In this document: piece by piece, positions 1 through 64,000 of the stretch
Numbering within the stretch: position 1 is the stretch's first letter
How the letters are laid out: every line of letters begins with the position of its first letter
Source: Streptococcus sp. LPB0220
GTDB taxonomy: Bacteria > Bacillota > Bacilli > Lactobacillales > Streptococcaceae
Assembly: GCF_008727815.1 (NCBI RefSeq)
Contig: NZ_CP044230.1
Span: 356,001 to 420,000, forward strand
Length of the DNA stretch: 64,000 nt
Direction: 5' to 3'
Position numbers and translations under genes: made by a program
Notes under the pieces: model-generated
Databases searched by the model: none
The model's input: the letters and a program-made list of their open reading frames with translations, nothing else
What the model was told of the DNA's origin: nothing

Positions 1-1
1 A

Positions 2-64
2 GAAGGAAACCAAGTGCTCGAATTAGTCCCTTACCAAACGGTTGTGTTGGAATTGGCAGAATAG
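2..64 (+). CDS. C-terminal end of an unidentified upstream gene
   Basis: An open frame entering from the left edge codes for EGNQVLELVPYQTVVLELAE and stops at TAG 62-64. Only about 20 residues are visible. The 'L-PYQ-VVLEL' ending is reminiscent of the C-terminal beta domain of GH13 glucosidases, but this is a weak guess. A strong terminator follows directly, which supports this being a true gene end. Confidence 0.55.
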   Translation, partial: EGNQVLELVPYQTVVLELAE

Positions 65-96
65 AAAAGAACCTTCGCAGAGGCGAAGGTTCTTTT
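65..96. terminator. Bidirectional Rho-independent terminator
   Basis: A perfect 12-bp stem (67-78 with 83-94, loop AGAG) is flanked by A4 on the left and T4 on the right, so it can work on both strands. It lies between the ends of the convergent upstream gene and the minus-strand carboxypeptidase gene. Confidence 0.85.
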
Positions 97-123
97 CATG
101 TCATCCAAGTCTAAACCTGGAAC

Positions 124-3100
124 TTACTCAACTTCTTTCTTTTTCAAGAGGAGGAAGCCTCCGCTAACGGCTAACAAGAAGCCTGAAAGAATGAAGTGCG
201 CAGTTGTGTCTTCTCCAGTTTGTGGCAATTGTGCCTTGGCTGGACTTTCTTGGAAGCTTTGTCCTACTTGGTAAGTCAAGGCTTGCACGCTTTCTTCATT
301 TTTTGTTGTCATTTCTTTTTGTGGAAGGAGCACTTTAGGAGTATCCTTCTTGGCTAAGATTGGCTGTGGATTGCTTGTTTGGTTATGAATTGGAACCACC
401 ACTTGATCTGGTTCTTTAGCTGGAACGTAATCCATCAAGCTTGCCAACTTGCTGCCAAAGATCGCATTGGTTACCCAGCGGAAGAAGTGGACAGGGTGTT
501 GACGGTTGGTTGGATTTCCTGCATAGACAAAGAGTGGTTGTCCCATCAGTTCTCCAGAGATGGCCATGACTTTGTTGGCCAGAACATCATTATGTGGCCA
601 CCAACCTGCAATATAATAATCGCTCGGAGCGATGCTCATCAAGGTCTTGAAATGTTCTGGAACCTTTTCAATCCAGTTTCCTGAGTTGGAGTAGAAGAGG
701 GTATTCTTCTTGTATCCGCTGGTCAATGGATCCTGATCATCAATGATCGCTTTCATCAAGCCTTCGTAGTCACTACCGCCTTTTAGTTTTTCAGCGTCAA
801 ATCCTGTAAGAACTCCCAATTTTTCCAGCTTTTGCATGGCTTCCCCACCAATGACAAGGGTTGGTTTCTTGCCAAAAATGGAAGCGTCAAAGCGGTTGCT
901 TTCCAAAATAACAACATCCGCTTCTTCTGGTGTATTGACGATTTGGAAGCCTAATTTTTCAAGGACCAGACTAGTATGAGCAGGCGCATCTACTCCAGCC
1001 CAATTATAGTGGTAGTTCGGAGAGTAAACCTTCATCGGTTTCAAGGTTGGTCCACTTGGCACCTTGTAGAGGGCATCACCATAAATGGCATAGTTTGGTA
1101 GGAGCGAAGCAAAGGTATCGCGGTCAACGATGTAGCCATCATCTGTTAGGTAGACAGATTTTCCTTGCGCGATGGCCTGGTTGACAGCTTTAACGGCACT
1201 GGCTGAGGTATTTGCGATCACATAGTAAGGAGCTTTTGGATCGATCTCAGAGGTACGAGTGGCGCGGGTGGTGGTGACTTCTCCTAATTTTCCGTTGAAA
1301 AGACCATCCGCAAAGACAGGTTCTGACTTGAACCCTCTCATATCTGGGAAGTTGACCAGCAACTCTGCGTACATAGCAGCCCAGGCAGATTCGTTGGAGC
1401 CCTTGTAGAGAATGTGGTTGGCATAGCCACGTTTGGCTTGGGCCATGTCAATGACCAAGTCCCCTTTTTTGTAGGGACCTGTATCTTTTTTGAGCTCTTT
1501 GACGAGGACACCATTGCGTTTGAAGTAGTCGATCATATTGAAGGCTTCTTGGGCATCGTTGTCTTTGTCGAGGCTCATTGGGATGACGTAGTAGTCTGGG
1601 AAGAATTTCGGACGACCGTTTTTCACACGTCCCACGATTTCTCCATTTGGGCCGACCAGTTCATTTTCAGCTTTTGGATCTTCGGTTTTATTGAGACCGC
1701 GCAGGTAGAAGTTGAGACGCATCTCAAGGAGACGGTCCGGATCTTGGTTGAGGAAGTCAATTCCGCCTAGGACAGCATTGCGACCTGCTTTGTAGGATTC
1801 TTCATTTCCTTCTGGAATTTCGATAGTATGGCCTAAGATACCATGGTAGACAGCATAAACTCCTGTATAGCCAGAGAAGGAGTCATCCCAGCCATCGCCC
1901 CAATCCAGTTTTGGAATGATGTAACTATTGTATTTAGAATTGGCAACTCCTGCCCGTCCCATATGATGGGCATTTTCTAGCATCAGGTCTGACAGAAGAT
2001 CGTATTCGAAGTTCGGATCATGTGGTGGCGTTGCAGGTTCGATTAAGAATTCTTTGACAAAACCGTGTAAGTCGTAGAGAGCAATCGGATTCCACTTGTT
2101 GATCATTTGGATAACCGTGCGAACTTCCGGATTTGTTTGGTAGCTGGCATCCCGGTTTGGATCGAGCCCGTTTGCTAGGGCCCGCAGGTTGAGAGCATCC
2201 CCATCTGGGTTTTCCGTGAAGTCAAATAAGAAGATGAATTTATTGAGCAGGGTTGGAATATCTAGCGTGACTGTTTTAGCATTTCCAGCTTCATCGGTGG
2301 TGTTAAAGGTTACCTTTTCCTTGGTCGCAAAGGTATTGAAGAGGCCTGTGATAATGTCAATGCCTGGCTGCTCATCCGCGTGGGTATTGTGGACTAAGAC
2401 AGGTAATTTGTAATCCAAGGTCTTGTCTTTTAGTGCGGCCAGCATTTCGCTTGGCTTAGTCAAAGCTGTAGGGTTGGTACTAGACAGGTAGTGATCGATG
2501 CTGGCTTGGTCCTTACTCACGATCCCCATCTTCATATCCCGTCCTTGGGCACTCTTTCCAAGAGTTTCCAGCTGCACCAAACGATCGGGTTTCGCTTCTT
2601 CCTTGGATTTTTCGATAGCAGCTAGCATCTCTTCATGCGTATGGTAGTCCTGATAAGGTCGAAAAACAAGGGTCTTATTGATGGTGATTCCTAAGTCTGC
2701 ATTGGTCCCGACCAGTTCATGGTTGCCGATGTAATTGCGGTAAGTCCGGCGAATATTATTTGGGCTACGAAGACTAAGATCTTGACCAAAGAGATCCTGC
2801 ACGTCGATGTGGAGATCCAGATCATTGCCGTTTGCGGTCTCTGTGATAGTAAGGAATGGATCCTTGCTCAGTGTTCCTGTCTCCATATCCCAAGTTTTCC
2901 ACTCAGAGAGTGGCTTATTGTCTAAGGTCCAGTTGATCTTGCCAGCAGCTTGAGCTTTTTCTTGGACTTTGTCATCAATCGTGCTCTTTTCAGAGAGATA
3001 AATGGTGCTATTCTCCAATCGAGTCGCTTGGTCAGCGGTTGTTGTCGCACGGTTAGTGACTGGACTAGCGGCTGGAGCAACTTCTGTACTAGAAGCCACA

Positions 3101-3345
3101 TCAGAAGTCGCTGCTGTTTCTGCAGGACTAGCAGGAGTTACTTCTGTGGCTGTAGCAGGACTGGTCGTCTCGGCTGTCACAGGTTGCTCAGTAGCAGGTG
3201 TCGCTTCAAGGACCGTGCTTGGTTCCGCTTGAGGCGCTTCTAAGCTATCGGCTGAAGCTTGGCCATGACCGATAACGGAAAGCAAGACAGCCGCTGAGAG
3301 GCTGAGTGTTGTAGTGTACAAATGTTTCTTATACGAAGACTTCAT
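124..3345 (-). CDS. LPXTG-anchored M14-family zinc carboxypeptidase
   Basis: Predicted cell-wall-anchored metallopeptidase of 1073 residues. The N-terminus is a signal peptide (KKHLYTTTLSLSAAVLL...ASADS), followed by a Thr/Ala/Pro/Glu-rich spacer of about 80 residues. The M14 zinc carboxypeptidase domain follows: the zinc motif HADE is near residue 320, another His is in DLHGF, and the likely catalytic Glu is in HTIEIPEGNE. The C-terminus has a sorting signal LPQTGE, a hydrophobic segment and a KKK tail, the substrate for sortase A. The frame extends 11 codons further upstream, but the start at 3345 is chosen because an AGGAGGG ribosome site lies 8 bases before it. The true substrate is unknown; peptidoglycan peptides or host peptides are possible. 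The promoter overlaps a cre-like site, suggesting catabolite repression. Confidence 0.85.
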   Translation of the reverse strand: MKSSYKKHLYTTTLSLSAAVLLSVIGHGQASADSLEAPQAEPSTVLEATPATEQPVTAETTSPATATEVTPASPAETAATSDVASSTEVAPAASPVTNRATTTADQATRLENSTIYLSEKSTIDDKVQEKAQAAGKINWTLDNKPLSEWKTWDMETGTLSKDPFLTITETANGNDLDLHIDVQDLFGQDLSLRSPNNIRRTYRNYIGNHELVGTNADLGITINKTLVFRPYQDYHTHEEMLAAIEKSKEEAKPDRLVQLETLGKSAQGRDMKMGIVSKDQASIDHYLSSTNPTALTKPSEMLAALKDKTLDYKLPVLVHNTHADEQPGIDIITGLFNTFATKEKVTFNTTDEAGNAKTVTLDIPTLLNKFIFLFDFTENPDGDALNLRALANGLDPNRDASYQTNPEVRTVIQMINKWNPIALYDLHGFVKEFLIEPATPPHDPNFEYDLLSDLMLENAHHMGRAGVANSKYNSYIIPKLDWGDGWDDSFSGYTGVYAVYHGILGHTIEIPEGNEESYKAGRNAVLGGIDFLNQDPDRLLEMRLNFYLRGLNKTEDPKAENELVGPNGEIVGRVKNGRPKFFPDYYVIPMSLDKDNDAQEAFNMIDYFKRNGVLVKELKKDTGPYKKGDLVIDMAQAKRGYANHILYKGSNESAWAAMYAELLVNFPDMRGFKSEPVFADGLFNGKLGEVTTTRATRTSEIDPKAPYYVIANTSASAVKAVNQAIAQGKSVYLTDDGYIVDRDTFASLLPNYAIYGDALYKVPSGPTLKPMKVYSPNYHYNWAGVDAPAHTSLVLEKLGFQIVNTPEEADVVILESNRFDASIFGKKPTLVIGGEAMQKLEKLGVLTGFDAEKLKGGSDYEGLMKAIIDDQDPLTSGYKKNTLFYSNSGNWIEKVPEHFKTLMSIAPSDYYIAGWWPHNDVLANKVMAISGELMGQPLFVYAGNPTNRQHPVHFFRWVTNAIFGSKLASLMDYVPAKEPDQVVVPIHNQTSNPQPILAKKDTPKVLLPQKEMTTKNEESVQALTYQVGQSFQESPAKAQLPQTGEDTTAHFILSGFLLAVSGGFLLLKKKEVE

Positions 3346-3382
3346 ATAGAAGACCCTCCTTAAAAAGTTATTTTCCATTTCT

Positions 3383-3411
3383 AGTATACCATTTTAGGAA
3401 AGCGTTTACAA
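3383..3411 (-). promoter_or_regulatory. Promoter with overlapping cre (CcpA) site for the M14 peptidase
   Basis: Read on the minus strand, TTGTAA (3411-3406), a 17-base spacer and TATACT (3388-3383) preceded by TGG form an extended -10 promoter. TGTAAACGCTTTCC (3410-3397) matches the cre consensus TGNAANCGNWNNCW at 13 of 14 positions and overlaps the -35 box. The sequence is direct; regulation by CcpA is inferred. Confidence 0.7.
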
Positions 3412-3422
3412 CAACTGCCTGA

Positions 3423-3453
3423 ATAAAAAAGCCTTTGCATCTTGCAAGGGCTT
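3423..3453 (-). terminator. Terminator of the minus-strand exporter gene
   Basis: Stem 3429-3439 with 3443-3453 and a 3-base loop, followed on the minus strand by a run of Ts (the A-run at 3425-3430). It separates the exporter-like gene from the peptidase gene promoter. Confidence 0.75.
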
Positions 3454-3459
3454 CTTTGT

Positions 3460-4422
3460 CTATTCTGTCTCCTTATGAAATTGTTGGTAAAAATCAACCT
3501 TGATTTGGATAAAAGTTTCTAAGTCTCTTAAGAGTTGGAGCAAGGTGGCGCGTGTTTCGAATTCTTCACGGGTCTTGGGAAGAGGGCGTTCGCGGAAGAT
3601 CGCTAAATACTGACTAATATCATCTAGAAGATCTTGGGCAGGATTTTCCTGGCTTAACTGTTGAGCCGTCTTCTTAAATAGTTGTGCCAGGATTATGCTT
3701 TCACTCGCCGCTAACTGACAGCGATTGACATTTTCTGCCATATCCCGCAGGATATCATTTTGGCGTTTGCGCATTTCGAAGTAGTGAATATGGTAGTTGG
3801 TTTGGTGAAAGAGGTGGTTGGAATGGTCCAGATAGACTAGATTCAAGGCATCCTGTAGGATGCTATCCAACTCCTTGATCAAGCGCGCATCGTTGCGACC
3901 ATCCCCTTTACCAAGTAATTCCGCAAAACGGGCAAGAATCTTCTTTAGTTGGTCTTCGACAACATCATGATAGTGATCGATCGCTGCCTGGTGAGAGGGC
4001 ATATAGAGATTGGCTAGTAAGGCAAAGCTGGTTCCTATTAAAAAGAGGGCAAGTTCATTGAGCAAGAGCCCCCAGGAGGTAGACTGCTCAATCAAGAGAT
4101 GGGTGACGAGGACCGTACTAGGGGTGATGCCGATCTGCCAGCCCATTAGAAAGGCGCATGGAACATAGAGAGCGATAAAGACTCCCAGTGCCCAAAGGTT
4201 GAAGCCAAAAAAGGAAAAAGCGAGACTTCCGATCACAAGGGCCAGCAAAGTCGACATAAAACGCTGATAGGCTTGCTTGATCGTACTGCGACGCGTATCA
4301 GAGATACTCAAGATGGCAATGACGCCAGCTGAGATGGCATAGGTCAAGCCCAGAGCATAAGCAAGGGCAGCTGCTAAACAGGTGGCCAAGGTGAGCTTGA
4401 TGGTTCGTTGAAAAAGAGGCAT
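3460..4422 (-). CDS. Aromatic acid exporter (ArAE/FUSC-like) family membrane protein
   Basis: A 320-residue protein. The first ~150 residues hold about four to five hydrophobic segments (LTLATCLAAALAYALGL, AGVIAILSI, LLALVIGSLAFSFFGF, FIALYVPCAFLMG), with the typical SISDTRRST loop after helix two. The C-terminal half is soluble, helical and charged, and resembles the ArAE_1_C domain. Family knowledge suggests export of aromatic or other organic acids, but no substrate is shown for the streptococcal members. Translation starts after GAAAGGA. It is transcribed divergently from rlmB. Confidence 0.75.
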   Translation of the reverse strand: MPLFQRTIKLTLATCLAAALAYALGLTYAISAGVIAILSISDTRRSTIKQAYQRFMSTLLALVIGSLAFSFFGFNLWALGVFIALYVPCAFLMGWQIGITPSTVLVTHLLIEQSTSWGLLLNELALFLIGTSFALLANLYMPSHQAAIDHYHDVVEDQLKKILARFAELLGKGDGRNDARLIKELDSILQDALNLVYLDHSNHLFHQTNYHIHYFEMRKRQNDILRDMAENVNRCQLAASESIILAQLFKKTAQQLSQENPAQDLLDDISQYLAIFRERPLPKTREEFETRATLLQLLRDLETFIQIKVDFYQQFHKETE

Positions 4423-4481
4423 GGCTTCCTTTCTATTTTGCTGGTTTCGCTGAGATAGATTTCATTTCATTATATCATGAA

Positions 4482-4512
4482 TTGGCCTCATCCTCCTTTC
4501 TTGTGGTATACT
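4482..4512 (+). promoter_or_regulatory. rlmB promoter, start site predicted on the ATG
   Basis: Extended -10 TGGTATACT (TATACT at 4507-4512). A weak -35 TTGGCC (4482-4487) lies 19 bases upstream. Seven bases downstream of the -10 is the A of the rlmB ATG (4519), and no Shine-Dalgarno is present, so a leaderless mRNA is predicted. Confidence 0.6.
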
Positions 4513-4518
4513 AGTTCT

Positions 4519-5247
4519 ATGGAAAATAACGATATCGTATACGGTGTCCATGCAGTCACCGAGGCTTTACAAGCCAATACAGGCAATAAATTATATATTC
4601 AAGAAGACCTCCGAGGAAAAAATGTCGATAAGATCAAGACCTTAGCAGCTGAAAAGAAGGTGTCGATTTCTTGGACGCCAAAGAAAACCCTGCAGGAAAT
4701 GACAGAAGGAGCTGTTCACCAAGGCTTCGTTCTTCGTGTGGCAGCCTTTGCTTACACAGACTTGGCAGCGATTCTGAAACAGACAGCCCAAGAAGAGAAC
4801 CCGCTTTTGTTGATTCTCGATGGTTTAACAGATCCGCACAATCTTGGATCTATCCTACGGACAGCTGATGCGACCAATGTATCAGGAGTCATCATTCCTA
4901 AGCACCGGGCAGTCGGGGTAACCCCAGTGGTTTCTAAAACTTCTACCGGAGCAGTGGAACACATTCCCATTGCGCGTGTGACCAATCTTAGCCAAACCTT
5001 AGACAAGCTAAAGGAAGAGGGTTTCTGGGTCTTTGGAACCGACATGAACGGCACGCCATCGCACCAGTGGAATACGGCAGGCAAGTTAGCCTTGATCATT
5101 GGCAATGAAGGAAAAGGAATCTCAGCCAACATCAAAAAGCAAGTCGATGAGATGATTACCATTCCCATGAATGGTCATGTGCAAAGCCTCAATGCCAGTG
5201 TGGCAGCAGCCATCCTTATGTATGAGGTCTTTCGCAATCGACTATAA
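4519..5247 (+). CDS. rlmB: 23S rRNA 2'-O-methyltransferase RlmB (TrmH/SpoU family)
   Basis: A 242-residue SpoU/TrmH-family methyltransferase, expected to methylate the 2'-OH of G2251 (E. coli numbering) of 23S rRNA using S-adenosylmethionine. The N-terminal substrate-binding domain begins YGVHAVTEAL. The knotted catalytic domain shows the three family motifs: LDGLTDPHNLGSILRTAD (motif 1), LIIGNEGKGIS (motif 2) and QSLNASVAAAILMYE (motif 3). The frame is open 14 codons upstream, but that segment is the promoter; MENND at 4519 is the family start. The gene stands first in a run with yacP and degV, as rlmB-yacP do in Bacillus. Alternative: another TrmH-family rRNA or tRNA methylase, less likely given length and neighbour. 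Confidence 0.9.
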   Translation: MENNDIVYGVHAVTEALQANTGNKLYIQEDLRGKNVDKIKTLAAEKKVSISWTPKKTLQEMTEGAVHQGFVLRVAAFAYTDLAAILKQTAQEENPLLLILDGLTDPHNLGSILRTADATNVSGVIIPKHRAVGVTPVVSKTSTGAVEHIPIARVTNLSQTLDKLKEEGFWVFGTDMNGTPSHQWNTAGKLALIIGNEGKGISANIKKQVDEMITIPMNGHVQSLNASVAAAILMYEVFRNRL

Positions 5248-5265
5248 TCCTAGAAAGGCAATGAT

Positions 5266-5778
5266 ATGAAACGAAAAATCTTATTGGTTGACGGCTATAA
5301 TATGATTGCCTTTTGGCAGGAGACCCGCCAGCTCTTTCAAAAAAGTGAGCTCGATGCAGCCCGCAATATCCTCCTGCAAAAACTGAGCCACTATGCTAGC
5401 TTTGAAGGGATCGAAGTCATCTGTGTCTTTGATGCCCAGTATATGCCAGGAGTGCGGCAGACCTATGAGGAGTTCAATGTTCAGGTGGTCTTTACCGGTG
5501 AGGATGAGACGGCAGATGACTATATCGAGCGCTTGGCGGCAGAGCTTAACACGCCCCTCCACCAAGTATCGGTAGCAACCAGTGACTTAAATGAGCAATG
5601 GACCGTCTTTGCTCAAGGAGCCCTTCGGGTATCTGCCAGAGAGTTAGAAAAACGGGTCGCAGTCGTCAAAGGAAACCTTAATCAAGCGCAGCGAGTGGTG
5701 AACGATCAAAAACCACCCATGCGACCACTCGATCACGAAGTATTGCGACAATTACAAGAAATGATGGGAGACAAGTAA
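5266..5778 (+). CDS. rae1: NYN-domain ribosome-associated mRNA endonuclease, YacP/Rae1 family
   Basis: A 170-residue single-domain protein of the NYN (PIN-like) nuclease family, formerly DUF901/YacP. It begins with the typical LLVDGYNMI strand-loop. Further conserved acidic residues are VIVCVFDA-type (here [10 protein letters not shown]), [14 protein letters not shown] and VATSDLNEQ, consistent with a metal-dependent active site. Bacillus Rae1 cleaves mRNA in the ribosomal A site; the same role is inferred here from family membership and from lying next to rlmB. It starts 18 bases after rlmB. Its stop TAA shares a base with the ATG of the DegV gene, so the two are translationally coupled. Confidence 0.85.
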
Positions 5779-6641
5779 TGACATTTGCTATTTTGACAGA
5801 TTCGACCGCAGATTTAGACCAAAACTGGGCCAAGGAACATCAGGTGACCATTCTTGGCTTGACCATTGAGTTAGATGGGACGGTTTACCAGACAGTAGGC
5901 CAAGCTCAATTGACCAGCCCTGAGCTTTTAGAAGCCATGAAAAATGGGGCCAAACCGACAACCAGTCAGGTCAATGTGGGCCAATTTCAGGAGACCTTTA
6001 AGCACTTTGCAAAAGATGGAAAAGCTGTACTTTATGTAGCCTTTTCATCTGTCTTATCTGGGACCTATCAGAGTGCAGTCATGGCACGAGACCTGGTTTT
6101 AGAAGACTACCCGGAAGCCGTGATCGAGATTGTCGATCCGAAGGCTGCTGGGATTGGAGAGGGTTATCTGGTCATGCGAGCAGTAGCTGCGCGTGATGCG
6201 GGCCGTTCATTAGCAGAAGCCAAGGAAGAAATCATGGATCTAGCGCCAAAACTTCGGACCTATTTCCTGGTCGATGACCTCTACCACCTCATGCGTGGCG
6301 GTCGCCTTTCAAAGAGTGCCGCGATCATGGGAAGTCTAGCCAGCATCAAACCCATTCTCTGGATAGATGCGGAAGGAAAATTAGTTCCTATCAGCAAGGT
6401 TCGGGGGCGCAAAAAAGCTGTCCGAGAATTACTGGAGTTGATCAAAGCCGATATCGGTGGAAGCACAGCCTTGGTGTCTTATACCAACGATCTAGAAGGA
6501 GCAGAAGCACTGAAGCAAGAAATGCTTGCACTTGAAGGCATTGATGAAGTCCTCGTGATGCCTCTTGGACCAGTTATTTCAGCCCACGTTGGCCCGAATT
6601 CCTTGATCGGATTTGTCATTGGAAAAGAAAATCGTAAATAA
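5778..6641 (+). CDS. DegV family fatty-acid-binding protein (FakB-like)
   Basis: A 287-residue DegV/FakB protein. It opens with the family's ILTDSTADL, followed by TSQVNVGQF, and later has [18 protein letters not shown] and a terminal [18 protein letters not shown] containing the conserved H-x-GP. FakB proteins hold a fatty acid for phosphorylation by FakA, whose probable gene is also in this window (55082-56746). Acyl phosphate then enters phospholipid synthesis through PlsX/PlsY. Which fatty acid is bound cannot be read from sequence. It overlaps yacP by one base and is likely co-transcribed. Confidence 0.85.
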
Positions 6642-6654
6642 TTTTCCAAATCGG

Positions 6655-6684
6655 TTGACTTTTATCTTAGAATTTTGATACAAT
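6655..6684 (+). promoter_or_regulatory. rplM-rpsI promoter
   Basis: TTGACT (6655-6660), an 18-base spacer and extended -10 TGATACAAT (TACAAT 6679-6684). It lies 15 bases after the degV stop and drives the L13-S9 operon. Confidence 0.85.
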
Positions 6685-6697
6685 AGTAGGCGGTATT

Positions 6698-6766
6698 GTT
6701 TACCCCATTTGTAAGGCCCCGGAACCTTTCAAATAACTCGCGGACCGGAACATCCGCCCTGTAAAC
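6698..6766 (+). promoter_or_regulatory. rplM 5' leader, probable L13 autoregulatory element
   Basis: The mRNA leader can form a three-way junction: outer stem GTTTAC (6698-6703) with GTAAAC (6761-6766), hairpin AAGG (6713-6716) with CCTT (6725-6728), and hairpin GCGGA (6740-6744) with TCCGC (6753-6757). Firmicutes are known to carry structured L13 leaders for feedback by the ribosomal protein. Assignment here rests on position and fold, not on a covariance search. Confidence 0.6.
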
Positions 6767-6793
6767 AAAAACGACATTCATATAGGAGAAATC

Positions 6794-7240
6794 ATGAACA
6801 AAACTACATTCATGGCTAAACCAGGCCAAGTAGAACGCAAATGGTACGTTGTTGACGCAACTGATGTACCTCTTGGACGCCTTTCAGCAGTTGTTGCTAG
6901 CGTGCTTCGCGGAAAAAACAAACCAACATTCACACCTCACACTGATACAGGTGACTTCGTAATCGTTATCAATGCTGAAAAAGTTAAATTGACTGGTAAA
7001 AAAGCAACTGATAAGATCTACTACACTCACTCAAACCACCCAGGTGGATTGAAATCAATCTCTGCTGGTGAACTTCGTTCTAAAAATGCAGTTCGTTTGA
7101 TCGAGAAATCAGTTAAAGGTATGCTTCCACACAATACTCTTGGCCGCGCTCAAGGTATGAAATTGAAAGTATTCGTTGGAGCTGAGCACACTCACGCTGC
7201 ACAACAACCAGAAGTTCTTGATATTTCAGGACTTATCTAA
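6794..7240 (+). CDS. rplM: 50S ribosomal protein L13
   Basis: 148 residues, the usual length for bacterial L13. Diagnostic segments are [31 protein letters not shown] and [13 protein letters not shown]. It binds 23S rRNA early in 50S assembly and may also repress its own leader. It is followed after 18 bases by rpsI, as in nearly all bacteria. AGGAG precedes the ATG. Confidence 0.98.
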
Positions 7241-7258
7241 GGAAAGGAACAATAAAGT

Positions 7259-7651
7259 ATGTCACAAGCACAATATGCAGGTACTGGACGTCGTAAAAAC
7301 GCTGTTGCACGCGTTCGCCTTGTTCCAGGAACTGGTAAAATCACTGTTAACAAAAAAGATGTTGAAGAGTACATCCCACACGCTGACCTTCGTCTTGTAA
7401 TCAACCAACCATTCGCAGTTACTTCAACTGCAGGTTCATACGACGTTTTCGTTAACGTTGTAGGTGGTGGATACGCTGGTCAAGCAGGAGCTATCCGTCA
7501 CGGTATCGCTCGTGCCCTTCTTCAAGTAGACCCAGACTTCCGCGATTCATTGAAACGCGCAGGACTTCTTACACGTGACTCACGTAAAGTTGAACGTAAG
7601 AAACCAGGTCTTAAGAAAGCTCGTAAAGCTAGCCAGTTCTCTAAACGTTAA
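7259..7651 (+). CDS. rpsI: 30S ribosomal protein S9
   Basis: 130 residues, full length. Begins [18 protein letters not shown] and ends in the conserved basic tail [15 protein letters not shown] that reaches the P-site tRNA on the 30S head. Its last 51 bases form the attachment site of an integrative element, and the reading frame is kept intact. The gene's normal terminator has been displaced about 13 kb to 21041. Confidence 0.98.
7601..7651 (+). repeat. attL: rpsI 3' end, 51-bp direct repeat
   Basis: The last 51 bases of rpsI recur exactly at 20960-21010. A third copy at 18292-18339 encodes the same 15-residue tail with different codons. This is the left attachment site of the inserted region. 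The stretch shared by all three copies includes AAAGCTCGTAAAGC and AAACGTTAA, which probably contain the crossover. Confidence 0.9.
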
Positions 7652-7689
7652 GAAACGGCTACAATACAGCATTTATCAACACTTCATGG

Positions 7690-7762
7690 TTCACACCATG
7701 GGGTGTTTTTTGATGTTTTTTTTAGCAAAATTCACACCACTTTTCACACCAAATTCACACCA
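7690..7762 (+). repeat. Four integrase arm-type direct repeats (TTCACACCA)
   Basis: TTCACACCA occurs at 7690-7698, 7731-7739, 7743-7751 and 7754-7762, between attL and the integrase stop codon. The same word, inverted and direct, recurs near both right-hand rpsI tails (18122-18184 and 20792-20855). This is the pattern of arm-binding sites of a Tn916/lambda-type tyrosine recombinase. The first copy also forms a hairpin with the preceding ATGGTTCACACCAT palindrome. Confidence 0.75.
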
Positions 7763-8980
7763 TTACTTTTTAAGGTTACGGTAGGCAATTTCACCAACAG
7801 CCATTGGTATGACATTTGAAGTGTTGACATAGGTCTTAGTTGTGAGAGTATCGCTATGCGTTAACGCTTCGGAAATAGCTTCAATAGATGTTCCAGCCTG
7901 TCTAGCTAGTGTTGCGCCTGTATGTCTTAATTTATGGGGTGTTGCATGTGCAAGTTCTGGATGACGACGTCTGACTGACTTCATCTTGTTGTTAAGATAA
8001 TCGGCATGTAGTCGGCTATTTACATTTCCTTTTGTATCAATATACGTAAAAACATACTGTTCAGGAGTTTGCATGATGTTAAATGAAGCCAGTTCAGATT
8101 TTTGTTGCTTCTTCCAAGAATTTAACAAGCCGGTAAGTTCTTGTGGAATCGAAAAAATCGTTTTTTTGTTCCCCTTTGTAGATTTTGGATGTTTGTATTT
8201 GTCTAAAGCTTGGACTAATTGGATTTCATGCTTCATAGTGTTGATGTGTTTCCATTGCAAAGCATAGCTTTCGGATTTTCTATCTCCTAAGAAAAAGGTG
8301 GTGTAGAATAGCACATAATCCTTGAATGAAAGCTTACCGTTTTCTAAGTCATCTTCAAACGCTGTAAACCATGCTTGAAGTTCTTCTTGAGATAGATATA
8401 AATCTTCGTCTTTTTTAGCTTCTTGTAACTTGATTTTCTTAGTGGCTTTGATACGACTTATTGTTTTTGATAGTCGGTTAGTTTCGATATATTCCAATTC
8501 CTCAGCCCAATCAAAGATTGAATTAACATAGCTTTTAATCACCCTAAAGTTTGCATATTCTTCGGCTTTTTGGGTTAAGAGGTTCAAGACGACTTGTTTA
8601 TTCTGGTTGAGAAAGTCAATGGAATAATTGCCAAGCATAGGTAAGATATGCTTCCTAAAGACAATTTCTGTTCCGTCAATTGTTGCTTGTGATGGTGGTT
8701 TTGTAGTTGAGGTTGTTTGACCTGCCTTGTAAGATTCCCACCAAATGTTTTGGTAGAATTCTGAGAATAGCATTGAATCGCTATTTTCTAAAGAAGCTGA
8801 TTCACCATTTAGGATTCTATCAAATTTATTTTGTAATTCGAGTTCGTATTTTTTAGCATCACTCCTTTGTTTGAACCGTTTTTCTATCACTTTTTTATTA
8901 ATTCCCAATGAGGATTTGACTTCTTCTGGGACATAGATACGTAAGCGATAAGTTCCGTTTTTAGTTTTTGTAATTGACAT
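7763..8980 (-). CDS. int: Tyrosine-type site-specific integrase
   Basis: A 405-residue tyrosine recombinase. The N-terminal 60 residues form an arm-binding domain (NGTYRLRIYVPEEV). A SAM-like core-binding domain spans about 75-175. The catalytic domain has the box-I Arg in GDRKSESYALQWKH, the H-x-x-R-H motif HKLRHTGATLA near 365, a following H (ALTHSDTLTT) and the Tyr nucleophile in KTYVN. It lies at the left end of the element pointing toward rpsI, the normal arrangement for an enzyme that integrates into a gene 3' end. Expected to insert and, with Xis, excise the element at the rpsI tail. Confidence 0.93.
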   Translation of the reverse strand: MSITKTKNGTYRLRIYVPEEVKSSLGINKKVIEKRFKQRSDAKKYELELQNKFDRILNGESASLENSDSMLFSEFYQNIWWESYKAGQTTSTTKPPSQATIDGTEIVFRKHILPMLGNYSIDFLNQNKQVVLNLLTQKAEEYANFRVIKSYVNSIFDWAEELEYIETNRLSKTISRIKATKKIKLQEAKKDEDLYLSQEELQAWFTAFEDDLENGKLSFKDYVLFYTTFFLGDRKSESYALQWKHINTMKHEIQLVQALDKYKHPKSTKGNKKTIFSIPQELTGLLNSWKKQQKSELASFNIMQTPEQYVFTYIDTKGNVNSRLHADYLNNKMKSVRRRHPELAHATPHKLRHTGATLARQAGTSIEAISEALTHSDTLTTKTYVNTSNVIPMAVGEIAYRNLKK

Positions 8981-9006
8981 AGTATTCTCCTTTTTTGAAT
9001 TGAGCT

Positions 9007-9045
9007 AGAAAAATACCGTGGCTTTATTATAAACAAACCACGGTA
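9007..9045 (-). terminator. Hairpin between xis and int
   Basis: ACCGTGG (9015-9021) pairs with CCACGGT (9038-9044). On the minus strand the hairpin is followed by ATTTTTCT, so it could attenuate read-through from xis into int. Confidence 0.6.
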
Positions 9046-9051
9046 AAAATG

Positions 9052-9312
9052 CTACTGATTTTGTAACCAACGATTGATTTCAGATTTGCTAAAGCGAACA
9101 GTTTTACCAACTCGAATGATGGGTAAACCTTTTTTAATCCAGTTATCTAGTGTATTGTTCGAAATACTTAGGTAGTTACAGGTTTGTTGCTTGTTCATAA
9201 ATGGACTATCAATATTGCTATTATCTAGTCGATTTTCAATTTCTTGCTTGATTAAGTCAGCGATCAAATGCTGAATTTGGTGAATCTGTTCATCTGGTAG
9301 AATGACTTCCAT
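9052..9312 (-). CDS. xis: Excisionase / MerR-like HTH protein
   Basis: 86 residues. The second half is a winged helix-turn-helix of the excisionase (HTH_17) type: MNKQQTCNYLSISNNTLDNWIKKG, then GKTVRFSKSEINRWL. The first 35 residues are polar and helical. It is placed directly upstream of int on the same strand, the standard recombination-module order. Predicted to bend att DNA and bias recombination toward excision. Confidence 0.8.
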   Translation of the reverse strand: MEVILPDEQIHQIQHLIADLIKQEIENRLDNSNIDSPFMNKQQTCNYLSISNNTLDNWIKKGLPIIRVGKTVRFSKSEINRWLQNQ

Positions 9313-9375
9313 GTTTTACCTCGCTTGAGTTTTTAATGTTAGTATGAGATAATAGCAACAACAAAAGTAGTTGTG

Positions 9376-10749
9376 CTATTTTTGTTGATTGTTTGGGTTA
9401 TCGTTGTTCGTTTGGTCGCTTGCATCGATAACCTTTTTTGTTTTGTTCCAATTCATATTTGTCGTCACTGTTTCTAGAATTTCTTCTAACGCCTCATCTC
9501 GCTGAATAGCAGGAGACTTTTGAAAAGTGTAAGAATGGTGGACCCGAATGTTAGTTCCGAAGGCTTCTATTGTGCTTTCCTCTGCTGTTTTTTCGTGAGG
9601 ACAAACATGAAAAATGTCATTGTGTATGTGTACTAACAAGTCAATTCTTCGTACAAATTGTCCTAAGTCTTCATTGTGGTTTCCATTCGCAAAATAGAAT
9701 AGCTCAACTGGTAACTTTGTACTTGTTATTATAATCACTCTTGCTGAGCCCATTTTATTATGATAACGAGCTGATATTGGACTTATTGTGTATGGATCTA
9801 ATAACTTTAACCAGTCGGAAACAGTGAAACTATTTCCTTTAATATCATCAAGGAATAGAATTTCTTGACCGCTGTATTCGTCGAATGCATTTGTAGAAGC
9901 AGTCATACATGCTTCCCAATTTAATCCATTTTTCACTGCGCTTGCTTGAATAAGCTCTATCAAGTCTTTGCTGAGTTTCGTTTTTCCTACACCGCTACTA
10001 GCTTGTATAAAAATTACTGTCTTCTTAAATTTTCCTGCTTCAAGTTCTGCTATTGTACGGTAACTTCTACGCTCCCCAGCAGTTTCTAAGGCTTCGTTTA
10101 TTTTGCGTTTATGTTGGCCGTAGATAGCATAATACTCATCTGTTAGCATGATATTACGCTTAGTCACTTCACCATCTAATATCCGTTCAACTAGCCAATC
10201 AACACTGAGGTTTGTTTCCTTAGCTTTTTTTGTTGCTCTACCTTTAAGCCATGTCTCTATGCTTCGATTGTAGATGCTTGTGTAATCTTCTCCTAAGACG
10301 GTGGTGACTTCTTCTGGCCGGTATTGATATTTTGTTTCGTCTTTTGCATGTGTCAAGTATGCTAAGCAATTGTCATAACCATACCTACCGGACTTGAGCT
10401 TTTCTAAGTACTGAGGTTCAATCCCTATAGCTAAGGCTATTTTATTTAAAGAAGCTCCCCTCTCAAATTTAAAGAGAAAGTGAACGTGAATTGCTTTCTT
10501 CTCAATAGAATTTTTCATTAGTTTTTGATCCCAAACACGTACTTCATCTTTGTCGTGTTTAATACCATAAGCTTCTTTAACGGTGATATTAGCTTTATTT
10601 AACTTATTAATCACCGTTTCAAGTAAAGGACGTATATCACCATCTCTGGCTAGCTTTACGGATGTTATATCATCCCAAGTTTTCCAATGTTCATCCTCTA
10701 ATTGTTGGACCAACATAATTGCAGTAAGATTTGCTTCTTTCTTCCCCAT
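9376..10749 (-). CDS. HUH-type replication initiator/relaxase with SF3-like helicase domain
   Basis: 457 residues with two domains. The N-terminal ~190 residues look like a rolling-circle Rep: an HUH-like metal motif in IHVHFLFKFE and a candidate catalytic Tyr in CLAYLTHAKDE. The C-terminal domain is an ATPase with Walker A SSGVGKTKLSKD (near 257), Walker B EILFLDDIKG and a motif-C-like VIIITSTKLP. HUH plus superfamily-3 helicase is the architecture of Reps of CRESS-DNA viruses and related bacterial plasmids. In streptococcal mobilizable elements such proteins (PF01719 plus PF00910 type, from memory) act as relaxases. A strongly structured 131-bp segment lies immediately upstream (10782-10913). 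Which Tyr nicks DNA is inferred. Confidence 0.8.
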   Translation of the reverse strand: MGKKEANLTAIMLVQQLEDEHWKTWDDITSVKLARDGDIRPLLETVINKLNKANITVKEAYGIKHDKDEVRVWDQKLMKNSIEKKAIHVHFLFKFERGASLNKIALAIGIEPQYLEKLKSGRYGYDNCLAYLTHAKDETKYQYRPEEVTTVLGEDYTSIYNRSIETWLKGRATKKAKETNLSVDWLVERILDGEVTKRNIMLTDEYYAIYGQHKRKINEALETAGERRSYRTIAELEAGKFKKTVIFIQASSGVGKTKLSKDLIELIQASAVKNGLNWEACMTASTNAFDEYSGQEILFLDDIKGNSFTVSDWLKLLDPYTISPISARYHNKMGSARVIIITSTKLPVELFYFANGNHNEDLGQFVRRIDLLVHIHNDIFHVCPHEKTAEESTIEAFGTNIRVHHSYTFQKSPAIQRDEALEEILETVTTNMNWNKTKKVIDASDQTNNDNPNNQQK

Positions 10750-10781
10750 GGTTATAGTTACCTCATTTAATTTTATTATTC

Positions 10782-10913
10782 TTCTAACTATTCCCGTGAT
10801 AGAGCAAGGATTTGATTTTTATCAAGAATGCTCAAAGCCCTGTTCTATCTGGTTTTTTGGTATGCACGGCACTTGACAAGCCCAGTGCCGTGCAGGCGTT
10901 GGAATAGTTAGAA
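10782..10913. other. Candidate replication origin / oriT
   Basis: The rep-tcpA gap (10750-11028) holds no gene but a nested inverted-repeat structure. A perfect 13-bp repeat (10782-10794 with 10901-10913) encloses an imperfect stem (10798-10809 with 10838-10849) capped by TTGAT/ATCAA, and a perfect 9-bp hairpin GCACGGCAC/GTGCCGTGC (10864-10872, 10885-10893) whose 12-base loop is TTGACAAGCCCA. This layout, just upstream of an HUH Rep gene, fits a double-strand origin or oriT with the nick site in a hairpin loop. The function is inferred. Confidence 0.55.
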
Positions 10914-11028
10914 TTAGTTTTGTTTCATTTTTTCAAAATGACCGATTGTGAATTATCGGCTTCGTCATGAATCCATTTCTTGCTTCAACAGACTTAGCTA
11001 GTTGGAATACAAATGGATTTCCCATTAT

Positions 11029-12384
11029 CTAATCCTCAAACCAAGGTGTTTCAAAAAAATGAGGTTCATTTTCCCATTTTCTTCCGCTTCCAACAATCCT
11101 TGCTAGACCTTGCCCTTTATCATATGAGCGTTTAGGCATATCACTGAATCCACTCATTAAATATTGACGTTCTGAGGCGCTGTCGGCAGCTCCACCAAGC
11201 ATAATAACAGCATCAGAACAGTTTACACGAGATAAACTAGGTAAGAATCCCTCTTTAGTAGCATATTGAGATATAGCGATAATATGAATCCCAGCAGACC
11301 CGCCAGTAGCGGAAAGACGGTTGATAGCAGTAGTCCAGCGTGACGTGAGTTTTAGATTTTTATCCACTTTATCCAAAGATTCGAGAGAAGCGTTTAGGTT
11401 TCCTAGCTCGTCTACGAAAAGTCCAATATCCGGCATATTCTCCATTTCGAGGTACTTTTCTTTGTTAGCTTCGTTGATTTCAGCAAGCCGTTCGTCCATT
11501 ACAGAACACCAAAACTCAACACGCTCTACAATTTTAACAGGGTCTGATTGACCATCAAACTCCTTAACGTATCTATCATACTTAGCGGAATTATATTCAA
11601 CAACCCAACCTTGTAACAACATTAAACGAGCCATATAACGACCAGCAAGCACGGATTTCCCTGCTCGAGTGCGAGCAATGATGCTCAAATGAGGTACAAT
11701 ATCCGAATGCCATACTAGGTCTTTTGAAAGTTGTATCGCATGTCTATCATCGTTAACAAATGGCTGTAATGAATCTGTACAGTCTTTTACAAACAAACGC
11801 TGTGAAGTAAGCGTATCTTCGATGAAAAAAATGATGTAGCTATCACCAGCTGTGAGTTCAGAGTTAATAACAGCAAATCTTTGATATTTGCCTGCTAAGA
11901 TTCCCGATACACGTTGCTCAAATTTATCACGGTTAGCACGTTCCCAATTTGCTATGTTCTCGATGGCGATATAACCATTCAGTAGGTCTTCGTCTATCCA
12001 GACACGTATTTCTGGCATCTCCTGCCCGTAGCGTGTAGTATTAGATAACTCGAGGACATCTGTGATTTGTTTGTCGTTGATTAAACGTGTTAATTGCTTT
12101 GCTAATTTTCGCGCTTTGTTTGACATAGGCGGTATCTCAATAGAGGAAACTTCTTCACGTTGGAACCAAGTATACAATAGCATAATGAATGTGATGATCG
12201 TTACGGCGATACTGTATATCAATGGTTTTACCAGATATGTTGACAGTACCGTTATTGTTTGATGTATGCAGAGGATCAATCCAGTTAACCCAATTGTAAC
12301 CGTAAGGGCTATCAGAGAGAGTTGATAGCCCTGAGGTGTACAATTTGGTATAGGTCTGATTCTTCGGTATTTATGTCTACGCAT
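11029..12384 (-). CDS. TcpA/FtsK-type DNA translocase (coupling protein)
   Basis: 451 residues. The start at 12384 gives MRRHKYRRIRPIPN, matching the conserved R-x-RIRP opening of Tn916 Orf21/YdcQ proteins. The open frame extends further upstream through a TTG, but that part overlaps the preceding gene. Two transmembrane segments lie at about residues 22-85 (LSLIALTVTIGLTGLILCI and IAVTIITFIMLLYTW). The FtsK-like ATPase has Walker A ARTRAGKSVLAGR and Walker B DIGLFVDELGN, with a later IHIIAISQ sensor. It would deliver the Rep-bound DNA strand to a conjugation pore, probably supplied by a helper element, as no mating-channel genes are present. The start overlaps the upstream gene's stop by 8 bases. 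Confidence 0.82.
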   Translation of the reverse strand: MRRHKYRRIRPIPNCTPQGYQLSLIALTVTIGLTGLILCIHQTITVLSTYLVKPLIYSIAVTIITFIMLLYTWFQREEVSSIEIPPMSNKARKLAKQLTRLINDKQITDVLELSNTTRYGQEMPEIRVWIDEDLLNGYIAIENIANWERANRDKFEQRVSGILAGKYQRFAVINSELTAGDSYIIFFIEDTLTSQRLFVKDCTDSLQPFVNDDRHAIQLSKDLVWHSDIVPHLSIIARTRAGKSVLAGRYMARLMLLQGWVVEYNSAKYDRYVKEFDGQSDPVKIVERVEFWCSVMDERLAEINEANKEKYLEMENMPDIGLFVDELGNLNASLESLDKVDKNLKLTSRWTTAINRLSATGGSAGIHIIAISQYATKEGFLPSLSRVNCSDAVIMLGGAADSASERQYLMSGFSDMPKRSYDKGQGLARIVGSGRKWENEPHFFETPWFED

Positions 12385-12718
12385 TACGTGGGACCACAGA
12401 TACTGAATCAGCAGCATACCAACCGATACCATTTGCAGTTGCACCACCACGTACAATGTTGAATTGAAGAATGGTACCGAACTTAACTTCGACTTTGTTA
12501 GGAGCTTTAATGGTATATTCAAGGTCGTGGGTGGTGTCTACGACAGAATACTTGTATTTGCCATCAATTTCCTCAATTGAACCAATTGAGACTACTTTTA
12601 AAGTCGGGATAACATCAGTTGTATACTCATTTCCAGTTTTTTCACTAGTCATTACTTTTGGTTGAGTCTCATGCATTAGAACCTCCGCAAGAGTCCGATT
12701 CCAGTTAGTTTTTGCCAT
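12377..12718 (-). CDS. Conserved hypothetical element protein (113 aa)
   Basis: Not recognised with confidence. Start at 12718 (MAKTNWNRTLAEV) is chosen over longer frames because the upstream part overlaps the neighbouring gene. The sequence is beta-rich (TLKVVSIGSIEEIDGKYKY, FGTILQFNIVRGGA) and could be an OB-like or YdcP/DUF961-like fold, which in Tn916-type elements sits beside the coupling ATPase. It overlaps both neighbours, so it belongs to the same transfer/replication operon. Confidence 0.65.
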   Translation of the reverse strand: MAKTNWNRTLAEVLMHETQPKVMTSEKTGNEYTTDVIPTLKVVSIGSIEEIDGKYKYSVVDTTHDLEYTIKAPNKVEVKFGTILQFNIVRGGATANGIGWYAADSVSVVPRNA

Positions 12719-13019
12719 AGCTCTTACCTGCTTTCGTTTTTTCAAGGCTGGAAAAAATCTCTTCCAGACTGTTATTAATCTGACGTTCTTTATCAATCAG
12801 ATCTAGTAGCTCATTTTTGGACATTACGTCAATACCTACATAAGCTTTAGATAAAGTTAAGAACGACAAACCATTTTGTCCATACCAAAGCTCTCTCAGT
12901 TCAATTGGTACATTTTTAAAATGATAATCGCCACTCGCTCGTTGGTATGCCGTATTTCCGTAATTTACCAAGCGATTAGTGCGTAAATCGCGAAGTGTTT
13001 GTTTTAAATTTGTAACCAT
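12705..13019 (-). CDS. Hypothetical protein, first gene of the element's minus-strand operon
   Basis: 104 residues, no family recognised. It is polar and largely helical, with no signal peptide or membrane segment. The C-terminal third (NELLDLIDKERQINNSLEEIFSSLEKTKAG) could form a coiled coil. It overlaps the next gene by 14 bases. Its promoter region faces the repressor-like gene across an inverted-repeat operator, so it is likely the first gene controlled by that regulator. Confidence 0.6.
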   Translation of the reverse strand: MVTNLKQTLRDLRTNRLVNYGNTAYQRASGDYHFKNVPIELRELWYGQNGLSFLTLSKAYVGIDVMSKNELLDLIDKERQINNSLEEIFSSLEKTKAGKSYGKN

Positions 13020-13129
13020 GTTACTAACCTCGTTAAAATTCTAGTTGGCAAGTTCTCCGCCAACAGGAGATGTTATCACAAAAAAATTCTTTTCAAGATT
13101 TCTTTGTGATTTAATTGTATCATTTGCCA

Positions 13130-13183
13130 TTTGGTGTATTTTGGTGTAGAATGCAGATGGTTTAATAAAAAAAATACACCAAA
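13130..13183. promoter_or_regulatory. Inverted-repeat operator between divergent element genes
   Basis: A perfect 13-bp inverted repeat, TTTGGTGTATTTT (13130-13142) and AAAATACACCAAA (13171-13183), with an extra half-site TTGGTGTA at 13141-13148. The right arm ends 10 bases before the ATG of the HTH gene. This is the expected position for an autoregulatory repressor site that also controls the leftward transfer operon. Confidence 0.65.
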
Positions 13184-13193
13184 GGTGAGGAAG

Positions 13194-14537
13194 ATGGATT
13201 TTATTAATAGTAGTAATGTATTTTACCAATATACAGCAGATAGGTTGAAAAGACGTAGAGAAGTGCTGAAATTAACAAATGATGTGATTGCTAGAAAAAA
13301 AATTTTTGTGCATTACGAGGCGTATAAGGATTGGGCAACAGATGAAGATGAGCCTGAAAAATTTATAAGTGAGGATAATATAGAGAAAACGAAATTTGAC
13401 TCTACTTTAATTTCACGAATTATTAATAATGAGAGGGGAAAGATTGGAAGAAGAAGCTCCCCGAATCCTTTTTTGATCCCACCTTCATATGAAGAATTAT
13501 TAGTAAAACAGTTACAGTTTAATAGTAAACGCGAGCTATTTTGGGGAGCATCTGTTGAAACTGAATATATAGCAAAGACTTTTTATACAAATTTGTTTGA
13601 AGAAGTATTGGCTGATAATCAGTCGGAATTGAGTGAGATACTAAATTTGTGTTTAATAGATTATGTTCCTTATTCTAGAGATTTAGCGTATTACCAAATG
13701 ATTGTAGAGAGATGTATCGAACAGTATAGTGAATCTTCAGATCAGTCAGATTTGATGGGAATTAAAAAGAAAAATAGTGAAATATGGAATACATTTATTG
13801 ATTTGTTAGATAATGATTTTGAATACCTAATTAATAGTTTACAAAAAGGAGACTATTTGGTAATTATCATGTATGCAACAATTAATTTTATAATGGATTT
13901 GGTTGGGAAAAATGAGGATAGAAATGATATACACTCTGTTTTTAGTTCATTTCAGATATTAAGAACAAATATAGAATACTTCAGGAGAGAGGCGATTGGC
14001 CGTATCATTTATACAAATTTTGATAGTTTACTTGAATTGTTTCAAGATTATTTTTATAAACTGGATAATTTTAAATCTTTAAATAAAAAAATATCTAAAT
14101 TTACTTTGGATATTCTAACACCGTTTTTCAAGGAATTATTAGGCAATTCGGATGAGTTTAAAAACTACTCGCTTGGATATAGAGTAAAAAATATTATTGA
14201 AACAGATATTGAAAGTATTTTTTCTTACGCAAGTAAAGTTTCTCAAGAACAATTTGATGATACTACAAATCCGAATAGTAACATGTATAAGAAGTGGTTG
14301 CAAACTACCAAAGCTTACATATCTGATCTCAAATATATTCAGTGGCTTACAGATGGAGCAAGATTAGTAGATTCTGCTCAAAAGGATCTAGAAAGATGTT
14401 ATATAGCGTGTTCAGATATTGAAAATCTTCATAGTGATTGGTTAAAGAAGTATAATAGTTATCTCTCGAATATTGACTTAATCGAGTATGGATATTATAT
14501 GGAAGCTGATGAATACGATGAACTGCTTGATAAATGA
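13194..14537 (+). CDS. Large XRE-like transcriptional regulator of the element
   Basis: 447 residues. The start at 13194 is chosen because GAGG lies 6 to 9 bases before it; the frame is open further upstream through the operator. The N-terminal ~90 residues look like an HTH_3/XRE domain with an insertion (YTADRLKRRREVLKLTNDVIA, then STLISRIINNERG). The remaining ~350 residues are helical and acidic, of no recognised family, and could be a sensor domain. Divergent from the replication/transfer operon, it most likely controls excision and transfer. Codon use is much more AT-rich than in the flanking housekeeping genes. Confidence 0.65.
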   Translation: MDFINSSNVFYQYTADRLKRRREVLKLTNDVIARKKIFVHYEAYKDWATDEDEPEKFISEDNIEKTKFDSTLISRIINNERGKIGRRSSPNPFLIPPSYEELLVKQLQFNSKRELFWGASVETEYIAKTFYTNLFEEVLADNQSELSEILNLCLIDYVPYSRDLAYYQMIVERCIEQYSESSDQSDLMGIKKKNSEIWNTFIDLLDNDFEYLINSLQKGDYLVIIMYATINFIMDLVGKNEDRNDIHSVFSSFQILRTNIEYFRREAIGRIIYTNFDSLLELFQDYFYKLDNFKSLNKKISKFTLDILTPFFKELLGNSDEFKNYSLGYRVKNIIETDIESIFSYASKVSQEQFDDTTNPNSNMYKKWLQTTKAYISDLKYIQWLTDGARLVDSAQKDLERCYIACSDIENLHSDWLKKYNSYLSNIDLIEYGYYMEADEYDELLDK

Positions 14538-14716
14538 GAATATGATAATAAAATAAGAAATCTAAGCTTTTATCGGTTCTAGTTTTCTATTTATGGGAAC
14601 TACATGATATAATTAAAGAAAAGAAATATAGTATAAAGTTTAACAAATATATTTTTTAACGTTGATATTTAAAGAAATGATTCATTAAGAAATCTCAAGA
14701 TAATAGGAGAAACTGT

Positions 14717-15883
14717 ATGGCTAATTCTCGTCAAGCACATTTGACAAAAGCAAAAAAAGGAAAGAATGATGAATTTTATACCCAGTGGTCGGATATAGAA
14801 AAAGAGGTTAATGCATATATCGAATATAATCCAGATGTTTTTCGTAACAAAATAATTTTACTCCCAGCTGATGACCCTTTTGAGAGCAATTTTTTTAAGT
14901 TTTTTGCGACAAAGTTTAATGAATTCGGAATCAAAAAGCTGATAGCGACCTCATTTGCTCCGAGCCCTATTGTCAATACCCAATTAAGTTTGCTACCTGA
15001 ACTAATTCCGGATATCGATTTTGAAGTATCTGGTGATAAGCAGATAAAAGGAGCATACAAAATAGAATTAAATGAAGTGATTGATGAAGATGGGACTGGT
15101 ACAGTTAATATAGAAGATGTTATAAAACGTTTACAAAAAGAAAAAGATTTAATAGATTCAGGCCAAAATAGTCAAATTTTATCATATTTGAAGGGAGATA
15201 ATAACCCAGATGGCATTAGCAGGTTTTCTGCAGGTGATTTTAGAAGTGAAGAGGTAACTGGACTCCGAAATCAAGCAGATATGATAATTACTAACCCACC
15301 ATTTTCCCTATTTCGTGAGTTTTTAAGTTGGATTAATCCACTGGAGAAACAATTCTTAATCATTGGAAATATGAATGCAATTACCTATAAAGAAGTATTT
15401 CCATTGATTAAGGAAAATAAAATTTGGCTTGGTACAGGAATGGGACGCTGGATATCAGGTTTTATCGTGCCAGAAACATATGAACTGTATGGTACAGAAG
15501 CAAGGATTGAGAATGGTAATAGGATTATAGCAACGAATAATGCCCTTTGGATGACTAACATAGACCATGGAAAGAGGCATCAGCCCCTATCTTTAATGAC
15601 TATGGAAGACAATATTAAGTTTAGTAAACATAAGAATGTGAAAGGTCATGAGTATTCCACTTATGATAATTTTGATGCTATAGAGGTACCATACACAGAT
15701 GCAATACCATCTGATTTTTCAGGTATAATGGGAGTACCGATATCATTTCTTGATAAATTCAATCCAGAGCAATTTGAAATTTTAGGTCTAGATAACCCAA
15801 CCGATGAATTTATTGGGCATGGTCCTCTATTAAATGGTAAAACAAAGTATAGAAGAATCTTTATCAAAAAGGTGAATAAATGA
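14717..15883 (+). CDS. EcoRI-family adenine-specific DNA methyltransferase
   Basis: 388 residues. It has the N6-adenine methylase catalytic motif NPPF ([10 protein letters not shown], near residue 193). Its opening [18 protein letters not shown] and [16 protein letters not shown] are typical of the EcoRI_methylase family (PF13651, from memory). Expected to methylate adenine in a specific site, which cannot be predicted here. It overlaps the DUF262-HNH gene by ATGA, so the two products are made together. In a restriction pair this would be the self-protection enzyme. AGGAGA precedes the ATG. Confidence 0.85.
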
Positions 15884-17046
15884 AAACAGAATTAAATACT
15901 TACACAGTTAAAGAGATTACAGAAGGATTTGTCTACAACGAATTTGAAGGTAAGGGTCTTTTTGGATTAGCTGGAAAATTAACAATTCAACCTGAATATC
16001 AAAGAAATTATATTTATGCTGATGGTAAAAGAGATGTAGCCTGTATTGACTCGCTAATGAAGGGGTATCCATTAGGACTAATTTATTTCAATAAGGTAGA
16101 CAAAGATAAATATGAGGTTTTAGATGGTCAACAGCGGATTACATCTATAGGTAGGTATGTGAATGGAAAGTTTGCAATAGAACTGAATGGTAATAAACAT
16201 TATTTTTCAGGCTTAAGTAGGGAACAACAAGAACTTATTTTAAATTCAGTTTTACTAGTCTATGAGTGTGAAGGTACTGAAACAGAAATAAAAGAATGGT
16301 TTAAAACAATCAATATTTCAGGTGTTCCATTGAATCAGCAAGAACTAAGAAATGCTATTTATTCTGGTACATTTGTAACATTGGCTAAACAAGAGTTTTC
16401 TAATTCTCAAAATGCCAATCAACAAAAATGGCAGACATATATAAAAGGTGTACCTAATAGGCAAGAAATTCTAGAAGAAGCTTTAAAATGGGTAAGTAAG
16501 GGTAATATCGATGATTATATGTCGAAACATCGTAATGATACAGACATTAATGAATTAAAGACTTATTTTGAGACAGTTATTGATTGGGTATCTAGTGTTT
16601 TTGTAAATGTTGAATCAGAAATGCGTGGATTAGAGTGGGGAAGATTGTACGAAGAATATCATAATAATTCGTATAATCCTACTGAAATTGAACAAAGACT
16701 ATCTGAATTATATGAGGATAGTGATGTTTCAAAGAAATCGGGTATTTATGAATATTTATTAAGTAAAGAAAAACCTGAATTGATAAAATTACTATCAATC
16801 CGAGCGTTTACAGAAACAGATAAAAAGTCAAAATATAGAGAACAATCAAACGAAGCTAAAAAATCAAACATCTCAAATTGTCCTGTTTGTAATACAGATA
16901 TACCGTATGACCACATGACTCATATATGGGCATATGACGAAATGGCTGGTGACCATATTGTACCATGGAGTAAAGGCGGAAAAACAGAGCGTAACAATCT
17001 TCAAATGTTGTGTAAGCACCACAATAGTTTAAAATCTAATTACTAG
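15880..17046 (+). CDS. DUF262 plus HNH endonuclease, partner of the adjacent methylase
   Basis: 388 residues. The N-terminal DUF262 (ParB/sulfiredoxin-like, as in GmrS and BrxU) has [10 protein letters not shown], then [14 protein letters not shown], whose DGQQR motif is considered the NTP-using active site. A helical middle region follows. The C-terminal HNH nuclease (from about residue 330) has a Cys pair CPVCNTDIP, the core [14 protein letters not shown] and a second metal-site segment [11 protein letters not shown]. Known DUF262 enzymes of this kind attack modified DNA (type IV), but here the partner is a methylase, so it may instead cut unmethylated DNA. A defence role is inferred from architecture and location on a mobile element. 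Confidence 0.8.
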
Positions 17047-17079
17047 GAAAATTTAATTCTTGAGACTAATATTATCAAT

Positions 17080-17175
17080 GGAGAGAACTTTTGGGTAAGA
17101 TATGTTCTAATTTATGTATTTGTAGAGATTTTTACTTATCAGATTATATTAGTTAGATTAGATGAAAATTTGAGT
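17080..17175 (+). repeat. Degenerate copy of the element's right-end sequence
   Basis: TGGAGAGAACTTTTGGG and the following 30 bases (to TGTAGAG) align closely with the right-end sequence at 18122-18172 (TGGTGTGAACTTTTTGG...). This includes the shared AATTTATGTATTT, and later ATTAGATGAAA. The arm-site word TGGTGTGAA has decayed to TGGAGAGAA. No rpsI tail follows this copy. It looks like the remnant of an earlier right end, beyond which the RNA-nuclease cassette was added. The rest of 17047-17225 holds no gene that I can support. Confidence 0.55.
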
Positions 17176-17225
17176 CATAAAAATTCTTGAACGTATTGAT
17201 TAAAAAGTTTTTTTAAAATTTTTAC

Positions 17226-17254
17226 TTGACAAAGTGATGGAAATTAGGTAGTAT
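17226..17254 (+). promoter_or_regulatory. Promoter of the structured RNA upstream of the nuclease
   Basis: A consensus TTGACA (17226-17231), a 17-base spacer and TAGTAT (17249-17254); TATAGT at 17252-17257 is an alternative -10 with 20-base spacing. Transcription would start near 17261, about 175 bases before the nuclease ATG, giving a long untranslated RNA. Confidence 0.7.
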
Positions 17255-17260
17255 AGTAAT

Positions 17261-17421
17261 TGTAGAACACAACTATCGCTTTTAGCGTAGCCAAAGAATC
17301 ACTGGTCGGTCTGTTTTGGTCAGTGGTTTGTAGATAGGCTTATTTGGGTTTTATATATTTTCCGCAAGCAGACGAATAAATATATCGTAGAAAGAGGTGT
17401 AAATAGCCTCTTTATTTTTTT
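17261..17421 (+). ncRNA. Structured RNA ahead of a BECR-fold nuclease; candidate RNA antitoxin
   Basis: About 155 bases without a coding frame. Visible helices are CGCT/AGCG with a TTT loop (17277-17287), CTATC (17273-17277) with GATAG (17333-17337) or alternatively AGCC with GGCT, the 8-bp AATCACTG (17297-17304) with CAGTGGTT (17321-17328), and the 8-bp ATATATTT (17353-17360) with AAATATAT (17378-17385), whose loop holds GCAAGCAGACG. It ends in its own terminator. Promoter, structured RNA, terminator, nuclease gene is the order of type III toxin-antitoxin loci. The tandem repeats usual in ToxI-type RNAs are absent, so it would be a different class. Function inferred. Confidence 0.55.
17391..17421 (+). 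terminator. Rho-independent terminator between the RNA and the nuclease gene
   Basis: AAAGAGG (17391-17397) pairs with CCTCTTT (17407-17413), followed by ATTTTTTT. It ends 15 bases before the nuclease ATG, so it would let most transcripts end as the small RNA and a minority continue into the gene. Confidence 0.85.
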
Positions 17422-17436
17422 GAGAAAAGGTATAAT

Positions 17437-18072
17437 ATGTTAAGGAATTTAATTCTTAGTTATAGGACGTTAATGGACACTCAGTATAAATTTACTATTA
17501 CTCAGACCATTTCTGGACAAACTACAGAAAAATATATTGAATTAAGCTTCACAGAACCGAATTTCCATCATCTTATAGGTTTGCACAAGCTTAAAGGGGT
17601 AGATAAAGTCAAGTGTTTCAACGGTAAGACAGCTCAGGATATATATAACCAAATTTTGGGAAATCATATTACTTTTTATGATTTAGATAAAGATACATCT
17701 CAGCACAAGGCCGCATTTTTATCTAGGGCAACTTCTCTGAATCTAATTTATACGATGTTGGATAATATAAGGGGCAACTTAAAGGGGTTGTATTATTTTG
17801 ATCCCAAAAAAATAGGTTCTAATATTAAAGCAAAGTATTTATTGCATTTTCAATATAGGGATAAGGAATTTTATTTTTTATTTGATAAATCCGCTAAGAA
17901 GGTTAAGAATACTGATATTTGCTACCCAGTTTCAGTTTTTCGAAAAAAAATACAGAGCGAAATGAGAGCAGGGAATACCGCAAAACATTATGAAATGAGT
18001 CAAACTCTTATCAACTTAGTGAAAGTTGAAAAAATACAGGGGACCACTACTACTACACTATATAAAAAATAG
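17437..18072 (+). CDS. PBECR4-like (Barnase-EndoU-ColicinE5-RelE fold) nuclease, putative toxin
   Basis: 211 residues. From memory the sequence fits the PBECR4 family: an opening that binds to YKFTITQ, then the signature FTEPNFHHLIGLHKLKGV, a middle HxxAFLSRATSLNLIYTML helix, KAKYLLHF, YFLF and a C-terminal TTTLYKK. Family members are predicted RNases of phages and conjugative elements. Catalytic residues cannot be assigned with certainty; the His pair in the signature is a candidate. AAAGG lies 6 bases before the ATG. The gene stands alone behind a structured RNA and terminator, and is closed by a strong terminator: an isolated cassette next to the element end. No protein antitoxin gene is adjacent. 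A toxin or abortive-infection role is inferred. Confidence 0.7.
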   Translation: MLRNLILSYRTLMDTQYKFTITQTISGQTTEKYIELSFTEPNFHHLIGLHKLKGVDKVKCFNGKTAQDIYNQILGNHITFYDLDKDTSQHKAAFLSRATSLNLIYTMLDNIRGNLKGLYYFDPKKIGSNIKAKYLLHFQYRDKEFYFLFDKSAKKVKNTDICYPVSVFRKKIQSEMRAGNTAKHYEMSQTLINLVKVEKIQGTTTTTLYKK

Positions 18073-18100
18073 CTTACTTGACATCAAGAAGCTATTTTTT
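18067..18100 (+). terminator. Terminator of the nuclease gene
   Basis: AAATAGCTT (18067-18075) pairs with AAGCTATTT (18089-18097), extended by CTTGA/TCAAG inside, followed by Ts. It overlaps the stop codon of the nuclease gene. Confidence 0.85.
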
Positions 18101-18121
18101 GATAGTGATTGTTGCTATATA

Positions 18122-18184
18122 TGGTGTGAACTTTTTGGTAAAATCTAGCTCAATTTATGTATTTTTAGGGTAAAATTCACACCA
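18122..18184. repeat. Right-end arm-type sites of the first unit
   Basis: TGGTGTGAA (18122-18130, inverted) and TTCACACCA (18176-18184, direct), 54 bases apart, 108 bases before the middle rpsI tail. The same pair with near-identical spacing lies at 20792-20855. These match the four repeats at the integrase end, marking this as an integrase-bound element end. Confidence 0.75.
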
Positions 18185-18291
18185 TTCAACTGAAAGTTAT
18201 TCAAATTAGATGAAATTCTGTTTTCTGAAAATGTGGGAAAACATTGATTTTAAGCGGATATTGAAATCTATTCAAATATGAGATGTTCCAA

Positions 18292-18339
18292 CCAGGCTTG
18301 AAAAAAGCTCGTAAAGCATCACAATTTAGTAAACGTTAA
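18292..18339 (+). repeat. Middle att site: synonymously diverged rpsI tail
   Basis: Sixteen codons encode [15 protein letters not shown] plus stop, identical in protein to the real rpsI end but with different codons at many positions (GGC TTG AAA AAA against GGT CTT AAG AAA, TTT AGT against TTC TCT). It is followed by its own hairpin terminator at 18359-18393, like a displaced rpsI gene end from another strain or species. It divides the insertion into two stacked units. Confidence 0.85.
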
Positions 18340-18357
18340 AACTTATTTAAACTTATT

Positions 18358-18395
18358 GAAAGCATTTCGTATCAAAAATACGGGATGCTTTTTCT
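18358..18395 (+). terminator. Terminator following the middle rpsI tail
   Basis: A stem of AAAGCAT..CGTAT with ATACG..ATGCTTT around 18359-18390, then a T-run. Its position relative to the rpsI tail matches the native rpsI terminator at 21041. The following stretch 18396-18690 is AT-rich and I see no gene in it. Confidence 0.65.
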
Positions 18396-18692
18396 GTTCA
18401 CCCCAAATTTTTGTAACTAGGTGATACTTGAAATTAATACAAATTTGGTTGTTTTTGATAAATCTAAGCAACACTAAATGATGAAGTGAAAGGGGATGAA
18501 TCTTTGATAGTATTCATTTATTGTGAAATATGATATATTTATTAATTAGATGGATGAATACTTCTAGAGTTAAATATAGCATAATAGGGACAGACTTTTT
18601 GGTTTATTTTTGTTTGTAGTCGGATTATGAAAGAATATCCAATATTATGCGATAAGATAGAATGTTACAAAAAAGAAAGGGGATGCAATCCG

Positions 18693-18995
18693 ATGAAGAA
18701 AGACAGATTAATTGTATTGACAGATGCTGTTCTAGCAATTATTATGACCATCTTGATTTTAGAGTTAGAAAAACCAACAACACCAAGTCTTGAAGCTTTT
18801 TGGGATTTACGGCAAAATTTCTTTGCTTGTTTTCTTTCCTTTTTCTGGTTGGGATCGTTATGGATGGCACTAAACACATTATGGGAAAAGGTTGAGAAAA
18901 TTTCCTCAGAAATTATTTGGTGGAATTTGTTTCTACTCTTGGAGCGGCAGGAGTTCTCTTTGGAGAATTTCATGCCATCCAAGATACCAGTCTGA
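18693..18995 (+). pseudogene. Truncated TMEM175-like (DUF1211) channel protein
   Basis: The product starts KKDRLIVLTDAVLAIIMTILILELEKP, the first-helix signature of bacterial TMEM175 potassium channels (F-S-D-A-V-x-A-I-x-x-T), and continues with a second helix FFACFLSFFWLGSLWM and a third starting WWNLFLL. It then runs out of frame into unrelated sequence and stops at 100 residues. The family normally has six helices and about 200 residues. The downstream sequence belongs to a different frame, so this is a 5' remnant fused by deletion. The start at 18693 is preceded by AAAGGGG. Confidence 0.6.
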
Positions 18996-19261
18996 ATGAT
19001 GTGGTGGACCGGATCTATATAAATGTCAAGGATTTACCGTTTCAGTCCTTGGGAGCTTTAGCTAATATCCTGTCTGATGTTAAGAAGGGACTGATTCAAG
19101 ACAGTCATATCTGGTCTTTCTTCCAGTCATTTTTCAAACAATATCAGTTGATAATCAGCTTAAATCAGATCTATCAGTTTGTCTATCTTTCTCTGATGGA
19201 GATCATGTCCTATCTTCACTTTGATTATTGGAAAAAACGGCTCGGTCAGGAGCTAGTATGA
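18896..19261 (+). pseudogene. 3' remnant of an unidentified gene joined to the TMEM175 fragment
   Basis: An open frame without a proper start (first possible start TTG 18917) overlaps the TMEM175 remnant in another frame. It encodes GVLFGEFHAIQDTSLNDVV...WKKRLGQELV, about 120 residues, and ends just before the ribosome site of the K+ channel gene. It has weak hydrophobic segments and no family I recognise. It is likely the tail of a gene whose beginning was lost in the same deletion. It could still be translated by coupling. Confidence 0.4.
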
Positions 19262-19274
19262 ATAAGGAGAACAA

Positions 19275-19598
19275 ATGAGACGTTTAAAAATGTTATGGCA
19301 TATTATACAGGTTACGGGTTTTACTCGGTTTGCTCTGAGTTTTGTGACCTTTGTTTTTGGGTCAGGAGGCGTGCTTTTCCTAGTTGAACCTGCTATCACA
19401 AATTACGGAGACGGTCTTTGGTATGCTTTTGTGACTTCGACGACTGTCGGCTACGGGGATCTCCTAGCTGTGACCTTGATTGGAAGGATTACCAGTGTCT
19501 TCTTGACGATTTATGGGCTCATATTTTTTGGCTGTTTATCAGCTGTTATTATTAATTATTATACCGATTTAAATAAGGAAAGAGGAGAGGACAAATGA
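19275..19598 (+). CDS. Two-helix potassium channel protein
   Basis: 107 residues. Helix one (FALSFVTFVFGSGGVLFLV), a pore helix and the selectivity filter TTVGYGD (WYAFVTSTTVGYGDLLAVT), and helix two (GRITSVFLTIYGLIFFGCLSAVII). This is the minimal KcsA/MthK-like pore with no regulatory domain; four subunits would form the channel. AAGGAG precedes the ATG. It shares ATGA with the following DUF389 gene, so both are one operon. Confidence 0.88.
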   Translation: MRRLKMLWHIIQVTGFTRFALSFVTFVFGSGGVLFLVEPAITNYGDGLWYAFVTSTTVGYGDLLAVTLIGRITSVFLTIYGLIFFGCLSAVIINYYTDLNKERGEDK

Positions 19599-20644
19599 CT
19601 GCCAATTATTCAACACGGGAATACCGTGAGAAATTATACGATGACCTTCATGTTCGATTGAGAGATACAGCGATTTTGATGTGTGCAATTTTTATTGCCT
19701 CTATCGGTCTAAATATGAATTCAACAGCTGTTATTATTGGAGCCATGTTAATTTCACCTCTCATGACACTGATTGTTGGACTGGGATTCGGTTTAGCTAT
19801 TTTTGATACGCGTTTAATCAAGCAATCTCTAGAGGTTTTATTGACTCAAGTGTTGGTCAGTTTGCTTGTCTCGACTCTGTATTTCTGGATTTCTCCCTTG
19901 TCTTATGCAAGTAGCGAGTTGATCGCACGAACCTCTCCAACCATTTGGGATGTTCTCATTGCTATTGCTGGTGGGATTGCTGGTGTGATCGGTTCAAGGA
20001 AAAAAGAAGCAAACAATATCGTGCCAGGAGTAGCCATTGCTACAGCTTTGATGCCGCCTATCTGTACTGCTGGCTATGGTTTAGCTAATGGGAATGTACG
20101 ATTTTTATTGGGGGCTCTCTATCTTTTCTTGATCAACTGTGTCTTTATCATGCTAGCCAACATTGTTGGAACAAGAATTTTGATGAGAAAATCTCCTTTA
20201 ACTTCATTTAAAGAGCTGAGCATTAAAATGAGAATTGGCTTGATTTCTTTGATTGTATTGTTGATTCTTCCAGCTAGCTATTCGGCAGTTACTCTGACAA
20301 TAGAACAAGCGCGCAAAGAAGGGATCAAACAGTTTGTAGGAAAAGAGTTCGCCAATTATACGGTTATTAATCAAGTCTACAAGTCAAGTAACAATGAATT
20401 GGTCTTGACGGTTGTTGGAGATCCGATTTCAGAAGAAGAATTAGAAACACTCCACCAAAAACCAGCCTCTTACGGTATTCAATCTGTTCAATTGAAAGTG
20501 AATCAAGTTCAGAACTCGCCAACATTAGATAGTGAAGCGACCAAGGAATTTTATGAAAACATTGACAAGTATATTGATCAAAAACTCTCTGAAAAAGATT
20601 CACAAAACGATCTCGTAAAAGAAAATGAAGCAGACAAGGATTGA
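19595..20644 (+). CDS. DUF389 (TIGR00341) family membrane protein
   Basis: 349 residues. The N-terminal ~230 residues hold six or so hydrophobic segments with the family motif MNSTAVIIGAMLISPLMTLI and later VPGVAIATALMPPICTAGYGLA. The remaining ~110 residues are soluble and acidic (VNQVYKSSNNELVLTVVGDP...). The function of DUF389 is not established. Pairing with a K+ channel by a 4-base overlap suggests a role in ion or osmotic balance, an inference. It ends the cargo of the second unit. Confidence 0.85.
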   Translation: MTANYSTREYREKLYDDLHVRLRDTAILMCAIFIASIGLNMNSTAVIIGAMLISPLMTLIVGLGFGLAIFDTRLIKQSLEVLLTQVLVSLLVSTLYFWISPLSYASSELIARTSPTIWDVLIAIAGGIAGVIGSRKKEANNIVPGVAIATALMPPICTAGYGLANGNVRFLLGALYLFLINCVFIMLANIVGTRILMRKSPLTSFKELSIKMRIGLISLIVLLILPASYSAVTLTIEQARKEGIKQFVGKEFANYTVINQVYKSSNNELVLTVVGDPISEEELETLHQKPASYGIQSVQLKVNQVQNSPTLDSEATKEFYENIDKYIDQKLSEKDSQNDLVKENEADKD

Positions 20645-20791
20645 GGACAATGAACTGAATCGGTTTTTACGCCGTGTTTTTCTTGTATCTTCCTCTTTCT
20701 TACTTATAGCAGGTTGTTTTTGCTTGAATAAGAAATAAATTAGAAGTTCTATCATCTAAGAAAAATGATGAACAAAAAATCATTTAACTAA

Positions 20792-20855
20792 TGGTGTGAA
20801 CGTTTAGTGTTTATCAGCTCCATTCTCTGTAATTTTGGGGGTAAAATCCACACCA
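20792..20855. repeat. Right-end arm-type sites of the second unit
   Basis: TGGTGTGAA (20792-20800) and TCCACACCA (20847-20855; one mismatch to TTCACACCA), 55 bases apart and 105 bases before the right rpsI tail. The spacing and the intervening AGCTC and GGGTAAAA words match 18122-18184. The second unit therefore ends in the same integrase-type terminus although it carries no integrase. Confidence 0.75.
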
Positions 20856-20959
20856 TTCGGATAAAATTAGTTGAATTTGATTGGAAAAAAGCTTTTATAA
20901 AAGCGGAGAAAAGTCTTGATATTACGCTGTTTTTAGTCCAACTGAAATTCATACTTTCC

Positions 20960-21010
20960 AAACCAGGTCTTAAGAAAGCTCGTAAAGCTAGCCAGTTCTC
21001 TAAACGTTAA
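20960..21010 (+). repeat. attR: exact copy of the rpsI 3' end
   Basis: 51 bases identical to 7601-7651, ending in the rpsI stop TAA. A short frame at 20807-21010 that ends in this copy is only an artefact of the repeat. Beyond it the ordinary chromosome resumes with the native rpsI terminator. Confidence 0.9.
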
Positions 21011-21040
21011 TTCGTTGCTGGAAAGCAGAATACAAACGAA

Positions 21041-21069
21041 AACACTTTGCATCTTGCAAGGTGTTTTTT
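21041..21069 (+). terminator. Displaced native rpsI terminator
   Basis: AACACTTTGCA (21041-21051) pairs with TGCAAGGTGTT (21055-21065), followed by TTTT. It directly follows attR, as expected of the original terminator of the rplM-rpsI operon before insertion. Confidence 0.8.
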
Positions 21070-21230
21070 GTATGAGAACTGGCGGTGCGCAATTAGGATA
21101 GCTCTAGCGACTTTAGTCGCATAGAGATATGCTATGCACAGTTGCCCCAAGAAAACAAGCGAAGCGATATTTGAATGGATGGCAACCACTGCACGCAAAA
21201 TGTTAATTCGAAAGAATTACTATACTTACA

Positions 21231-21258
21231 AAGAGCACCCTTCGGGGTGTTCTTTTTG
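21231..21258 (+). terminator. Second terminator after attR
   Basis: AAGAGCACCC (21231-21240), TTCG loop, GGGTGTTCTT (21245-21254), then Ts. Between 21070 and 21230 there is no gene; small hairpins such as GCGACTTTAGTCGC near 21107-21120 and CAGTTGCC/GGCAACCACTG (21138-21190) suggest a structured RNA or intergenic repeat. Confidence 0.7.
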
Positions 21259-21276
21259 TATAACTGAATTTGAAGC

Positions 21277-21335
21277 AAATAAAACCCACCCTATCTTCCA
21301 CGGTCAAACATGACTGTAGAAAATAGAGTGGGTCT
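21277..21335 (-). terminator. Terminator-like long inverted repeat after csbD
   Basis: ACCCACCCTATCTTCCACGG (from 21284) pairs imperfectly with the sequence up to GAGTGGGT (21327-21334). On the minus strand the stem is followed by TTTTATTTG. It lies 14 bases past the csbD stop. Confidence 0.65.
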
Positions 21336-21348
21336 AGGATGTTAAAGA

Positions 21349-21552
21349 CTATTTGTCGTCTTTATGAAAGATATTTTTAACGCCCTTGATAGCTCCTTCG
21401 ACAGCTTCTTTTGCATCTTCAGCAACTTCTTTTGCTTTTGAAGCAACTTTTTCAGCAGTGCCTTCAGCTTCTGTTTTTGTATCACCGGTTAATTTACCGA
21501 AGCCTTCTTTAACAGAACCCCTCACTTGGTTCAATTTTTCTTCTAATGACAT
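21349..21552 (-). CDS. CsbD family stress protein
   Basis: 67 residues, small, charged and Ala/Lys/Glu-rich ([30 protein letters not shown]), matching the CsbD domain. CsbD proteins are induced by general stress in Firmicutes but their activity is unknown. The start at 21552 is chosen because GGAGGT lies 7 bases upstream; the longer frame adds unrelated residues. Second half ([20 protein letters not shown]) resembles LEA-like amphipathic helices. Confidence 0.85.
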
Positions 21553-21878
21553 AGCGTCACCTCCGTTAAGTAAATAGTTTTTTAATCTGAATTTAAGACA
21601 GTTCATTTAAAAAATTAAAACTATTTAGCTCAGATTAATATAAGTATATGCCTTCTGAAATGGAAAGTCAAATTTTCGCTACGGTATTCTGAAAGCAGGA
21701 TCGATTTTTGATCTGAAGGCAAATCGTGAGCGACTAATCAGTCACGATATTTCGTTTTTACAGCAAAGATTTGAAATGAAAGAAGCAAAAAACTTTTTCT
21801 GTCTCCAATGAAATAAATGGTATAATAATCGTGAATGGAAACATCGTAACGCTGTTTTTTGAAAAAGAGAAGATAAAT

Positions 21879-22469
21879 ATGAAAAGAATCCTCACAACCT
21901 ACCCTATTATCAGCACTTTAGCTCTAATCTGTTTGTTGCTTGGTCTATTGACTTCCTTTAATGGGGATGCTATGTATGACCTATTGGCCTTTCATTCGAA
22001 GCCGGTCTATGGTTGGCAATATGTCAGTGGGACCCTGATGCACGGTAGTAAAGGCGCACCTATCTGGTTTTTATGGGTCCATTTGTTGTTAAATGGACTC
22101 ATGATCCTTCCTTTCGGAGGACTGCTAGAAAGAAAAAGAGGCTCCAGACAAGTCTTGATTGTTTTTGTGACGGCGACAGTCCTTCCTTCCATCGTTTTTC
22201 ACCTCTTAACCCAGGGGCAAGACATTCAGGCAACAGGGATCTCTGCTGTAGGATACGCCTTTGTAACCGGTGGAGTCATGCTCCTGCCAAACGTGTGGAA
22301 AGAATTTTCACGCACCGTAAAACTGTTTTATCTATTCTTAATTTTTCTATCTGGCCTCATGCTCTTACCAGCAATCACCGGATGGATCTCAACACTATTG
22401 CATCTTTCAGGGATTGTGAGTTATCTATTGGTCTTTATCGGAAGTAAAGTCTTGAAGGGGAGAAGCTAA
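21879..22469 (+). CDS. Rhomboid family intramembrane protease
   Basis: 196 residues with about six hydrophobic helices. Family marks are GWQYVSGTLMHG, the loop WVHLLLNGLMILPFGGLLER, the probable catalytic Ser in TGISAVGYAF and a His near the end (LLHLSGIVSY), which would form the Ser-His dyad. Substrates are unknown. The start at 21879 follows GAGAAG weakly; the frame is open 16 codons upstream but without a ribosome site. Confidence 0.75.
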   Translation: MKRILTTYPIISTLALICLLLGLLTSFNGDAMYDLLAFHSKPVYGWQYVSGTLMHGSKGAPIWFLWVHLLLNGLMILPFGGLLERKRGSRQVLIVFVTATVLPSIVFHLLTQGQDIQATGISAVGYAFVTGGVMLLPNVWKEFSRTVKLFYLFLIFLSGLMLLPAITGWISTLLHLSGIVSYLLVFIGSKVLKGRS

Positions 22470-22556
22470 CCATTAAGACGGCTACTTAGTGAGGTTTTCA
22501 TCGTACTTCCTTGACTCTTCCTCTACCAGGCCGTATAATATTCTATATCAATGAAG

Positions 22557-22592
22557 AAATCACCTTTTGTCATTGTGCAAAGGGTGATTTTA
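22557..22592 (+). terminator. Terminator after the rhomboid gene
   Basis: AAATCACCTTTTG pairs with CAAAGGGTGATTT across a 7-base loop, then TATAA. It lies 22 bases before the VanZ gene start. Confidence 0.65.
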
Positions 22593-22613
22593 TAACGAAA
22601 AAAAGGAGACACA

Positions 22614-23735
22614 ATGGGGTATATCTCTACTATTAAAACGGCTGTTCAGCTCTTTCCTTTCCTGGCATTTTTGCTGACCTTGCCCTACATGATTTTGAAT
22701 TATCGAAAATATGGTTCGGTCAATAAATTGCGGGTGCTGATTTTCTATTCTTTTATGCTTTACTTGATGACGGTCTATCTCTTGGTGATCTTGCCTCTGC
22801 CAGATCCAAGTAAGATTCATACTAGCTACTCGGAAATGGTCAATCTCCATCCCTTTGCTTTTGTGGTGGATTTTTTCAAGGAGAGCCCCTTTGATTTAGC
22901 GCAGACTGGTACTTGGATTCAAGCCCTTAAGCATCCAACTTTTTATGTGCCTGCCTTTAATGTCCTGATGTTGATTCCTTTTGGGATGTATCTGCGCTAT
23001 TATTTTAAGTGTGGTTTTAAGAAAACGATTCTTCTGACAGCCCTCTTTAGTCTCTTTTTGGAGCTGACCCAGTTATCAGGTCTCTATTTTCTGTATCCGG
23101 GTCCTTACCGCCTAGCAGATGTCGATGATATTATTCAAAATACCACCGGTGGTGGAGTGGGCTATTTGCTCGGTTGGTTCCTGGTTTGGTTATTGCCAAC
23201 ACGAGACGAAATTGACGAACATTCTTTCCGAGTAGGGACCAGAGTATCTGGTTTTCGGATGGGTCTTGCCTTCTTGATCGACTTTGTGATGCTATCCTTG
23301 CTTTACGAGGTAATCGAGCATTTGGAGACGATTCCTTATGTAGCGGTTTTGGCTGTTTATTTTGGTTTGATTCCCTTGTGGCGGGGCAAAACCTTGGGAA
23401 TGGCTTTATTGAAATTCCGCTTGCATTTTGACAAGCAAAAATGGCTTCGCACCATCTGGCGGGGAATCCTAGTAGTAGGTTATTTCTATCTGATTCCTCA
23501 AGGGTTGTTCTATTTGATTTCGCTCTTGAATAGCGACTTGACGGACAATTCCCTCTTAACCCTGTCCATGATTTTATTGCTCTTCTTTATGCTTTTATTG
23601 TACCTGATTCTCACTCTTGCCATCGTCTTACTCAATCGTCGCTTTCCCTTTGACCGTCTAGCTGGGGCTGAGTATGAGAGTACGGTGCGCGTGAAGAAAG
23701 AGCTCTTAAAGGATGAAACTGAATCATCAAAATAG
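22614..23735 (+). CDS. VanZ-like and RDD domain membrane protein
   Basis: 373 residues. The first ~210 form a VanZ-like domain with five hydrophobic segments, ending in the family motif YPGPYRLADVDDIIQNTTGG. The last ~150 residues form an RDD domain (GFRMGLAFLIDFVML, then WRGKTLGMALLKFRL). Both domains are membrane modules with unclear function; VanZ homologues can lower teicoplanin susceptibility or affect envelope fluidity. AAAGGAG lies 6 bases before the ATG. The stop codon abuts an intergenic repeat. Confidence 0.85.
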   Translation: MGYISTIKTAVQLFPFLAFLLTLPYMILNYRKYGSVNKLRVLIFYSFMLYLMTVYLLVILPLPDPSKIHTSYSEMVNLHPFAFVVDFFKESPFDLAQTGTWIQALKHPTFYVPAFNVLMLIPFGMYLRYYFKCGFKKTILLTALFSLFLELTQLSGLYFLYPGPYRLADVDDIIQNTTGGGVGYLLGWFLVWLLPTRDEIDEHSFRVGTRVSGFRMGLAFLIDFVMLSLLYEVIEHLETIPYVAVLAVYFGLIPLWRGKTLGMALLKFRLHFDKQKWLRTIWRGILVVGYFYLIPQGLFYLISLLNSDLTDNSLLTLSMILLLFFMLLLYLILTLAIVLLNRRFPFDRLAGAEYESTVRVKKELLKDETESSK

Positions 23736-23736
23736 A

Positions 23737-23912
23737 GAGAGTGGGACAGAAATCGGTAATTCGTTAGAATTTGATTTCGTCGTCTCACCTCCGCACAGTT
23801 GAGTAGGGCTGTAAAAGCTGATGAAATCAGCGTAGTAGAGCCCACTCAACCACTGCGTCTTGCTCGACAATCCAAAAACAATTGAGAGGCTAGGACTTTT
23901 GTCCCAGCCTCT
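23737..23912 (+). repeat. 175-bp intergenic repeat, copy 1
   Basis: Begins GAGAGTGGGACAGAAATCGG and ends GGACTTTTGTCCCAGCCTC. Copies with only a few differences lie at 37871-38045 (same orientation) and 52824-52999 (inverted); a diverged relative lies at 42079-42247. Each sits right after a gene stop and contains internal inverted repeats (GAGTAGGGCT with AGAGCCCACTC; GCTGATGAAATCAGC) and a terminal hairpin with T-run, so it can act as a terminator. Confidence 0.85.
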
Positions 23913-24018
23913 TTATTTTTTTATACACATAAAAATATACGAACGTTCCCAGTTGAGAAGGGCGATTTTAAGGGGATTGTGCTACAATGGAAGCAAATAG
24001 ATAGAATGGAGCAGTGAA

Positions 24019-24285
24019 ATGAAAGCAATTATTACAGTCGTTGGTAAAGACCAAAAAGGAATCGTAGCGGGTGTTGCAACGAAAGTAGCAGAATTAGGAC
24101 TCAATATCGATGATATCTCTCAAACTGTATTGGATGAATACTTTACCATGATGGCGGTCGTATCGTCAGATGAGAAAAAAGATTTCACACAGCTTCGTTC
24201 AGAGTTGGAAGAATTCGGTCAGTCTCTGCATGTGAAAATCAATATCCAAAGCGCAGCGATTTTTGATGCTATGCACAATTTGTAA
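24019..24285 (+). CDS. ACT domain protein (UPF0237)
   Basis: 88 residues forming a single ACT domain: KAIITVVGKDQKGIVAGVATKVAELGLNIDDISQTV. Such domains bind amino acids or other small ligands. It is paired, 18 bases apart, with the DUF711/UPF0210 gene, an association conserved in Firmicutes, suggesting that it senses a ligand for that enzyme-like protein. GGAG precedes the ATG. Confidence 0.88.
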   Translation: MKAIITVVGKDQKGIVAGVATKVAELGLNIDDISQTVLDEYFTMMAVVSSDEKKDFTQLRSELEEFGQSLHVKINIQSAAIFDAMHNL

Positions 24286-24303
24286 GATAGGGGTTGAGAA
24301 TTT

Positions 24304-25641
24304 ATGGACATTAGACAGGTAACAGAAACCATTGCCATGATTGAGGAGCAGAACTTCGATGTTCGGACCATCACCATGGGGATCTCGCTTCTAGATTGTA
24401 TTGATCCGGATATCGAAAAGGCAGCGGAAAAAGTCTACAATAAGATTGTGACAAAGGCCAAAGATTTGGTGGCTGTGGGGGACGAGATTGCGGCAGAACT
24501 TGGGATCCCTATCGTCAATAAAAGGGTTTCGGTCACTCCGATTTCCATTATCGGTGCAGCAACCAATGCGACAGACTATGTACCCTTTGCTAAGGCGCTG
24601 GATCGTGCAGCGAAGGAAGTTGGGGTTAACTTTATCGGTGGCTTCTCAGCCCTTGTTCAAAAAGGCTACCAAAAAGGGGATGAAATCCTCATTAATTCGA
24701 TTCCTCGTGCCCTTGCGGAGACAGATTTTGTCTGCTCTTCAGTCAATATTGGATCGACCAAGACGGGGATCAATATGACCGCTGTCCGAGACATGGGCCG
24801 TATCATTAAAGAAGCATCCCAAGCAGATCCAATGGGGCCTGGTAAGCTCGTAGTTTTTGCCAATGCAGTAGAAGATAATCCTTTTATGGCGGGTGCCTTC
24901 CACGGTGTCGGTGAAGCGGATGTTGTCATCAACGTTGGGGTTTCAGGACCTGGTGTCGTCCAACGGGCGATTGAAAAAGTTCCGGGAGCAAGCTTTGATG
25001 TATTGGCTGAAACAGTCAAGAAGACAGCTTTCAAGATTACCCGTGTTGGGCAATTAGTGGGTCAAATGGCTAGTGAACGTCTCGGTGTTGAGTTTGGAAT
25101 TGTAGACTTGTCTCTCGCGCCAACACCAGCTGTTGGGGATTCGGTTGCCCGTGTCCTTGAAGCCATGGGGCTTGAAGTAGTAGGAACCCATGGAACTACA
25201 GCAGCGCTAGCTCTGCTCAATGACCAAGTGAAAAAAGGTGGTATCATGGCTTGTAACCAAGTCGGTGGGTTGTCAGGTGCCTTCATTCCGGTCTCAGAAG
25301 ATGAAGGGATGATTGCAGCGGTTCAATCGGGTCATATCAACCTGGAAAAATTGGAAGCCATGACGGCTATCTGTTCCGTCGGTCTGGATATGATTGCCAT
25401 CCCAGCTGATACTCCAGCTACGACCATTGCGGCCATGATCGCAGATGAAGCTGCTATCGGGGTAATCAACCAAAAGACAACAGCGGTTCGCATCATTCCT
25501 TATGGCAAGGAAGGCGATATGTTAGAGCTTGGAGGACTTCTTGGGTCTGCTCCGGTAATGAAGGTCAACAAGGCTTCGTCAGCTGATTTCATTGCCCGTG
25601 GTGGTCAAATTCCAGCTCCGGTTCATAGCTTTAAAAACTAA
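24304..25641 (+). CDS. PFL family protein, DUF711/UPF0210
   Basis: 445 residues, the usual family length. Recognised by [22 protein letters not shown] at the start, [15 protein letters not shown], a glycine-rich [12 protein letters not shown] and [18 protein letters not shown]. The family shares a fold with pyruvate formate-lyase-like proteins but has no known reaction. Co-transcribed with the ACT protein. Abundant Gly-rich loops hint at cofactor or metabolite binding, which is inference. Confidence 0.88.
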
Positions 25642-25670
25642 GAGAAATCTAGTATAATAGTAGAAAATAG

Positions 25671-25705
25671 AAAAGTCTGTGATGATGAAACTCCAGACTT
25701 TTTTC
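25671..25705 (+). terminator. Terminator between DUF711 and the first phosphatase
   Basis: AAAAGTCTG (25671-25679) pairs with CAGACTTTT (25694-25702), followed by TTC. The AGTATAAT at 25651-25658 just upstream may be the -10 of the phosphatase gene. Confidence 0.65.
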
Positions 25706-25722
25706 TTGCAAAAGGAGACAAG

Positions 25723-26412
25723 ATGGCTAAAACAAGATTATTTGTGATTCGTCATGGGAGAACCATGTTTAATACCATTGGCCGTGCTCAAGGCTGGTCC
25801 GATACACCCTTGACAGCAGAAGGAGAACGAGGGATTCAAGCTCTAGGAATCGGCTTGCGTGAGTCCGGTTTGGAGTTTACTCGAGCTTATTCCAGTGATT
25901 CAGGCCGTGCCATTCAGACAATGGGGATCATTCTTGATGAATTGGGCTTGAAAGACCAGATTCCTTATCGCTTTGACAAACGGATCCGCGAGTGGTGTTT
26001 TGGTAGCTTTGATGGGGCCTACGGTGGGGAACTCTTTCACGGTGTCGTGCCGCGCGTGCTGGATGTAGAAGACTATAAGACTTTGACCTTGGAAGACTTG
26101 GCCAATGGCATTTGCCAAGTGGACACAGCGAATTGGGCTGAACCTTGGGAAGTTTTGAAAAGCCGAATTCTAGAAGGTTTTGAAGCTATTGCCAAAGAAG
26201 TAGAAGAAAATGGTGGAGGCAATGCCTTGGTGGTCAGCCATAGTTGGACCATTCAGACCTTGGTTTGCTTGATCGAAGGAAAACCAAATCTCAATCTGCC
26301 TCTTTCAAACGGTAGTGCTACCCTTGTAGAATATGAAGATGGAAAATTGACGGTTAAGGAAGTTGGAGATAGCAGTTACCGTGAGGTCGGTGAAAGCATG
26401 CAAGAATCCTAG
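25723..26412 (+). CDS. Histidine phosphatase family protein (first of a tandem pair)
   Basis: 229 residues of the phosphoglycerate mutase-like superfamily. It has the catalytic RHG in FVIRHGRTMFNTIGRAQGWSDTPLT, an SSDSGRAIQT segment and a C-terminal VVSHSWTI. The last usually reads SHG; here the Gly is Ser, while the His stays. The next gene is a close paralogue with the opposite peculiarity. Substrate unknown; these proteins are not true glycolytic mutases. AAGGAG precedes the start. Confidence 0.85.
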   Translation: MAKTRLFVIRHGRTMFNTIGRAQGWSDTPLTAEGERGIQALGIGLRESGLEFTRAYSSDSGRAIQTMGIILDELGLKDQIPYRFDKRIREWCFGSFDGAYGGELFHGVVPRVLDVEDYKTLTLEDLANGICQVDTANWAEPWEVLKSRILEGFEAIAKEVEENGGGNALVVSHSWTIQTLVCLIEGKPNLNLPLSNGSATLVEYEDGKLTVKEVGDSSYREVGESMQES

Positions 26413-26420
26413 TCCATAAT

Positions 26421-26456
26421 GAAAGGCTGACCCTTTGGTCATGGCCTTTTCTTTTT
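26421..26456 (+). terminator. Terminator after the first phosphatase gene
   Basis: GAAAGGC..GACC pairs with GGTC..GGCCTTTTC across CTTT, followed by TTTTT. It separates the paralogous phosphatase genes into different transcripts; TATAAT at 26502-26507 starts the next. Confidence 0.7.
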
Positions 26457-26535
26457 CACAAAACTTGTAAGAGCTTTCCTACTTTCTTTTTGCAAAAAAT
26501 GATATAATGAAAGAGATACATACGGAGGTAATACA

Positions 26536-27237
26536 ATGACAAAAACCAGATTATATATTGCTCATCATGGAAAAACCATGTTTAATACCATTGGGCGGGC
26601 ACAGGGCTGGTCAGACACTCCGCTGACAGAAGCAGGAGAGCGTGGAATTCGAGAATTAGGACTTGGTCTCAAGGAAGCTGGGCTTTCTTTTGAAGAGGCT
26701 GTTTCGAGTGATTCTGGACGCACCATTCAAACTATGGGAATTATTCTTCAAGAACTTGGTCTGACAGGAAAAATCCCTTATCGTTATGACAAACGGATCC
26801 GCGAGTGGTGTTTTGGTAGTTTTGACGGTGCTTATGATGGTGATCTCTTTATGGGGGTCTTACCTCGTGTCTTTAAGGTCGATGATTTCCATCAGTTGAG
26901 CCTAATGGAGTTAGCAGAAGGAATCGTCGAAGTGGATACCACTGGTTGGGCTGAATCCTGGGGAACCTTGAGTGGCCGGATCCTAGAAGGATTTGAAGCT
27001 ATCGCAAAAGAGGTCGAAGCAGCTGGCGGTGGTAATGCTATTGTGGTTAGCCATGGCATGACGATTACGACCTTGATTTATCTCATCGATCCAAAAGCGG
27101 TCGAAGAATTAGTCTTGGACAACGGAAGCGTAACGGTTTTGTCTTATGAAGATAGCGCCTTTCATATTGAAAAGATTGGGGATCTATCTTATCGTAAGGT
27201 TGGAGCAAAACTCCTAGAGGATGGTCATGACGAATAA
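26536..27237 (+). CDS. Histidine phosphatase-like protein with altered RHG motif
   Basis: 233 residues, about two-thirds identical by eye to the preceding gene product. The N-terminal motif reads YIAHHGKTMFNTIG, so the phosphate-binding Arg of RHG is replaced by His. The C-terminal motif is canonical, VVSHGMTITTL. Loss of the Arg should change or abolish classical phosphatase activity. Its 3' end overlaps the ldcB start by 11 bases, so the two are co-translated. Confidence 0.85.
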   Translation: MTKTRLYIAHHGKTMFNTIGRAQGWSDTPLTEAGERGIRELGLGLKEAGLSFEEAVSSDSGRTIQTMGIILQELGLTGKIPYRYDKRIREWCFGSFDGAYDGDLFMGVLPRVFKVDDFHQLSLMELAEGIVEVDTTGWAESWGTLSGRILEGFEAIAKEVEAAGGGNAIVVSHGMTITTLIYLIDPKAVEELVLDNGSVTVLSYEDSAFHIEKIGDLSYRKVGAKLLEDGHDE

Positions 27238-28000
27238 GTATAGACGCGCACGAAAAAAACGTAAGAAATGGTGGCCTTACCTATTGAGTTTCTTTCTTCT
27301 TGTGGTCCTTGGATCGGGAATTGGTGCTTACTTAGCGAAGCCAAGCTTGTTTTCAGGGCTTCAGTTTTGGAAGGCTAAAAAAACAGCTGTAACGACTCCC
27401 TCTTCTTCTAAGAAAAAGAAAGAAAAATCAGATTTACCAGCCGTTTCGACAAAAGACTGGCAGTTGATCTTGGTCAATCGTGATAATGTGAAGCCTGAGT
27501 TGAACCCACAATTGACAGATGTGGATGCTATCAAAGTGGATAGTCGGATTGTAGAACCAACTCGTCAATTTTTAGAAGCGGCTCGAAAAATTGCCCCAGA
27601 AGAAACCTTGATATCAGGCTATCGAAGTGTGGCCGAGCAAACAGAGCTCTATAATGAGCGTGTTGCGCAACTAGAGGCTAGCGGCCTTTCGCACGAAGAA
27701 GCTGAAAAGCAGGTGCAGACCCAGGTACAGGTCCCTGGTGCGAGTGAACACCAGACAGGACTTGCCATTGATATGAGTGTCGAAGCTGGCCAAAGTGATG
27801 AGTTGGGCATGCAGCTGGCTGCCATCGCACCGCAATATGGCTTTGTGCTTCGCTACCCAGATGGGAAGAGCAACATCACGGGTGTGAATTTTGAGAATTG
27901 GCATTTCCGTTATGTTGGCGTAGAAAATGCTCAGTATATGGCCAAGCATCAGCTAGTATTGGAAGAATATATTCAGCTATTGAAAAAAGCTGGCAAATAA
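27227..28000 (+). CDS. ldcB: LdcB/DacB-type M15 L,D- or D,D-carboxypeptidase
   Basis: 257 residues. One N-terminal membrane anchor (WWPYLLSFFLLVVLGSGIGAYLA), a Lys/Ser linker, then a VanY/LdcB peptidase domain. Its zinc and active-site motifs are SGYRSVAEQTELYN, GASEHQTGLAIDMS (H-x6-D) and ENWHFRYVG (W-H). It trims stem peptides of peptidoglycan outside the membrane. In pneumococcus the LdcB/DacB homologue converts tetrapeptides to tripeptides. The start at 27227 is preferred over 27221 because of the AGAGGAT ribosome site. Confidence 0.88.
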   Translation: MTNKYRRARKKRKKWWPYLLSFFLLVVLGSGIGAYLAKPSLFSGLQFWKAKKTAVTTPSSSKKKKEKSDLPAVSTKDWQLILVNRDNVKPELNPQLTDVDAIKVDSRIVEPTRQFLEAARKIAPEETLISGYRSVAEQTELYNERVAQLEASGLSHEEAEKQVQTQVQVPGASEHQTGLAIDMSVEAGQSDELGMQLAAIAPQYGFVLRYPDGKSNITGVNFENWHFRYVGVENAQYMAKHQLVLEEYIQLLKKAGK

Positions 28001-28036
28001 GAGGAGATTTACTTCTCTAGGTCTTAAGAATGATTT

Positions 28037-28063
28037 TTAGCACTCTTGAAAAAAGAGTGCTAA
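28037..28063 (+). promoter_or_regulatory. Perfect CIRCE element, also a terminator hairpin
   Basis: TTAGCACTC (28037-28045), 9 bases, GAGTGCTAA (28055-28063): the exact consensus HrcA operator. It is followed by TTTTTTGG, so it can also fold as the terminator of ldcB. It lies upstream of the -35 of hrcA. Confidence 0.88.
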
Positions 28064-28080
28064 TTTTTTGGATTTTTCTC

Positions 28081-28108
28081 TTGACTTTCTTTTGGATGGG
28101 TGTATAAT
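28081..28108 (+). promoter_or_regulatory. hrcA-grpE-dnaK promoter
   Basis: TTGACT (28081-28086), 16 bases, TATAAT (28103-28108). It lies between two CIRCE boxes. Confidence 0.88.
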
Positions 28109-28119
28109 AGAATCATGGT

Positions 28120-28146
28120 TTAGCACTTGAGTGTTTAGAGTGCTAA
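28120..28146 (+). promoter_or_regulatory. Second CIRCE element near the transcription start
   Basis: TTAGCACTT (28120-28128), 9 bases, GAGTGCTAA (28138-28146), one mismatch from consensus. It covers the start region of the hrcA transcript and should block initiation when HrcA is bound. Confidence 0.9.
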
Positions 28147-28168
28147 AAAATGAAAGAGAGGTGAGGTC

Positions 28169-29203
28169 ATGGTTACAGAACGTCAAAATGAGATTCTCAA
28201 TCTTGTTGTCGATATCTTTACCAAGACCCACGAACCAGTCGGTTCAAAAGCGCTACAAGATGTCATTCAATCCAGTAGTGCGACCATTCGAAATGACATG
28301 GCTGCTCTCGAAAAGCAAGGCTTACTAGAAAAAGCCCACACTTCGAGTGGACGGCTGCCTAGCCGAGCTGGTTTCCAATATTTTGTTCAGAACTCGCTTG
28401 ATCTAGAGCTGATTGATGAGCAAGATGTCTACCAGGTGGTGAAAGCCTTTGATTTCGAAGCCTTTAAGTTAGACGATATCTTGGATGCTACGGCCAAGTT
28501 ACTAGCCCAGATGACGGGTTACACCGCAGTGATTCAGGATGTTGAACCGACACGTCAGCGCTTGACTGGTTTTGAAATTGTTCCATTATCCAATCACGAT
28601 GCCTTAGCAGTTCTGACCTTGGATGAATCAAAGCCTGTCACCGTCCAGTTTGCCATTCCAAAGAATTTCTTAACCAGTGACTTGGAAATCTTCCATCAGC
28701 TGGTTCAAGAACGCTTCATTGGAAATACAGTTTTGGATATCCACTACCGCTTGCGGACGGAGATTCCACAGATTGTACAGCGCTATTTCAAGACGACAGA
28801 CAATGTGCTGGATCTCTTTGATTACGTCTTCTCGCAACTGTTTCAAGAACTGGTCTTTGTAGAAGGAAAGGTTTCATCATTAACCTACGCCGATCTTCAG
28901 ACCTATCAGTTCTTAGACAATCCCCAACATGTGGCCTTGGAGTTGCGAGGGGGAATGCCAGAAGACCAAATGACCCAGATCCTGGTTGCGGAATCCCAAG
29001 AGAAGGCCTTGAAAAATGTGACAGTGATTAGTCACAAGTTCTTAGTTCCTTATCGTGGGATGGCCCTCATGCATGTGATCGGTCCCGTAGAGATGGACTA
29101 CAGGCGTGTGATAAGCCTGGTCAATGTTATCGGCCGAGTACTGGTCATGAAGTTGACGGATTACTACCGTTACCTCAATAGCAACCATTATGAAGTAAAT
29201 TAA
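28169..29203 (+). CDS. hrcA: Heat-inducible transcription repressor HrcA
   Basis: 344 residues, the usual length. The N-terminal winged helix begins [29 protein letters not shown] and continues [30 protein letters not shown]-like middle and dimerisation regions follow, with a C-terminal [20 protein letters not shown]. It binds the CIRCE boxes upstream and represses its own operon; GroEL is its usual helper. GAGGTGAGG precedes the ATG. Confidence 0.97.
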
Positions 29204-29227
29204 GACCAAATGAAAGGGGTGTATGCC

Positions 29228-29752
29228 TTGACAGAAGATATCAAAAAAGAAGACGTGAAAGAAGAGGAAGTTGCCCAAACAACTGAAGAAGTTGTAGAGG
29301 AAAGCAACCAACCTTCTGAGTTAGAAGAAGCACAAGCGCGTGCCGAAGAATTTGAAAACAAATACCTTCGTGCTCATGCAGAAATGCAAAATATTCAGCG
29401 CCGTGCTAATGAAGAACGTCAACAATTACAAAAATACCGTAGCCAAGATTTGGCAAAAGCGATCTTACCATCACTGGACAACCTCGAACGTGCCCTTGCC
29501 GTAGAAGGATTGACAGATGATGTGAAGAAGGGCTTAGAAATGGTCCAAGAAAGTTTGGTACATGCTCTGAAAGAAGAAGGAATTGAAGAAATTCCAGCGG
29601 ACGGAGCCTTTGACCATAACTACCACATGGCCATCCAAACCTTGCCTGCAGATGACGAACATCCAGCAGACACCATCGCACAAGTCTTCCAAAAAGGCTA
29701 CAAACTCCATGACCGCATCCTACGCCCAGCCATGGTAGTGGTTTATAACTAG
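29228..29752 (+). CDS. grpE: Nucleotide exchange factor GrpE (TTG start)
   Basis: 174 residues. An acidic disordered N-terminus ([21 protein letters not shown]) is followed by the long coiled coil ([22 protein letters not shown]) and the C-terminal beta domain with [13 protein letters not shown] and [15 protein letters not shown]. It releases ADP from DnaK. An ATG at 29210 is in frame, but it lies on the ribosome site itself. AAAGGGG (29213-29219) is placed 8 bases before TTG 29228, so TTG is the likely start. An overlapping ATG-CCT-TGA precedes it. Confidence 0.93.
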
Positions 29753-30079
29753 GCAATTCTGACGGTAGCTAAAGCAACTCGTCAGAAAACGGCAATCGCT
29801 ATGGCGTTTGCCTAGCCTCCTTACTAACTCGTCGTCGAAATAATATCGATTTCGACTCCTCGTGTCGTAACATAATAGAAACCTTGTCCGAAACGACACT
29901 AAACTATGAAAGAAAGATAAACAATGGTTCAGCTTTACCAATAGTGAGCGAAGCGAACCAAAGGCGATACTCTTCGCCGTGGCGCTATCTTCGCAAACTT
30001 TGAGACATTAGGCTCAAAGTTTAGTCAAAGAGATTGACGAAGTCAAGCTCTGACGGCGTCGCCACTTAAGAAGAGTATC
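29751..30079 (+). other. Highly structured 330-bp spacer between grpE and dnaK
   Basis: No gene. A first module (29751-29815) has TAGGCAA/TTGCCTA enclosing CTGACG/CGTCAG and AACG/CGTT stems. A middle stretch has GTCGAAAT/ATTTCGAC and GTGTCGT/ACGACAC. A last module (29966-30079) is closed by GATACTCTT (29966-29974) with AAGAGTATC (30071-30079) and contains the perfect 10-bp hairpin AAACTTTGAG/CTCAAAGTTT (29995-30022). No promoter or CIRCE is evident. It probably consists of intergenic repeats that fold in the operon mRNA. Confidence 0.6.
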
Positions 30080-30107
30080 AAAAAGAAAAAAAGAAGATAA
30101 AACTTAA

Positions 30108-31943
<1,836 letters not shown>

Positions 31944-31960
31944 GATGCAAAGCCCGTTAA

Positions 31961-32037
31961 AACCTCACAGTGAAAATAGGAAATCTGACGCAGAAACTTT
32001 AGTTTCTAGAAAGATTTATCTTTTTCACCAAGAGGTT
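31961..32037 (+). other. Long hairpin after dnaK
   Basis: AACCTC/GAGGTT (31961-31966, 32032-32037), GTGAAAA/TTTTCAC (31970-31976, 32022-32028), AAATC/GATTT and a tip AGAAACT/AGTTTCT (31992-32007) stack into one 77-base hairpin. There is no T-run, so it is more likely an mRNA-stabilising or repeat structure than a terminator. Confidence 0.55.
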
Positions 32038-32106
32038 AGGGCGTGCTCAATTCAGCATTACTAGTTTGATTTTTAAAACTTAAACTAGTAAGTATAAGAA
32101 GAAATC

Positions 32107-32134
32107 CAGAGGTTGCAACCCAGCCTCTGTTTTT
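32107..32134 (+). terminator. Terminator of the hrcA-grpE-dnaK operon
   Basis: CAGAGG (32107-32112) pairs with CCTCTG (32124-32129), followed by TTTTT. A -10-like TAAAAT for the next gene follows at 32138-32143. Confidence 0.75.
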
Positions 32135-32157
32135 CGGTAAAATAGAGGATGTTGCCT

Positions 32158-32790
32158 ATGAAAAAAGTACTTTGTATCATTTATCCTAATTTTTCTCTTT
32201 ATGAGATAACCGCTTTAACAAGTACTTTAGCTCTGTCTTTTGATGTCACGATTGATTATGTCGCTTCAGATCATTCGATGGTGGTCTCTGAGGATGGCTT
32301 GCTCTGTCAACCGACCAAAACACTAGATCAAATCTGTATAGAAGAGTATTCTTGTGTGATTTTGCCAGGAATGGTCAATATAGGGCCTGCTCTACAGGAT
32401 GAGAAATTGATTTCGTTTTTGAGGGACCTTGGTGAGCAAGATATCCTCATTGCAGCCATTTCTTCAGCGCCTCTTTTATTAGCGAAAGCAGGTTTGCTGA
32501 ACGATACGAAATTTACAGGTGGAATTTGGCAAAACTTCTTTGATTATTTTGAATTTCTTCCACGTGAGAATTTCCAACCGAAAGTGGTTGTGCAAGATAA
32601 ACAGATCATTACGGCTATCGGTTTTGCCCATCAAGAGTTTGCAAGGAAAGTGATTCTAAGTTTAGGCTTGGCAGAGAATACGGACAACTATTTTAAAGAA
32701 CGAAACGACTACTCAGAAGAGGATTTGATATTTACTCTATCAGACCAAGAGTTTGATCAAGTGAAGCAAAGTATAGAAAACAGCCTCTAA
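32158..32790 (+). CDS. DJ-1/PfpI family protein lacking the nucleophile Cys
   Basis: 210 residues of the DJ-1/ThiJ/PfpI fold: KKVLCIIYPNFSLYEITAL with the conserved Glu, CVILPGMVNIG, then the nucleophile elbow. That elbow normally reads A-I-C-x-x-P; here it is AAISSAPLLLAKAGLL, so Cys is replaced by Ser. The C-terminal part has a lid-like HQEFARKVILSLGLAEN. Classical DJ-1 glyoxalase or deglycase chemistry would not be expected; a ligand-binding or sensor role is possible. Insertion between dnaK and dnaJ suggests a stress link. The start at 32158 (MKKVLC) is preferred; ATG 32149 is also in frame. Confidence 0.78.
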   Translation: MKKVLCIIYPNFSLYEITALTSTLALSFDVTIDYVASDHSMVVSEDGLLCQPTKTLDQICIEEYSCVILPGMVNIGPALQDEKLISFLRDLGEQDILIAAISSAPLLLAKAGLLNDTKFTGGIWQNFFDYFEFLPRENFQPKVVVQDKQIITAIGFAHQEFARKVILSLGLAENTDNYFKERNDYSEEDLIFTLSDQEFDQVKQSIENSL

Positions 32791-32814
32791 AGATGTACAT
32801 GAAAATTATAGAAA

Positions 32815-32996
32815 GGAACAAAGAGTGTTCGTAACTGAACACGGGTTCCAGAAATTCTTACTCAATATGAAAGAAAGGAACAAAGAGCGTTCGGGGAATT
32901 GAACTCGAGCGGAAAGCTTGGAAATTAGATAAACCGCCTAAGAAATCAGGATTTCTTGTCGGTTTCCTAAATTTCAGTCGCTTTCTGTTCGCTCTT
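32815..32996 (+). other. Structured duplicated spacer upstream of dnaJ
   Basis: The words GAAAGGAACAAAGAG and GTTCG occur twice (from 32811 and 32875), each followed by a GTTC/GAAC hairpin. The second half is closed by AAGAGCG (32883-32889) with CGCTCTT (32990-32996), and inside it GCGGAAAGC pairs with GCTTTCTGT and AAGAAATC with GATTTCTT. The structure ends 10 bases before the dnaJ ATG, which has no Shine-Dalgarno. Confidence 0.55.
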
Positions 32997-33006
32997 AGTA
33001 TCTTGT

Positions 33007-34140
33007 ATGAACAATACTGAATTTTATGACCGTTTGGGCGTTTCAAAGAATGCATCTCAAGATGAGATCAAGAAAGCCTATCGGAAATTATCTAAAAAAT
33101 ATCACCCAGATATCAACAAGGAGCCTGGTGCTGAGGAAAAGTATAAGGAAGTTCAAGAAGCTTATGAGACTTTGAGTGACGAGCAAAAACGGGCTGCTTA
33201 TGACCAATATGGTGCTGCGGGTGCCAATGGTGGCTTCGATGGCGGAGCAGGTGGTTTTGGTGGCTTTGATGGTGCTGGTTTTGGTGGCTTTGAAGATATC
33301 TTCTCTAGCTTCTTTGGTGGCGGTGCAAGTCGTAATCCAAATGCACCTCGTCAAGGGGATGACCTCCAATACCGCGTCAATCTCAAGTTTGAAGAAGCAA
33401 TTTTTGGTGCGGAAAAAGAAGTCAAGTACCATCGGGAAGCTAGCTGTCATACCTGTCATGGTTCTGGGGCTAAGCCAGGGACTAGTCCGGTGACCTGTGG
33501 ACGCTGTCATGGTTCTGGAGTCATCAATGTGGATACGCAAACCCCTCTTGGGATGATGCGACGTCAAGTGACCTGTGATGTCTGTCATGGTCGTGGTCAA
33601 GAAATCAAGGATCCATGTACGACTTGTCGTGGAACAGGTCATGAAAAACAAGCTCATAGCGTGAACGTCAAGATTCCTGCCGGAGTTGAAACGGGTCAAC
33701 AAATCCGCTTAGCTGGTCAAGGAGAAGCTGGCTTTAACGGTGGACCATACGGGGACTTGTATGTTGTTGTCAATGTTGAGCCGAGCGATCGTTTCGAACG
33801 AGATGGCTCAACCATCTACTACAAGTTAGACTTGAACTTTGTTCAAGCAGCTCTTGGAGATACGGTCCATGTGCCAACTGTTCACGGAGATGTCGATTTG
33901 GTCATTCCTGAAGGAACCCAAACCGGTAAGAAATTCCGCCTCCGTGGAAAAGGGGCTCCAAGCTTGCGTGGTGGTGCTATGGGGGATCAATATGTATCTG
34001 TCAATGTCGTCACCCCAACTGGTTTAAATGACAAGCAAAAAGAAGCCCTTCAAGCCTTTGCGGAAGCAAGTGATTTGAAGGTCAACCCAAAGAAAAAAGG
34101 GTTCTTTGACAAGGTCAAAGATGCTTTAGATGATTTATAA
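33007..34140 (+). CDS. dnaJ: Chaperone DnaJ (Hsp40)
   Basis: 377 residues. J domain with HPD ([18 protein letters not shown]), a Gly/Phe-rich linker ([18 protein letters not shown]), the four-repeat zinc domain ([32 protein letters not shown]) and the substrate-binding C-terminal domains. It delivers unfolded clients to DnaK and stimulates its ATPase. No ribosome site precedes the ATG, unusual for this gene; the upstream structure may matter for translation. Confidence 0.97.
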
Positions 34141-34145
34141 GAATG

Positions 34146-34184
34146 AACGAGTTTCCTTTTGAGTAAGGAGCTCGTTTTATTTTG
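34146..34184 (+). terminator. Terminator after dnaJ
   Basis: AACGAG (34146-34151) pairs with CTCGTT (34171-34176), with CCTT/AAGG inside, followed by TTATTTT. Confidence 0.7.
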
Positions 34185-34235
34185 GATCGAATCCAAGAAC
34201 TTCCTCTCCTAATTAAAGAATAATGAGAACCTTCA

Positions 34236-34280
34236 TTGAATTTATTAAGATATCGTGGTAAATTTAAGAAAACGATTACA
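34236..34280 (+). promoter_or_regulatory. Promoter and cre site of the hexosaminidase gene
   Basis: TTGAAT (34236-34241), 17 bases, TAAATT (34259-34264) preceded by TGG. AGAAAACGATTACA (34267-34280) matches the cre consensus at 13 of 14 positions and covers the predicted start site, consistent with CcpA repression as known for pneumococcal strH. Confidence 0.7.
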
Positions 34281-34292
34281 AAGACAATTTAG

Positions 34293-37838
<3,546 letters not shown>

Positions 37839-37870
37839 GACCTAGTAGATTTGTAACAGGTCGAAGTTGG

Positions 37871-38045
37871 GAGAGTGGGACAGAAATCGGTAATTCGTTA
37901 GAATTCGATTTCGTCGTCCCACCTCCGCACAGTTGAGTAGGGCTGTAAAAGCTGATGAAATCAGCGTAGTAGAGCCCACTCAACCACTGCGTCTTGCTCG
38001 ACAATCCAAAAATAATTGAGAGGCTAGGACTTTTGTCCCAGCCTC
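37871..38045 (+). repeat. 175-bp intergenic repeat, copy 2
   Basis: Almost identical to 23737-23912, in the same orientation, directly after the hexosaminidase gene. Ends in a GAGGCTAGGAC/GTCCCAGCCTC hairpin plus T-run, so it likely terminates that transcript. Confidence 0.85.
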
Positions 38046-38092
38046 TTTTTGTACTTGCAAAACTGTACCCGGACAGTTTGAATTTTTCACTC

Positions 38093-38121
38093 TTGTAACC
38101 CCTTCTATATCCTGCTAAAAT
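38093..38121 (+). promoter_or_regulatory. truA operon promoter, start site predicted on the ATG
   Basis: TTGTAA (38093-38098), 17 bases, extended -10 TGCTAAAAT (TAAAAT 38116-38121). The truA ATG begins 7 bases after the -10 and has no Shine-Dalgarno, predicting a leaderless mRNA. Confidence 0.65.
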
Positions 38122-38127
38122 AAAACC

Positions 38128-38874
38128 ATGACACGATACAAAGCAACCATTTCATATGACGGGACCTTGTTTGCAGGGTTTCAACGCCAACCGCATGCCC
38201 GTAGTGTGCAAGAGGAAATCGAGAAGACCTTGACGCGCCTCAATCAAGGAACCCCTGTTACCGTTCATGGAGCGGGGCGAACGGATTCCGGTGTCCATGC
38301 TCTTGGCCAGGTGATTCATTTTGATCTCCCCCAAGCGCGGGACGAGGAGAAGCTTCGCTTTGCCCTCGATACCCAAACCCCAGAGGATATTGATTTCATC
38401 CGAGTGGAGCAAGTAGAAGATGACTTTCACTCACGCTACAAGAAGCACAGCAAGACCTATGAATTTATCGTGGATTATGGTCGTCCCAAGAACCCCATGA
38501 TGCGCCACTATGCCACCCACTATCCTTATCCTTTGGATGTGGAAAAGATGCAAGCAGCCATCCAAAAGTTGGAGGGAACCCATGATTTCACCGGTTTCAC
38601 AGCTTCAGGAACCAGTGTGGAAGACAAGGTTCGTACGATTACAGAGGCTCGCTTGGTCGAGGATGCAGAACATCATCGCCTTGTCTTTACCTTTTCGGGC
38701 AATGGTTTTCTCTACAAGCAAATCCGCAATATGGTGGGAACTTTGTTGAAGATTGGAAATGATCGGATGCCGATCGAGCAGATCGATCTAATTTTAGAAA
38801 AGAAGGACCGCAATCTAGCAGGTCCTACAGCAGCGCCAAATGGCTTATATTTAAAGGAGATCCGTTATGAGTAA
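38128..38874 (+). CDS. truA: tRNA pseudouridine(38-40) synthase TruA
   Basis: 248 residues. Has the catalytic Asp motif [18 protein letters not shown], then [18 protein letters not shown] and [20 protein letters not shown]. It converts uridines 38-40 of the anticodon stem to pseudouridine. The first gene of an operon with pdxK, an ECF S-component and TIGR01440; it overlaps pdxK by 8 bases. Its 5' end appears leaderless. Confidence 0.96.
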
Positions 38875-39628
38875 TGAATTGATTCTAGCTATTTCAGGAA
38901 ATGATATTTTTAGTGGGGGAGGTCTTCACGCAGACCTTGCAACTTATACGACTAACAAACAGCATGGTTTTGTAGCGGTGACTTGTTTGACCGCTATGAC
39001 GGAGCACGGTTTTGAAGTGATTCCGGTGGATCCGACGACCTTTGCTCAACAGCTCAACTCTCTCAAGGATGTTCCTTTTTCTGCTATTAAACTCGGTCTT
39101 TTGCCAAATGTTGAAGTGGCAGACTTAGCCTTGGACTATGTCAAAGCCCATGCGGAGATCCCTGTGGTACTAGATCCTGTCTTGGTCTGCAAGGAAAGCC
39201 ATGATGTAGAAGTTTCAGCTCTTCGAGATGAATTGATTAAGTTCTTCCCTTATGTGACGATCATCACGCCGAACTTGCCAGAAGCTGAGATCTTGACCCA
39301 AAGCAAGATTGAATCGCTCGATGATATGAAAGAGGCTGCTCGTAAGCTCCATGAATTAGGAGCAGCGACTGTCGTGGTCAAAGGGGGCAATCGTCTTAAC
39401 AAGGAAAAAGCCATCGATGTCTTTTATGATGGGACAGACTTCACTGTTATTGAAGAGCCAGTCTTAGAAAAGAACAATACAGGAGCTGGTTGTACCTTTG
39501 CGTCTAGCATTTCCAGCCAGTTGGTAAAAGGGAAATCACCGCTTGAAGCTGTTAAAGTCTCTAAAGACTTTGTCTTCCAAGCGATTCAACATTCAGACCA
39601 GTATGGAGTAGTACAATATGACCTCTAA
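38867..39628 (+). CDS. Pyridoxine/hydroxymethylpyrimidine kinase (PdxK/ThiD family)
   Basis: 253 residues of the ribokinase-like ThiD/PdxK family. [20 protein letters not shown] replaces the usual SG-DPSGGAG opening. Further marks are [50 protein letters not shown] and the catalytic [13 protein letters not shown] (canonical GTGCTF). It phosphorylates pyridoxal-type vitamers or HMP. Lacking other thiamine genes here and paired with an S-component, pyridoxine kinase is a fair guess. It overlaps both neighbours. Confidence 0.85.
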
Positions 39629-40088
39629 TCGAACTCAACTCATTGCCCGCCTTTCCATTTTGACAGCCTTGACAGTTGTATTCGGCTACTATACAAAACT
39701 TCCAACTCCTACAGGGATCGTCACCCTGCTAGATCTTGGAGTTTATTTCACAGCCTTCTATTTTGGACGCAAGGAAGGTGCTATTGTAGGTGGTGTCGGA
39801 GCCTTCTTATTGGATTTGATTTCAGGCTATCCTCAGTGGATGTTCTTTAGCCTCCTCTTTCACGGGGGACAAGGCTATTTCGCTGGCTTCAAGGGCAAAG
39901 CTCGTTACCTAGGCTTGCTCCTTGCGACAGTCGTGATGGTAGGCGGTTACGCACTAGCTTCTGCCCTCTTTTTAGGCAATGGTTGGGGTGCTGCTATCTC
40001 GGACATTCCGAATAACCTCGCCCAGAATTTTGTTGGAATGGCTTTAGGCTATGTGGTCTATTATGCATTTCAAAAGAAAGGAAGCTAA
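39618..40088 (+). CDS. ECF transporter S component, probable vitamin (pyridoxine-type) uptake
   Basis: 156 residues with about five to six hydrophobic segments (LIARLSILTALTVVFGYYTKL, VTLLDLGVYFTAFYFG, GAIVGGVGAFLLDLISGY, LLLATVVMVGGYALASALFL, VGMALGYVVYYAF). Size, the Pro-Thr motif TPTGIVTLLDLGV and the GxxxDLISGYP motif are typical of ECF S-components. Linkage to a ThiD/PdxK kinase suggests pyridoxine or HMP as the ligand. The energising EcfAAT module is not in this window. Confidence 0.8.
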   Translation: MTSNRTQLIARLSILTALTVVFGYYTKLPTPTGIVTLLDLGVYFTAFYFGRKEGAIVGGVGAFLLDLISGYPQWMFFSLLFHGGQGYFAGFKGKARYLGLLLATVVMVGGYALASALFLGNGWGAAISDIPNNLAQNFVGMALGYVVYYAFQKKGS

Positions 40089-40091
40089 TTC

Positions 40092-40655
40092 ATGGATCTG
40101 GAGCAACTGAAGAAGGATACAAAAGAAATCTTGGTAGATGTCTTGGAAAAAAGCCGTCTCCACCAAGGACAGCTCCTAGTCCTCGGGATGTCTTCAAGTG
40201 AAGTTGCAGGAGGGCAAATTGGAAAGGCCTCCAACATCGACATTGCTGAAGCTATTGTCCAGACCTTGCTAGATGAGTTGAATCCAAGAGGGATTTATCT
40301 GGCGGTACAAGGATGTGAGCATCTCAATCGCGCCTTGGTGGTCGAAAGAGAATTGGCGGACAAGAAGGAGCTAGAAATCGTCAATGTCCTTCCGAGTCTC
40401 CATGCAGGAGGGGCCGGACAACTCGCAGCTTTCAAGTATTTTAAGGATCCTGTTGAAGTGGAATTCATCACAGCTCAAGCGGGGTTAGACATTGGAGATA
40501 CCTCAGTAGGGATGCATGTCAAACACGTGCAAGTTCCAATTCGCCCTATCTTGCGTGAACTAGGTGGAGCCCATGTCACAGCCCTCGCCAGTCGCCCAAA
40601 ATTGATCGGTGGCGCCCGTGCTCTCTACCTAGATGATCCTATCCGAAAATCATAA
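40092..40655 (+). CDS. TIGR01440/UPF0340 (DUF436) family protein
   Basis: 187 residues, full family length. Recognisable by [50 protein letters not shown] and the [11 protein letters not shown] segment. Function unknown. The last gene of the truA-pdxK-S-component operon, 3 bases after the S-component stop, so it may act in the same vitamin metabolism. Confidence 0.85.
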
Positions 40656-40659
40656 ATAG

Positions 40660-40686
40660 AACTAGCTTTTAAGGGCTAGTTTTTTT
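40660..40686 (+). terminator. Terminator of the truA operon
   Basis: AACTAGC (40660-40666) pairs with GCTAGTT (40675-40681), followed by Ts. Confidence 0.8.
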
Positions 40687-40718
40687 GGATGAAAAGAGAG
40701 GCAAAAACGTTTTAAAAC

Positions 40719-40746
40719 TTGCAATTTCAAAGTTTTGTGGTAAAAT
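40719..40746 (+). promoter_or_regulatory. tig promoter
   Basis: TTGCAA (40719-40724), 16 bases, TAAAAT (40741-40746) preceded by TGG (extended -10). Confidence 0.7.
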
Positions 40747-40783
40747 TATAAGGAATGACTATATTATTTTAAGGAGAGACAGA

Positions 40784-42067
40784 ATGTCTGTATCATTTGA
40801 AAACAAAGAAACTAACCACGGTGTATTGACTTTCACAATCAGCCAAGAGCAAATCAAACCTGCTTTGGACCGTGTGTTTGAGTCAGTTAAGAAAACTTTG
40901 AACGTACCTGGATTCCGTAAAGGTCATATTCCACGTCCAATCTTCAACCAACGTTTTGGTGAAGAAGCACTTTACCAAGATGCTTTGAACGATCTTCTTC
41001 CAGCAGCATATGAAGCAGCTGTTAAAGAAGCTGGAATCGAAGTGGTAGCACAACCAACTTTCGATGTTGTATCTATGGAAAAAGGTCAAGACTGGACATT
41101 GACAGCAGCTGTTGTAACAAAACCTGAAGTAAAATTGGGTGCTTACAAAGACCTTGAAGTATCAGTAGAAGTTTCTAAAGAAGTAACAGACGCTGATGTG
41201 GATGCTCGTATCGAACGCGAACGCAACAACTTGGCTGAATTGGTTGTTAAAGAAGGTGCTGCAGCAGAAGGTGACACAGTTGTGATCGACTTCGTAGGTT
41301 CTATCGACGGTGTTGAATTCGACGGTGGTAAAGGTGACAACTTCTCACTTGGACTTGGTTCAGGTCAATTCATCCCAGGTTTCGAAGACCAATTGGTTGG
41401 ACACTCTGCTGGTGAAACAGTTGATGTGATCGTAACATTCCCAGAAGACTACCAAGCAGCTGACCTTGCAGGTAAAGAAGCGAAATTCGTGACAACTATC
41501 CACGAAGTAAAAGCAAAAGAAGTACCAGCTCTTGACGATGAATTGGCAAAAGACATCGACGAAGAAGTTGAAACTCTTGACGAATTGAAAGAAAAATACC
41601 GCAAAGAATTGGCAGCAGCTAAAGAAGAAGCATACAACGATGCAGTAGAAGCAGCAGCAATCGATCTTGCAGTTGAAAACGCTGAAATCGTTGACCTTCC
41701 AGAAGAAATGATCCACGAAGAAGTACACCGTTCAATCAACGAGTTCCTTGGAAACATGCAACGTCAAGGTATCTCACCTGAAATGTACTTCCAAATCACT
41801 GGAACAACTCAAGAAGATCTTCACAAACAATACGAAGCAGAAGCTGAAAGCCGTACGAAGACAAACCTTGTGGTTGAAGCAGTAGCGAAAGCAGAAGGCT
41901 TCGAAGCAACTGAAGAAGAAATCAACGCTGAAATCGAACAATTGGCAGCAGATTACAACATGCCAGTTGAACAAGTTCGCAACCTTCTTTCACCAGAAAT
42001 GTTGAAACATGACATCACAGTGAAGAAAGCAGTGAACGTAATCACAAGCACAGCAAAAGTAAAATAA
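40784..42067 (+). CDS. tig: Trigger factor
   Basis: 427 residues, the usual length. The ribosome-binding N-domain contains [15 protein letters not shown] (the GFRxGxxP signature), a PPIase domain spans about 150-245 ([20 protein letters not shown]), and an acidic helical C-domain follows. A chaperone at the ribosome exit. The start at 40784 is chosen for its AAGGAG site; the frame upstream covers the promoter and is not coding. Shows strong codon bias typical of highly expressed genes. Confidence 0.97.
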
Positions 42068-42078
42068 TTGAGATAAAA

Positions 42079-42247
42079 AGGCTGGGCAACAACTGTCCAG
42101 CCTTTGATGTTTGATAGAAATAACTGTATGACGCAGTGGTTGATTGGCATCTTTGTTCGCCTTTAAGCTCCAAAGATGACCTAATCAACTGTGCGGGGGT
42201 GGGAAAACGAACTCTTTTTAACTAGTTGGAGTTCTTTCCCACTCCCT
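42079..42247 (+). repeat. Diverged relative of the intergenic repeat; also tig terminator
   Basis: Starts with AAGGCTGG..CCAGCCTT, a terminator hairpin for tig, and continues with GACGCAGTGGTTGATTGG, CAACTGTGCGGGGGTGGG and a final GGAGTTCTTTCCCACTCCC. These match, in the same order and the inverted orientation, landmarks of the 175-bp repeat, but the middle is different. Confidence 0.6.
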
Positions 42248-42281
42248 TTTCTGATTTCATGGAGAATCCTGGAATTTTCCT

Positions 42282-42310
42282 TTGACGAAAGGGGAAATTT
42301 ATCGTACAAT
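42282..42310 (+). promoter_or_regulatory. rpoE promoter
   Basis: TTGACG (42282-42287), 17 bases, TACAAT (42305-42310). A leader of about 120 bases follows, with hairpin GATAGATT (about 42333-42340)/AATCTATC (42358-42365) and a second stem around GGATGAGGTTTAAGACCGGATCC. Confidence 0.8.
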
Positions 42311-42437
42311 AGAGTGTAACGATAAAATGCGTGATAGATTTAGTGACGAGAAGTTTTTAATCTATCATTGAGGATAGGATGAGGTTTAAGACCGGATCCT
42401 TCTCCATTTAGGAAATGAAACATAAGGAGATTTACCC

Positions 42438-43022
42438 TTGGAATTAGAAGTATTTGCTGGACAAGAAAAAAGTGAACTTTCTATGATTGAAGTGGCGCGT
42501 GCGATTTTAGAATTACGCGGACGTGACCATGAAATGTACTTTAGCGATCTTGTAAATGAAATTCAAAATTACCTTGAAAAATCAAACAGCGAGATCCGTG
42601 AAGCTCTTCCATTGTTCTACACAGAATTGAATGTAGATGGAAGCTTTATCCCACTTGGAGATAACAAATGGGGTCTTCGTTCATGGTATGCCATCGATGA
42701 AGTTGACGAAGAAATCATCGCTCTTGAAGAAACAGACGAAGATGAAGCTCCTAAGAAACGGAAGAAAAAACGTGTCAATGCCTTCATGGATGGAGACGAG
42801 GATGCGATCGACTACAACGACGACGATCCAGAAGACGAAGAAGTTTACGAAGCAGATCCAGCTCTTTCATATGATGAAGAAAATCCAGACGATGAAAAGA
42901 GTGAAGTCGAAGCTTACGATGCTGAAATCAATGAAATCGTACCAGATGATTTGGGTGAGGAAGTTGAATTAAGCGAAGAAGACGACGAAGAAGAGGATTC
43001 TGAAGACGAGGAAGAAGAATAA
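42438..43022 (+). CDS. rpoE: RNA polymerase delta subunit RpoE (TTG start)
   Basis: 194 residues. The N-terminal ~95 residues form the HARE-HTH domain ([41 protein letters not shown]), and the rest is a very acidic disordered tail (about half Asp/Glu). Delta displaces RNA polymerase from nucleic acids and speeds recycling. The start is TTG at 42438; AAGGAG lies 8 bases upstream and no in-frame ATG is available before residue 16. Confidence 0.96.
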
Positions 43023-43030
43023 ATCATATG

Positions 43031-43058
43031 AAACAAGGAAATTGTTCCTTGTTTTTTT
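43031..43058 (+). terminator. rpoE terminator
   Basis: Perfect 10-bp stem AAACAAGGAA (43031-43040) with TTCCTTGTTT (43045-43054), then T-run. Confidence 0.9.
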
Positions 43059-43079
43059 ATTGAAGACGAAGTTTTCCCA

Positions 43080-43217
43080 GAAACTTTCCTTAGGTGAGTA
43101 CGGACGTCAGCGAACTTCTACGAAGTTCCATGACTAATTATTGAGCCTTAAGTCTCAATAATTCCGAGTGCCTGAAGCTATGAAGTTTCAGGCACTTTTC
43201 TCACGGCGGAAAGTTTC
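43080..43217. repeat. Cloverleaf-like structured intergenic element
   Basis: A perfect 10-bp outer stem GAAACTTTCC (43080-43089)/GGAAAGTTTC (43208-43217), continued by GTGAG/CTCAC, encloses three perfect hairpins: GAACTTC/GAAGTTC (43112-43128), AATTATTGAG/CTCAATAATT (43136-43163) and GTGCCTGAA/TTCAGGCAC (43168-43195). No gene or T-run. It resembles the last module of the grpE-dnaK spacer (TTGAG-8-CTCAA hairpin, ACGGCG near the 3' arm). The rest of the gap to 43409 holds only the promoter area of the next gene. Confidence 0.65.
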
Positions 43218-43409
43218 AGAATATCCTTTGATTTTTCAAAAGTAGAGGATGGTTTGCAAGTAATTTATTGACTTATATGTCAATAAAAATAGTTTATCTA
43301 TCTTCTGAAAAAAAACAATTGTTCCTTGTTTCTTTTTGTTTGCATTGAAAACGGTGGCAAGTTAGAGTATAATGAACATGTAAGTATTTCCCAAATAGGA
43401 GGTGTTCAG

Positions 43410-44105
43410 ATGGACTTTCGTTTAGATCAAAGTTTAGTAGCTCTTGGTATTGATACGGTTGTGGTCGGAATTGCTAGAAATGTGGATCCCCAAGCAGTCT
43501 TGCCCCCTTCTTTTCTTGAAAAGAAGAAAGCAGTTGAACAATGGGCGCTCCAGTGTCAGACAGAAGAAGTAGCGGCATCCCCTGTCGTCAAAGGCTATAC
43601 AGACCTCTTGCAAAAAGTAGGGCGTAGCATCAAGAAAAATCCACCAACAGTCCTTGCTCTCATCCGAAACATCCAGCATCGAGGAGCTCTTCCTCAGATC
43701 AATAGCATCATCGATATCTATAATGTCGAATCTCTGAAGTCCTTTCTCGCAATTGGAGGACATGACCTAGATAAGATTGAGGGACCGATTGAATTTACAG
43801 TGAGTCAAAGAGACGATCTCTTCCTCCCTATCCTTTCTAGTGAAAAACATGTCGCACCGACAGATCCTGTCTACCGGGATCAAAAAGGAGTTCTGGCTTG
43901 GTTGGATGTACGCGATAGTGACCATTACAAATTTGAGGAGACTACGCAAAACGCCCTCTTTGTCATCCAAGGAAATACCGAGACGTCAGTCGAGATGCGT
44001 TTAGAAGCGCTAGAACGAATCCACAAGGACCTTGCTCTTTGCATGCCTCAGCTTCAATTTGAGAAATTTCTCGTCACACAAAATGGAGTGGAAAAGGTCG
44101 TGTAA
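43410..44105 (+). CDS. B3/B4 tRNA-binding domain protein
   Basis: 231 residues. Resembles the B3/B4 editing domain of phenylalanyl-tRNA synthetase beta found as a stand-alone protein: RSIKKNPPTVLALIRNIQHRGALPQINSIIDIYNVESLKSFLAIGGHD is the core. Stand-alone versions may edit or bind mischarged tRNA; this is not proven. The start at 43410 is set by AGGAGGT upstream. Confidence 0.8.
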   Translation: MDFRLDQSLVALGIDTVVVGIARNVDPQAVLPPSFLEKKKAVEQWALQCQTEEVAASPVVKGYTDLLQKVGRSIKKNPPTVLALIRNIQHRGALPQINSIIDIYNVESLKSFLAIGGHDLDKIEGPIEFTVSQRDDLFLPILSSEKHVAPTDPVYRDQKGVLAWLDVRDSDHYKFEETTQNALFVIQGNTETSVEMRLEALERIHKDLALCMPQLQFEKFLVTQNGVEKVV

Positions 44106-44137
44106 ACAGCGAAAATCATTTTCATGAAATTTTCAAT

Positions 44138-45892
<1,755 letters not shown>

Positions 45893-45899
45893 AAATCAA

Positions 45900-45930
45900 G
45901 GGAGCAGGTCGAAGGACCTGCTCCCTTTTT
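45900..45930 (+). terminator. pyrG terminator
   Basis: Perfect 11-bp stem GGGAGCAGGTC/GACCTGCTCCC (45900-45910, 45915-45925) with GAAG loop and T5. Confidence 0.92.
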
Positions 45931-45971
45931 GTGAAAAAATGACAAACTCTGAAAAAAGTTTGAAAAAAATC

Positions 45972-46000
45972 TTGACAAAAAAGTCGTTGATTGATATACT
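45972..46000 (+). promoter_or_regulatory. tRNA-Leu promoter
   Basis: Consensus TTGACA (45972-45977), 17 bases, extended -10 TGATATACT (TATACT 45995-46000). Confidence 0.85.
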
Positions 46001-46016
46001 AGTAAAGTACTCAATC

Positions 46017-46102
46017 GCGGGGATGGCGGAATTGGCAGACGCGCAGGACTAAGGATCCTGTGACCGCTTTAGGTCGTGAGGGTTCAAGTCCCTCTCTCCG
46101 CA
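46017..46102 (+). tRNA. tRNA-Leu (anticodon AAG)
   Basis: 86 bases with a long variable arm (class II). Acceptor GCGGGGA pairs with TCTCCGC. The anticodon stem CAGGA/TCCTG holds loop CTAAGGA, so the anticodon is AAG. GGTTCAAGTCC is the T loop. CCA is not encoded. It is transcribed alone, with a hairpin terminator GATAGC-TTCG-GCTATC plus T-run at 46110-46136. Confidence 0.95.
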
Positions 46103-46109
46103 TCGGATC

Positions 46110-46136
46110 AAGATAGCTTCGGCTATCTTTTTTTTG
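46110..46136 (+). terminator. tRNA-Leu terminator
   Basis: AGATAGC/GCTATCT stem with a TTCG tetraloop followed by a long T-run. Confidence 0.9.
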
Positions 46137-46183
46137 TTTTCAAATTTCTTTGTGGTAGAATAGGTGTGAGATGAGGTGAGAAC

Positions 46184-46636
46184 ATGAAGAAGAAGTATCT
46201 GGTTTTGGCCGATGGCCTCTTTGCACTATTGGGAAGTGCCATTAATTTTTTCGGTCCTATCCTGATTTTAGCTATGGCGATAGGCGCATACAAGGATACT
46301 TTTAGATATTTTATCGCCTTAAACATATGGAATGTTTTCATTTTTTTAGTGACGATTGCTTCTAAGTATCTGCTCAGAGATGAAAAAAGAATCAAAAAAT
46401 GGATTCTTCATCTTTTTCTGATAGCAGGCAGTATACTCTTTCTTGCCTCAATCCTTGCTGTGTGTGAGAATATTCCCTTTCTTGAGGAATTGCTAAACGG
46501 ACTTCTTGGAAAAATGTTTACCGACAGTCAGTTATTTGCCGCTTATTTCTATTCTCAATGGGTTGCATCGGTATCCCTTATGATTTGCGGGATTGCCTTT
46601 CTCCTTTCATTAAAAAAATTTAAAGAAGAGAATTGA
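46184..46636 (+). CDS. Hypothetical four-helix membrane protein
   Basis: 150 residues, no family recognised. Four hydrophobic segments: LFALLGSAINFFGPILILAMAIGA, IALNIWNVFIFLVTIAS, WILHLFLIAGSILFLASILAV and VASVSLMICGIAFLLSL. No obvious motif. It has a clear ribosome site (GAGGTGAG) and its own terminator at 46635-46661 (GAAGGGG/CCCCTTC), so it is probably a real single-gene unit. Confidence 0.65.
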   Translation: MKKKYLVLADGLFALLGSAINFFGPILILAMAIGAYKDTFRYFIALNIWNVFIFLVTIASKYLLRDEKRIKKWILHLFLIAGSILFLASILAVCENIPFLEELLNGLLGKMFTDSQLFAAYFYSQWVASVSLMICGIAFLLSLKKFKEEN

Positions 46637-46661
46637 AGGGGGTGTAAGTCCCCTTCTTTTA
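46635..46661 (+). terminator. Terminator after the membrane protein gene
   Basis: GAAGGGG (46635-46641) pairs with CCCCTTC (46650-46656), then TTTTA. Confidence 0.75.
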
Positions 46662-46827
46662 CTTGTTTGCTAGGATGAGAGTCTTAGGAGATAGGAGATT
46701 CCGTCCTATTTATCGGAAGAAATCGCTTAAAGCTACAGGAAAAGCTAGCAATTTCATCTAAAAAGTGATAAAATAAACAATGTAAGTGGGATTAGCCCCA
46801 CAAAAATTTATAGGAGGCCTATAACAA

Positions 46828-47709
46828 ATGGCAATCGTTTCAGCAGAAAAATTTGTCCAAGCAGCTCGTGACAATGGTTATGCAGTTGGTGGATTTAACA
46901 CAAACAACCTTGAGTGGACTCAAGCTATCTTGCGTGCAGCAGAAGCTAAGAAAGCTCCAGTACTTATCCAAACTTCTATGGGTGCTGCTAAATACATGGG
47001 TGGTTACAAAGTATGTAAAGCCCTTATTGAAAACCTTGTAGAATCAATGGGTATTACTGTACCAGTTGCTATTCACCTTGACCATGGTCACTACGACGAT
47101 GCTCTTGAGTGTATCGAAGCTGGTTACACTTCAATCATGTTTGACGGTTCACACCTTCCAGTTGAAGAAAACCTTAAATTGGCGAAAGATGTCGTTGAAA
47201 AAGCTCATGCTAAAGGTATCTCAGTAGAAGCTGAAGTTGGTACTATCGGTGGTGAAGAAGACGGTATCATCGGTGATGGTGAATTGGCACCAATCGAAGA
47301 TGCTAAAGCAATGGTTGCTACAGGAATCGACTTCTTGGCTGCAGGTATCGGTAACATCCACGGTCCTTACCCAGCAAACTGGAAAGGTCTTCACCTTGAC
47401 CACTTGCAAAAATTGACTGAAGCTGTTCCAGGATTCCCAATCGTATTGCACGGTGGATCAGGTATCCCTGATGATCAAATCCAAGCAGCGATCAAACTTG
47501 GTGTTGCGAAAGTTAACGTGAACACTGAATGCCAAATCGCATTTGCAAATGCTACTCGTCAATTCGTACGTGAATATGATGCAAACGAAGCAGAATACGA
47601 CAAGAAGAAACTCTTCGACCCACGTAAATTCTTGAAACCAGGTTTCGAAGCAATTACAGCAGCTGTTGAAGAACGTATCGACGTATTCGGTTCAGAAGGC
47701 AAAGCTTAA
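46828..47709 (+). CDS. fba: Class II fructose-bisphosphate aldolase
   Basis: 293 residues, typical Gram-positive class II aldolase. Zinc-site motifs VAIHLDHGHYDDALECIEAGYTSIMFDGSH, EAEVGTIGGEEDG, GIGNIHGPY and LHGGSGIPDDQI. It cleaves fructose-1,6-bisphosphate in glycolysis. Strong AGGAGG site and codon bias of a highly expressed gene. The promoter is an extended -10 TGATAAAAT (46767-46775), and a short leader hairpin GTGGG/CCCAC (46787-46802) follows. The terminator is CAAGGTC/GATCTTG at 47725-47752. Confidence 0.97.
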   Translation: MAIVSAEKFVQAARDNGYAVGGFNTNNLEWTQAILRAAEAKKAPVLIQTSMGAAKYMGGYKVCKALIENLVESMGITVPVAIHLDHGHYDDALECIEAGYTSIMFDGSHLPVEENLKLAKDVVEKAHAKGISVEAEVGTIGGEEDGIIGDGELAPIEDAKAMVATGIDFLAAGIGNIHGPYPANWKGLHLDHLQKLTEAVPGFPIVLHGGSGIPDDQIQAAIKLGVAKVNVNTECQIAFANATRQFVREYDANEAEYDKKKLFDPRKFLKPGFEAITAAVEERIDVFGSEGKA

Positions 47710-47721
47710 TTAAAAACAGGA

Positions 47722-47753
47722 AAGCAAGGTCTCATGTGGATCTTGTTTTTTTG
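47722..47753 (+). terminator. fba terminator
   Basis: CAAGGTC (47725-47731) pairs with GATCTTG (47739-47745), then TTTTTTT. Confidence 0.8.
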
Positions 47754-47763
47754 TATGGGAAGG

Positions 47764-47792
47764 TTGCTTCCGGGATTTAATTTTTGTACAAT
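47764..47792 (+). promoter_or_regulatory. Promoter of the alpha/beta hydrolase, start site on the ATG
   Basis: TTGCTT (47764-47769), 17 bases, TACAAT (47787-47792). The ATG of MKKFKQ starts at 47799, 6 to 7 bases after the -10, with no Shine-Dalgarno; a leaderless mRNA is predicted. Confidence 0.65.
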
Positions 47793-47798
47793 ATGGCT

Positions 47799-48731
47799 AT
47801 GAAAAAATTCAAACAGTGGAGCTGGATCGTTTTTGTTTTTCTTTTGCTCTTTTTAGGTGCTACATTTATCTTTCATCAATTCAGTTTGCGAAGAGAAAGT
47901 AAGCTACTCACTCCCATTGGTCAACAGGTCACGGTCAATGGACATCGAATGAACGTCTCTGTTAAAGGAGAAGGATCTGAAACGATAGTATTTCTTTCAG
48001 GTGCAGGTATTGCTTCACCTATATTAGACTTTAAGAATCTAACAGATTCCCTATCCAAAAAATACAAAGTAGTCGTCGTAGAGCGGGCTGGCTATGGTTT
48101 TAGTGAAGATAGTGATCAATCAAGAGATGTGATGACGGTTCTTTCTGAGACCCGTCAAGCTTTGTCTCAAGCCGAAGTTTCGGGGCCTTATGTGATTGTT
48201 TCTCATTCAATGGCTAGCCTGGAGAGCCTTGCTTGGCAGGAAAAGTATCCTGATGAAGTGAAAGCCTTGGTTGGCCTGGATTGGGCATTACCAGCAAGTT
48301 ATGAGGATTTAAAGGATAATCAGGCCTTGCTTACTGTAGCTTATTGGAGCAGTAAGATTGGCTTATTACGCTATTTCCCTGAGTCCTTTTATATTAAAAA
48401 TCCAACTTTGACTGAAACTGAACGACAACAATATAAATTACTAGCATATAAGCAGTTGATGTCACAAGCCATGCTTCATGAATCCCGTTTGGCAAAGGAA
48501 AATGCCAAGAAAGTTCCATCTAGCATTAATCCGAAAATTCCAGCCTTACTCCTGGTTTCTAACGGTGAAGGCACGACCTTTAGCCAATCAGAGTGGCAAC
48601 GTTATGCAGAGAGATTTGCAAGCGACCAGTCTAATGTTCAAGTCGTCTATATGGATGTGCCTCACGACCTCTATCATTATCAAAGCAATGCTATTGTTTC
48701 TCGCATTAAAGAATTTTTAGAGAATAATTGA
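47799..48731 (+). CDS. Membrane-anchored alpha/beta hydrolase
   Basis: 310 residues. An N-terminal hydrophobic helix (WIVFVFLLLFLGATFIF) serves as anchor or signal. The alpha/beta hydrolase fold follows, with oxyanion-loop FLSGAGIASPILDF, VVERAGYGFSE, nucleophile elbow SHSMAS (S in G-x-S-x-x variant, here H-S-M-A-S), and a final His in VPHDLYHY. The substrate is unknown; an esterase or lipase-like activity is possible. ATG 47793 is an alternative start, but the promoter position favours 47799. Confidence 0.78.
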   Translation: MKKFKQWSWIVFVFLLLFLGATFIFHQFSLRRESKLLTPIGQQVTVNGHRMNVSVKGEGSETIVFLSGAGIASPILDFKNLTDSLSKKYKVVVVERAGYGFSEDSDQSRDVMTVLSETRQALSQAEVSGPYVIVSHSMASLESLAWQEKYPDEVKALVGLDWALPASYEDLKDNQALLTVAYWSSKIGLLRYFPESFYIKNPTLTETERQQYKLLAYKQLMSQAMLHESRLAKENAKKVPSSINPKIPALLLVSNGEGTTFSQSEWQRYAERFASDQSNVQVVYMDVPHDLYHYQSNAIVSRIKEFLENN

Positions 48732-48834
48732 GGACTTAAAAATCCATTGAGACTGATGGTAATAATTAAATGCTGAAGGATTAACAGTAGAATCGTTAAT
48801 TTTTTCGATTAAAAAAATTCTTTTTCTTAACAAT

Positions 48835-48862
48835 AAACCTGCCCGTGAGGGTGGTTTTTTTG
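48835..48862 (+). terminator. Terminator in the gap before the ABC operon
   Basis: AAACCTGCCC pairs with GGGTGGTTT across GTGA, followed by TTTT. Another TTAAC..GTTAATTTTTT hairpin lies at 48780-48803, near the hydrolase gene end. Confidence 0.7.
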
Positions 48863-48943
48863 GTGTCTTAAGGAAACTATTTAACAGAATTTTTGATTAA
48901 AAGTTTCATTTTAAGAGAGAAATCTCTCATTTCATAATCAATA

Positions 48944-48981
48944 AGCAAACGCTTGCATTCCTATTTTTATTAGATTATAAT
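48944..48981 (+). promoter_or_regulatory. ABC operon promoter with overlapping cre
   Basis: TTGCAT (48953-48958), 17 bases, TATAAT (48976-48981). AGCAAACGCTTGCA (48944-48957) matches the cre consensus at 13 of 14 positions, is palindromic and overlaps the -35 box, implying CcpA repression. The ~100-base leader to 49090 has no clear structure. Confidence 0.7.
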
Positions 48982-49090
48982 AGGTTGGTATAAAGCCTTC
49001 TGTAATAATATTGAGAAAGTGTAGAAAGTAAGGATTTAGAATATTTGTAGTCAAAAATACAATGTTGCTTCTTACGATAGGGAGATAGAT

Positions 49091-50083
49091 ATGGCAATGA
49101 TAGAAGTGCAACATCTTCGGAAAAATTTTGTGAAGACAGTTAAGGAGCCGGGGTTAAAGGGAGCCTTACGCTCCTTTATTCATCCTGAAAAGCAGACCTT
49201 TGAAGCGGTCAAGGATTTAACTTTTGAAGTTCCAAAAGGGCAGATTTTAGGATTTATCGGGGCAAATGGTGCTGGGAAGTCAACCACCATCAAAATGCTG
49301 ACAGGAATTTTGAAGCCCACATCTGGCTTTTGTCGGATTAACGGCAAGATTCCACAGGACAATCGCCAAGATTATGTCAAGGATATTGGAGTCGTTTTCG
49401 GACAACGCACCCAGCTATGGTGGGATTTGGCTCTGCAAGAGACCTACACGGTTTTGAAAGAGATCTATGATGTACCGGACTCGCTTTTCCATAAGCGCAT
49501 GGACTTTTTGAATGAAGTTTTGGATTTGAAGGAATTTATCAAGGATCCTGTGCGGACTCTTTCACTAGGTCAACGGATGCGGGCGGATATTGCGGCTTCC
49601 TTGCTTCACAATCCCAAAGTTCTCTTTTTAGATGAGCCGACTATTGGTTTGGATGTGTCGGTCAAGGATAACATTCGTCGGGCCATTACCCAGATCAATC
49701 AAGAGGAAGAAACTACTATTCTCCTGACCACTCACGACCTGAGTGATATTGAGCAACTCTGTGATCGGATTTTTATGATTGATAAGGGGCAAGAGATTTT
49801 TGATGGAACGGTTAGCCAGCTCAAGGAGACCTTTGGAAAGATGAAGACTCTCTCCTTTGACCTGACGCCAGGTCAAAATCATCTAGTCTCTCATTATGAG
49901 GGTTTGCCTGATATGTCCATTGATAGACAAGGAAATACTCTCAATATTGAATTCGATAGTTCCCGCTACCAGTCGGCCGATATTATCAAGCAAACCTTAT
50001 CTGATTTTGAGGTCCGTGATTTGAAGATGGTAGATACGGATATTGAAGATATTATCCGTCGCTTCTATCGAAAGGAGCTCTAA
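49091..50083 (+). CDS. ABC transporter ATP-binding protein (ABC-2 exporter)
   Basis: 330 residues. An N-terminal extension typical of the NatA/YhaQ-like group (KTVKEPGLKGALRSF), Walker A GANGAGKST, Q-loop region VFGQRTQLWWDLALQETY, signature LSLGQRMRADIAASLLH (LSxGQ), Walker B VLFLDEPTIGLD and the switch TTHDLSD. The C-terminal ~80 residues form a regulatory tail. It forms an exporter with the two following permeases. Substrate unknown. GGGAGA precedes the ATG. Confidence 0.88.
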   Translation: MAMIEVQHLRKNFVKTVKEPGLKGALRSFIHPEKQTFEAVKDLTFEVPKGQILGFIGANGAGKSTTIKMLTGILKPTSGFCRINGKIPQDNRQDYVKDIGVVFGQRTQLWWDLALQETYTVLKEIYDVPDSLFHKRMDFLNEVLDLKEFIKDPVRTLSLGQRMRADIAASLLHNPKVLFLDEPTIGLDVSVKDNIRRAITQINQEEETTILLTTHDLSDIEQLCDRIFMIDKGQEIFDGTVSQLKETFGKMKTLSFDLTPGQNHLVSHYEGLPDMSIDRQGNTLNIEFDSSRYQSADIIKQTLSDFEVRDLKMVDTDIEDIIRRFYRKEL

Positions 50084-50084
50084 G

Positions 50085-50903
50085 ATGGTCAAATTGTGGA
50101 GACGTTATAAACCCTTTATCAATGCAGGGATTCAGGAGTTGATTAGCTATCGAGTCAACTTTATTCTTTATCGGATTGGCGATGTCATGGGTGCTTTTGT
50201 GGCTTTTTATCTATGGAAGGCTGTCTTTGATTCTTCCCAGGAGCCTTTGATTCAGGGCTTCAGTATGGCGGATATCACCCTCTACATCATCATGAGTTTT
50301 GTGACTAATCTTCTGACTAGGTCGGATTCTTCCTTTATGATTGGTGATGAGGTCAAGGATGGTTCCATTATCATGCGCTTGTTGCGACCAGTGCATTTTG
50401 CGGCTTCTTACCTATTTACGGAGCTTGGTTCCAAGTGGTTGATTTTTATCTCTGTTGGACTGCCGTTTTTAAGTGTCATTGTTTTGATGAAAATCTTATC
50501 TGGGCAAGGGATTGTAGAAGTGCTGGGACTAACTACCCTTTATCTTTTTAGCTTAACACTGGCCTATCTGATTAACTTTTTCTTTAATATCTGCTTTGGA
50601 TTTTCAGCCTTTGTATTTAAAAATCTTTGGGGTTCCAACCTACTTAAGACTTCCATAGTGGCCTTTATGTCTGGGAGTTTGATTCCCTTGGCTTTCTTTC
50701 CAAAGGTCATTTCAGATATTCTGTCCTTCTTACCTTTCTCATCCTTAATTTACACTCCGGTCATGATTATTGTTGGGAAATACGATGCTAGTCAGATTCT
50801 TCAAGCACTTTTGCTTCAGCTTTTCTGGCTTATAGTGATGGTGGGCTTGTCTCAGTTGATTTGGAAACGAGTCCAGTCATTTATCACCATTCAGGGAGGT
50901 TAG
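50085..50903 (+). CDS. ABC-2 family permease (first subunit)
   Basis: 272 residues with six hydrophobic segments, e.g. VMGAFVAFYLWKAVF, ITLYIIMSFVTNLL, WLIFISVGLPFLSVIVLM, LYLFSLTLAYLINFFFNI. Matches the PF06182-like ABC-2 permease group, with the inter-helix segment EVKDGSIIMRLLRPV. The start at 50085 is chosen for its GAAAGGAG site right after the ATPase stop; the upstream frame overlaps the ATPase gene. Confidence 0.85.
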   Translation: MVKLWRRYKPFINAGIQELISYRVNFILYRIGDVMGAFVAFYLWKAVFDSSQEPLIQGFSMADITLYIIMSFVTNLLTRSDSSFMIGDEVKDGSIIMRLLRPVHFAASYLFTELGSKWLIFISVGLPFLSVIVLMKILSGQGIVEVLGLTTLYLFSLTLAYLINFFFNICFGFSAFVFKNLWGSNLLKTSIVAFMSGSLIPLAFFPKVISDILSFLPFSSLIYTPVMIIVGKYDASQILQALLLQLFWLIVMVGLSQLIWKRVQSFITIQGG

Positions 50904-50904
50904 T

Positions 50905-51690
50905 ATGAAAAAATATCAACGCATGCATCTGATTTTTATCAGACAGTACATCAAGCAAATCATGGAATACAAGGTAGATTTTGTGGTTGGTGTGTTGGGA
51001 GTCTTTCTGACTCAAGGCCTGAACCTCTTGTTTCTCAATGTCATCTTTCAACACATTCCCTCCCTAGAAGGTTGGACTTTTCAAGAAATTGCCTTTATCT
51101 ATGGATTTTCCTTAATTCCAAAGGGACTAGATCATCTCTTTTTTGACAATCTCTGGGCTTTAGGTCAACGACTAGTTCGAAAAGGGGAGTTTGACAAGTA
51201 TCTGACTCGTCCTATCAATCCTCTCTTTCACATCCTCGTTGAGACCTTTCAGATTGATGCCTTGGGTGAACTTTTGGTCGGTGGAATTTTACTAGCGACA
51301 ACGGCGACTAGCATTGCTTGGACTCTTCCAAAATTCCTGATTTTTCTAGTTTGTATTCCTTTTGCGACCTTGATTTATACTTCCTTGAAAATTGCTACAG
51401 CCAGCATCGCTTTTTGGACCAAGCAGTCAGGTGCCATGATTTACATTTTCTATATGTTTAATGATTTTGCCAAGTATCCTATTTCTATTTACAATTCGCT
51501 CCTTCGTTGGTTAATTAGCTTTATTGTACCTTTTGCCTTTACGGCCTACTATCCTGCCAGCTATTTCTTGCAGGACAAGGATGGACTCTTTAATATTGGT
51601 GGTTTGATTCTGATTTCCCTTGTTTTCTTTGTTATTTCCCTCAAACTTTGGAACAGGGGATTGGATGCCTACGAAAGTGCTGGTTCGTAA
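50905..51690 (+). CDS. ABC-2 family permease (second subunit)
   Basis: 261 residues, six hydrophobic segments, and the same group motif GLDHLFFDNLWALGQRLVRKGEFDKYLTRPINPLFHIL. Starts two bases after the first permease gene. The two permeases and the ATPase make one heteromeric exporter. Paralogous to the preceding subunit by layout rather than close sequence. Confidence 0.85.
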   Translation: MKKYQRMHLIFIRQYIKQIMEYKVDFVVGVLGVFLTQGLNLLFLNVIFQHIPSLEGWTFQEIAFIYGFSLIPKGLDHLFFDNLWALGQRLVRKGEFDKYLTRPINPLFHILVETFQIDALGELLVGGILLATTATSIAWTLPKFLIFLVCIPFATLIYTSLKIATASIAFWTKQSGAMIYIFYMFNDFAKYPISIYNSLLRWLISFIVPFAFTAYYPASYFLQDKDGLFNIGGLILISLVFFVISLKLWNRGLDAYESAGS

Positions 51691-51725
51691 GAGGTAAAGT
51701 AAGACTAAAATCAAGAAAGGAACTT

Positions 51726-52190
51726 ATGATGTTTGTAATTAAAGAAGTCAAGGGTGAAGATCAAAAAATGGCAGTTGTCGCTGAGATTTTAAGGGATTTG
51801 CCAGAATGGTTTGGAATACCAGAAAGCACGCAAGCCTACATTGAAGGAGCTAAGGATTTACGAGTTTGGGCTGCTTATCAAGAAAGTGATGTAGTAGGGT
51901 TTATAAGTTTATCATATTCGAGTGAAGATTGTGCTGAAATTGACTGTCTCGGAGTGAAGAAAAACTTTCAAGGGCAAGGGGTTGGCAGTCAGTTGCTTTT
52001 TACCTTAGAATCAGAGACTGCTAAAACTGTTGATTATCTACAAGTAAAAACTGTAGCAGAAGGTTCTAATAAGAACTACGATCGAACCAATGTCTTTTAT
52101 CGTAGTGTTGGATTTAAAAAGTTAGAGATTTTTCCATCTTTATGGGATCCACAGAATCCATGTCAGATTCTGATTAAAAAGATCAACTAA
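51726..52190 (+). CDS. GNAT family N-acetyltransferase
   Basis: 154 residues. The acetyl-CoA-binding motif is in IDCLGVKKNFQGQGVGSQLLFTLE (the Q/R-x-x-G-x-G segment QGQGVGS), followed by VKTVAEGSNKNYDRTNVFYRSVGFKKLE. Substrate unknown. AAAGGAA lies before the ATG pair at 51726/51729. It follows the ABC permease by 35 bases and may share its transcript. Confidence 0.82.
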   Translation: MMFVIKEVKGEDQKMAVVAEILRDLPEWFGIPESTQAYIEGAKDLRVWAAYQESDVVGFISLSYSSEDCAEIDCLGVKKNFQGQGVGSQLLFTLESETAKTVDYLQVKTVAEGSNKNYDRTNVFYRSVGFKKLEIFPSLWDPQNPCQILIKKIN

Positions 52191-52196
52191 AAGTGC

Positions 52197-52224
52197 TTGA
52201 CATCCGCTATCAGAGTGCTATACT
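52197..52224 (+). promoter_or_regulatory. tRNA-Thr promoter
   Basis: TTGACA (52197-52202), 16 bases, extended -10 TGCTATACT (TATACT 52219-52224). Confidence 0.82.
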
Positions 52225-52236
52225 AAGAAGGTAATC

Positions 52237-52309
52237 GCCGATTTAGCTCAGTTGGTAGAGCAACGCACTCGTAACGCGTAGGTCACAGGTTCGATCCCTG
52301 CAATCGGCA
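52237..52309 (+). tRNA. tRNA-Thr (anticodon CGT)
   Basis: 73 bases: acceptor GCCGATT/AATCGGC, D arm GCTC..GAGC, anticodon loop CTCGTAA (CGT, reading ACG), and T loop TTCGATC. CCA is not encoded. The first pair of the T stem and the last of the anticodon stem look mismatched (A-C), yet the cloverleaf is otherwise sound. Confidence 0.93.
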
Positions 52310-52324
52310 TAGGAAGAAACTGCT

Positions 52325-52386
52325 TTAAAGGAACAAGACGACGAATGATGGTGATCACATATTCGTTCGGTCTCGCTCCTTTTTTT
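52325..52386 (+). terminator. tRNA-Thr terminator (long hairpin)
   Basis: AAAGGA, GACGACGAAT and the complementary ATTCGTTCGGTC..TCCTTT form a long imperfect hairpin ending in TTTTTTT. Confidence 0.7.
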
Positions 52387-52505
52387 GACCGCATAGGCGC
52401 CATTTTTGACCACTTAGTCAAAAGTCCTTGTTGCCTTAGGGGCTCTCTGTTATCATAGAATCATCAAAGGAAAAAAACTTCCGAATATTGAAAACGAGGT
52501 ATATG

Positions 52506-52817
52506 ATGAAAAAATTACTTGGACTTTCATTGATTCTTGCTGCTTTTGCGGTTGTGATAATGGGAATGGTTGGCTTTCCAAAGATCGATGTGAATATCTG
52601 GCCTTTATTTCCCGTTCTCTTATTTGCTTTCTTTACTCTTGAAAATCTCTTGAAAAAAGATTACAAGGCAAGTGTTATTTGTGCCTTGATTGCGCTGATG
52701 ATCGCAAATGCGATTTACGATCTTTTACCGGTCTCAAATGGCTTGGTCATCACAGCAGGTGTGCTTGCTTGCGTAGGTCTTAGTTTTCTTTTACCGGATA
52801 AGGTAAGTAATAAATAA
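52506..52817 (+). CDS. Small membrane protein, paralogue of the LiaF-like N-terminus
   Basis: 103 residues, about four hydrophobic segments (LGLSLILAAFAVVIMGMVGF, WPLFPVLLFAFFTLENLL, VICALIALMIANAIYDLLP, LVITAGVLACVGLSFLL). The pattern LLPVSNGLVITAGVLACVGL matches FLPVSNSVVILSSILAVIGLNIL of the LiaF-like protein at 53569, so it is a shortened copy without the extracytoplasmic domain. ATG 52503 is an alternative start (AGG just upstream). Confidence 0.65.
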   Translation: MKKLLGLSLILAAFAVVIMGMVGFPKIDVNIWPLFPVLLFAFFTLENLLKKDYKASVICALIALMIANAIYDLLPVSNGLVITAGVLACVGLSFLLPDKVSNK

Positions 52818-52823
52818 AGAAAG

Positions 52824-52999
52824 GAGGCTGGGATAAAAGTCCTAGCCTCTCAATTGTCTTTGGATTGTCGAGCAAGACGCAGTGGTTGAGTGGGCTCTAC
52901 TACGCTGATTTCATCAGCTTTTACAGCCCTACTCAACTGTGCGGAGGTGGGACGACGAAATCGAATTCTAACGAATTACCGATTTCTGTCCCACTCTCT
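52824..52999 (-). repeat. 175-bp intergenic repeat, copy 3 (inverted)
   Basis: The reverse complement of copies 1 and 2 with few differences. It lies between the small membrane protein and LytTR genes and provides a GAGGCTGGGA/TCCTAGCCTC terminator-like hairpin at its left end. Confidence 0.85.
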
Positions 53000-53117
53000 T
53001 TTTTACTTCTCAAAAACTACCTCTTGATGGGGAAAACGTGCCACTTACTGAAAAGCCCTTGTTTTGTTTTCAACAGCTGTTATAATGGTACTATCAAAAC
53101 GTTGGGAAAGGAGTTTT

Positions 53118-53564
53118 ATGAAAGTTAGAATCGAATTGGATCCATCAATGGATGAGCCTGAGATCTTGATTCGAGCTCCGCGCTTGACCCCGGAGTTGAC
53201 CCAGCTGCAAGAGAGAATCCTAGAACAAAAAGTCGCTCCTTTAGCCTTCTACAAGGATCGAAGTGAGTATTTTCTGGATGTGGCATCGATCCTCTTTTTT
53301 GAGACGGATGGGGAGAAGATTTTTGGACACACCAAGGACGAGGCCTATGAGGTCAAGCAGAAGCTCTACGAGTTGGAGGAGCTGCTTCCCATCGCTTTTT
53401 GTCGGATATCCAAATCCACCATTGTCAACGCAAAGCAGATCTATTCTCTGGAAAAGTCTTTTTCAGGGACCAGCACGGTCAATTTCTATCAGACCCATAA
53501 GCAGGTTCATGTATCTAGACGCTACTATCAACTCTTAAAAGAACGACTAAATGAAATGAGGTAA
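53118..53564 (+). CDS. LytTR-domain DNA-binding regulator
   Basis: 148 residues, a stand-alone LytTR protein: about 45 residues of N-terminal region (KVRIELDPSMDEPEILIRAPRL) and a LytTR domain (FLDVASILFFETDGEKIFGHTKDEAYEVKQKLYELEELLP, FCRISKSTIVNAKQIYSLE, VHVSRRYYQLLKERL). The start at 53118 is set by AAAGGAG; the promoter TTGTTT-16-TATAAT is at 53059-53086. It is followed after 4 bases by a membrane protein, the layout of streptococcal LytTR regulatory systems, in which the membrane partner inhibits the regulator. Confidence 0.88.
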   Translation: MKVRIELDPSMDEPEILIRAPRLTPELTQLQERILEQKVAPLAFYKDRSEYFLDVASILFFETDGEKIFGHTKDEAYEVKQKLYELEELLPIAFCRISKSTIVNAKQIYSLEKSFSGTSTVNFYQTHKQVHVSRRYYQLLKERLNEMR

Positions 53565-53568
53565 TATC

Positions 53569-54264
53569 ATGAGAAAAAAATTAATTGGAGTATTCTTAAT
53601 CCTTTTAGCAGCCTTACTCCTTTTACAAGGCTATTTTGTAAAATGGGACATTAGCATCTGGACCTTAGCTTGGGTTACCTTGCTTGCCGTCCTATCCCTC
53701 TCTAGTTTCTTAAAACGCCATTTTGGTTGGGGCTTCATCTATGGACTTTTAGCCCTCTTTTGTCTCAATGGGCAATACCATTTCCTTCCGGTGTCCAATT
53801 CAGTTGTCATCCTTTCCTCGATTCTCGCAGTGATTGGGCTCAATATTTTGTTTAAACCCTCTAAGAAAACAAAAGCCCGCCTAGCTTCCTATTCTGCTGG
53901 ATCCATGAATAAGTCGGATAGCAATGACATCGATGTCACTTTTTCAACAGTGACAAAGTATCTCAATGACCAACACTTTACTCACGGAAGTGCAGATGTG
54001 AGTATGGGAGAAGCTTCGGTTTATTTTGACAATTGCCGCATCGAAGGTCCGTCAGCCCAGTTTGTTGTCGATGTTTCCCTTGGAAGTTTGAGTCTCTATG
54101 TACCAAGTGATTGGCGTGTCCATGTTCATGTGGATAATTCCCTCTCAGCGATCCAACATCAGGAAAATCCAAGTGCTCTTACTAGCAAGGATTTCTACAT
54201 TACAGGCGATGTCTCCTTAGGAAATCTGGAAATTATCTATGTGGGAGCGAATTCGTTTTCTTAA
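53569..54264 (+). CDS. LiaF-like membrane protein, probable LytTR partner
   Basis: 231 residues. Four hydrophobic segments in the first ~100 residues (LIGVFLILLAALLLLQGYFV and following). The C-terminal ~120 residues are a cell-wall-active-antibiotics-response (LiaF/YvqF) beta domain (STVTKYLNDQHFTHGSADVSMGEASVYFDNCRIEG, YVPSDWRVHVHVDNSLS). By analogy with HdrM/BrsM it should hold the LytTR regulator inactive; with LiaF similarity it may sense envelope stress. GAGGTAAT precedes the ATG. Confidence 0.8.
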   Translation: MRKKLIGVFLILLAALLLLQGYFVKWDISIWTLAWVTLLAVLSLSSFLKRHFGWGFIYGLLALFCLNGQYHFLPVSNSVVILSSILAVIGLNILFKPSKKTKARLASYSAGSMNKSDSNDIDVTFSTVTKYLNDQHFTHGSADVSMGEASVYFDNCRIEGPSAQFVVDVSLGSLSLYVPSDWRVHVHVDNSLSAIQHQENPSALTSKDFYITGDVSLGNLEIIYVGANSFS

Positions 54265-54382
54265 GTCGGAAATGAAAAACTTTGGCCAAAAGCTTGCCAA
54301 GAGAGATTTTTTTTGGTAATATAGTACGGTATGTGGTGCTAGCACATCCGTTATATTAGATCTAATAGGAGGAAACACAGAA

Positions 54383-54571
54383 ATGGCTAAAGTATGTTAT
54401 TTCACAGGTCGTAAGACTGTATCAGGTAACAACCGTTCACACGCTATGAACCAAACAAAACGTGCCGTAAAACCAAACCTTCAAAAAGTAACTGTCCTTA
54501 TCGATGGTAAACCTAAAAAAGTTTGGGCTTCAGCTCGTGCATTGAAATCTGGTAAAGTAGAACGCGTTTAA
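54383..54571 (+). CDS. rpmB: 50S ribosomal protein L28
   Basis: 62 residues, complete. [26 protein letters not shown] is the L28 signature. No CxxC zinc ribbon is visible, as in many Firmicutes L28 forms (one Cys only). AGGAGG precedes the ATG. A leader hairpin GATGTG/ CACCACAT-like around 54331-54350 and a terminator AGAACCTC/GAGGTTCT (54581-54601) frame it. Confidence 0.97.
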
Positions 54572-54713
54572 TAAAGAATATAGAACCTCATAGAGGTTCT
54601 TTTCTTTTTCTCTAGAGACAGCTGTCACAGTGGGAGAAGAATAGTCCCTACCCTTTTACAGTTGATCTCTTTTATGGTAAAATAGAATATAAAATACTTT
54701 TGAGGTAGAAATT

Positions 54714-55079
54714 ATGACAGTAAAAATCAATACAAAGGACGGTCAAATTGAATTGACTGATGAGGTTATCGCAACTGTTGTAGGCGGTGCTGCTACTGAG
54801 ATATTCGGTGTGGTTGGAATGGCCAGCAAAAATGCGATCAAAGATAATTTCCAAGCCCTCCTAGGGAAAGAAAACTTCTCTAAAGGTGTTGTTGTCAAAA
54901 CAACGGAAGCAGGAACTATCGCAGTTGATGTTTACACTGTTTTGAGCTATGGAACAAAGATTAGCGAAGTCTCAAAAAATATTCAAGAACGTGTGAAATT
55001 TAGTTTGGAAAATCAACTTGGAATCACTACGGATACTGTGAATGTCTATATTCAAAATATCAAGATTGTGGGAGAATAA
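54714..55079 (+). CDS. Asp23/Gls24 family envelope stress protein
   Basis: 121 residues, YloU type: VKINTKDGQIELTDEVIATVVGGAATEIFGVVGMASKN, then VVVKTTEAGTIAVDVYTVLSYG. It lies one base upstream of the FakA-like gene, the conserved yloU-yloV pair. The function is not established; the family is linked to envelope stress and may anchor at the membrane. Confidence 0.88.
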   Translation: MTVKINTKDGQIELTDEVIATVVGGAATEIFGVVGMASKNAIKDNFQALLGKENFSKGVVVKTTEAGTIAVDVYTVLSYGTKISEVSKNIQERVKFSLENQLGITTDTVNVYIQNIKIVGE

Positions 55080-55081
55080 TC

Positions 55082-56746
55082 GTGGCTAATATTACTACAA
55101 GTTTATTTCAAGAAATGGTTCAAGCGGGGTCTACGCGCTTAAATAAACAAGCGGAATATGTAAACTCTTTGAACGTCTTTCCTGTACCAGATGGAGATAC
55201 AGGAACCAATATGGGAATGACCATCGAAAATGGGGCCAAAGAAGTATCTGACCGTTCTGCATCAACTGTTGGAGAAGCAGCAGGGATCTTCGCTAAAGGT
55301 CTCTTGATGGGTGCGCGTGGGAACTCAGGAGTCATCACTTCTCAATTGTTCCGCGGATTTTCTCAAAGTGTCAAAGACAAAGAAGAATTGGATGGAGCAG
55401 CACTTGCAGCAGCCTTCCAATCTGGGGTAGAAGTTGCTTATAAAGCCGTTATGAAGCCGGTTGAAGGAACCATTTTGACGGTTTCTCGTGGAGCAGCCAT
55501 CGGGGCTAAGAAAAAAGCAGAATCTACCAACGATGCAGTAGAAGTTATGCGTGCCGCTCTTGAAGGAGCTAAAACTGCTCTTGCGAAGACTCCAGATATG
55601 TTGCCAGTCTTGAAAGAAGTTGGCGTGGTAGACTCTGGTGGTCAAGGGTTGGTCTTCATCTATGAAGGATTCTTGTCAGCCTTGACAGGTGAATTCATCG
55701 CTTCTGAAGAGTTCCAAGCAACACCTGCAACCATGTCAGAAATGATCAATGCAGAACACCACAAGTCAGTCGCTGGCCATGTCGCAACTGAAGACATCAA
55801 GTTTGGTTACTGTACAGAAATCATGGTCGCTTTGAAACAAGGTCCAACCTATGTCAAAGACTTCGATTATGATGAATTCCGTAACTATTTGAACAACCTT
55901 GGGGATTCTCTATTGGTGGTGAATGACGATGAGATTGTCAAAGTTCACGTCCATACAGAAGATCCAGGTCTTGTCATGCAAGAAGGTCTTAAGTACGGAA
56001 GCTTGGTCAAGGTGAAAGTCGACAACATGCGTAACCAACACGAAGCGCAAGTTGAAAAAGAAGAACGTCAAGCCAAACCAGTTGAAGAAAAAGAATATGC
56101 CATCATCGCAGTAGTTGCTGGTGATGGATTGGCTGATATCTTTAAAGCGCAAGGAGTTGATTACATCATCTCTGGTGGTCAAACCATGAACCCATCGACA
56201 GAAGACTTTGTCAAAGCAGTTGAAGAGTTGAATGCGCGCAACATCATTATCTTGCCAAACAACAAAAATATCTTGATGGCCGCTCAATCTGCAGCAGAAG
56301 TGATTGAGCAACCTGCAGCAGTTGTTGAGACCAAGACCATCCCTCAAGGATTGACTAGTCTTCTTGCCTTTGATGAAAGCAAATCAATCGAAGAAAACTA
56401 CGAACGCATGAGCGCTTCATTGGGCGATGTTGTGTCTGGTAGTGTGACAACAGCGGTTCGCGATACCACTATTGATGGGCTTGAAATCCATGAAAATGAT
56501 AATCTTGGAATGGTCGATGGCAAAATCGTTGTTTCAAACCCAGATATGATGGAAACCTTGGAAGAAACATTCGCTCATATGTTGGATGAAGACAGTGAAA
56601 TTGTGACCATCTATGTCGGTGAAGACGGAAGTGAGGAGTTGGCAAATGAATTGGCCCAAGCCCTTGCTGAAAAATACGAAGATGTAGAAGTAGAAATCCA
56701 CCAAGGTGGCCAACCTGTCTACCCATACTTGTTTAGTGTAGAATAA
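55082..56746 (+). CDS. fakA: DAK2-domain fatty acid kinase, FakA/YloV (GTG start)
   Basis: 554 residues. The N-terminal DhaL-like ATP-binding domain has NVFPVPDGDTGTNMGMTIENG (Asp residues bind Mg-ATP), GARGNSGVITSQLFRGF and DSGGQGLVFIYEGF. A middle domain follows, and the C-terminus resembles a DegV-like fold (VAGDGLADIFKAQGVDYIISGGQTMNPSTEDF). It phosphorylates fatty acids bound to FakB (DegV) proteins such as the one at 5778-6641. Starts at GTG 55082. Confidence 0.9.
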   Translation: MANITTSLFQEMVQAGSTRLNKQAEYVNSLNVFPVPDGDTGTNMGMTIENGAKEVSDRSASTVGEAAGIFAKGLLMGARGNSGVITSQLFRGFSQSVKDKEELDGAALAAAFQSGVEVAYKAVMKPVEGTILTVSRGAAIGAKKKAESTNDAVEVMRAALEGAKTALAKTPDMLPVLKEVGVVDSGGQGLVFIYEGFLSALTGEFIASEEFQATPATMSEMINAEHHKSVAGHVATEDIKFGYCTEIMVALKQGPTYVKDFDYDEFRNYLNNLGDSLLVVNDDEIVKVHVHTEDPGLVMQEGLKYGSLVKVKVDNMRNQHEAQVEKEERQAKPVEEKEYAIIAVVAGDGLADIFKAQGVDYIISGGQTMNPSTEDFVKAVEELNARNIIILPNNKNILMAAQSAAEVIEQPAAVVETKTIPQGLTSLLAFDESKSIEENYERMSASLGDVVSGSVTTAVRDTTIDGLEIHENDNLGMVDGKIVVSNPDMMETLEETFAHMLDEDSEIVTIYVGEDGSEELANELAQALAEKYEDVEVEIHQGGQPVYPYLFSVE

Positions 56747-56754
56747 TTGAACAG

Positions 56755-56779
56755 AAGGTTCCTTTCGGAACCTTTTTTT
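56755..56779 (+). terminator. fakA terminator
   Basis: AAGGTTCC-TTTC-GGAACCTT then T-run. The following 56780-57030 holds no gene; only a promoter-like TATACT (56994-56999) for the lipoprotein gene is seen. Confidence 0.88.
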
Positions 56780-57030
56780 GTATATAGAAAAACGAGGAGA
56801 TTCCCTATGAAATCAGCGTGATTCAGAGGAATTGAGATTGAAGTGACCCCTACACGGAAGCTTTATTCGTGAGAAAAAGAGGTTTCTGCAAAAAGTCTCA
56901 CATTCATCAGTTTTTTATTCAAATGGAAGAGCTTGAAAAGAGGGGGAAATGGTTTGAGCAGTGGAGTTTTTAGACAAGAAAGACGCGATATGTTATACTG
57001 GTATCAGTATGTGAAAGGAGAGTTATAAAA

Positions 57031-57585
57031 ATGAAGAAATTTTTTGTAACCCTTGGGCTAGCCATTTTGGTATTGACTGGTTGTTCGCAATCCCAAACGA
57101 AGAAAACTACAACCGCTAGCTCATCTAGCAGTTCCACTGTTAAAAAAGAAGTAAAAAATGAAGAAAAAACCACAACCTTAGTAGGAGATATCAATGGAAC
57201 AAAACACCGGGATATCATCAAATCTAAGGGAGATAAGGTTGAAAACCTTCGTATCGAAGTGACAGCTGATCTGCCCCAACAACTTAGAACTATCGCAGCA
57301 GAGAAGTCACCTGAAGAACTTACAGCAGCCATTCAAGCTTTGCTGGAGCAAAATGAAGACTACAAGAAGCTAAAAACCGTTCCCGGTTTTAGTTTGGAAT
57401 ACACAGTCACACCAGAAAAAAAATTGCTCTCAACCAGTGTGATTGACCTCAACCAAATTGACGCCAAGTCTCTTGAAGAAATTTCTTACTTCAAAGATGC
57501 TGGTCTCAATGATTTGAAAAACATGAAGGCAGATGCCTTGGTCAAGGCCTTGAAACTGCATGGTATGAAAGAAGAAGGTCAGTAA
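57031..57585 (+). CDS. Lipoprotein, DUF1307-like
   Basis: 184 residues. Signal peptide and lipobox LTGC (KKFFVTLGLAILVLTGC), a Ser/Thr linker, then a soluble domain with DINGTKHRDIIKSKGDKVENLRIEVTADLP and VIDLNQIDAKSLEEI, similar to DUF1307 (YehR-type) lipoproteins. Anchored on the outer face of the membrane; function unknown. Followed by a terminator AGTC..AGTG/CACT..GGCT at about 57599-57628. Confidence 0.8.
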   Translation: MKKFFVTLGLAILVLTGCSQSQTKKTTTASSSSSSTVKKEVKNEEKTTTLVGDINGTKHRDIIKSKGDKVENLRIEVTADLPQQLRTIAAEKSPEELTAAIQALLEQNEDYKKLKTVPGFSLEYTVTPEKKLLSTSVIDLNQIDAKSLEEISYFKDAGLNDLKNMKADALVKALKLHGMKEEGQ

Positions 57586-57596
57586 GAAGAATAGAA

Positions 57597-57629
57597 AAAG
57601 TCGAGTGAAGTCACTTGGCTTTTTTTAGT
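57597..57629 (+). terminator. Terminator after the lipoprotein gene
   Basis: AAAGTCGAGTG pairs imperfectly with CACTTGGCTTT across AAGT, followed by Ts. Confidence 0.7.
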
Positions 57630-57720
57630 GACTTTTGTCATGTGAGCGAGTGACAAAATTATCTAGTGGCTGTTATTTTCTTTCGCTATAATATAGTCAG
57701 AAAGTAAGAGGTAAGGAAAA

Positions 57721-57912
57721 ATGAAACAATGGTTCTATAAAGTGTTTACGTTAACAGTGGTGGGGATGGTCGTCTATTTGATCTTTTCAAAGGATGATAG
57801 TCTCTATTACCATTTTCCTTGGGAATTATTTGCTGGGATTGGCATCATGAGCTGGGCGGTTCAAGAAGGATTGAAAATGATCAAGGCTGTTAAAAAGGAG
57901 ATGGAGCAATGA
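57721..57912 (+). CDS. Small two-helix membrane protein
   Basis: 63 residues. Hydrophobic segments FTLTVVGMVVYLIFS and LFAGIGIMSWAVQEGL, basic C-terminus. Not recognised. First gene of a six-gene operon (start overlaps downstream by ATGA); GTAAGG lies upstream of its ATG and TATAAT at 57690-57695. Probably part of, or a regulator for, the ABC/two-component module that follows. Confidence 0.6.
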   Translation: MKQWFYKVFTLTVVGMVVYLIFSKDDSLYYHFPWELFAGIGIMSWAVQEGLKMIKAVKKEMEQ

Positions 57913-58106
57913 AAAAGAAGTTTGAAATTGGATTGGTAGCTGTTTTGTGTTTGCTCCTTTGGGCAACTGAGATGATGACGGGCTGGTTTTCTGCCCATTT
58001 TCCTAGCTGGTTTTTCCAAACAGTTTGGGGAGTGACCTTGGTCGTCTTTGTCATCATTCCAGCTGGTCAAATCTGGTTGAAAGGAGAGTCTCATGAGTGT
58101 CATTAG
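57909..58106 (+). CDS. Small membrane protein
   Basis: 65 residues, two hydrophobic segments (IGLVAVLCLLLWATEMMTGWF and TVWGVTLVVFVIIPAGQIWL). Not recognised. It overlaps the previous gene by 4 bases and the ABC ATPase gene by 14, so it is translated as part of this operon. Confidence 0.6.
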   Translation: MKKKFEIGLVAVLCLLLWATEMMTGWFSAHFPSWFFQTVWGVTLVVFVIIPAGQIWLKGESHECH

Positions 58107-59010
58107 AGTAGAGAACTTGAACAAAAGTATCAAAGGAAAGGTGATCCTAGAAGATCTTTCTTTCACAGTGGAGAGAGGGGATTGTCTGGCCTTGATTGGA
58201 CCAAACGGAGCTGGGAAAACAACCTTGATGAACTGTCTGCTGGGAGATAGGAAGGCGACTTCTGGAACTATTGAAGTAGAGGGAAAAGCTCCTGGTCATC
58301 CTCAGTTAAAGGCTAGTGTCTCTTATCTCCCTCAAGAGAATGCCATCGTGCAAAAGCTAACCGTGCAGGAACTGATCAACTTCTTTCGCTCTATTTATCC
58401 CAACCCCTTAACATGGGAAGAAATTGATGATCTATTGCGATTCAGTCTGGAACAAAAGAAGCAATTGGCTAGTAAGTTGTCTGGTGGTCAAAAGCGCCTC
58501 TTATCCTTTGTTCTAACCTTGATTGGTTGTCCGAGTCTTTTGTTTTTGGACGAGCCAACTGCGGGAATGGATACGTCCACTCGCCAACGCTTTTGGGAAA
58601 TCGTCGGGCATTTAAAGGACCAAGGTGTAACTATTGTCTATTCTTCCCATTACATCGAGGAAGTAGAGCACACAGCCGATCGAATTTTGGTCTTGCATCA
58701 GGGGCATTTGCTTCGGGATACGACTCCACTAGCTATGAGAAGCGAAGAGGTAGAAAAACATTTTACCTTGCCTTTGCGCTACCAAGCTCTAGTGGCAGAG
58801 ATGGAAGACATTGGTCAAGTGGTCATTAAACCCGATGCCCTTCAGGTTGTGACACGGGACGCCAATCGTTTGTGGAGGCGATTGCAAGAAGAAAGCTGTT
58901 CAATCCAAGAGATTGAAGTGACCAATAGAAGTTTATTGGATTCTATTTTTGAAAATACAAAGGAAGTAGGTAGAGAAGATGAAACGCATGAAAGCTCTTG
59001 GCGTGGTTGA
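58093..59010 (+). CDS. ABC transporter ATP-binding protein
   Basis: 305 residues. Walker A GPNGAGKTT, Q-loop LPQENAIV, signature LSGGQKRLLSFVLTL, Walker B LLFLDEPTAGMD and the switch SSHYIEEVE. A ~90-residue C-terminal domain follows. AGGAG precedes the ATG. It forms an exporter with the next gene; with a kinase and response regulator in the same operon it resembles self-regulated antimicrobial-resistance or lipid-sensing exporters. Confidence 0.9.
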   Translation: MSVIRVENLNKSIKGKVILEDLSFTVERGDCLALIGPNGAGKTTLMNCLLGDRKATSGTIEVEGKAPGHPQLKASVSYLPQENAIVQKLTVQELINFFRSIYPNPLTWEEIDDLLRFSLEQKKQLASKLSGGQKRLLSFVLTLIGCPSLLFLDEPTAGMDTSTRQRFWEIVGHLKDQGVTIVYSSHYIEEVEHTADRILVLHQGHLLRDTTPLAMRSEEVEKHFTLPLRYQALVAEMEDIGQVVIKPDALQVVTRDANRLWRRLQEESCSIQEIEVTNRSLLDSIFENTKEVGREDETHESSWRG

Positions 59011-59719
59011 GTGGCATTTAACTAAACGCCAAGCCATTTATTACTTGTTATCAATTGGGATGCCTACGGCCTTTTATCTCTTCTTTTCAGGGATGTACCA
59101 GGACACACCAGGGGCACCCGCTCACTTTATGAGGGATTATCTCCTCTCCATGACGGCATTTTCTATGATGTCTACGGCTATCTTTTCTTTTCCAACAGTT
59201 CTTGAAACCGATCGACTCAACAATTGGCAAAAAGTCTTGCGCCATACCCCCGTATCTATGGTAGAATATTATTTAATAAAGGTTGTGGGTCTCTTTGTCG
59301 ATTTTCTTCTATCGATTGGAGTTGTCTTTACCGTGGGCCATGTGGTGCGCCATGTGGACATGCCCCTCCAGGATTGGGTCTTGTCGGCCTTTATTCTCAT
59401 CCTAGGAAGCCTAGCTTTTGTAGCGATCGGCCTCGTTTTGACCCTGCTTCCTTCTAGTCAATTGATGTCGGTCGCGGGCAATCTCCTTTACATGGGGCTG
59501 GCTGTCATGGGTGGCCTTTGGATGCCCATTAGCCTCTTTCCAGAATGGATGCAAGCCATTGGCAAATGCCTGCCAACCTATCAATTGATGGAACTGATCA
59601 AGACCTTTTTAAACAAGGGGCAGGTCAATGTCTTTGCGAGTGTCTATTTAACCTTGTTTACCCTGGTCTTGTTTGCCCTTGTTATCATCTATCGTCGTCA
59701 TTCTGAGGTTCGTTCATGA
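58979..59719 (+). CDS. ABC-2 type permease
   Basis: 246 residues, six hydrophobic segments (AIYYLLSIGMPTAFYLFFSG, LSMTAFSMMSTAIFSF, VVGLFVDFLLSIGVVFTVGHVV, LILGSLAFVAIGLVLTLL, AGNLLYMGLAVMGGLWMPIS, VYLTLFTLVLFALVIIY). GGLWMPISLFPEWMQAIGKCLPTYQLMEL is a common ABC-2 membrane-type signature. It overlaps the ATPase gene by 32 bases and the kinase gene by 4. Confidence 0.88.
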   Translation: MKRMKALGVVEWHLTKRQAIYYLLSIGMPTAFYLFFSGMYQDTPGAPAHFMRDYLLSMTAFSMMSTAIFSFPTVLETDRLNNWQKVLRHTPVSMVEYYLIKVVGLFVDFLLSIGVVFTVGHVVRHVDMPLQDWVLSAFILILGSLAFVAIGLVLTLLPSSQLMSVAGNLLYMGLAVMGGLWMPISLFPEWMQAIGKCLPTYQLMELIKTFLNKGQVNVFASVYLTLFTLVLFALVIIYRRHSEVRS

Positions 59720-60813
59720 TTGAAAAACTCAAACATATTCACCATATGTTTTACGTAGGCCTAATCTTTATGGTCTTTCCCTTTGCTTCTATTTTCTTAG
59801 GGCAAATTCCTTGGTGGCATTCCTTTTTAGCTCTCTTTTTTATGGTGAGCTATCTTGGAATCCTCATTACTGAAAATAGGACACTGACCTGGATATTTTG
59901 GATGTATCTTTTGGCTTACATAGGTGGAAATACCTTATATGTTGGGACAGGTTTTTGTTGGTTTTACTATTATCTAAGCAATATTTTAGTTTATCGTTTT
60001 AGAGTCCACAATTTTCGCTCTCCCTTTCTTTGGACGGCCTTTTTATCACAACTGATCCTTTTGGGAGCCTTGTTATTTAATAGGGAGATGAGAGAAAATG
60101 ATTGGCTTTTTGTCCTGATCGTCTCTTTGTTTATCGCGGTTATGACCTTTAGTATGGTCCGGATGGAGATGATGGAAGAGTTGAAAGCTGACCATGCCAA
60201 GCAAAACGCCCAGATCAATCTCTTGTTGGCAGAAAACGAGCGCCATCGGATTGGCCGTGATCTGCATGACAGTCTAGGACACACCTTTGCCATGCTCAGT
60301 GTCAAGGCGGACCTAGCTGATCAATTCTTAGCATTGGGTCAGGTTGAGAAGGCCCAGGAGCAGGTGCAAGAGATTCAAGCCATCAGTCAAGAGTCCATGC
60401 ACCAAGTCCGAGAGATTGTCGAGAACTTGAAGCAGCGAACCCTGGCAAGAGAGCTAGAAACCGTCAAGCAAATGCTGGAAGTGGCTCAAATCAAAGTTGA
60501 GATTCAAAATGAGCTTGATACAGCCAGCATCTCGCCGATTCTAGAATCTACTCTGGCCATGGTATCTCTGGAATTAGCTACCAATATGATCAAACACGCT
60601 AAAGCGACGCAGGCCCTTCTCTCTTATCGCTCCACCGAGACAGGTGTGGAAATGGTCGCAGAAGATAATGGCATCGGCTTTGCCACAGTCTCCGATAAAG
60701 ACCTGCACTCGATTCGCGAACGGATTGCCTTGTTGGGAGGAGAGCTGGAGATCAGTCATCAACACAAGCCGACCCGGATAGAAATACGGATCCCCTATCA
60801 AGAAAGGAAATAA
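59716..60813 (+). CDS. Sensor histidine kinase (HisKA_3 type)
   Basis: 365 residues. About five membrane helices in the first 150 residues with short loops (an intramembrane or DesK-like sensor), the H-box [20 protein letters not shown] (phospho-His in DLHDS), a coiled-coil dimer region and the HATPase_c domain with N-box [12 protein letters not shown] and EDNGIGFA. It pairs with the following response regulator and is likely to sense the substrate or effect of the co-encoded ABC exporter. Confidence 0.9.
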
Positions 60814-60814
60814 G

Positions 60815-61414
60815 ATGCGCTTATTAGTTGCTGAAGACCAAAGTATGTTGCGCGATGCGCTCTGCCAGCTCTTGCTCCTACAAGAGGATGTGGAAGATGT
60901 CTTGCAGGCTGGCGATGGGCAAGAGGCTATTCATTTACTCGAAACACATCCAGTCGATATTGCGATTTTAGATATCGAAATGCCCATCAAAACAGGGTTA
61001 GAAGTGTTGGAATGGGCTAAAAGTCAACAACCCCAGCTCAAGGTCGTCATCGTTACCACCTTTAAGCGACCGGGCTATTTTGAGCGGGCCCTCAAGGCTG
61101 GAGTGGATGCCTATGTCTTAAAAGAACGCCGCATTACGGATTTGATGGCGACTCTTCATGCAGTTTTAGCAGGGCAAAAAGAATATTCGCCTGAATTAAT
61201 GGAAGGGATCTTGACCCATCCCAATCCTCTAAGCCCTCAAGAAAAGGCAGTTTTAAAAGAAGTCGCAAAAGGGGCTTCTAACCAAGAAATTGCTGATCGC
61301 TTATTCCTCTCAAACGGGACCATCCGCAATTATATGTCAGCCATTCTGACCAAGTTGGATGCGGAAAACCGGACTGAGGCGGCAAAAATTGCCCAAGAAA
61401 AGGGTTGGTTATAA
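60815..61414 (+). CDS. Response regulator, NarL/LuxR family
   Basis: 199 residues. The receiver domain has [12 protein letters not shown], the phospho-acceptor Asp in [15 protein letters not shown] and the conserved Lys in YVLKERR. The LuxR-type HTH has [37 protein letters not shown]. Likely controls its own operon with the kinase. AAGGAA lies before the ATG, one base after the kinase stop. It is followed by a terminator. Confidence 0.92.
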
Positions 61415-61417
61415 GGA

Positions 61418-61452
61418 AGAAAAGTTTCTAGGGTTTCCTAGAGACTTTTTTT
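61418..61452 (+). terminator. Terminator of the ABC/two-component operon
   Basis: AAGTTTCTAGG pairs with CCTAGAGACTT across GTTT, followed by TTTTTT. Confidence 0.85.
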
Positions 61453-61503
61453 CTGATAGACCTAGCATTTTTAGAAAAACTCTCATCATTCGGATTTGGA
61501 TAG

Positions 61504-61558
61504 AAAATTCAGAAAATTTACTATTTTTACTTGAAATATTTTCTAAAAATGGTATGAT
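61504..61558 (+). promoter_or_regulatory. ilvB promoter with two CodY boxes
   Basis: TTGAAA (61531-61536), 16 bases, extended -10 TGGTATGAT (TATGAT 61553-61558). AAAATTCAGAAAATT (61504-61518) matches the CodY box AATTTTCWGAAAATT at 13 of 15 positions; TATTTTCTAAAAATG (61537-61551), in the spacer, at 12 of 15. No T-box leader is present, so control is likely by CodY in response to branched-chain amino acids. Confidence 0.75.
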
Positions 61559-61602
61559 AGTAGCATGCTAATTTGATATACAAAGTACTGGAAAGGAGAG
61601 AC

Positions 61603-63303
61603 ATGGAGAAAATTACCTTAGAAACTGCAAAAACCGGTTCAGAGCTCGTTCTTGAAACCCTGCGTGATTTGGGCATTGACACGATTTTTGGTTATCCTGG
61701 TGGAGCCGTTTTGCCTTTATACGATGCCATCTATAGCTTTGAGGGTATCCAGCATATCTTGGGTCGTCATGAACAAGGATGCTTGCATGAGGCTGAAGGC
61801 TACGCTAAATCAACTGGAAAGCTGGGTGTCGCAGTCGTCACTAGTGGACCGGGGGCGACCAATGCCATTACAGGGATTGCAGATGCCATGAGCGATAGCG
61901 TTCCCTTATTAGTCTTCACTGGTCAAGTCAATCGTGCTGGGATCGGGAAAGACGCCTTCCAAGAAGCAGATATTGTGGGAATTACCATGCCCATCACCAA
62001 GTACAACTATCAAGTACGTGAGACGGCAGATATTCCGCGAATTATCACAGAAGCTGTCCATATTGCGACGACCGGCCGTCCTGGCCCTGTGGTAATTGAC
62101 CTTCCAAAGGATGTGTCTGCTTTAGAGACAGATTTCATCTATGAACCAAGTGTGAAGCTTCCAAGCTACCAGCCTACCATTGAACCCAATGAATTGCAGA
62201 TCAAAAAGATTTTGAAGCAATTGAGTAAGGCTAAAAAACCAGTTCTTCTTGCTGGTGGTGGGGTGAGTTACGCTGGAGCTGCAAAAGAGTTGATTGCTCT
62301 AGCAGAGCGCTATCAGATTCCAGTAGTGACCAGTCTTTTAGGTCAAGGAACGATTGCGACCAGTCATCCTCTTTTCCTAGGAATGGGAGGAATGCATGGA
62401 TCCTTCGCGGCCAATATCGCTATGACAGAGACAGATTTCATGATCAGTGTTGGTTGTCGATTTGACGACCGTTTGACAGGGAATCCAAAGACTTTCGCTA
62501 AAAATGCTAAGGTTGCCCATATCGACATTGATCCTGCAGAGATTGGGAAGATCATTGCTGTCGACATTCCTGTGGTTGGCGATGCAAAGAAAGCCTTGCA
62601 ACAGTTGCTAGCAGAGCCAACGGTTCATAATAACACTGAAAAGTGGATCGAAAAGGTGACCCAAGATAAGAACCGGGTTCGTTCTTACGATAAGAAGGAA
62701 CGGGTTGTGCAACCACAAGCTGTGATTGAACGCATTGGAGAGTTGACCAAGGGAGACGCTATTGTCGTCACAGACGTTGGACAACACCAAATGTGGGCAG
62801 CTCAATACTATCCTTACCAAAATGAGCGCCAATTGGTAACATCTGGTGGTCTAGGAACGATGGGATTCGGTGTTCCTGCAGCTATCGGAGCGAAAATTGC
62901 CAATCCAGATAAAGAAGTTGTTCTCTTTGTCGGAGATGGTGGTTTCCAAATGACCAATCAAGAATTGGCAATCTTAAATATTTATAAGGTTCCGATCAAG
63001 GTCGTTATGCTCAACAACCACTCGCTTGGAATGGTCCGTCAATGGCAAGAAGCCTTCTATGATGGTCGGACGTCAGAGTCAGTCTTTGATAGCCTTCCAG
63101 ATTTCCAATTGATGGCGCAAGCCTACGGGATCAAGAATTATAAATTTGATAATCCTGATACTCTGGAGAAGGATTTGGAAGTCATCACAGAAGATGTACC
63201 AATGTTCATCGAAGTAGACATTTCTCGGAAAGAGCATGTCTTGCCGATGGTACCAGCTGGTAAGAGTAATCATGAGATGTTAGGGGTGAAGTTTAATGCG
63301 TAG
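61603..63303 (+). CDS. ilvB: Acetolactate synthase large subunit
   Basis: 566 residues. Three thiamine-diphosphate-enzyme domains: the Pyr domain with GYPGGAVLPLYDAI and RHEQGCLHEAEGYA (the catalytic Glu), a middle FAD-binding domain, and the PP domain with GDGGFQMTNQELAILN...NN (ThDP motif GDG-N26-NN). It condenses two pyruvates to acetolactate, or pyruvate with 2-oxobutyrate, in valine, leucine and isoleucine synthesis. The start at 61603 is set by AAAGGAG. Confidence 0.97.
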   Translation: MEKITLETAKTGSELVLETLRDLGIDTIFGYPGGAVLPLYDAIYSFEGIQHILGRHEQGCLHEAEGYAKSTGKLGVAVVTSGPGATNAITGIADAMSDSVPLLVFTGQVNRAGIGKDAFQEADIVGITMPITKYNYQVRETADIPRIITEAVHIATTGRPGPVVIDLPKDVSALETDFIYEPSVKLPSYQPTIEPNELQIKKILKQLSKAKKPVLLAGGGVSYAGAAKELIALAERYQIPVVTSLLGQGTIATSHPLFLGMGGMHGSFAANIAMTETDFMISVGCRFDDRLTGNPKTFAKNAKVAHIDIDPAEIGKIIAVDIPVVGDAKKALQQLLAEPTVHNNTEKWIEKVTQDKNRVRSYDKKERVVQPQAVIERIGELTKGDAIVVTDVGQHQMWAAQYYPYQNERQLVTSGGLGTMGFGVPAAIGAKIANPDKEVVLFVGDGGFQMTNQELAILNIYKVPIKVVMLNNHSLGMVRQWQEAFYDGRTSESVFDSLPDFQLMAQAYGIKNYKFDNPDTLEKDLEVITEDVPMFIEVDISRKEHVLPMVPAGKSNHEMLGVKFNA

Positions 63304-63772
63304 AATGTTAACAGCCAAACTTCAAAACCGCTCAGGTGTTCTGAACCGCTTTACTGGAGTCTTGTCGAGACGTCAAGTCAATATCGAAAGCATCTCTGTT
63401 GGCGCAACAGAAAACCCTAATGTATCGCGGATTACCATTATCATTGATGTTGCTTCGCATGATGAAGTAGAGCAAATCATCAAACAGCTCAACCGCCAAG
63501 TGGATGTGATCCGTGTCCGGGATATCACTGATAAACCACACTTGGAGCGCGAAGTGATCCTGGTGAAAGTTTCTGCACCTGCTGAGAAGCGAGCAGAAAT
63601 CTTGGCCATTATTCAACCTTTCCGTGCGACCGTGGTCGATGTAGCCCCAAGCTCTATCACCGTTCAAATGACGGGAAATGCAGAAAAGAGCGAAGCCCTC
63701 ATTCGTGTTATTCGACCTTATGGGATTAAAAACATCGCCCGCACCGGTGCAACCGGATTTACTCGAGATTAA
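63296..63772 (+). CDS. ilvN: Acetolactate synthase small (regulatory) subunit
   Basis: 158 residues, typical of IlvN/IlvH: an N-terminal ACT domain (LTAKLQNRSGVLNRFTGVLSRRQVNIESISVG) that binds valine for feedback inhibition, and a C-terminal domain (EREVILVKVSAPAEKRAEIL). It overlaps ilvB by 8 bases. Confidence 0.97.
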   Translation: MRRMLTAKLQNRSGVLNRFTGVLSRRQVNIESISVGATENPNVSRITIIIDVASHDEVEQIIKQLNRQVDVIRVRDITDKPHLEREVILVKVSAPAEKRAEILAIIQPFRATVVDVAPSSITVQMTGNAEKSEALIRVIRPYGIKNIARTGATGFTRD

Positions 63773-63816
63773 TTCTCACCTTAACATTGTTAACCCCGCC
63801 TTAAAAAGGCAAATAA

Positions 63817-64000
<184 letters not shown>

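Follow-up and report, generated by a model that had tools for sequence, protein, structure and literature searches.

A drum-like RNA upstream of a free-standing PBECR4 gene in Streptococcus: a candidate RNA-nuclease module

Introduction

In type III toxin-antitoxin (TA) systems, RNA repeats are followed by a terminator and a toxin gene (PMC12373285, accessible part). The accessible text of PMC12804078 treats the known type III families. A microbiome RNA survey (PMC8040213) describes RNAs upstream of ToxN, and its accessible part mentions neither drum nor BECR. A related arrangement is AbiF with RCd22 in C. difficile, where a structured RNA lies upstream of a toxic protein gene and was shown to bind and neutralise the protein (PMC12373285, same part).

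PBECR domains occur commonly in the polyvalent proteins that phages and conjugative elements encode, and PBECR RNases carry His and Ser/Thr at described positions (PMC5512222). Solo versions were already noted there. The proposed targets are host, phage or CRISPR RNA, and the accessible part of that paper names no RNA partner. We found no mention of PBECR4 in the literature searched, and type III toxins and BECR occurred together there only in one type II TA study.

Drum (RF02958) and Bacilli-1 (RF02931) are listed by Rfam as sRNA genes. The literature searched gave no function or partner gene for drum. RF02958 is named in an RNA-structure paper, a folding preprint and the Rfam 14 paper, and the words "drum RNA" occur in the RNA-structure paper. 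Bacilli-1 and the PBECR4 domain are absent from these papers. In the accessible parts, the Rfam 14 paper uses drum as an example family only, and the drum content of PMC8191799 concerns the k-turn.

Here we analyse a cassette in the 2.13-Mb genome of a Streptococcus (G000), within a stretch of 64,000 nucleotides that we call the window. As in ToxIN, AbiQ, CptIN and TenpIN, an RNA gene, a terminator and a protein gene follow apparently one promoter, and one PBECR4 branch has tandem-repeat RNA (two ~54 nt repeats). However, the protein is PBECR4 by Pfam and not of the ToxN, AbiQ, CptN or TenpN family, and the window, drum and Bacilli-1 RNAs are not known repeat antitoxins. AbiF is a HEPN-family protein. 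The cassette resembles the AbiF locus in the structured RNA upstream of a protein gene, but RCd22 has two repeated motifs and AbiF is of another family (PMC12373285, accessible part). With the PBECR domains of PMC5512222 it shares the Pfam family, the His and Ser/Thr positions and the solo form; it differs in the RNA beside the gene.

Results

The cassette at 17226-18100 consists of a promoter-like site, an ORF-free stretch, a terminator, a 211-aa gene and a terminator-like hairpin (Table 1). The anatomy claimed for it in a preliminary description is real. The promoter-like site is present as described. With 12 such sites in 17000-18600 and 9.5 expected, this site taken by itself does not exceed chance. 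Its TTGACA and spacing are kept in a second copy of the cassette, where similarity to the window begins. The 5′ end of the RNA (17261) was placed from the promoter and the model match.

Table 1. Features of the cassette and its surroundings, in positions of the window
Feature	Coordinates	Strand	Evidence or remark
rpsI 3′ end, one element end	7601..7651	+	exact 51-bp copy at 20960-21010; diverged copy at 18290-18339
Tyrosine recombinase (Phage_integrase) of carrier element	7763..8980	-	integrase gene identified
EcoRI-type adenine methyltransferase, upstream cargo	14717..15883	+	Pfam; type II restriction-modification model match
GmrSD_N + HNH protein, type II restriction enzyme model match, upstream cargo	15880..17046	+	
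Promoter-like site TTGACA-17-TAGTAT	17226..17254	+	promoter scan; consensus match 10/12
Structured non-coding RNA with own terminator, drum-like (RF02958-like, sub-threshold)	17261..17420	+	identity with SK667 copy, drum model, R2
Long apical hairpin, arms 17296-17309 / 17316-17329	17296..17329	+	folding; compensatory pair 17300/17325
Intrinsic terminator separating RNA and gene	17391..17421	+	terminator scan; stem 17391-17413 and T-run
Free-standing PBECR4 (PF18813) protein gene, 211 aa	17437..18072	+	Pfam; candidate catalytic His45 and Ser166
Terminator-like hairpin, overlaps stop codon	~18065..18100	+	by eye; reverse-strand self-match

The RNA of about 155 bases had been called non-coding, free of tandem repeats and strongly paired. 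The first two points were borne out. No ORF of at least 20 aa (ATG, GTG or TTG starts) lies in 17261-17420, none besides the PBECR4 gene overlaps 17200-17440, and 17226-17436 has no tandem repeat of at least 12 nt. Strong pairing failed as a single-sequence test, as the RNA folds no better than its shuffles (z -0.80; 40 of 200 shuffles fold equally well). The terminator ahead of the gene was found where it had been claimed, its T-run ending 15 bases before the ATG; the regional scan gave one terminator with 0.4 expected. The second terminator is plain by eye, and its self-complementarity appears as a reverse-strand match, but the scan that found 17391-17421 missed it. No protein-antitoxin gene lies beside the cassette, also as claimed: the gene before it fits a restriction-enzyme model, and on the other side the listed ORFs of at least 50 aa resume at 18627. 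With no ORF for it, a protein antitoxin was rejected.

The window protein matches PBECR4 (PF18813) at 62 bits, with a Pfam cut-off of 27, in agreement with the PBECR4-like assignment made earlier. Two other Pfam matches in the scan were both below their cut-offs, and no NCBIfam or PADLOC model matched at E 0.001. A ToxN relation was rejected, as the preliminary description had also held, since Pfam, which presumably contains a ToxN model, gave it no support. Among the 29 sequences aligned, position 45 (helix 40-46) is always His, and position 166 (strand 159-169) holds Ser 22 times and Thr 7 times. We read His45 and Ser166 as probably corresponding to the PBECR configuration of PMC5512222. A check for a non-nuclease fold had been proposed. 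Foldseek and VIA-align gave no confident match of that kind, no confident BECR match either and no clear solved relative, and a sequence search of solved structures returned only two matches (E 0.33 and 0.46). The nuclease claim therefore rests on Pfam and the two residues.

Thirteen related proteins were listed, as proteins without DNA. Searches with the window protein gave no matches in plasmids or phages, and its family gave none in viral contigs. The L035 protein had no match in phages, nor did the L076 and L056 proteins in plasmids. Many PBECR4 matches in Streptococcus lie in open frames of more than 1000 aa.

A second copy of the cassette is present in S. mitis SK667 (NZ_JPFV01000011; L033). 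Similarity runs from the promoter to just past the gene (879 bp, 84.6%), and the flanks, at 52 and 51%, are at the level of unrelated DNA. The cassette is thus shared as a unit between two unrelated contexts. Upstream of the SK667 copy is what we take to be a csm operon with two csm6-like genes; downstream are one ORF and then, presumably, alaS. The SK667 cassette occurs without the restriction-modification (R-M) genes of the window, so a plain R-M accessory was rejected.

The RNA is identical at 153 of 160 positions between the two copies and the coding sequence at 534 of 636, with 147 of 212 third positions and 31 of 47 fourfold sites identical. The RNA is therefore more conserved than the surrounding reading frame. 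Two of the seven differing RNA bases, 17300 and 17325, are hairpin partners, changed from C-G to U-A. The conservation in SK667 and this compensatory pair support the predicted RNA structure. A scan of genome contigs gave SK667 alone, so the window's own sub-branch consists of two DNA examples. A DNA search with the window RNA matched 48 of 284 streptococcal genomes; only the window genome and G107 (taken as SK667) matched at full length, and the other 46 matches were pieces of 19-38 bases.

At the gathering score, no Rfam family matched the window RNA. Against the full drum model (1-112) it scored 17.8 bits (E 1.5 over 4227 families; gathering score 43), and the SK667 RNA scored 19.6 bits (E 0.52 over 4227 families). 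For drum alone these E-values would be about 4000 times smaller by arithmetic; unrelated Rfam families reach similar bits in the same stretches of the window and SK667. Despite its low score, the window RNA shares with drum its place upstream of PBECR4, a full-length model alignment, the GGGUU...CC.CAAGC core and the outer and apical stems. The outer stem, the apical stem and the GGGUU part of the core are aligned in both RNAs, at weak scores. No k-turn was recognised by eye in the alignment of the SK667 RNA to drum, and the window RNA core was not found as an exact pattern in viral contigs.

The RNAalifold structure behind a first model, R1, lacked the outer and apical stems. R2, which took its place, was made from nine drum sequences of lactobacilli (eight distinct) and excluded the window. 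R2 gave a single listed match in the window, 17261-17395, at 12.4 bits. Referred to the 387 bases ahead of the gene, its E-value is 0.0016; over 184.6 kb it is 0.73, and a chance match off the RNA in L035 came close at 11.7 bits. The model is also insensitive, as L062, L076 and L098 were unlisted at E up to 5. By its position, its layout and the weak full-length match, the window RNA is drum-like, without being a certified drum.

The nine drum sequences support the outer stem, the apical stem and a 5′ hairpin, with 93.1% of cells paired. Cells changed on both sides number 18, whereas shuffles gave 5.5 and slid structures 7 at most, in a test biased towards the drum structure because that structure derives partly from nearly the same sequences. 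A possible loop-to-3′ pseudoknot has four pairs, which are invariant and uninformative.

The preliminary description had looked to conservation of the RNA across homologues. In addition to the SK667 identity, drum RNAs are equally placed upstream of PBECR4 in other Bacillota. Drum reaches at least 43 bits directly upstream of PBECR4 in two of five drum-like streptococcal loci (L035, 46.4; L038, 48.1); L034, L051 and L062 are below the gathering score. Outside Streptococcus, all three free-standing loci found have drum in this place (L076, 60.3; L098, 52.3; L099, 43.0 bits). The same was seen in 6 of 6 plasmid loci (L102-L107, 46.4-51.8 bits) from S. suis, Enterococcus sp., E. faecium and E. 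faecalis, fetched from 20 matched records, several near-identical. Defence genes lie near some cassettes: DolA/DolB and a TIR protein on pV662optrA, and AbiH on pEFM9-2. On the E. faecalis plasmid of L106, an Enterococcus sRNA Ref1C-like match (2571-2701, minus strand; 77 bits, cut-off 90) lies divergent from drum.

In viral contig L156, drum scores 87.4 bits upstream of a 206-aa PBECR4 frame (E 2.5e-48). A drum sequence pattern gave 27 stretches in viral contigs; they were taken as chance, because the 17 scanned had no drum. A second viral contig, L157, has a 195-aa PBECR4 frame at 2860-3444 (72.6 bits, E 1.3e-21).

PBECR4 was found in 3 of 299 genomes of a phylum sample; drum upstream of it scores 17.8 bits in G000, 52.3 in G636 and 43.0 in G829. 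With drum as the query, matches were found in 2 of the 299 phylum genomes (filters were stricter and G829 went unreported), 1 of 208 order genomes and 4 of 61 genomes in the family of G676, which was picked as the centre for its drum. In total, 6 genomes gave 7 distinct matches, and two of these matches fall below the gathering score (30 and 41.2 bits). Downstream, four have an intact PBECR4 frame: G636, and L152, L153 and L155 with E 1.8e-40, 2e-33 and 5.7e-25 to the A2 profile. In L152 and L153 drum scores 89.4 and 69.5 bits, with PBECR4 directly downstream. One match, L135, has a truncated frame of 97 aa (E 9.5e-17). No PBECR4 was detected downstream of drum in L100 (drum 1501-1609) and L154, which are either lone RNAs or RNAs in another role.

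Two further RNA classes precede PBECR4 in Streptococcus. From the short-frame matches of the genus, 40 loci were fetched and the others left out; a Lactococcus lactis control match was left out of the locus reading. An upstream RNA class was assigned in 35 of the 40: 10 drum-like, 14 tandem-repeat and 11 Bacilli-1 (RF02931). These counts are not independent events, because loci of one genus share ancestry. Ten of the Bacilli-1 loci were found by motif; L057 was missed by the motif and came from the Bacilli-1 search (same place as L148). Five loci have none of the three classes (L047, L048, L053, L054 and L073). In L053 and L073 the frame has 129 aa and starts only in the late part of the PBECR4 domain, and L048 seems to belong to a longer coding region. 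The upstream stretches of L047 and L054 have no Rfam match at E 0.1.

By a strict scan, 25 of these 35 loci have a terminator after the RNA and before the gene, against 95 of 700 shuffled stretches. By class, it was found in 10/10 drum-like, 11/11 Bacilli-1 and 4/14 tandem-repeat loci. Among the 10 tandem-repeat loci that the scan missed, inspection by eye shows a hairpin and T-run in L045 and, with an interior mismatch, in L040.

Bacilli-1 reached its gathering score upstream of PBECR4 in 7 of 7 such loci tested. As a query against 108 streptococcal genomes, it gave 16 matches in 15 genomes, one sub-gathering (L150). Downstream of these, PBECR4 is intact in 8, stop-broken in 2 and absent in 6 (L136, L139, L140, L141, L143 and L150), the first five of which appear to share a single conserved site on the chromosome. 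A skipping-rope RNA (RF02924) immediately follows two of the PBECR4 genes that go with Bacilli-1 (L056, 3068-3145, minus strand; L061, 3769-3849, plus strand).

The tandem-repeat RNA has two copies of 51-54 nt with a start-to-start spacing of 54-55 (L045, L049 and L050) and is also present in Streptococcus phage Javan100 (L158). Relatives of the PBECR4 proteins of this branch occur in Lactococcus phages, behind lysis genes. L159 and L161 have about 400-450 bases with a by-eye terminator between the preceding gene and PBECR4, and no Rfam match was found in their non-coding stretches (L159, 2250-2500; L161, 2240-2500).

Discussion

At the level of sequence, the pairing of RNA and PBECR4 gene is well supported. 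We consider it likely that the cassette is a two-part RNA-nuclease module that acts like a type III TA pair. The window RNA is probably the antidote of the predicted RNase, because the PBECR4 family repeatedly travels with such RNAs. The type III-like interpretation offered earlier is supported by the promoter-RNA-terminator-gene order and by the tandem-repeat RNAs of sister PBECR4 loci. The likeness drawn to ToxIN, CptIN and TenpIN holds for the layout; it does not extend to the protein, which has no ToxN relation by Pfam, or to repeats in the window RNA. Against a type III-like reading stand this lack of repeats, a score far below the drum cut-off and an R2 match (12.4 bits) near that of chance (11.7 bits).

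In the proposed mechanism, a single promoter would give an abundant, structured drum-like RNA of ~155 nt that ends at terminator 17391-17421, and read-through past it would yield little PBECR4 mRNA. The PBECR4 protein, probably an endoribonuclease that needs no metal, would harm the cell. Binding of the folded RNA in trans would silence it, and the RNA would be shorter-lived than the protein. Upon loss of the element, or when a phage shuts down host transcription, the RNA would be gone first and the nuclease freed, which could serve mobile-element maintenance or abortive defence. Toxicity, RNase activity, RNA-protein binding and neutralisation, the antitoxin direction and the trigger are what we infer from the gene order and the comparisons above.

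The terminator in the window and in the 25 of 35 relatives would also suit a cis-acting leader, that is, a riboswitch- or attenuator-like RNA that controls read-through into PBECR4 with no trans role. So would the drum core, which is compact and conserved, and the k-turn, which folds with Mg2+ (PMC8191799, accessible part). We regard such a leader as unlikely. RNAs without a PBECR4 gene exist (L100, L154 and six Bacilli-1 loci), unrelated RNA classes serve PBECR4, a tandem-repeat RNA would be superfluous for a leader, and drum and Bacilli-1 are sRNA genes in Rfam. RNA without a gene makes up 2 of 7 drum and 6 of 16 Bacilli-1 matches, and among the 40 loci fetched the intact free-standing genes without a candidate RNA are only L047 and L054. 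This excess, the tandem repeats in one branch and the carriage on plasmids, phages and elements with defence genes favour a trans RNA antitoxin over a cis leader. Survival of the RNA without its gene is the asymmetry expected of an antitoxin; the solitary RNAs could also have a job of their own.

Alternatively, the RNA might serve the nuclease as guide, cofactor or sensor, directing or activating it against phage or plasmid RNA rather than inhibiting it. This would agree with cassettes amid defence genes (the R-M genes of the window, the presumed csm-like genes of SK667, pV662optrA and pEFM9-2) and with RNA parts that are invariant across the nine aligned lactobacillal drum sequences. However, no variable guide-like segment was seen in those nine sequences, and among their helices variation is greatest in the apical stem, which covaries. 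An effector RNA would also not be expected to persist where its protein has decayed, and we judge this role quite unlikely. The RNA and gene could even be mere neighbours that share their mobility, PBECR4 then being an accessory RNase that mobile elements carry independently of the RNA, since PBECR domains are common in polyvalent phage and conjugative-element proteins (PMC5512222, accessible part) and many matches in the genus lie in the very long frames noted above. Such coincidence is highly improbable, as the pairing recurs with drum across Bacillota, on plasmids and in a viral contig, and with two further RNA classes.

Beyond the window, we lean towards the view that free-standing PBECR4 proteins supply the toxins of a large class of RNA-controlled RNases, so far unrecognised, in Bacillota and their plasmids and phages, and that RNA scaffolds of at least three unrelated kinds (drum, Bacilli-1 and tandem-repeat) were recruited as antitoxins of this one nuclease family. 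If this is true, two Rfam families for which no function is known (RF02958 and RF02931) would gain one.

The finding that drum and Bacilli-1 RNAs pair with PBECR4 is new. No published link of either RNA with PBECR4 was found, a claim limited to the literature searched, because Weinberg 2017 and bioRxiv were outside its scope. Weinberg 2017 reportedly defined both RNAs and may mention their neighbours. With the pairing, two sRNA genes for which no function was found gain a partner gene and a testable role, and RNA-antitoxin systems would extend to another nuclease family. Since one protein family has several unrelated RNAs, it could be asked how an RNA antitoxin gets replaced. The modules lie on enterococcal plasmids, phages and elements with defence genes, and may therefore matter for plasmid persistence and phage defence.

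In the window, the cassette is the last cargo before the inner rpsI copy of an rpsI-integrated element. Three copies of the rpsI 3′ end around the integrase element likely reflect a tandem or nested pair of rpsI-integrated elements. The two genes just upstream of the cassette, for the EcoRI-type methyltransferase and the GmrSD/HNH protein, both match type II R-M models. The cargo preceding them encodes a 468-aa protein (13131-14537) with no Pfam match at E 1 and no NCBIfam or PADLOC match at E 0.001.
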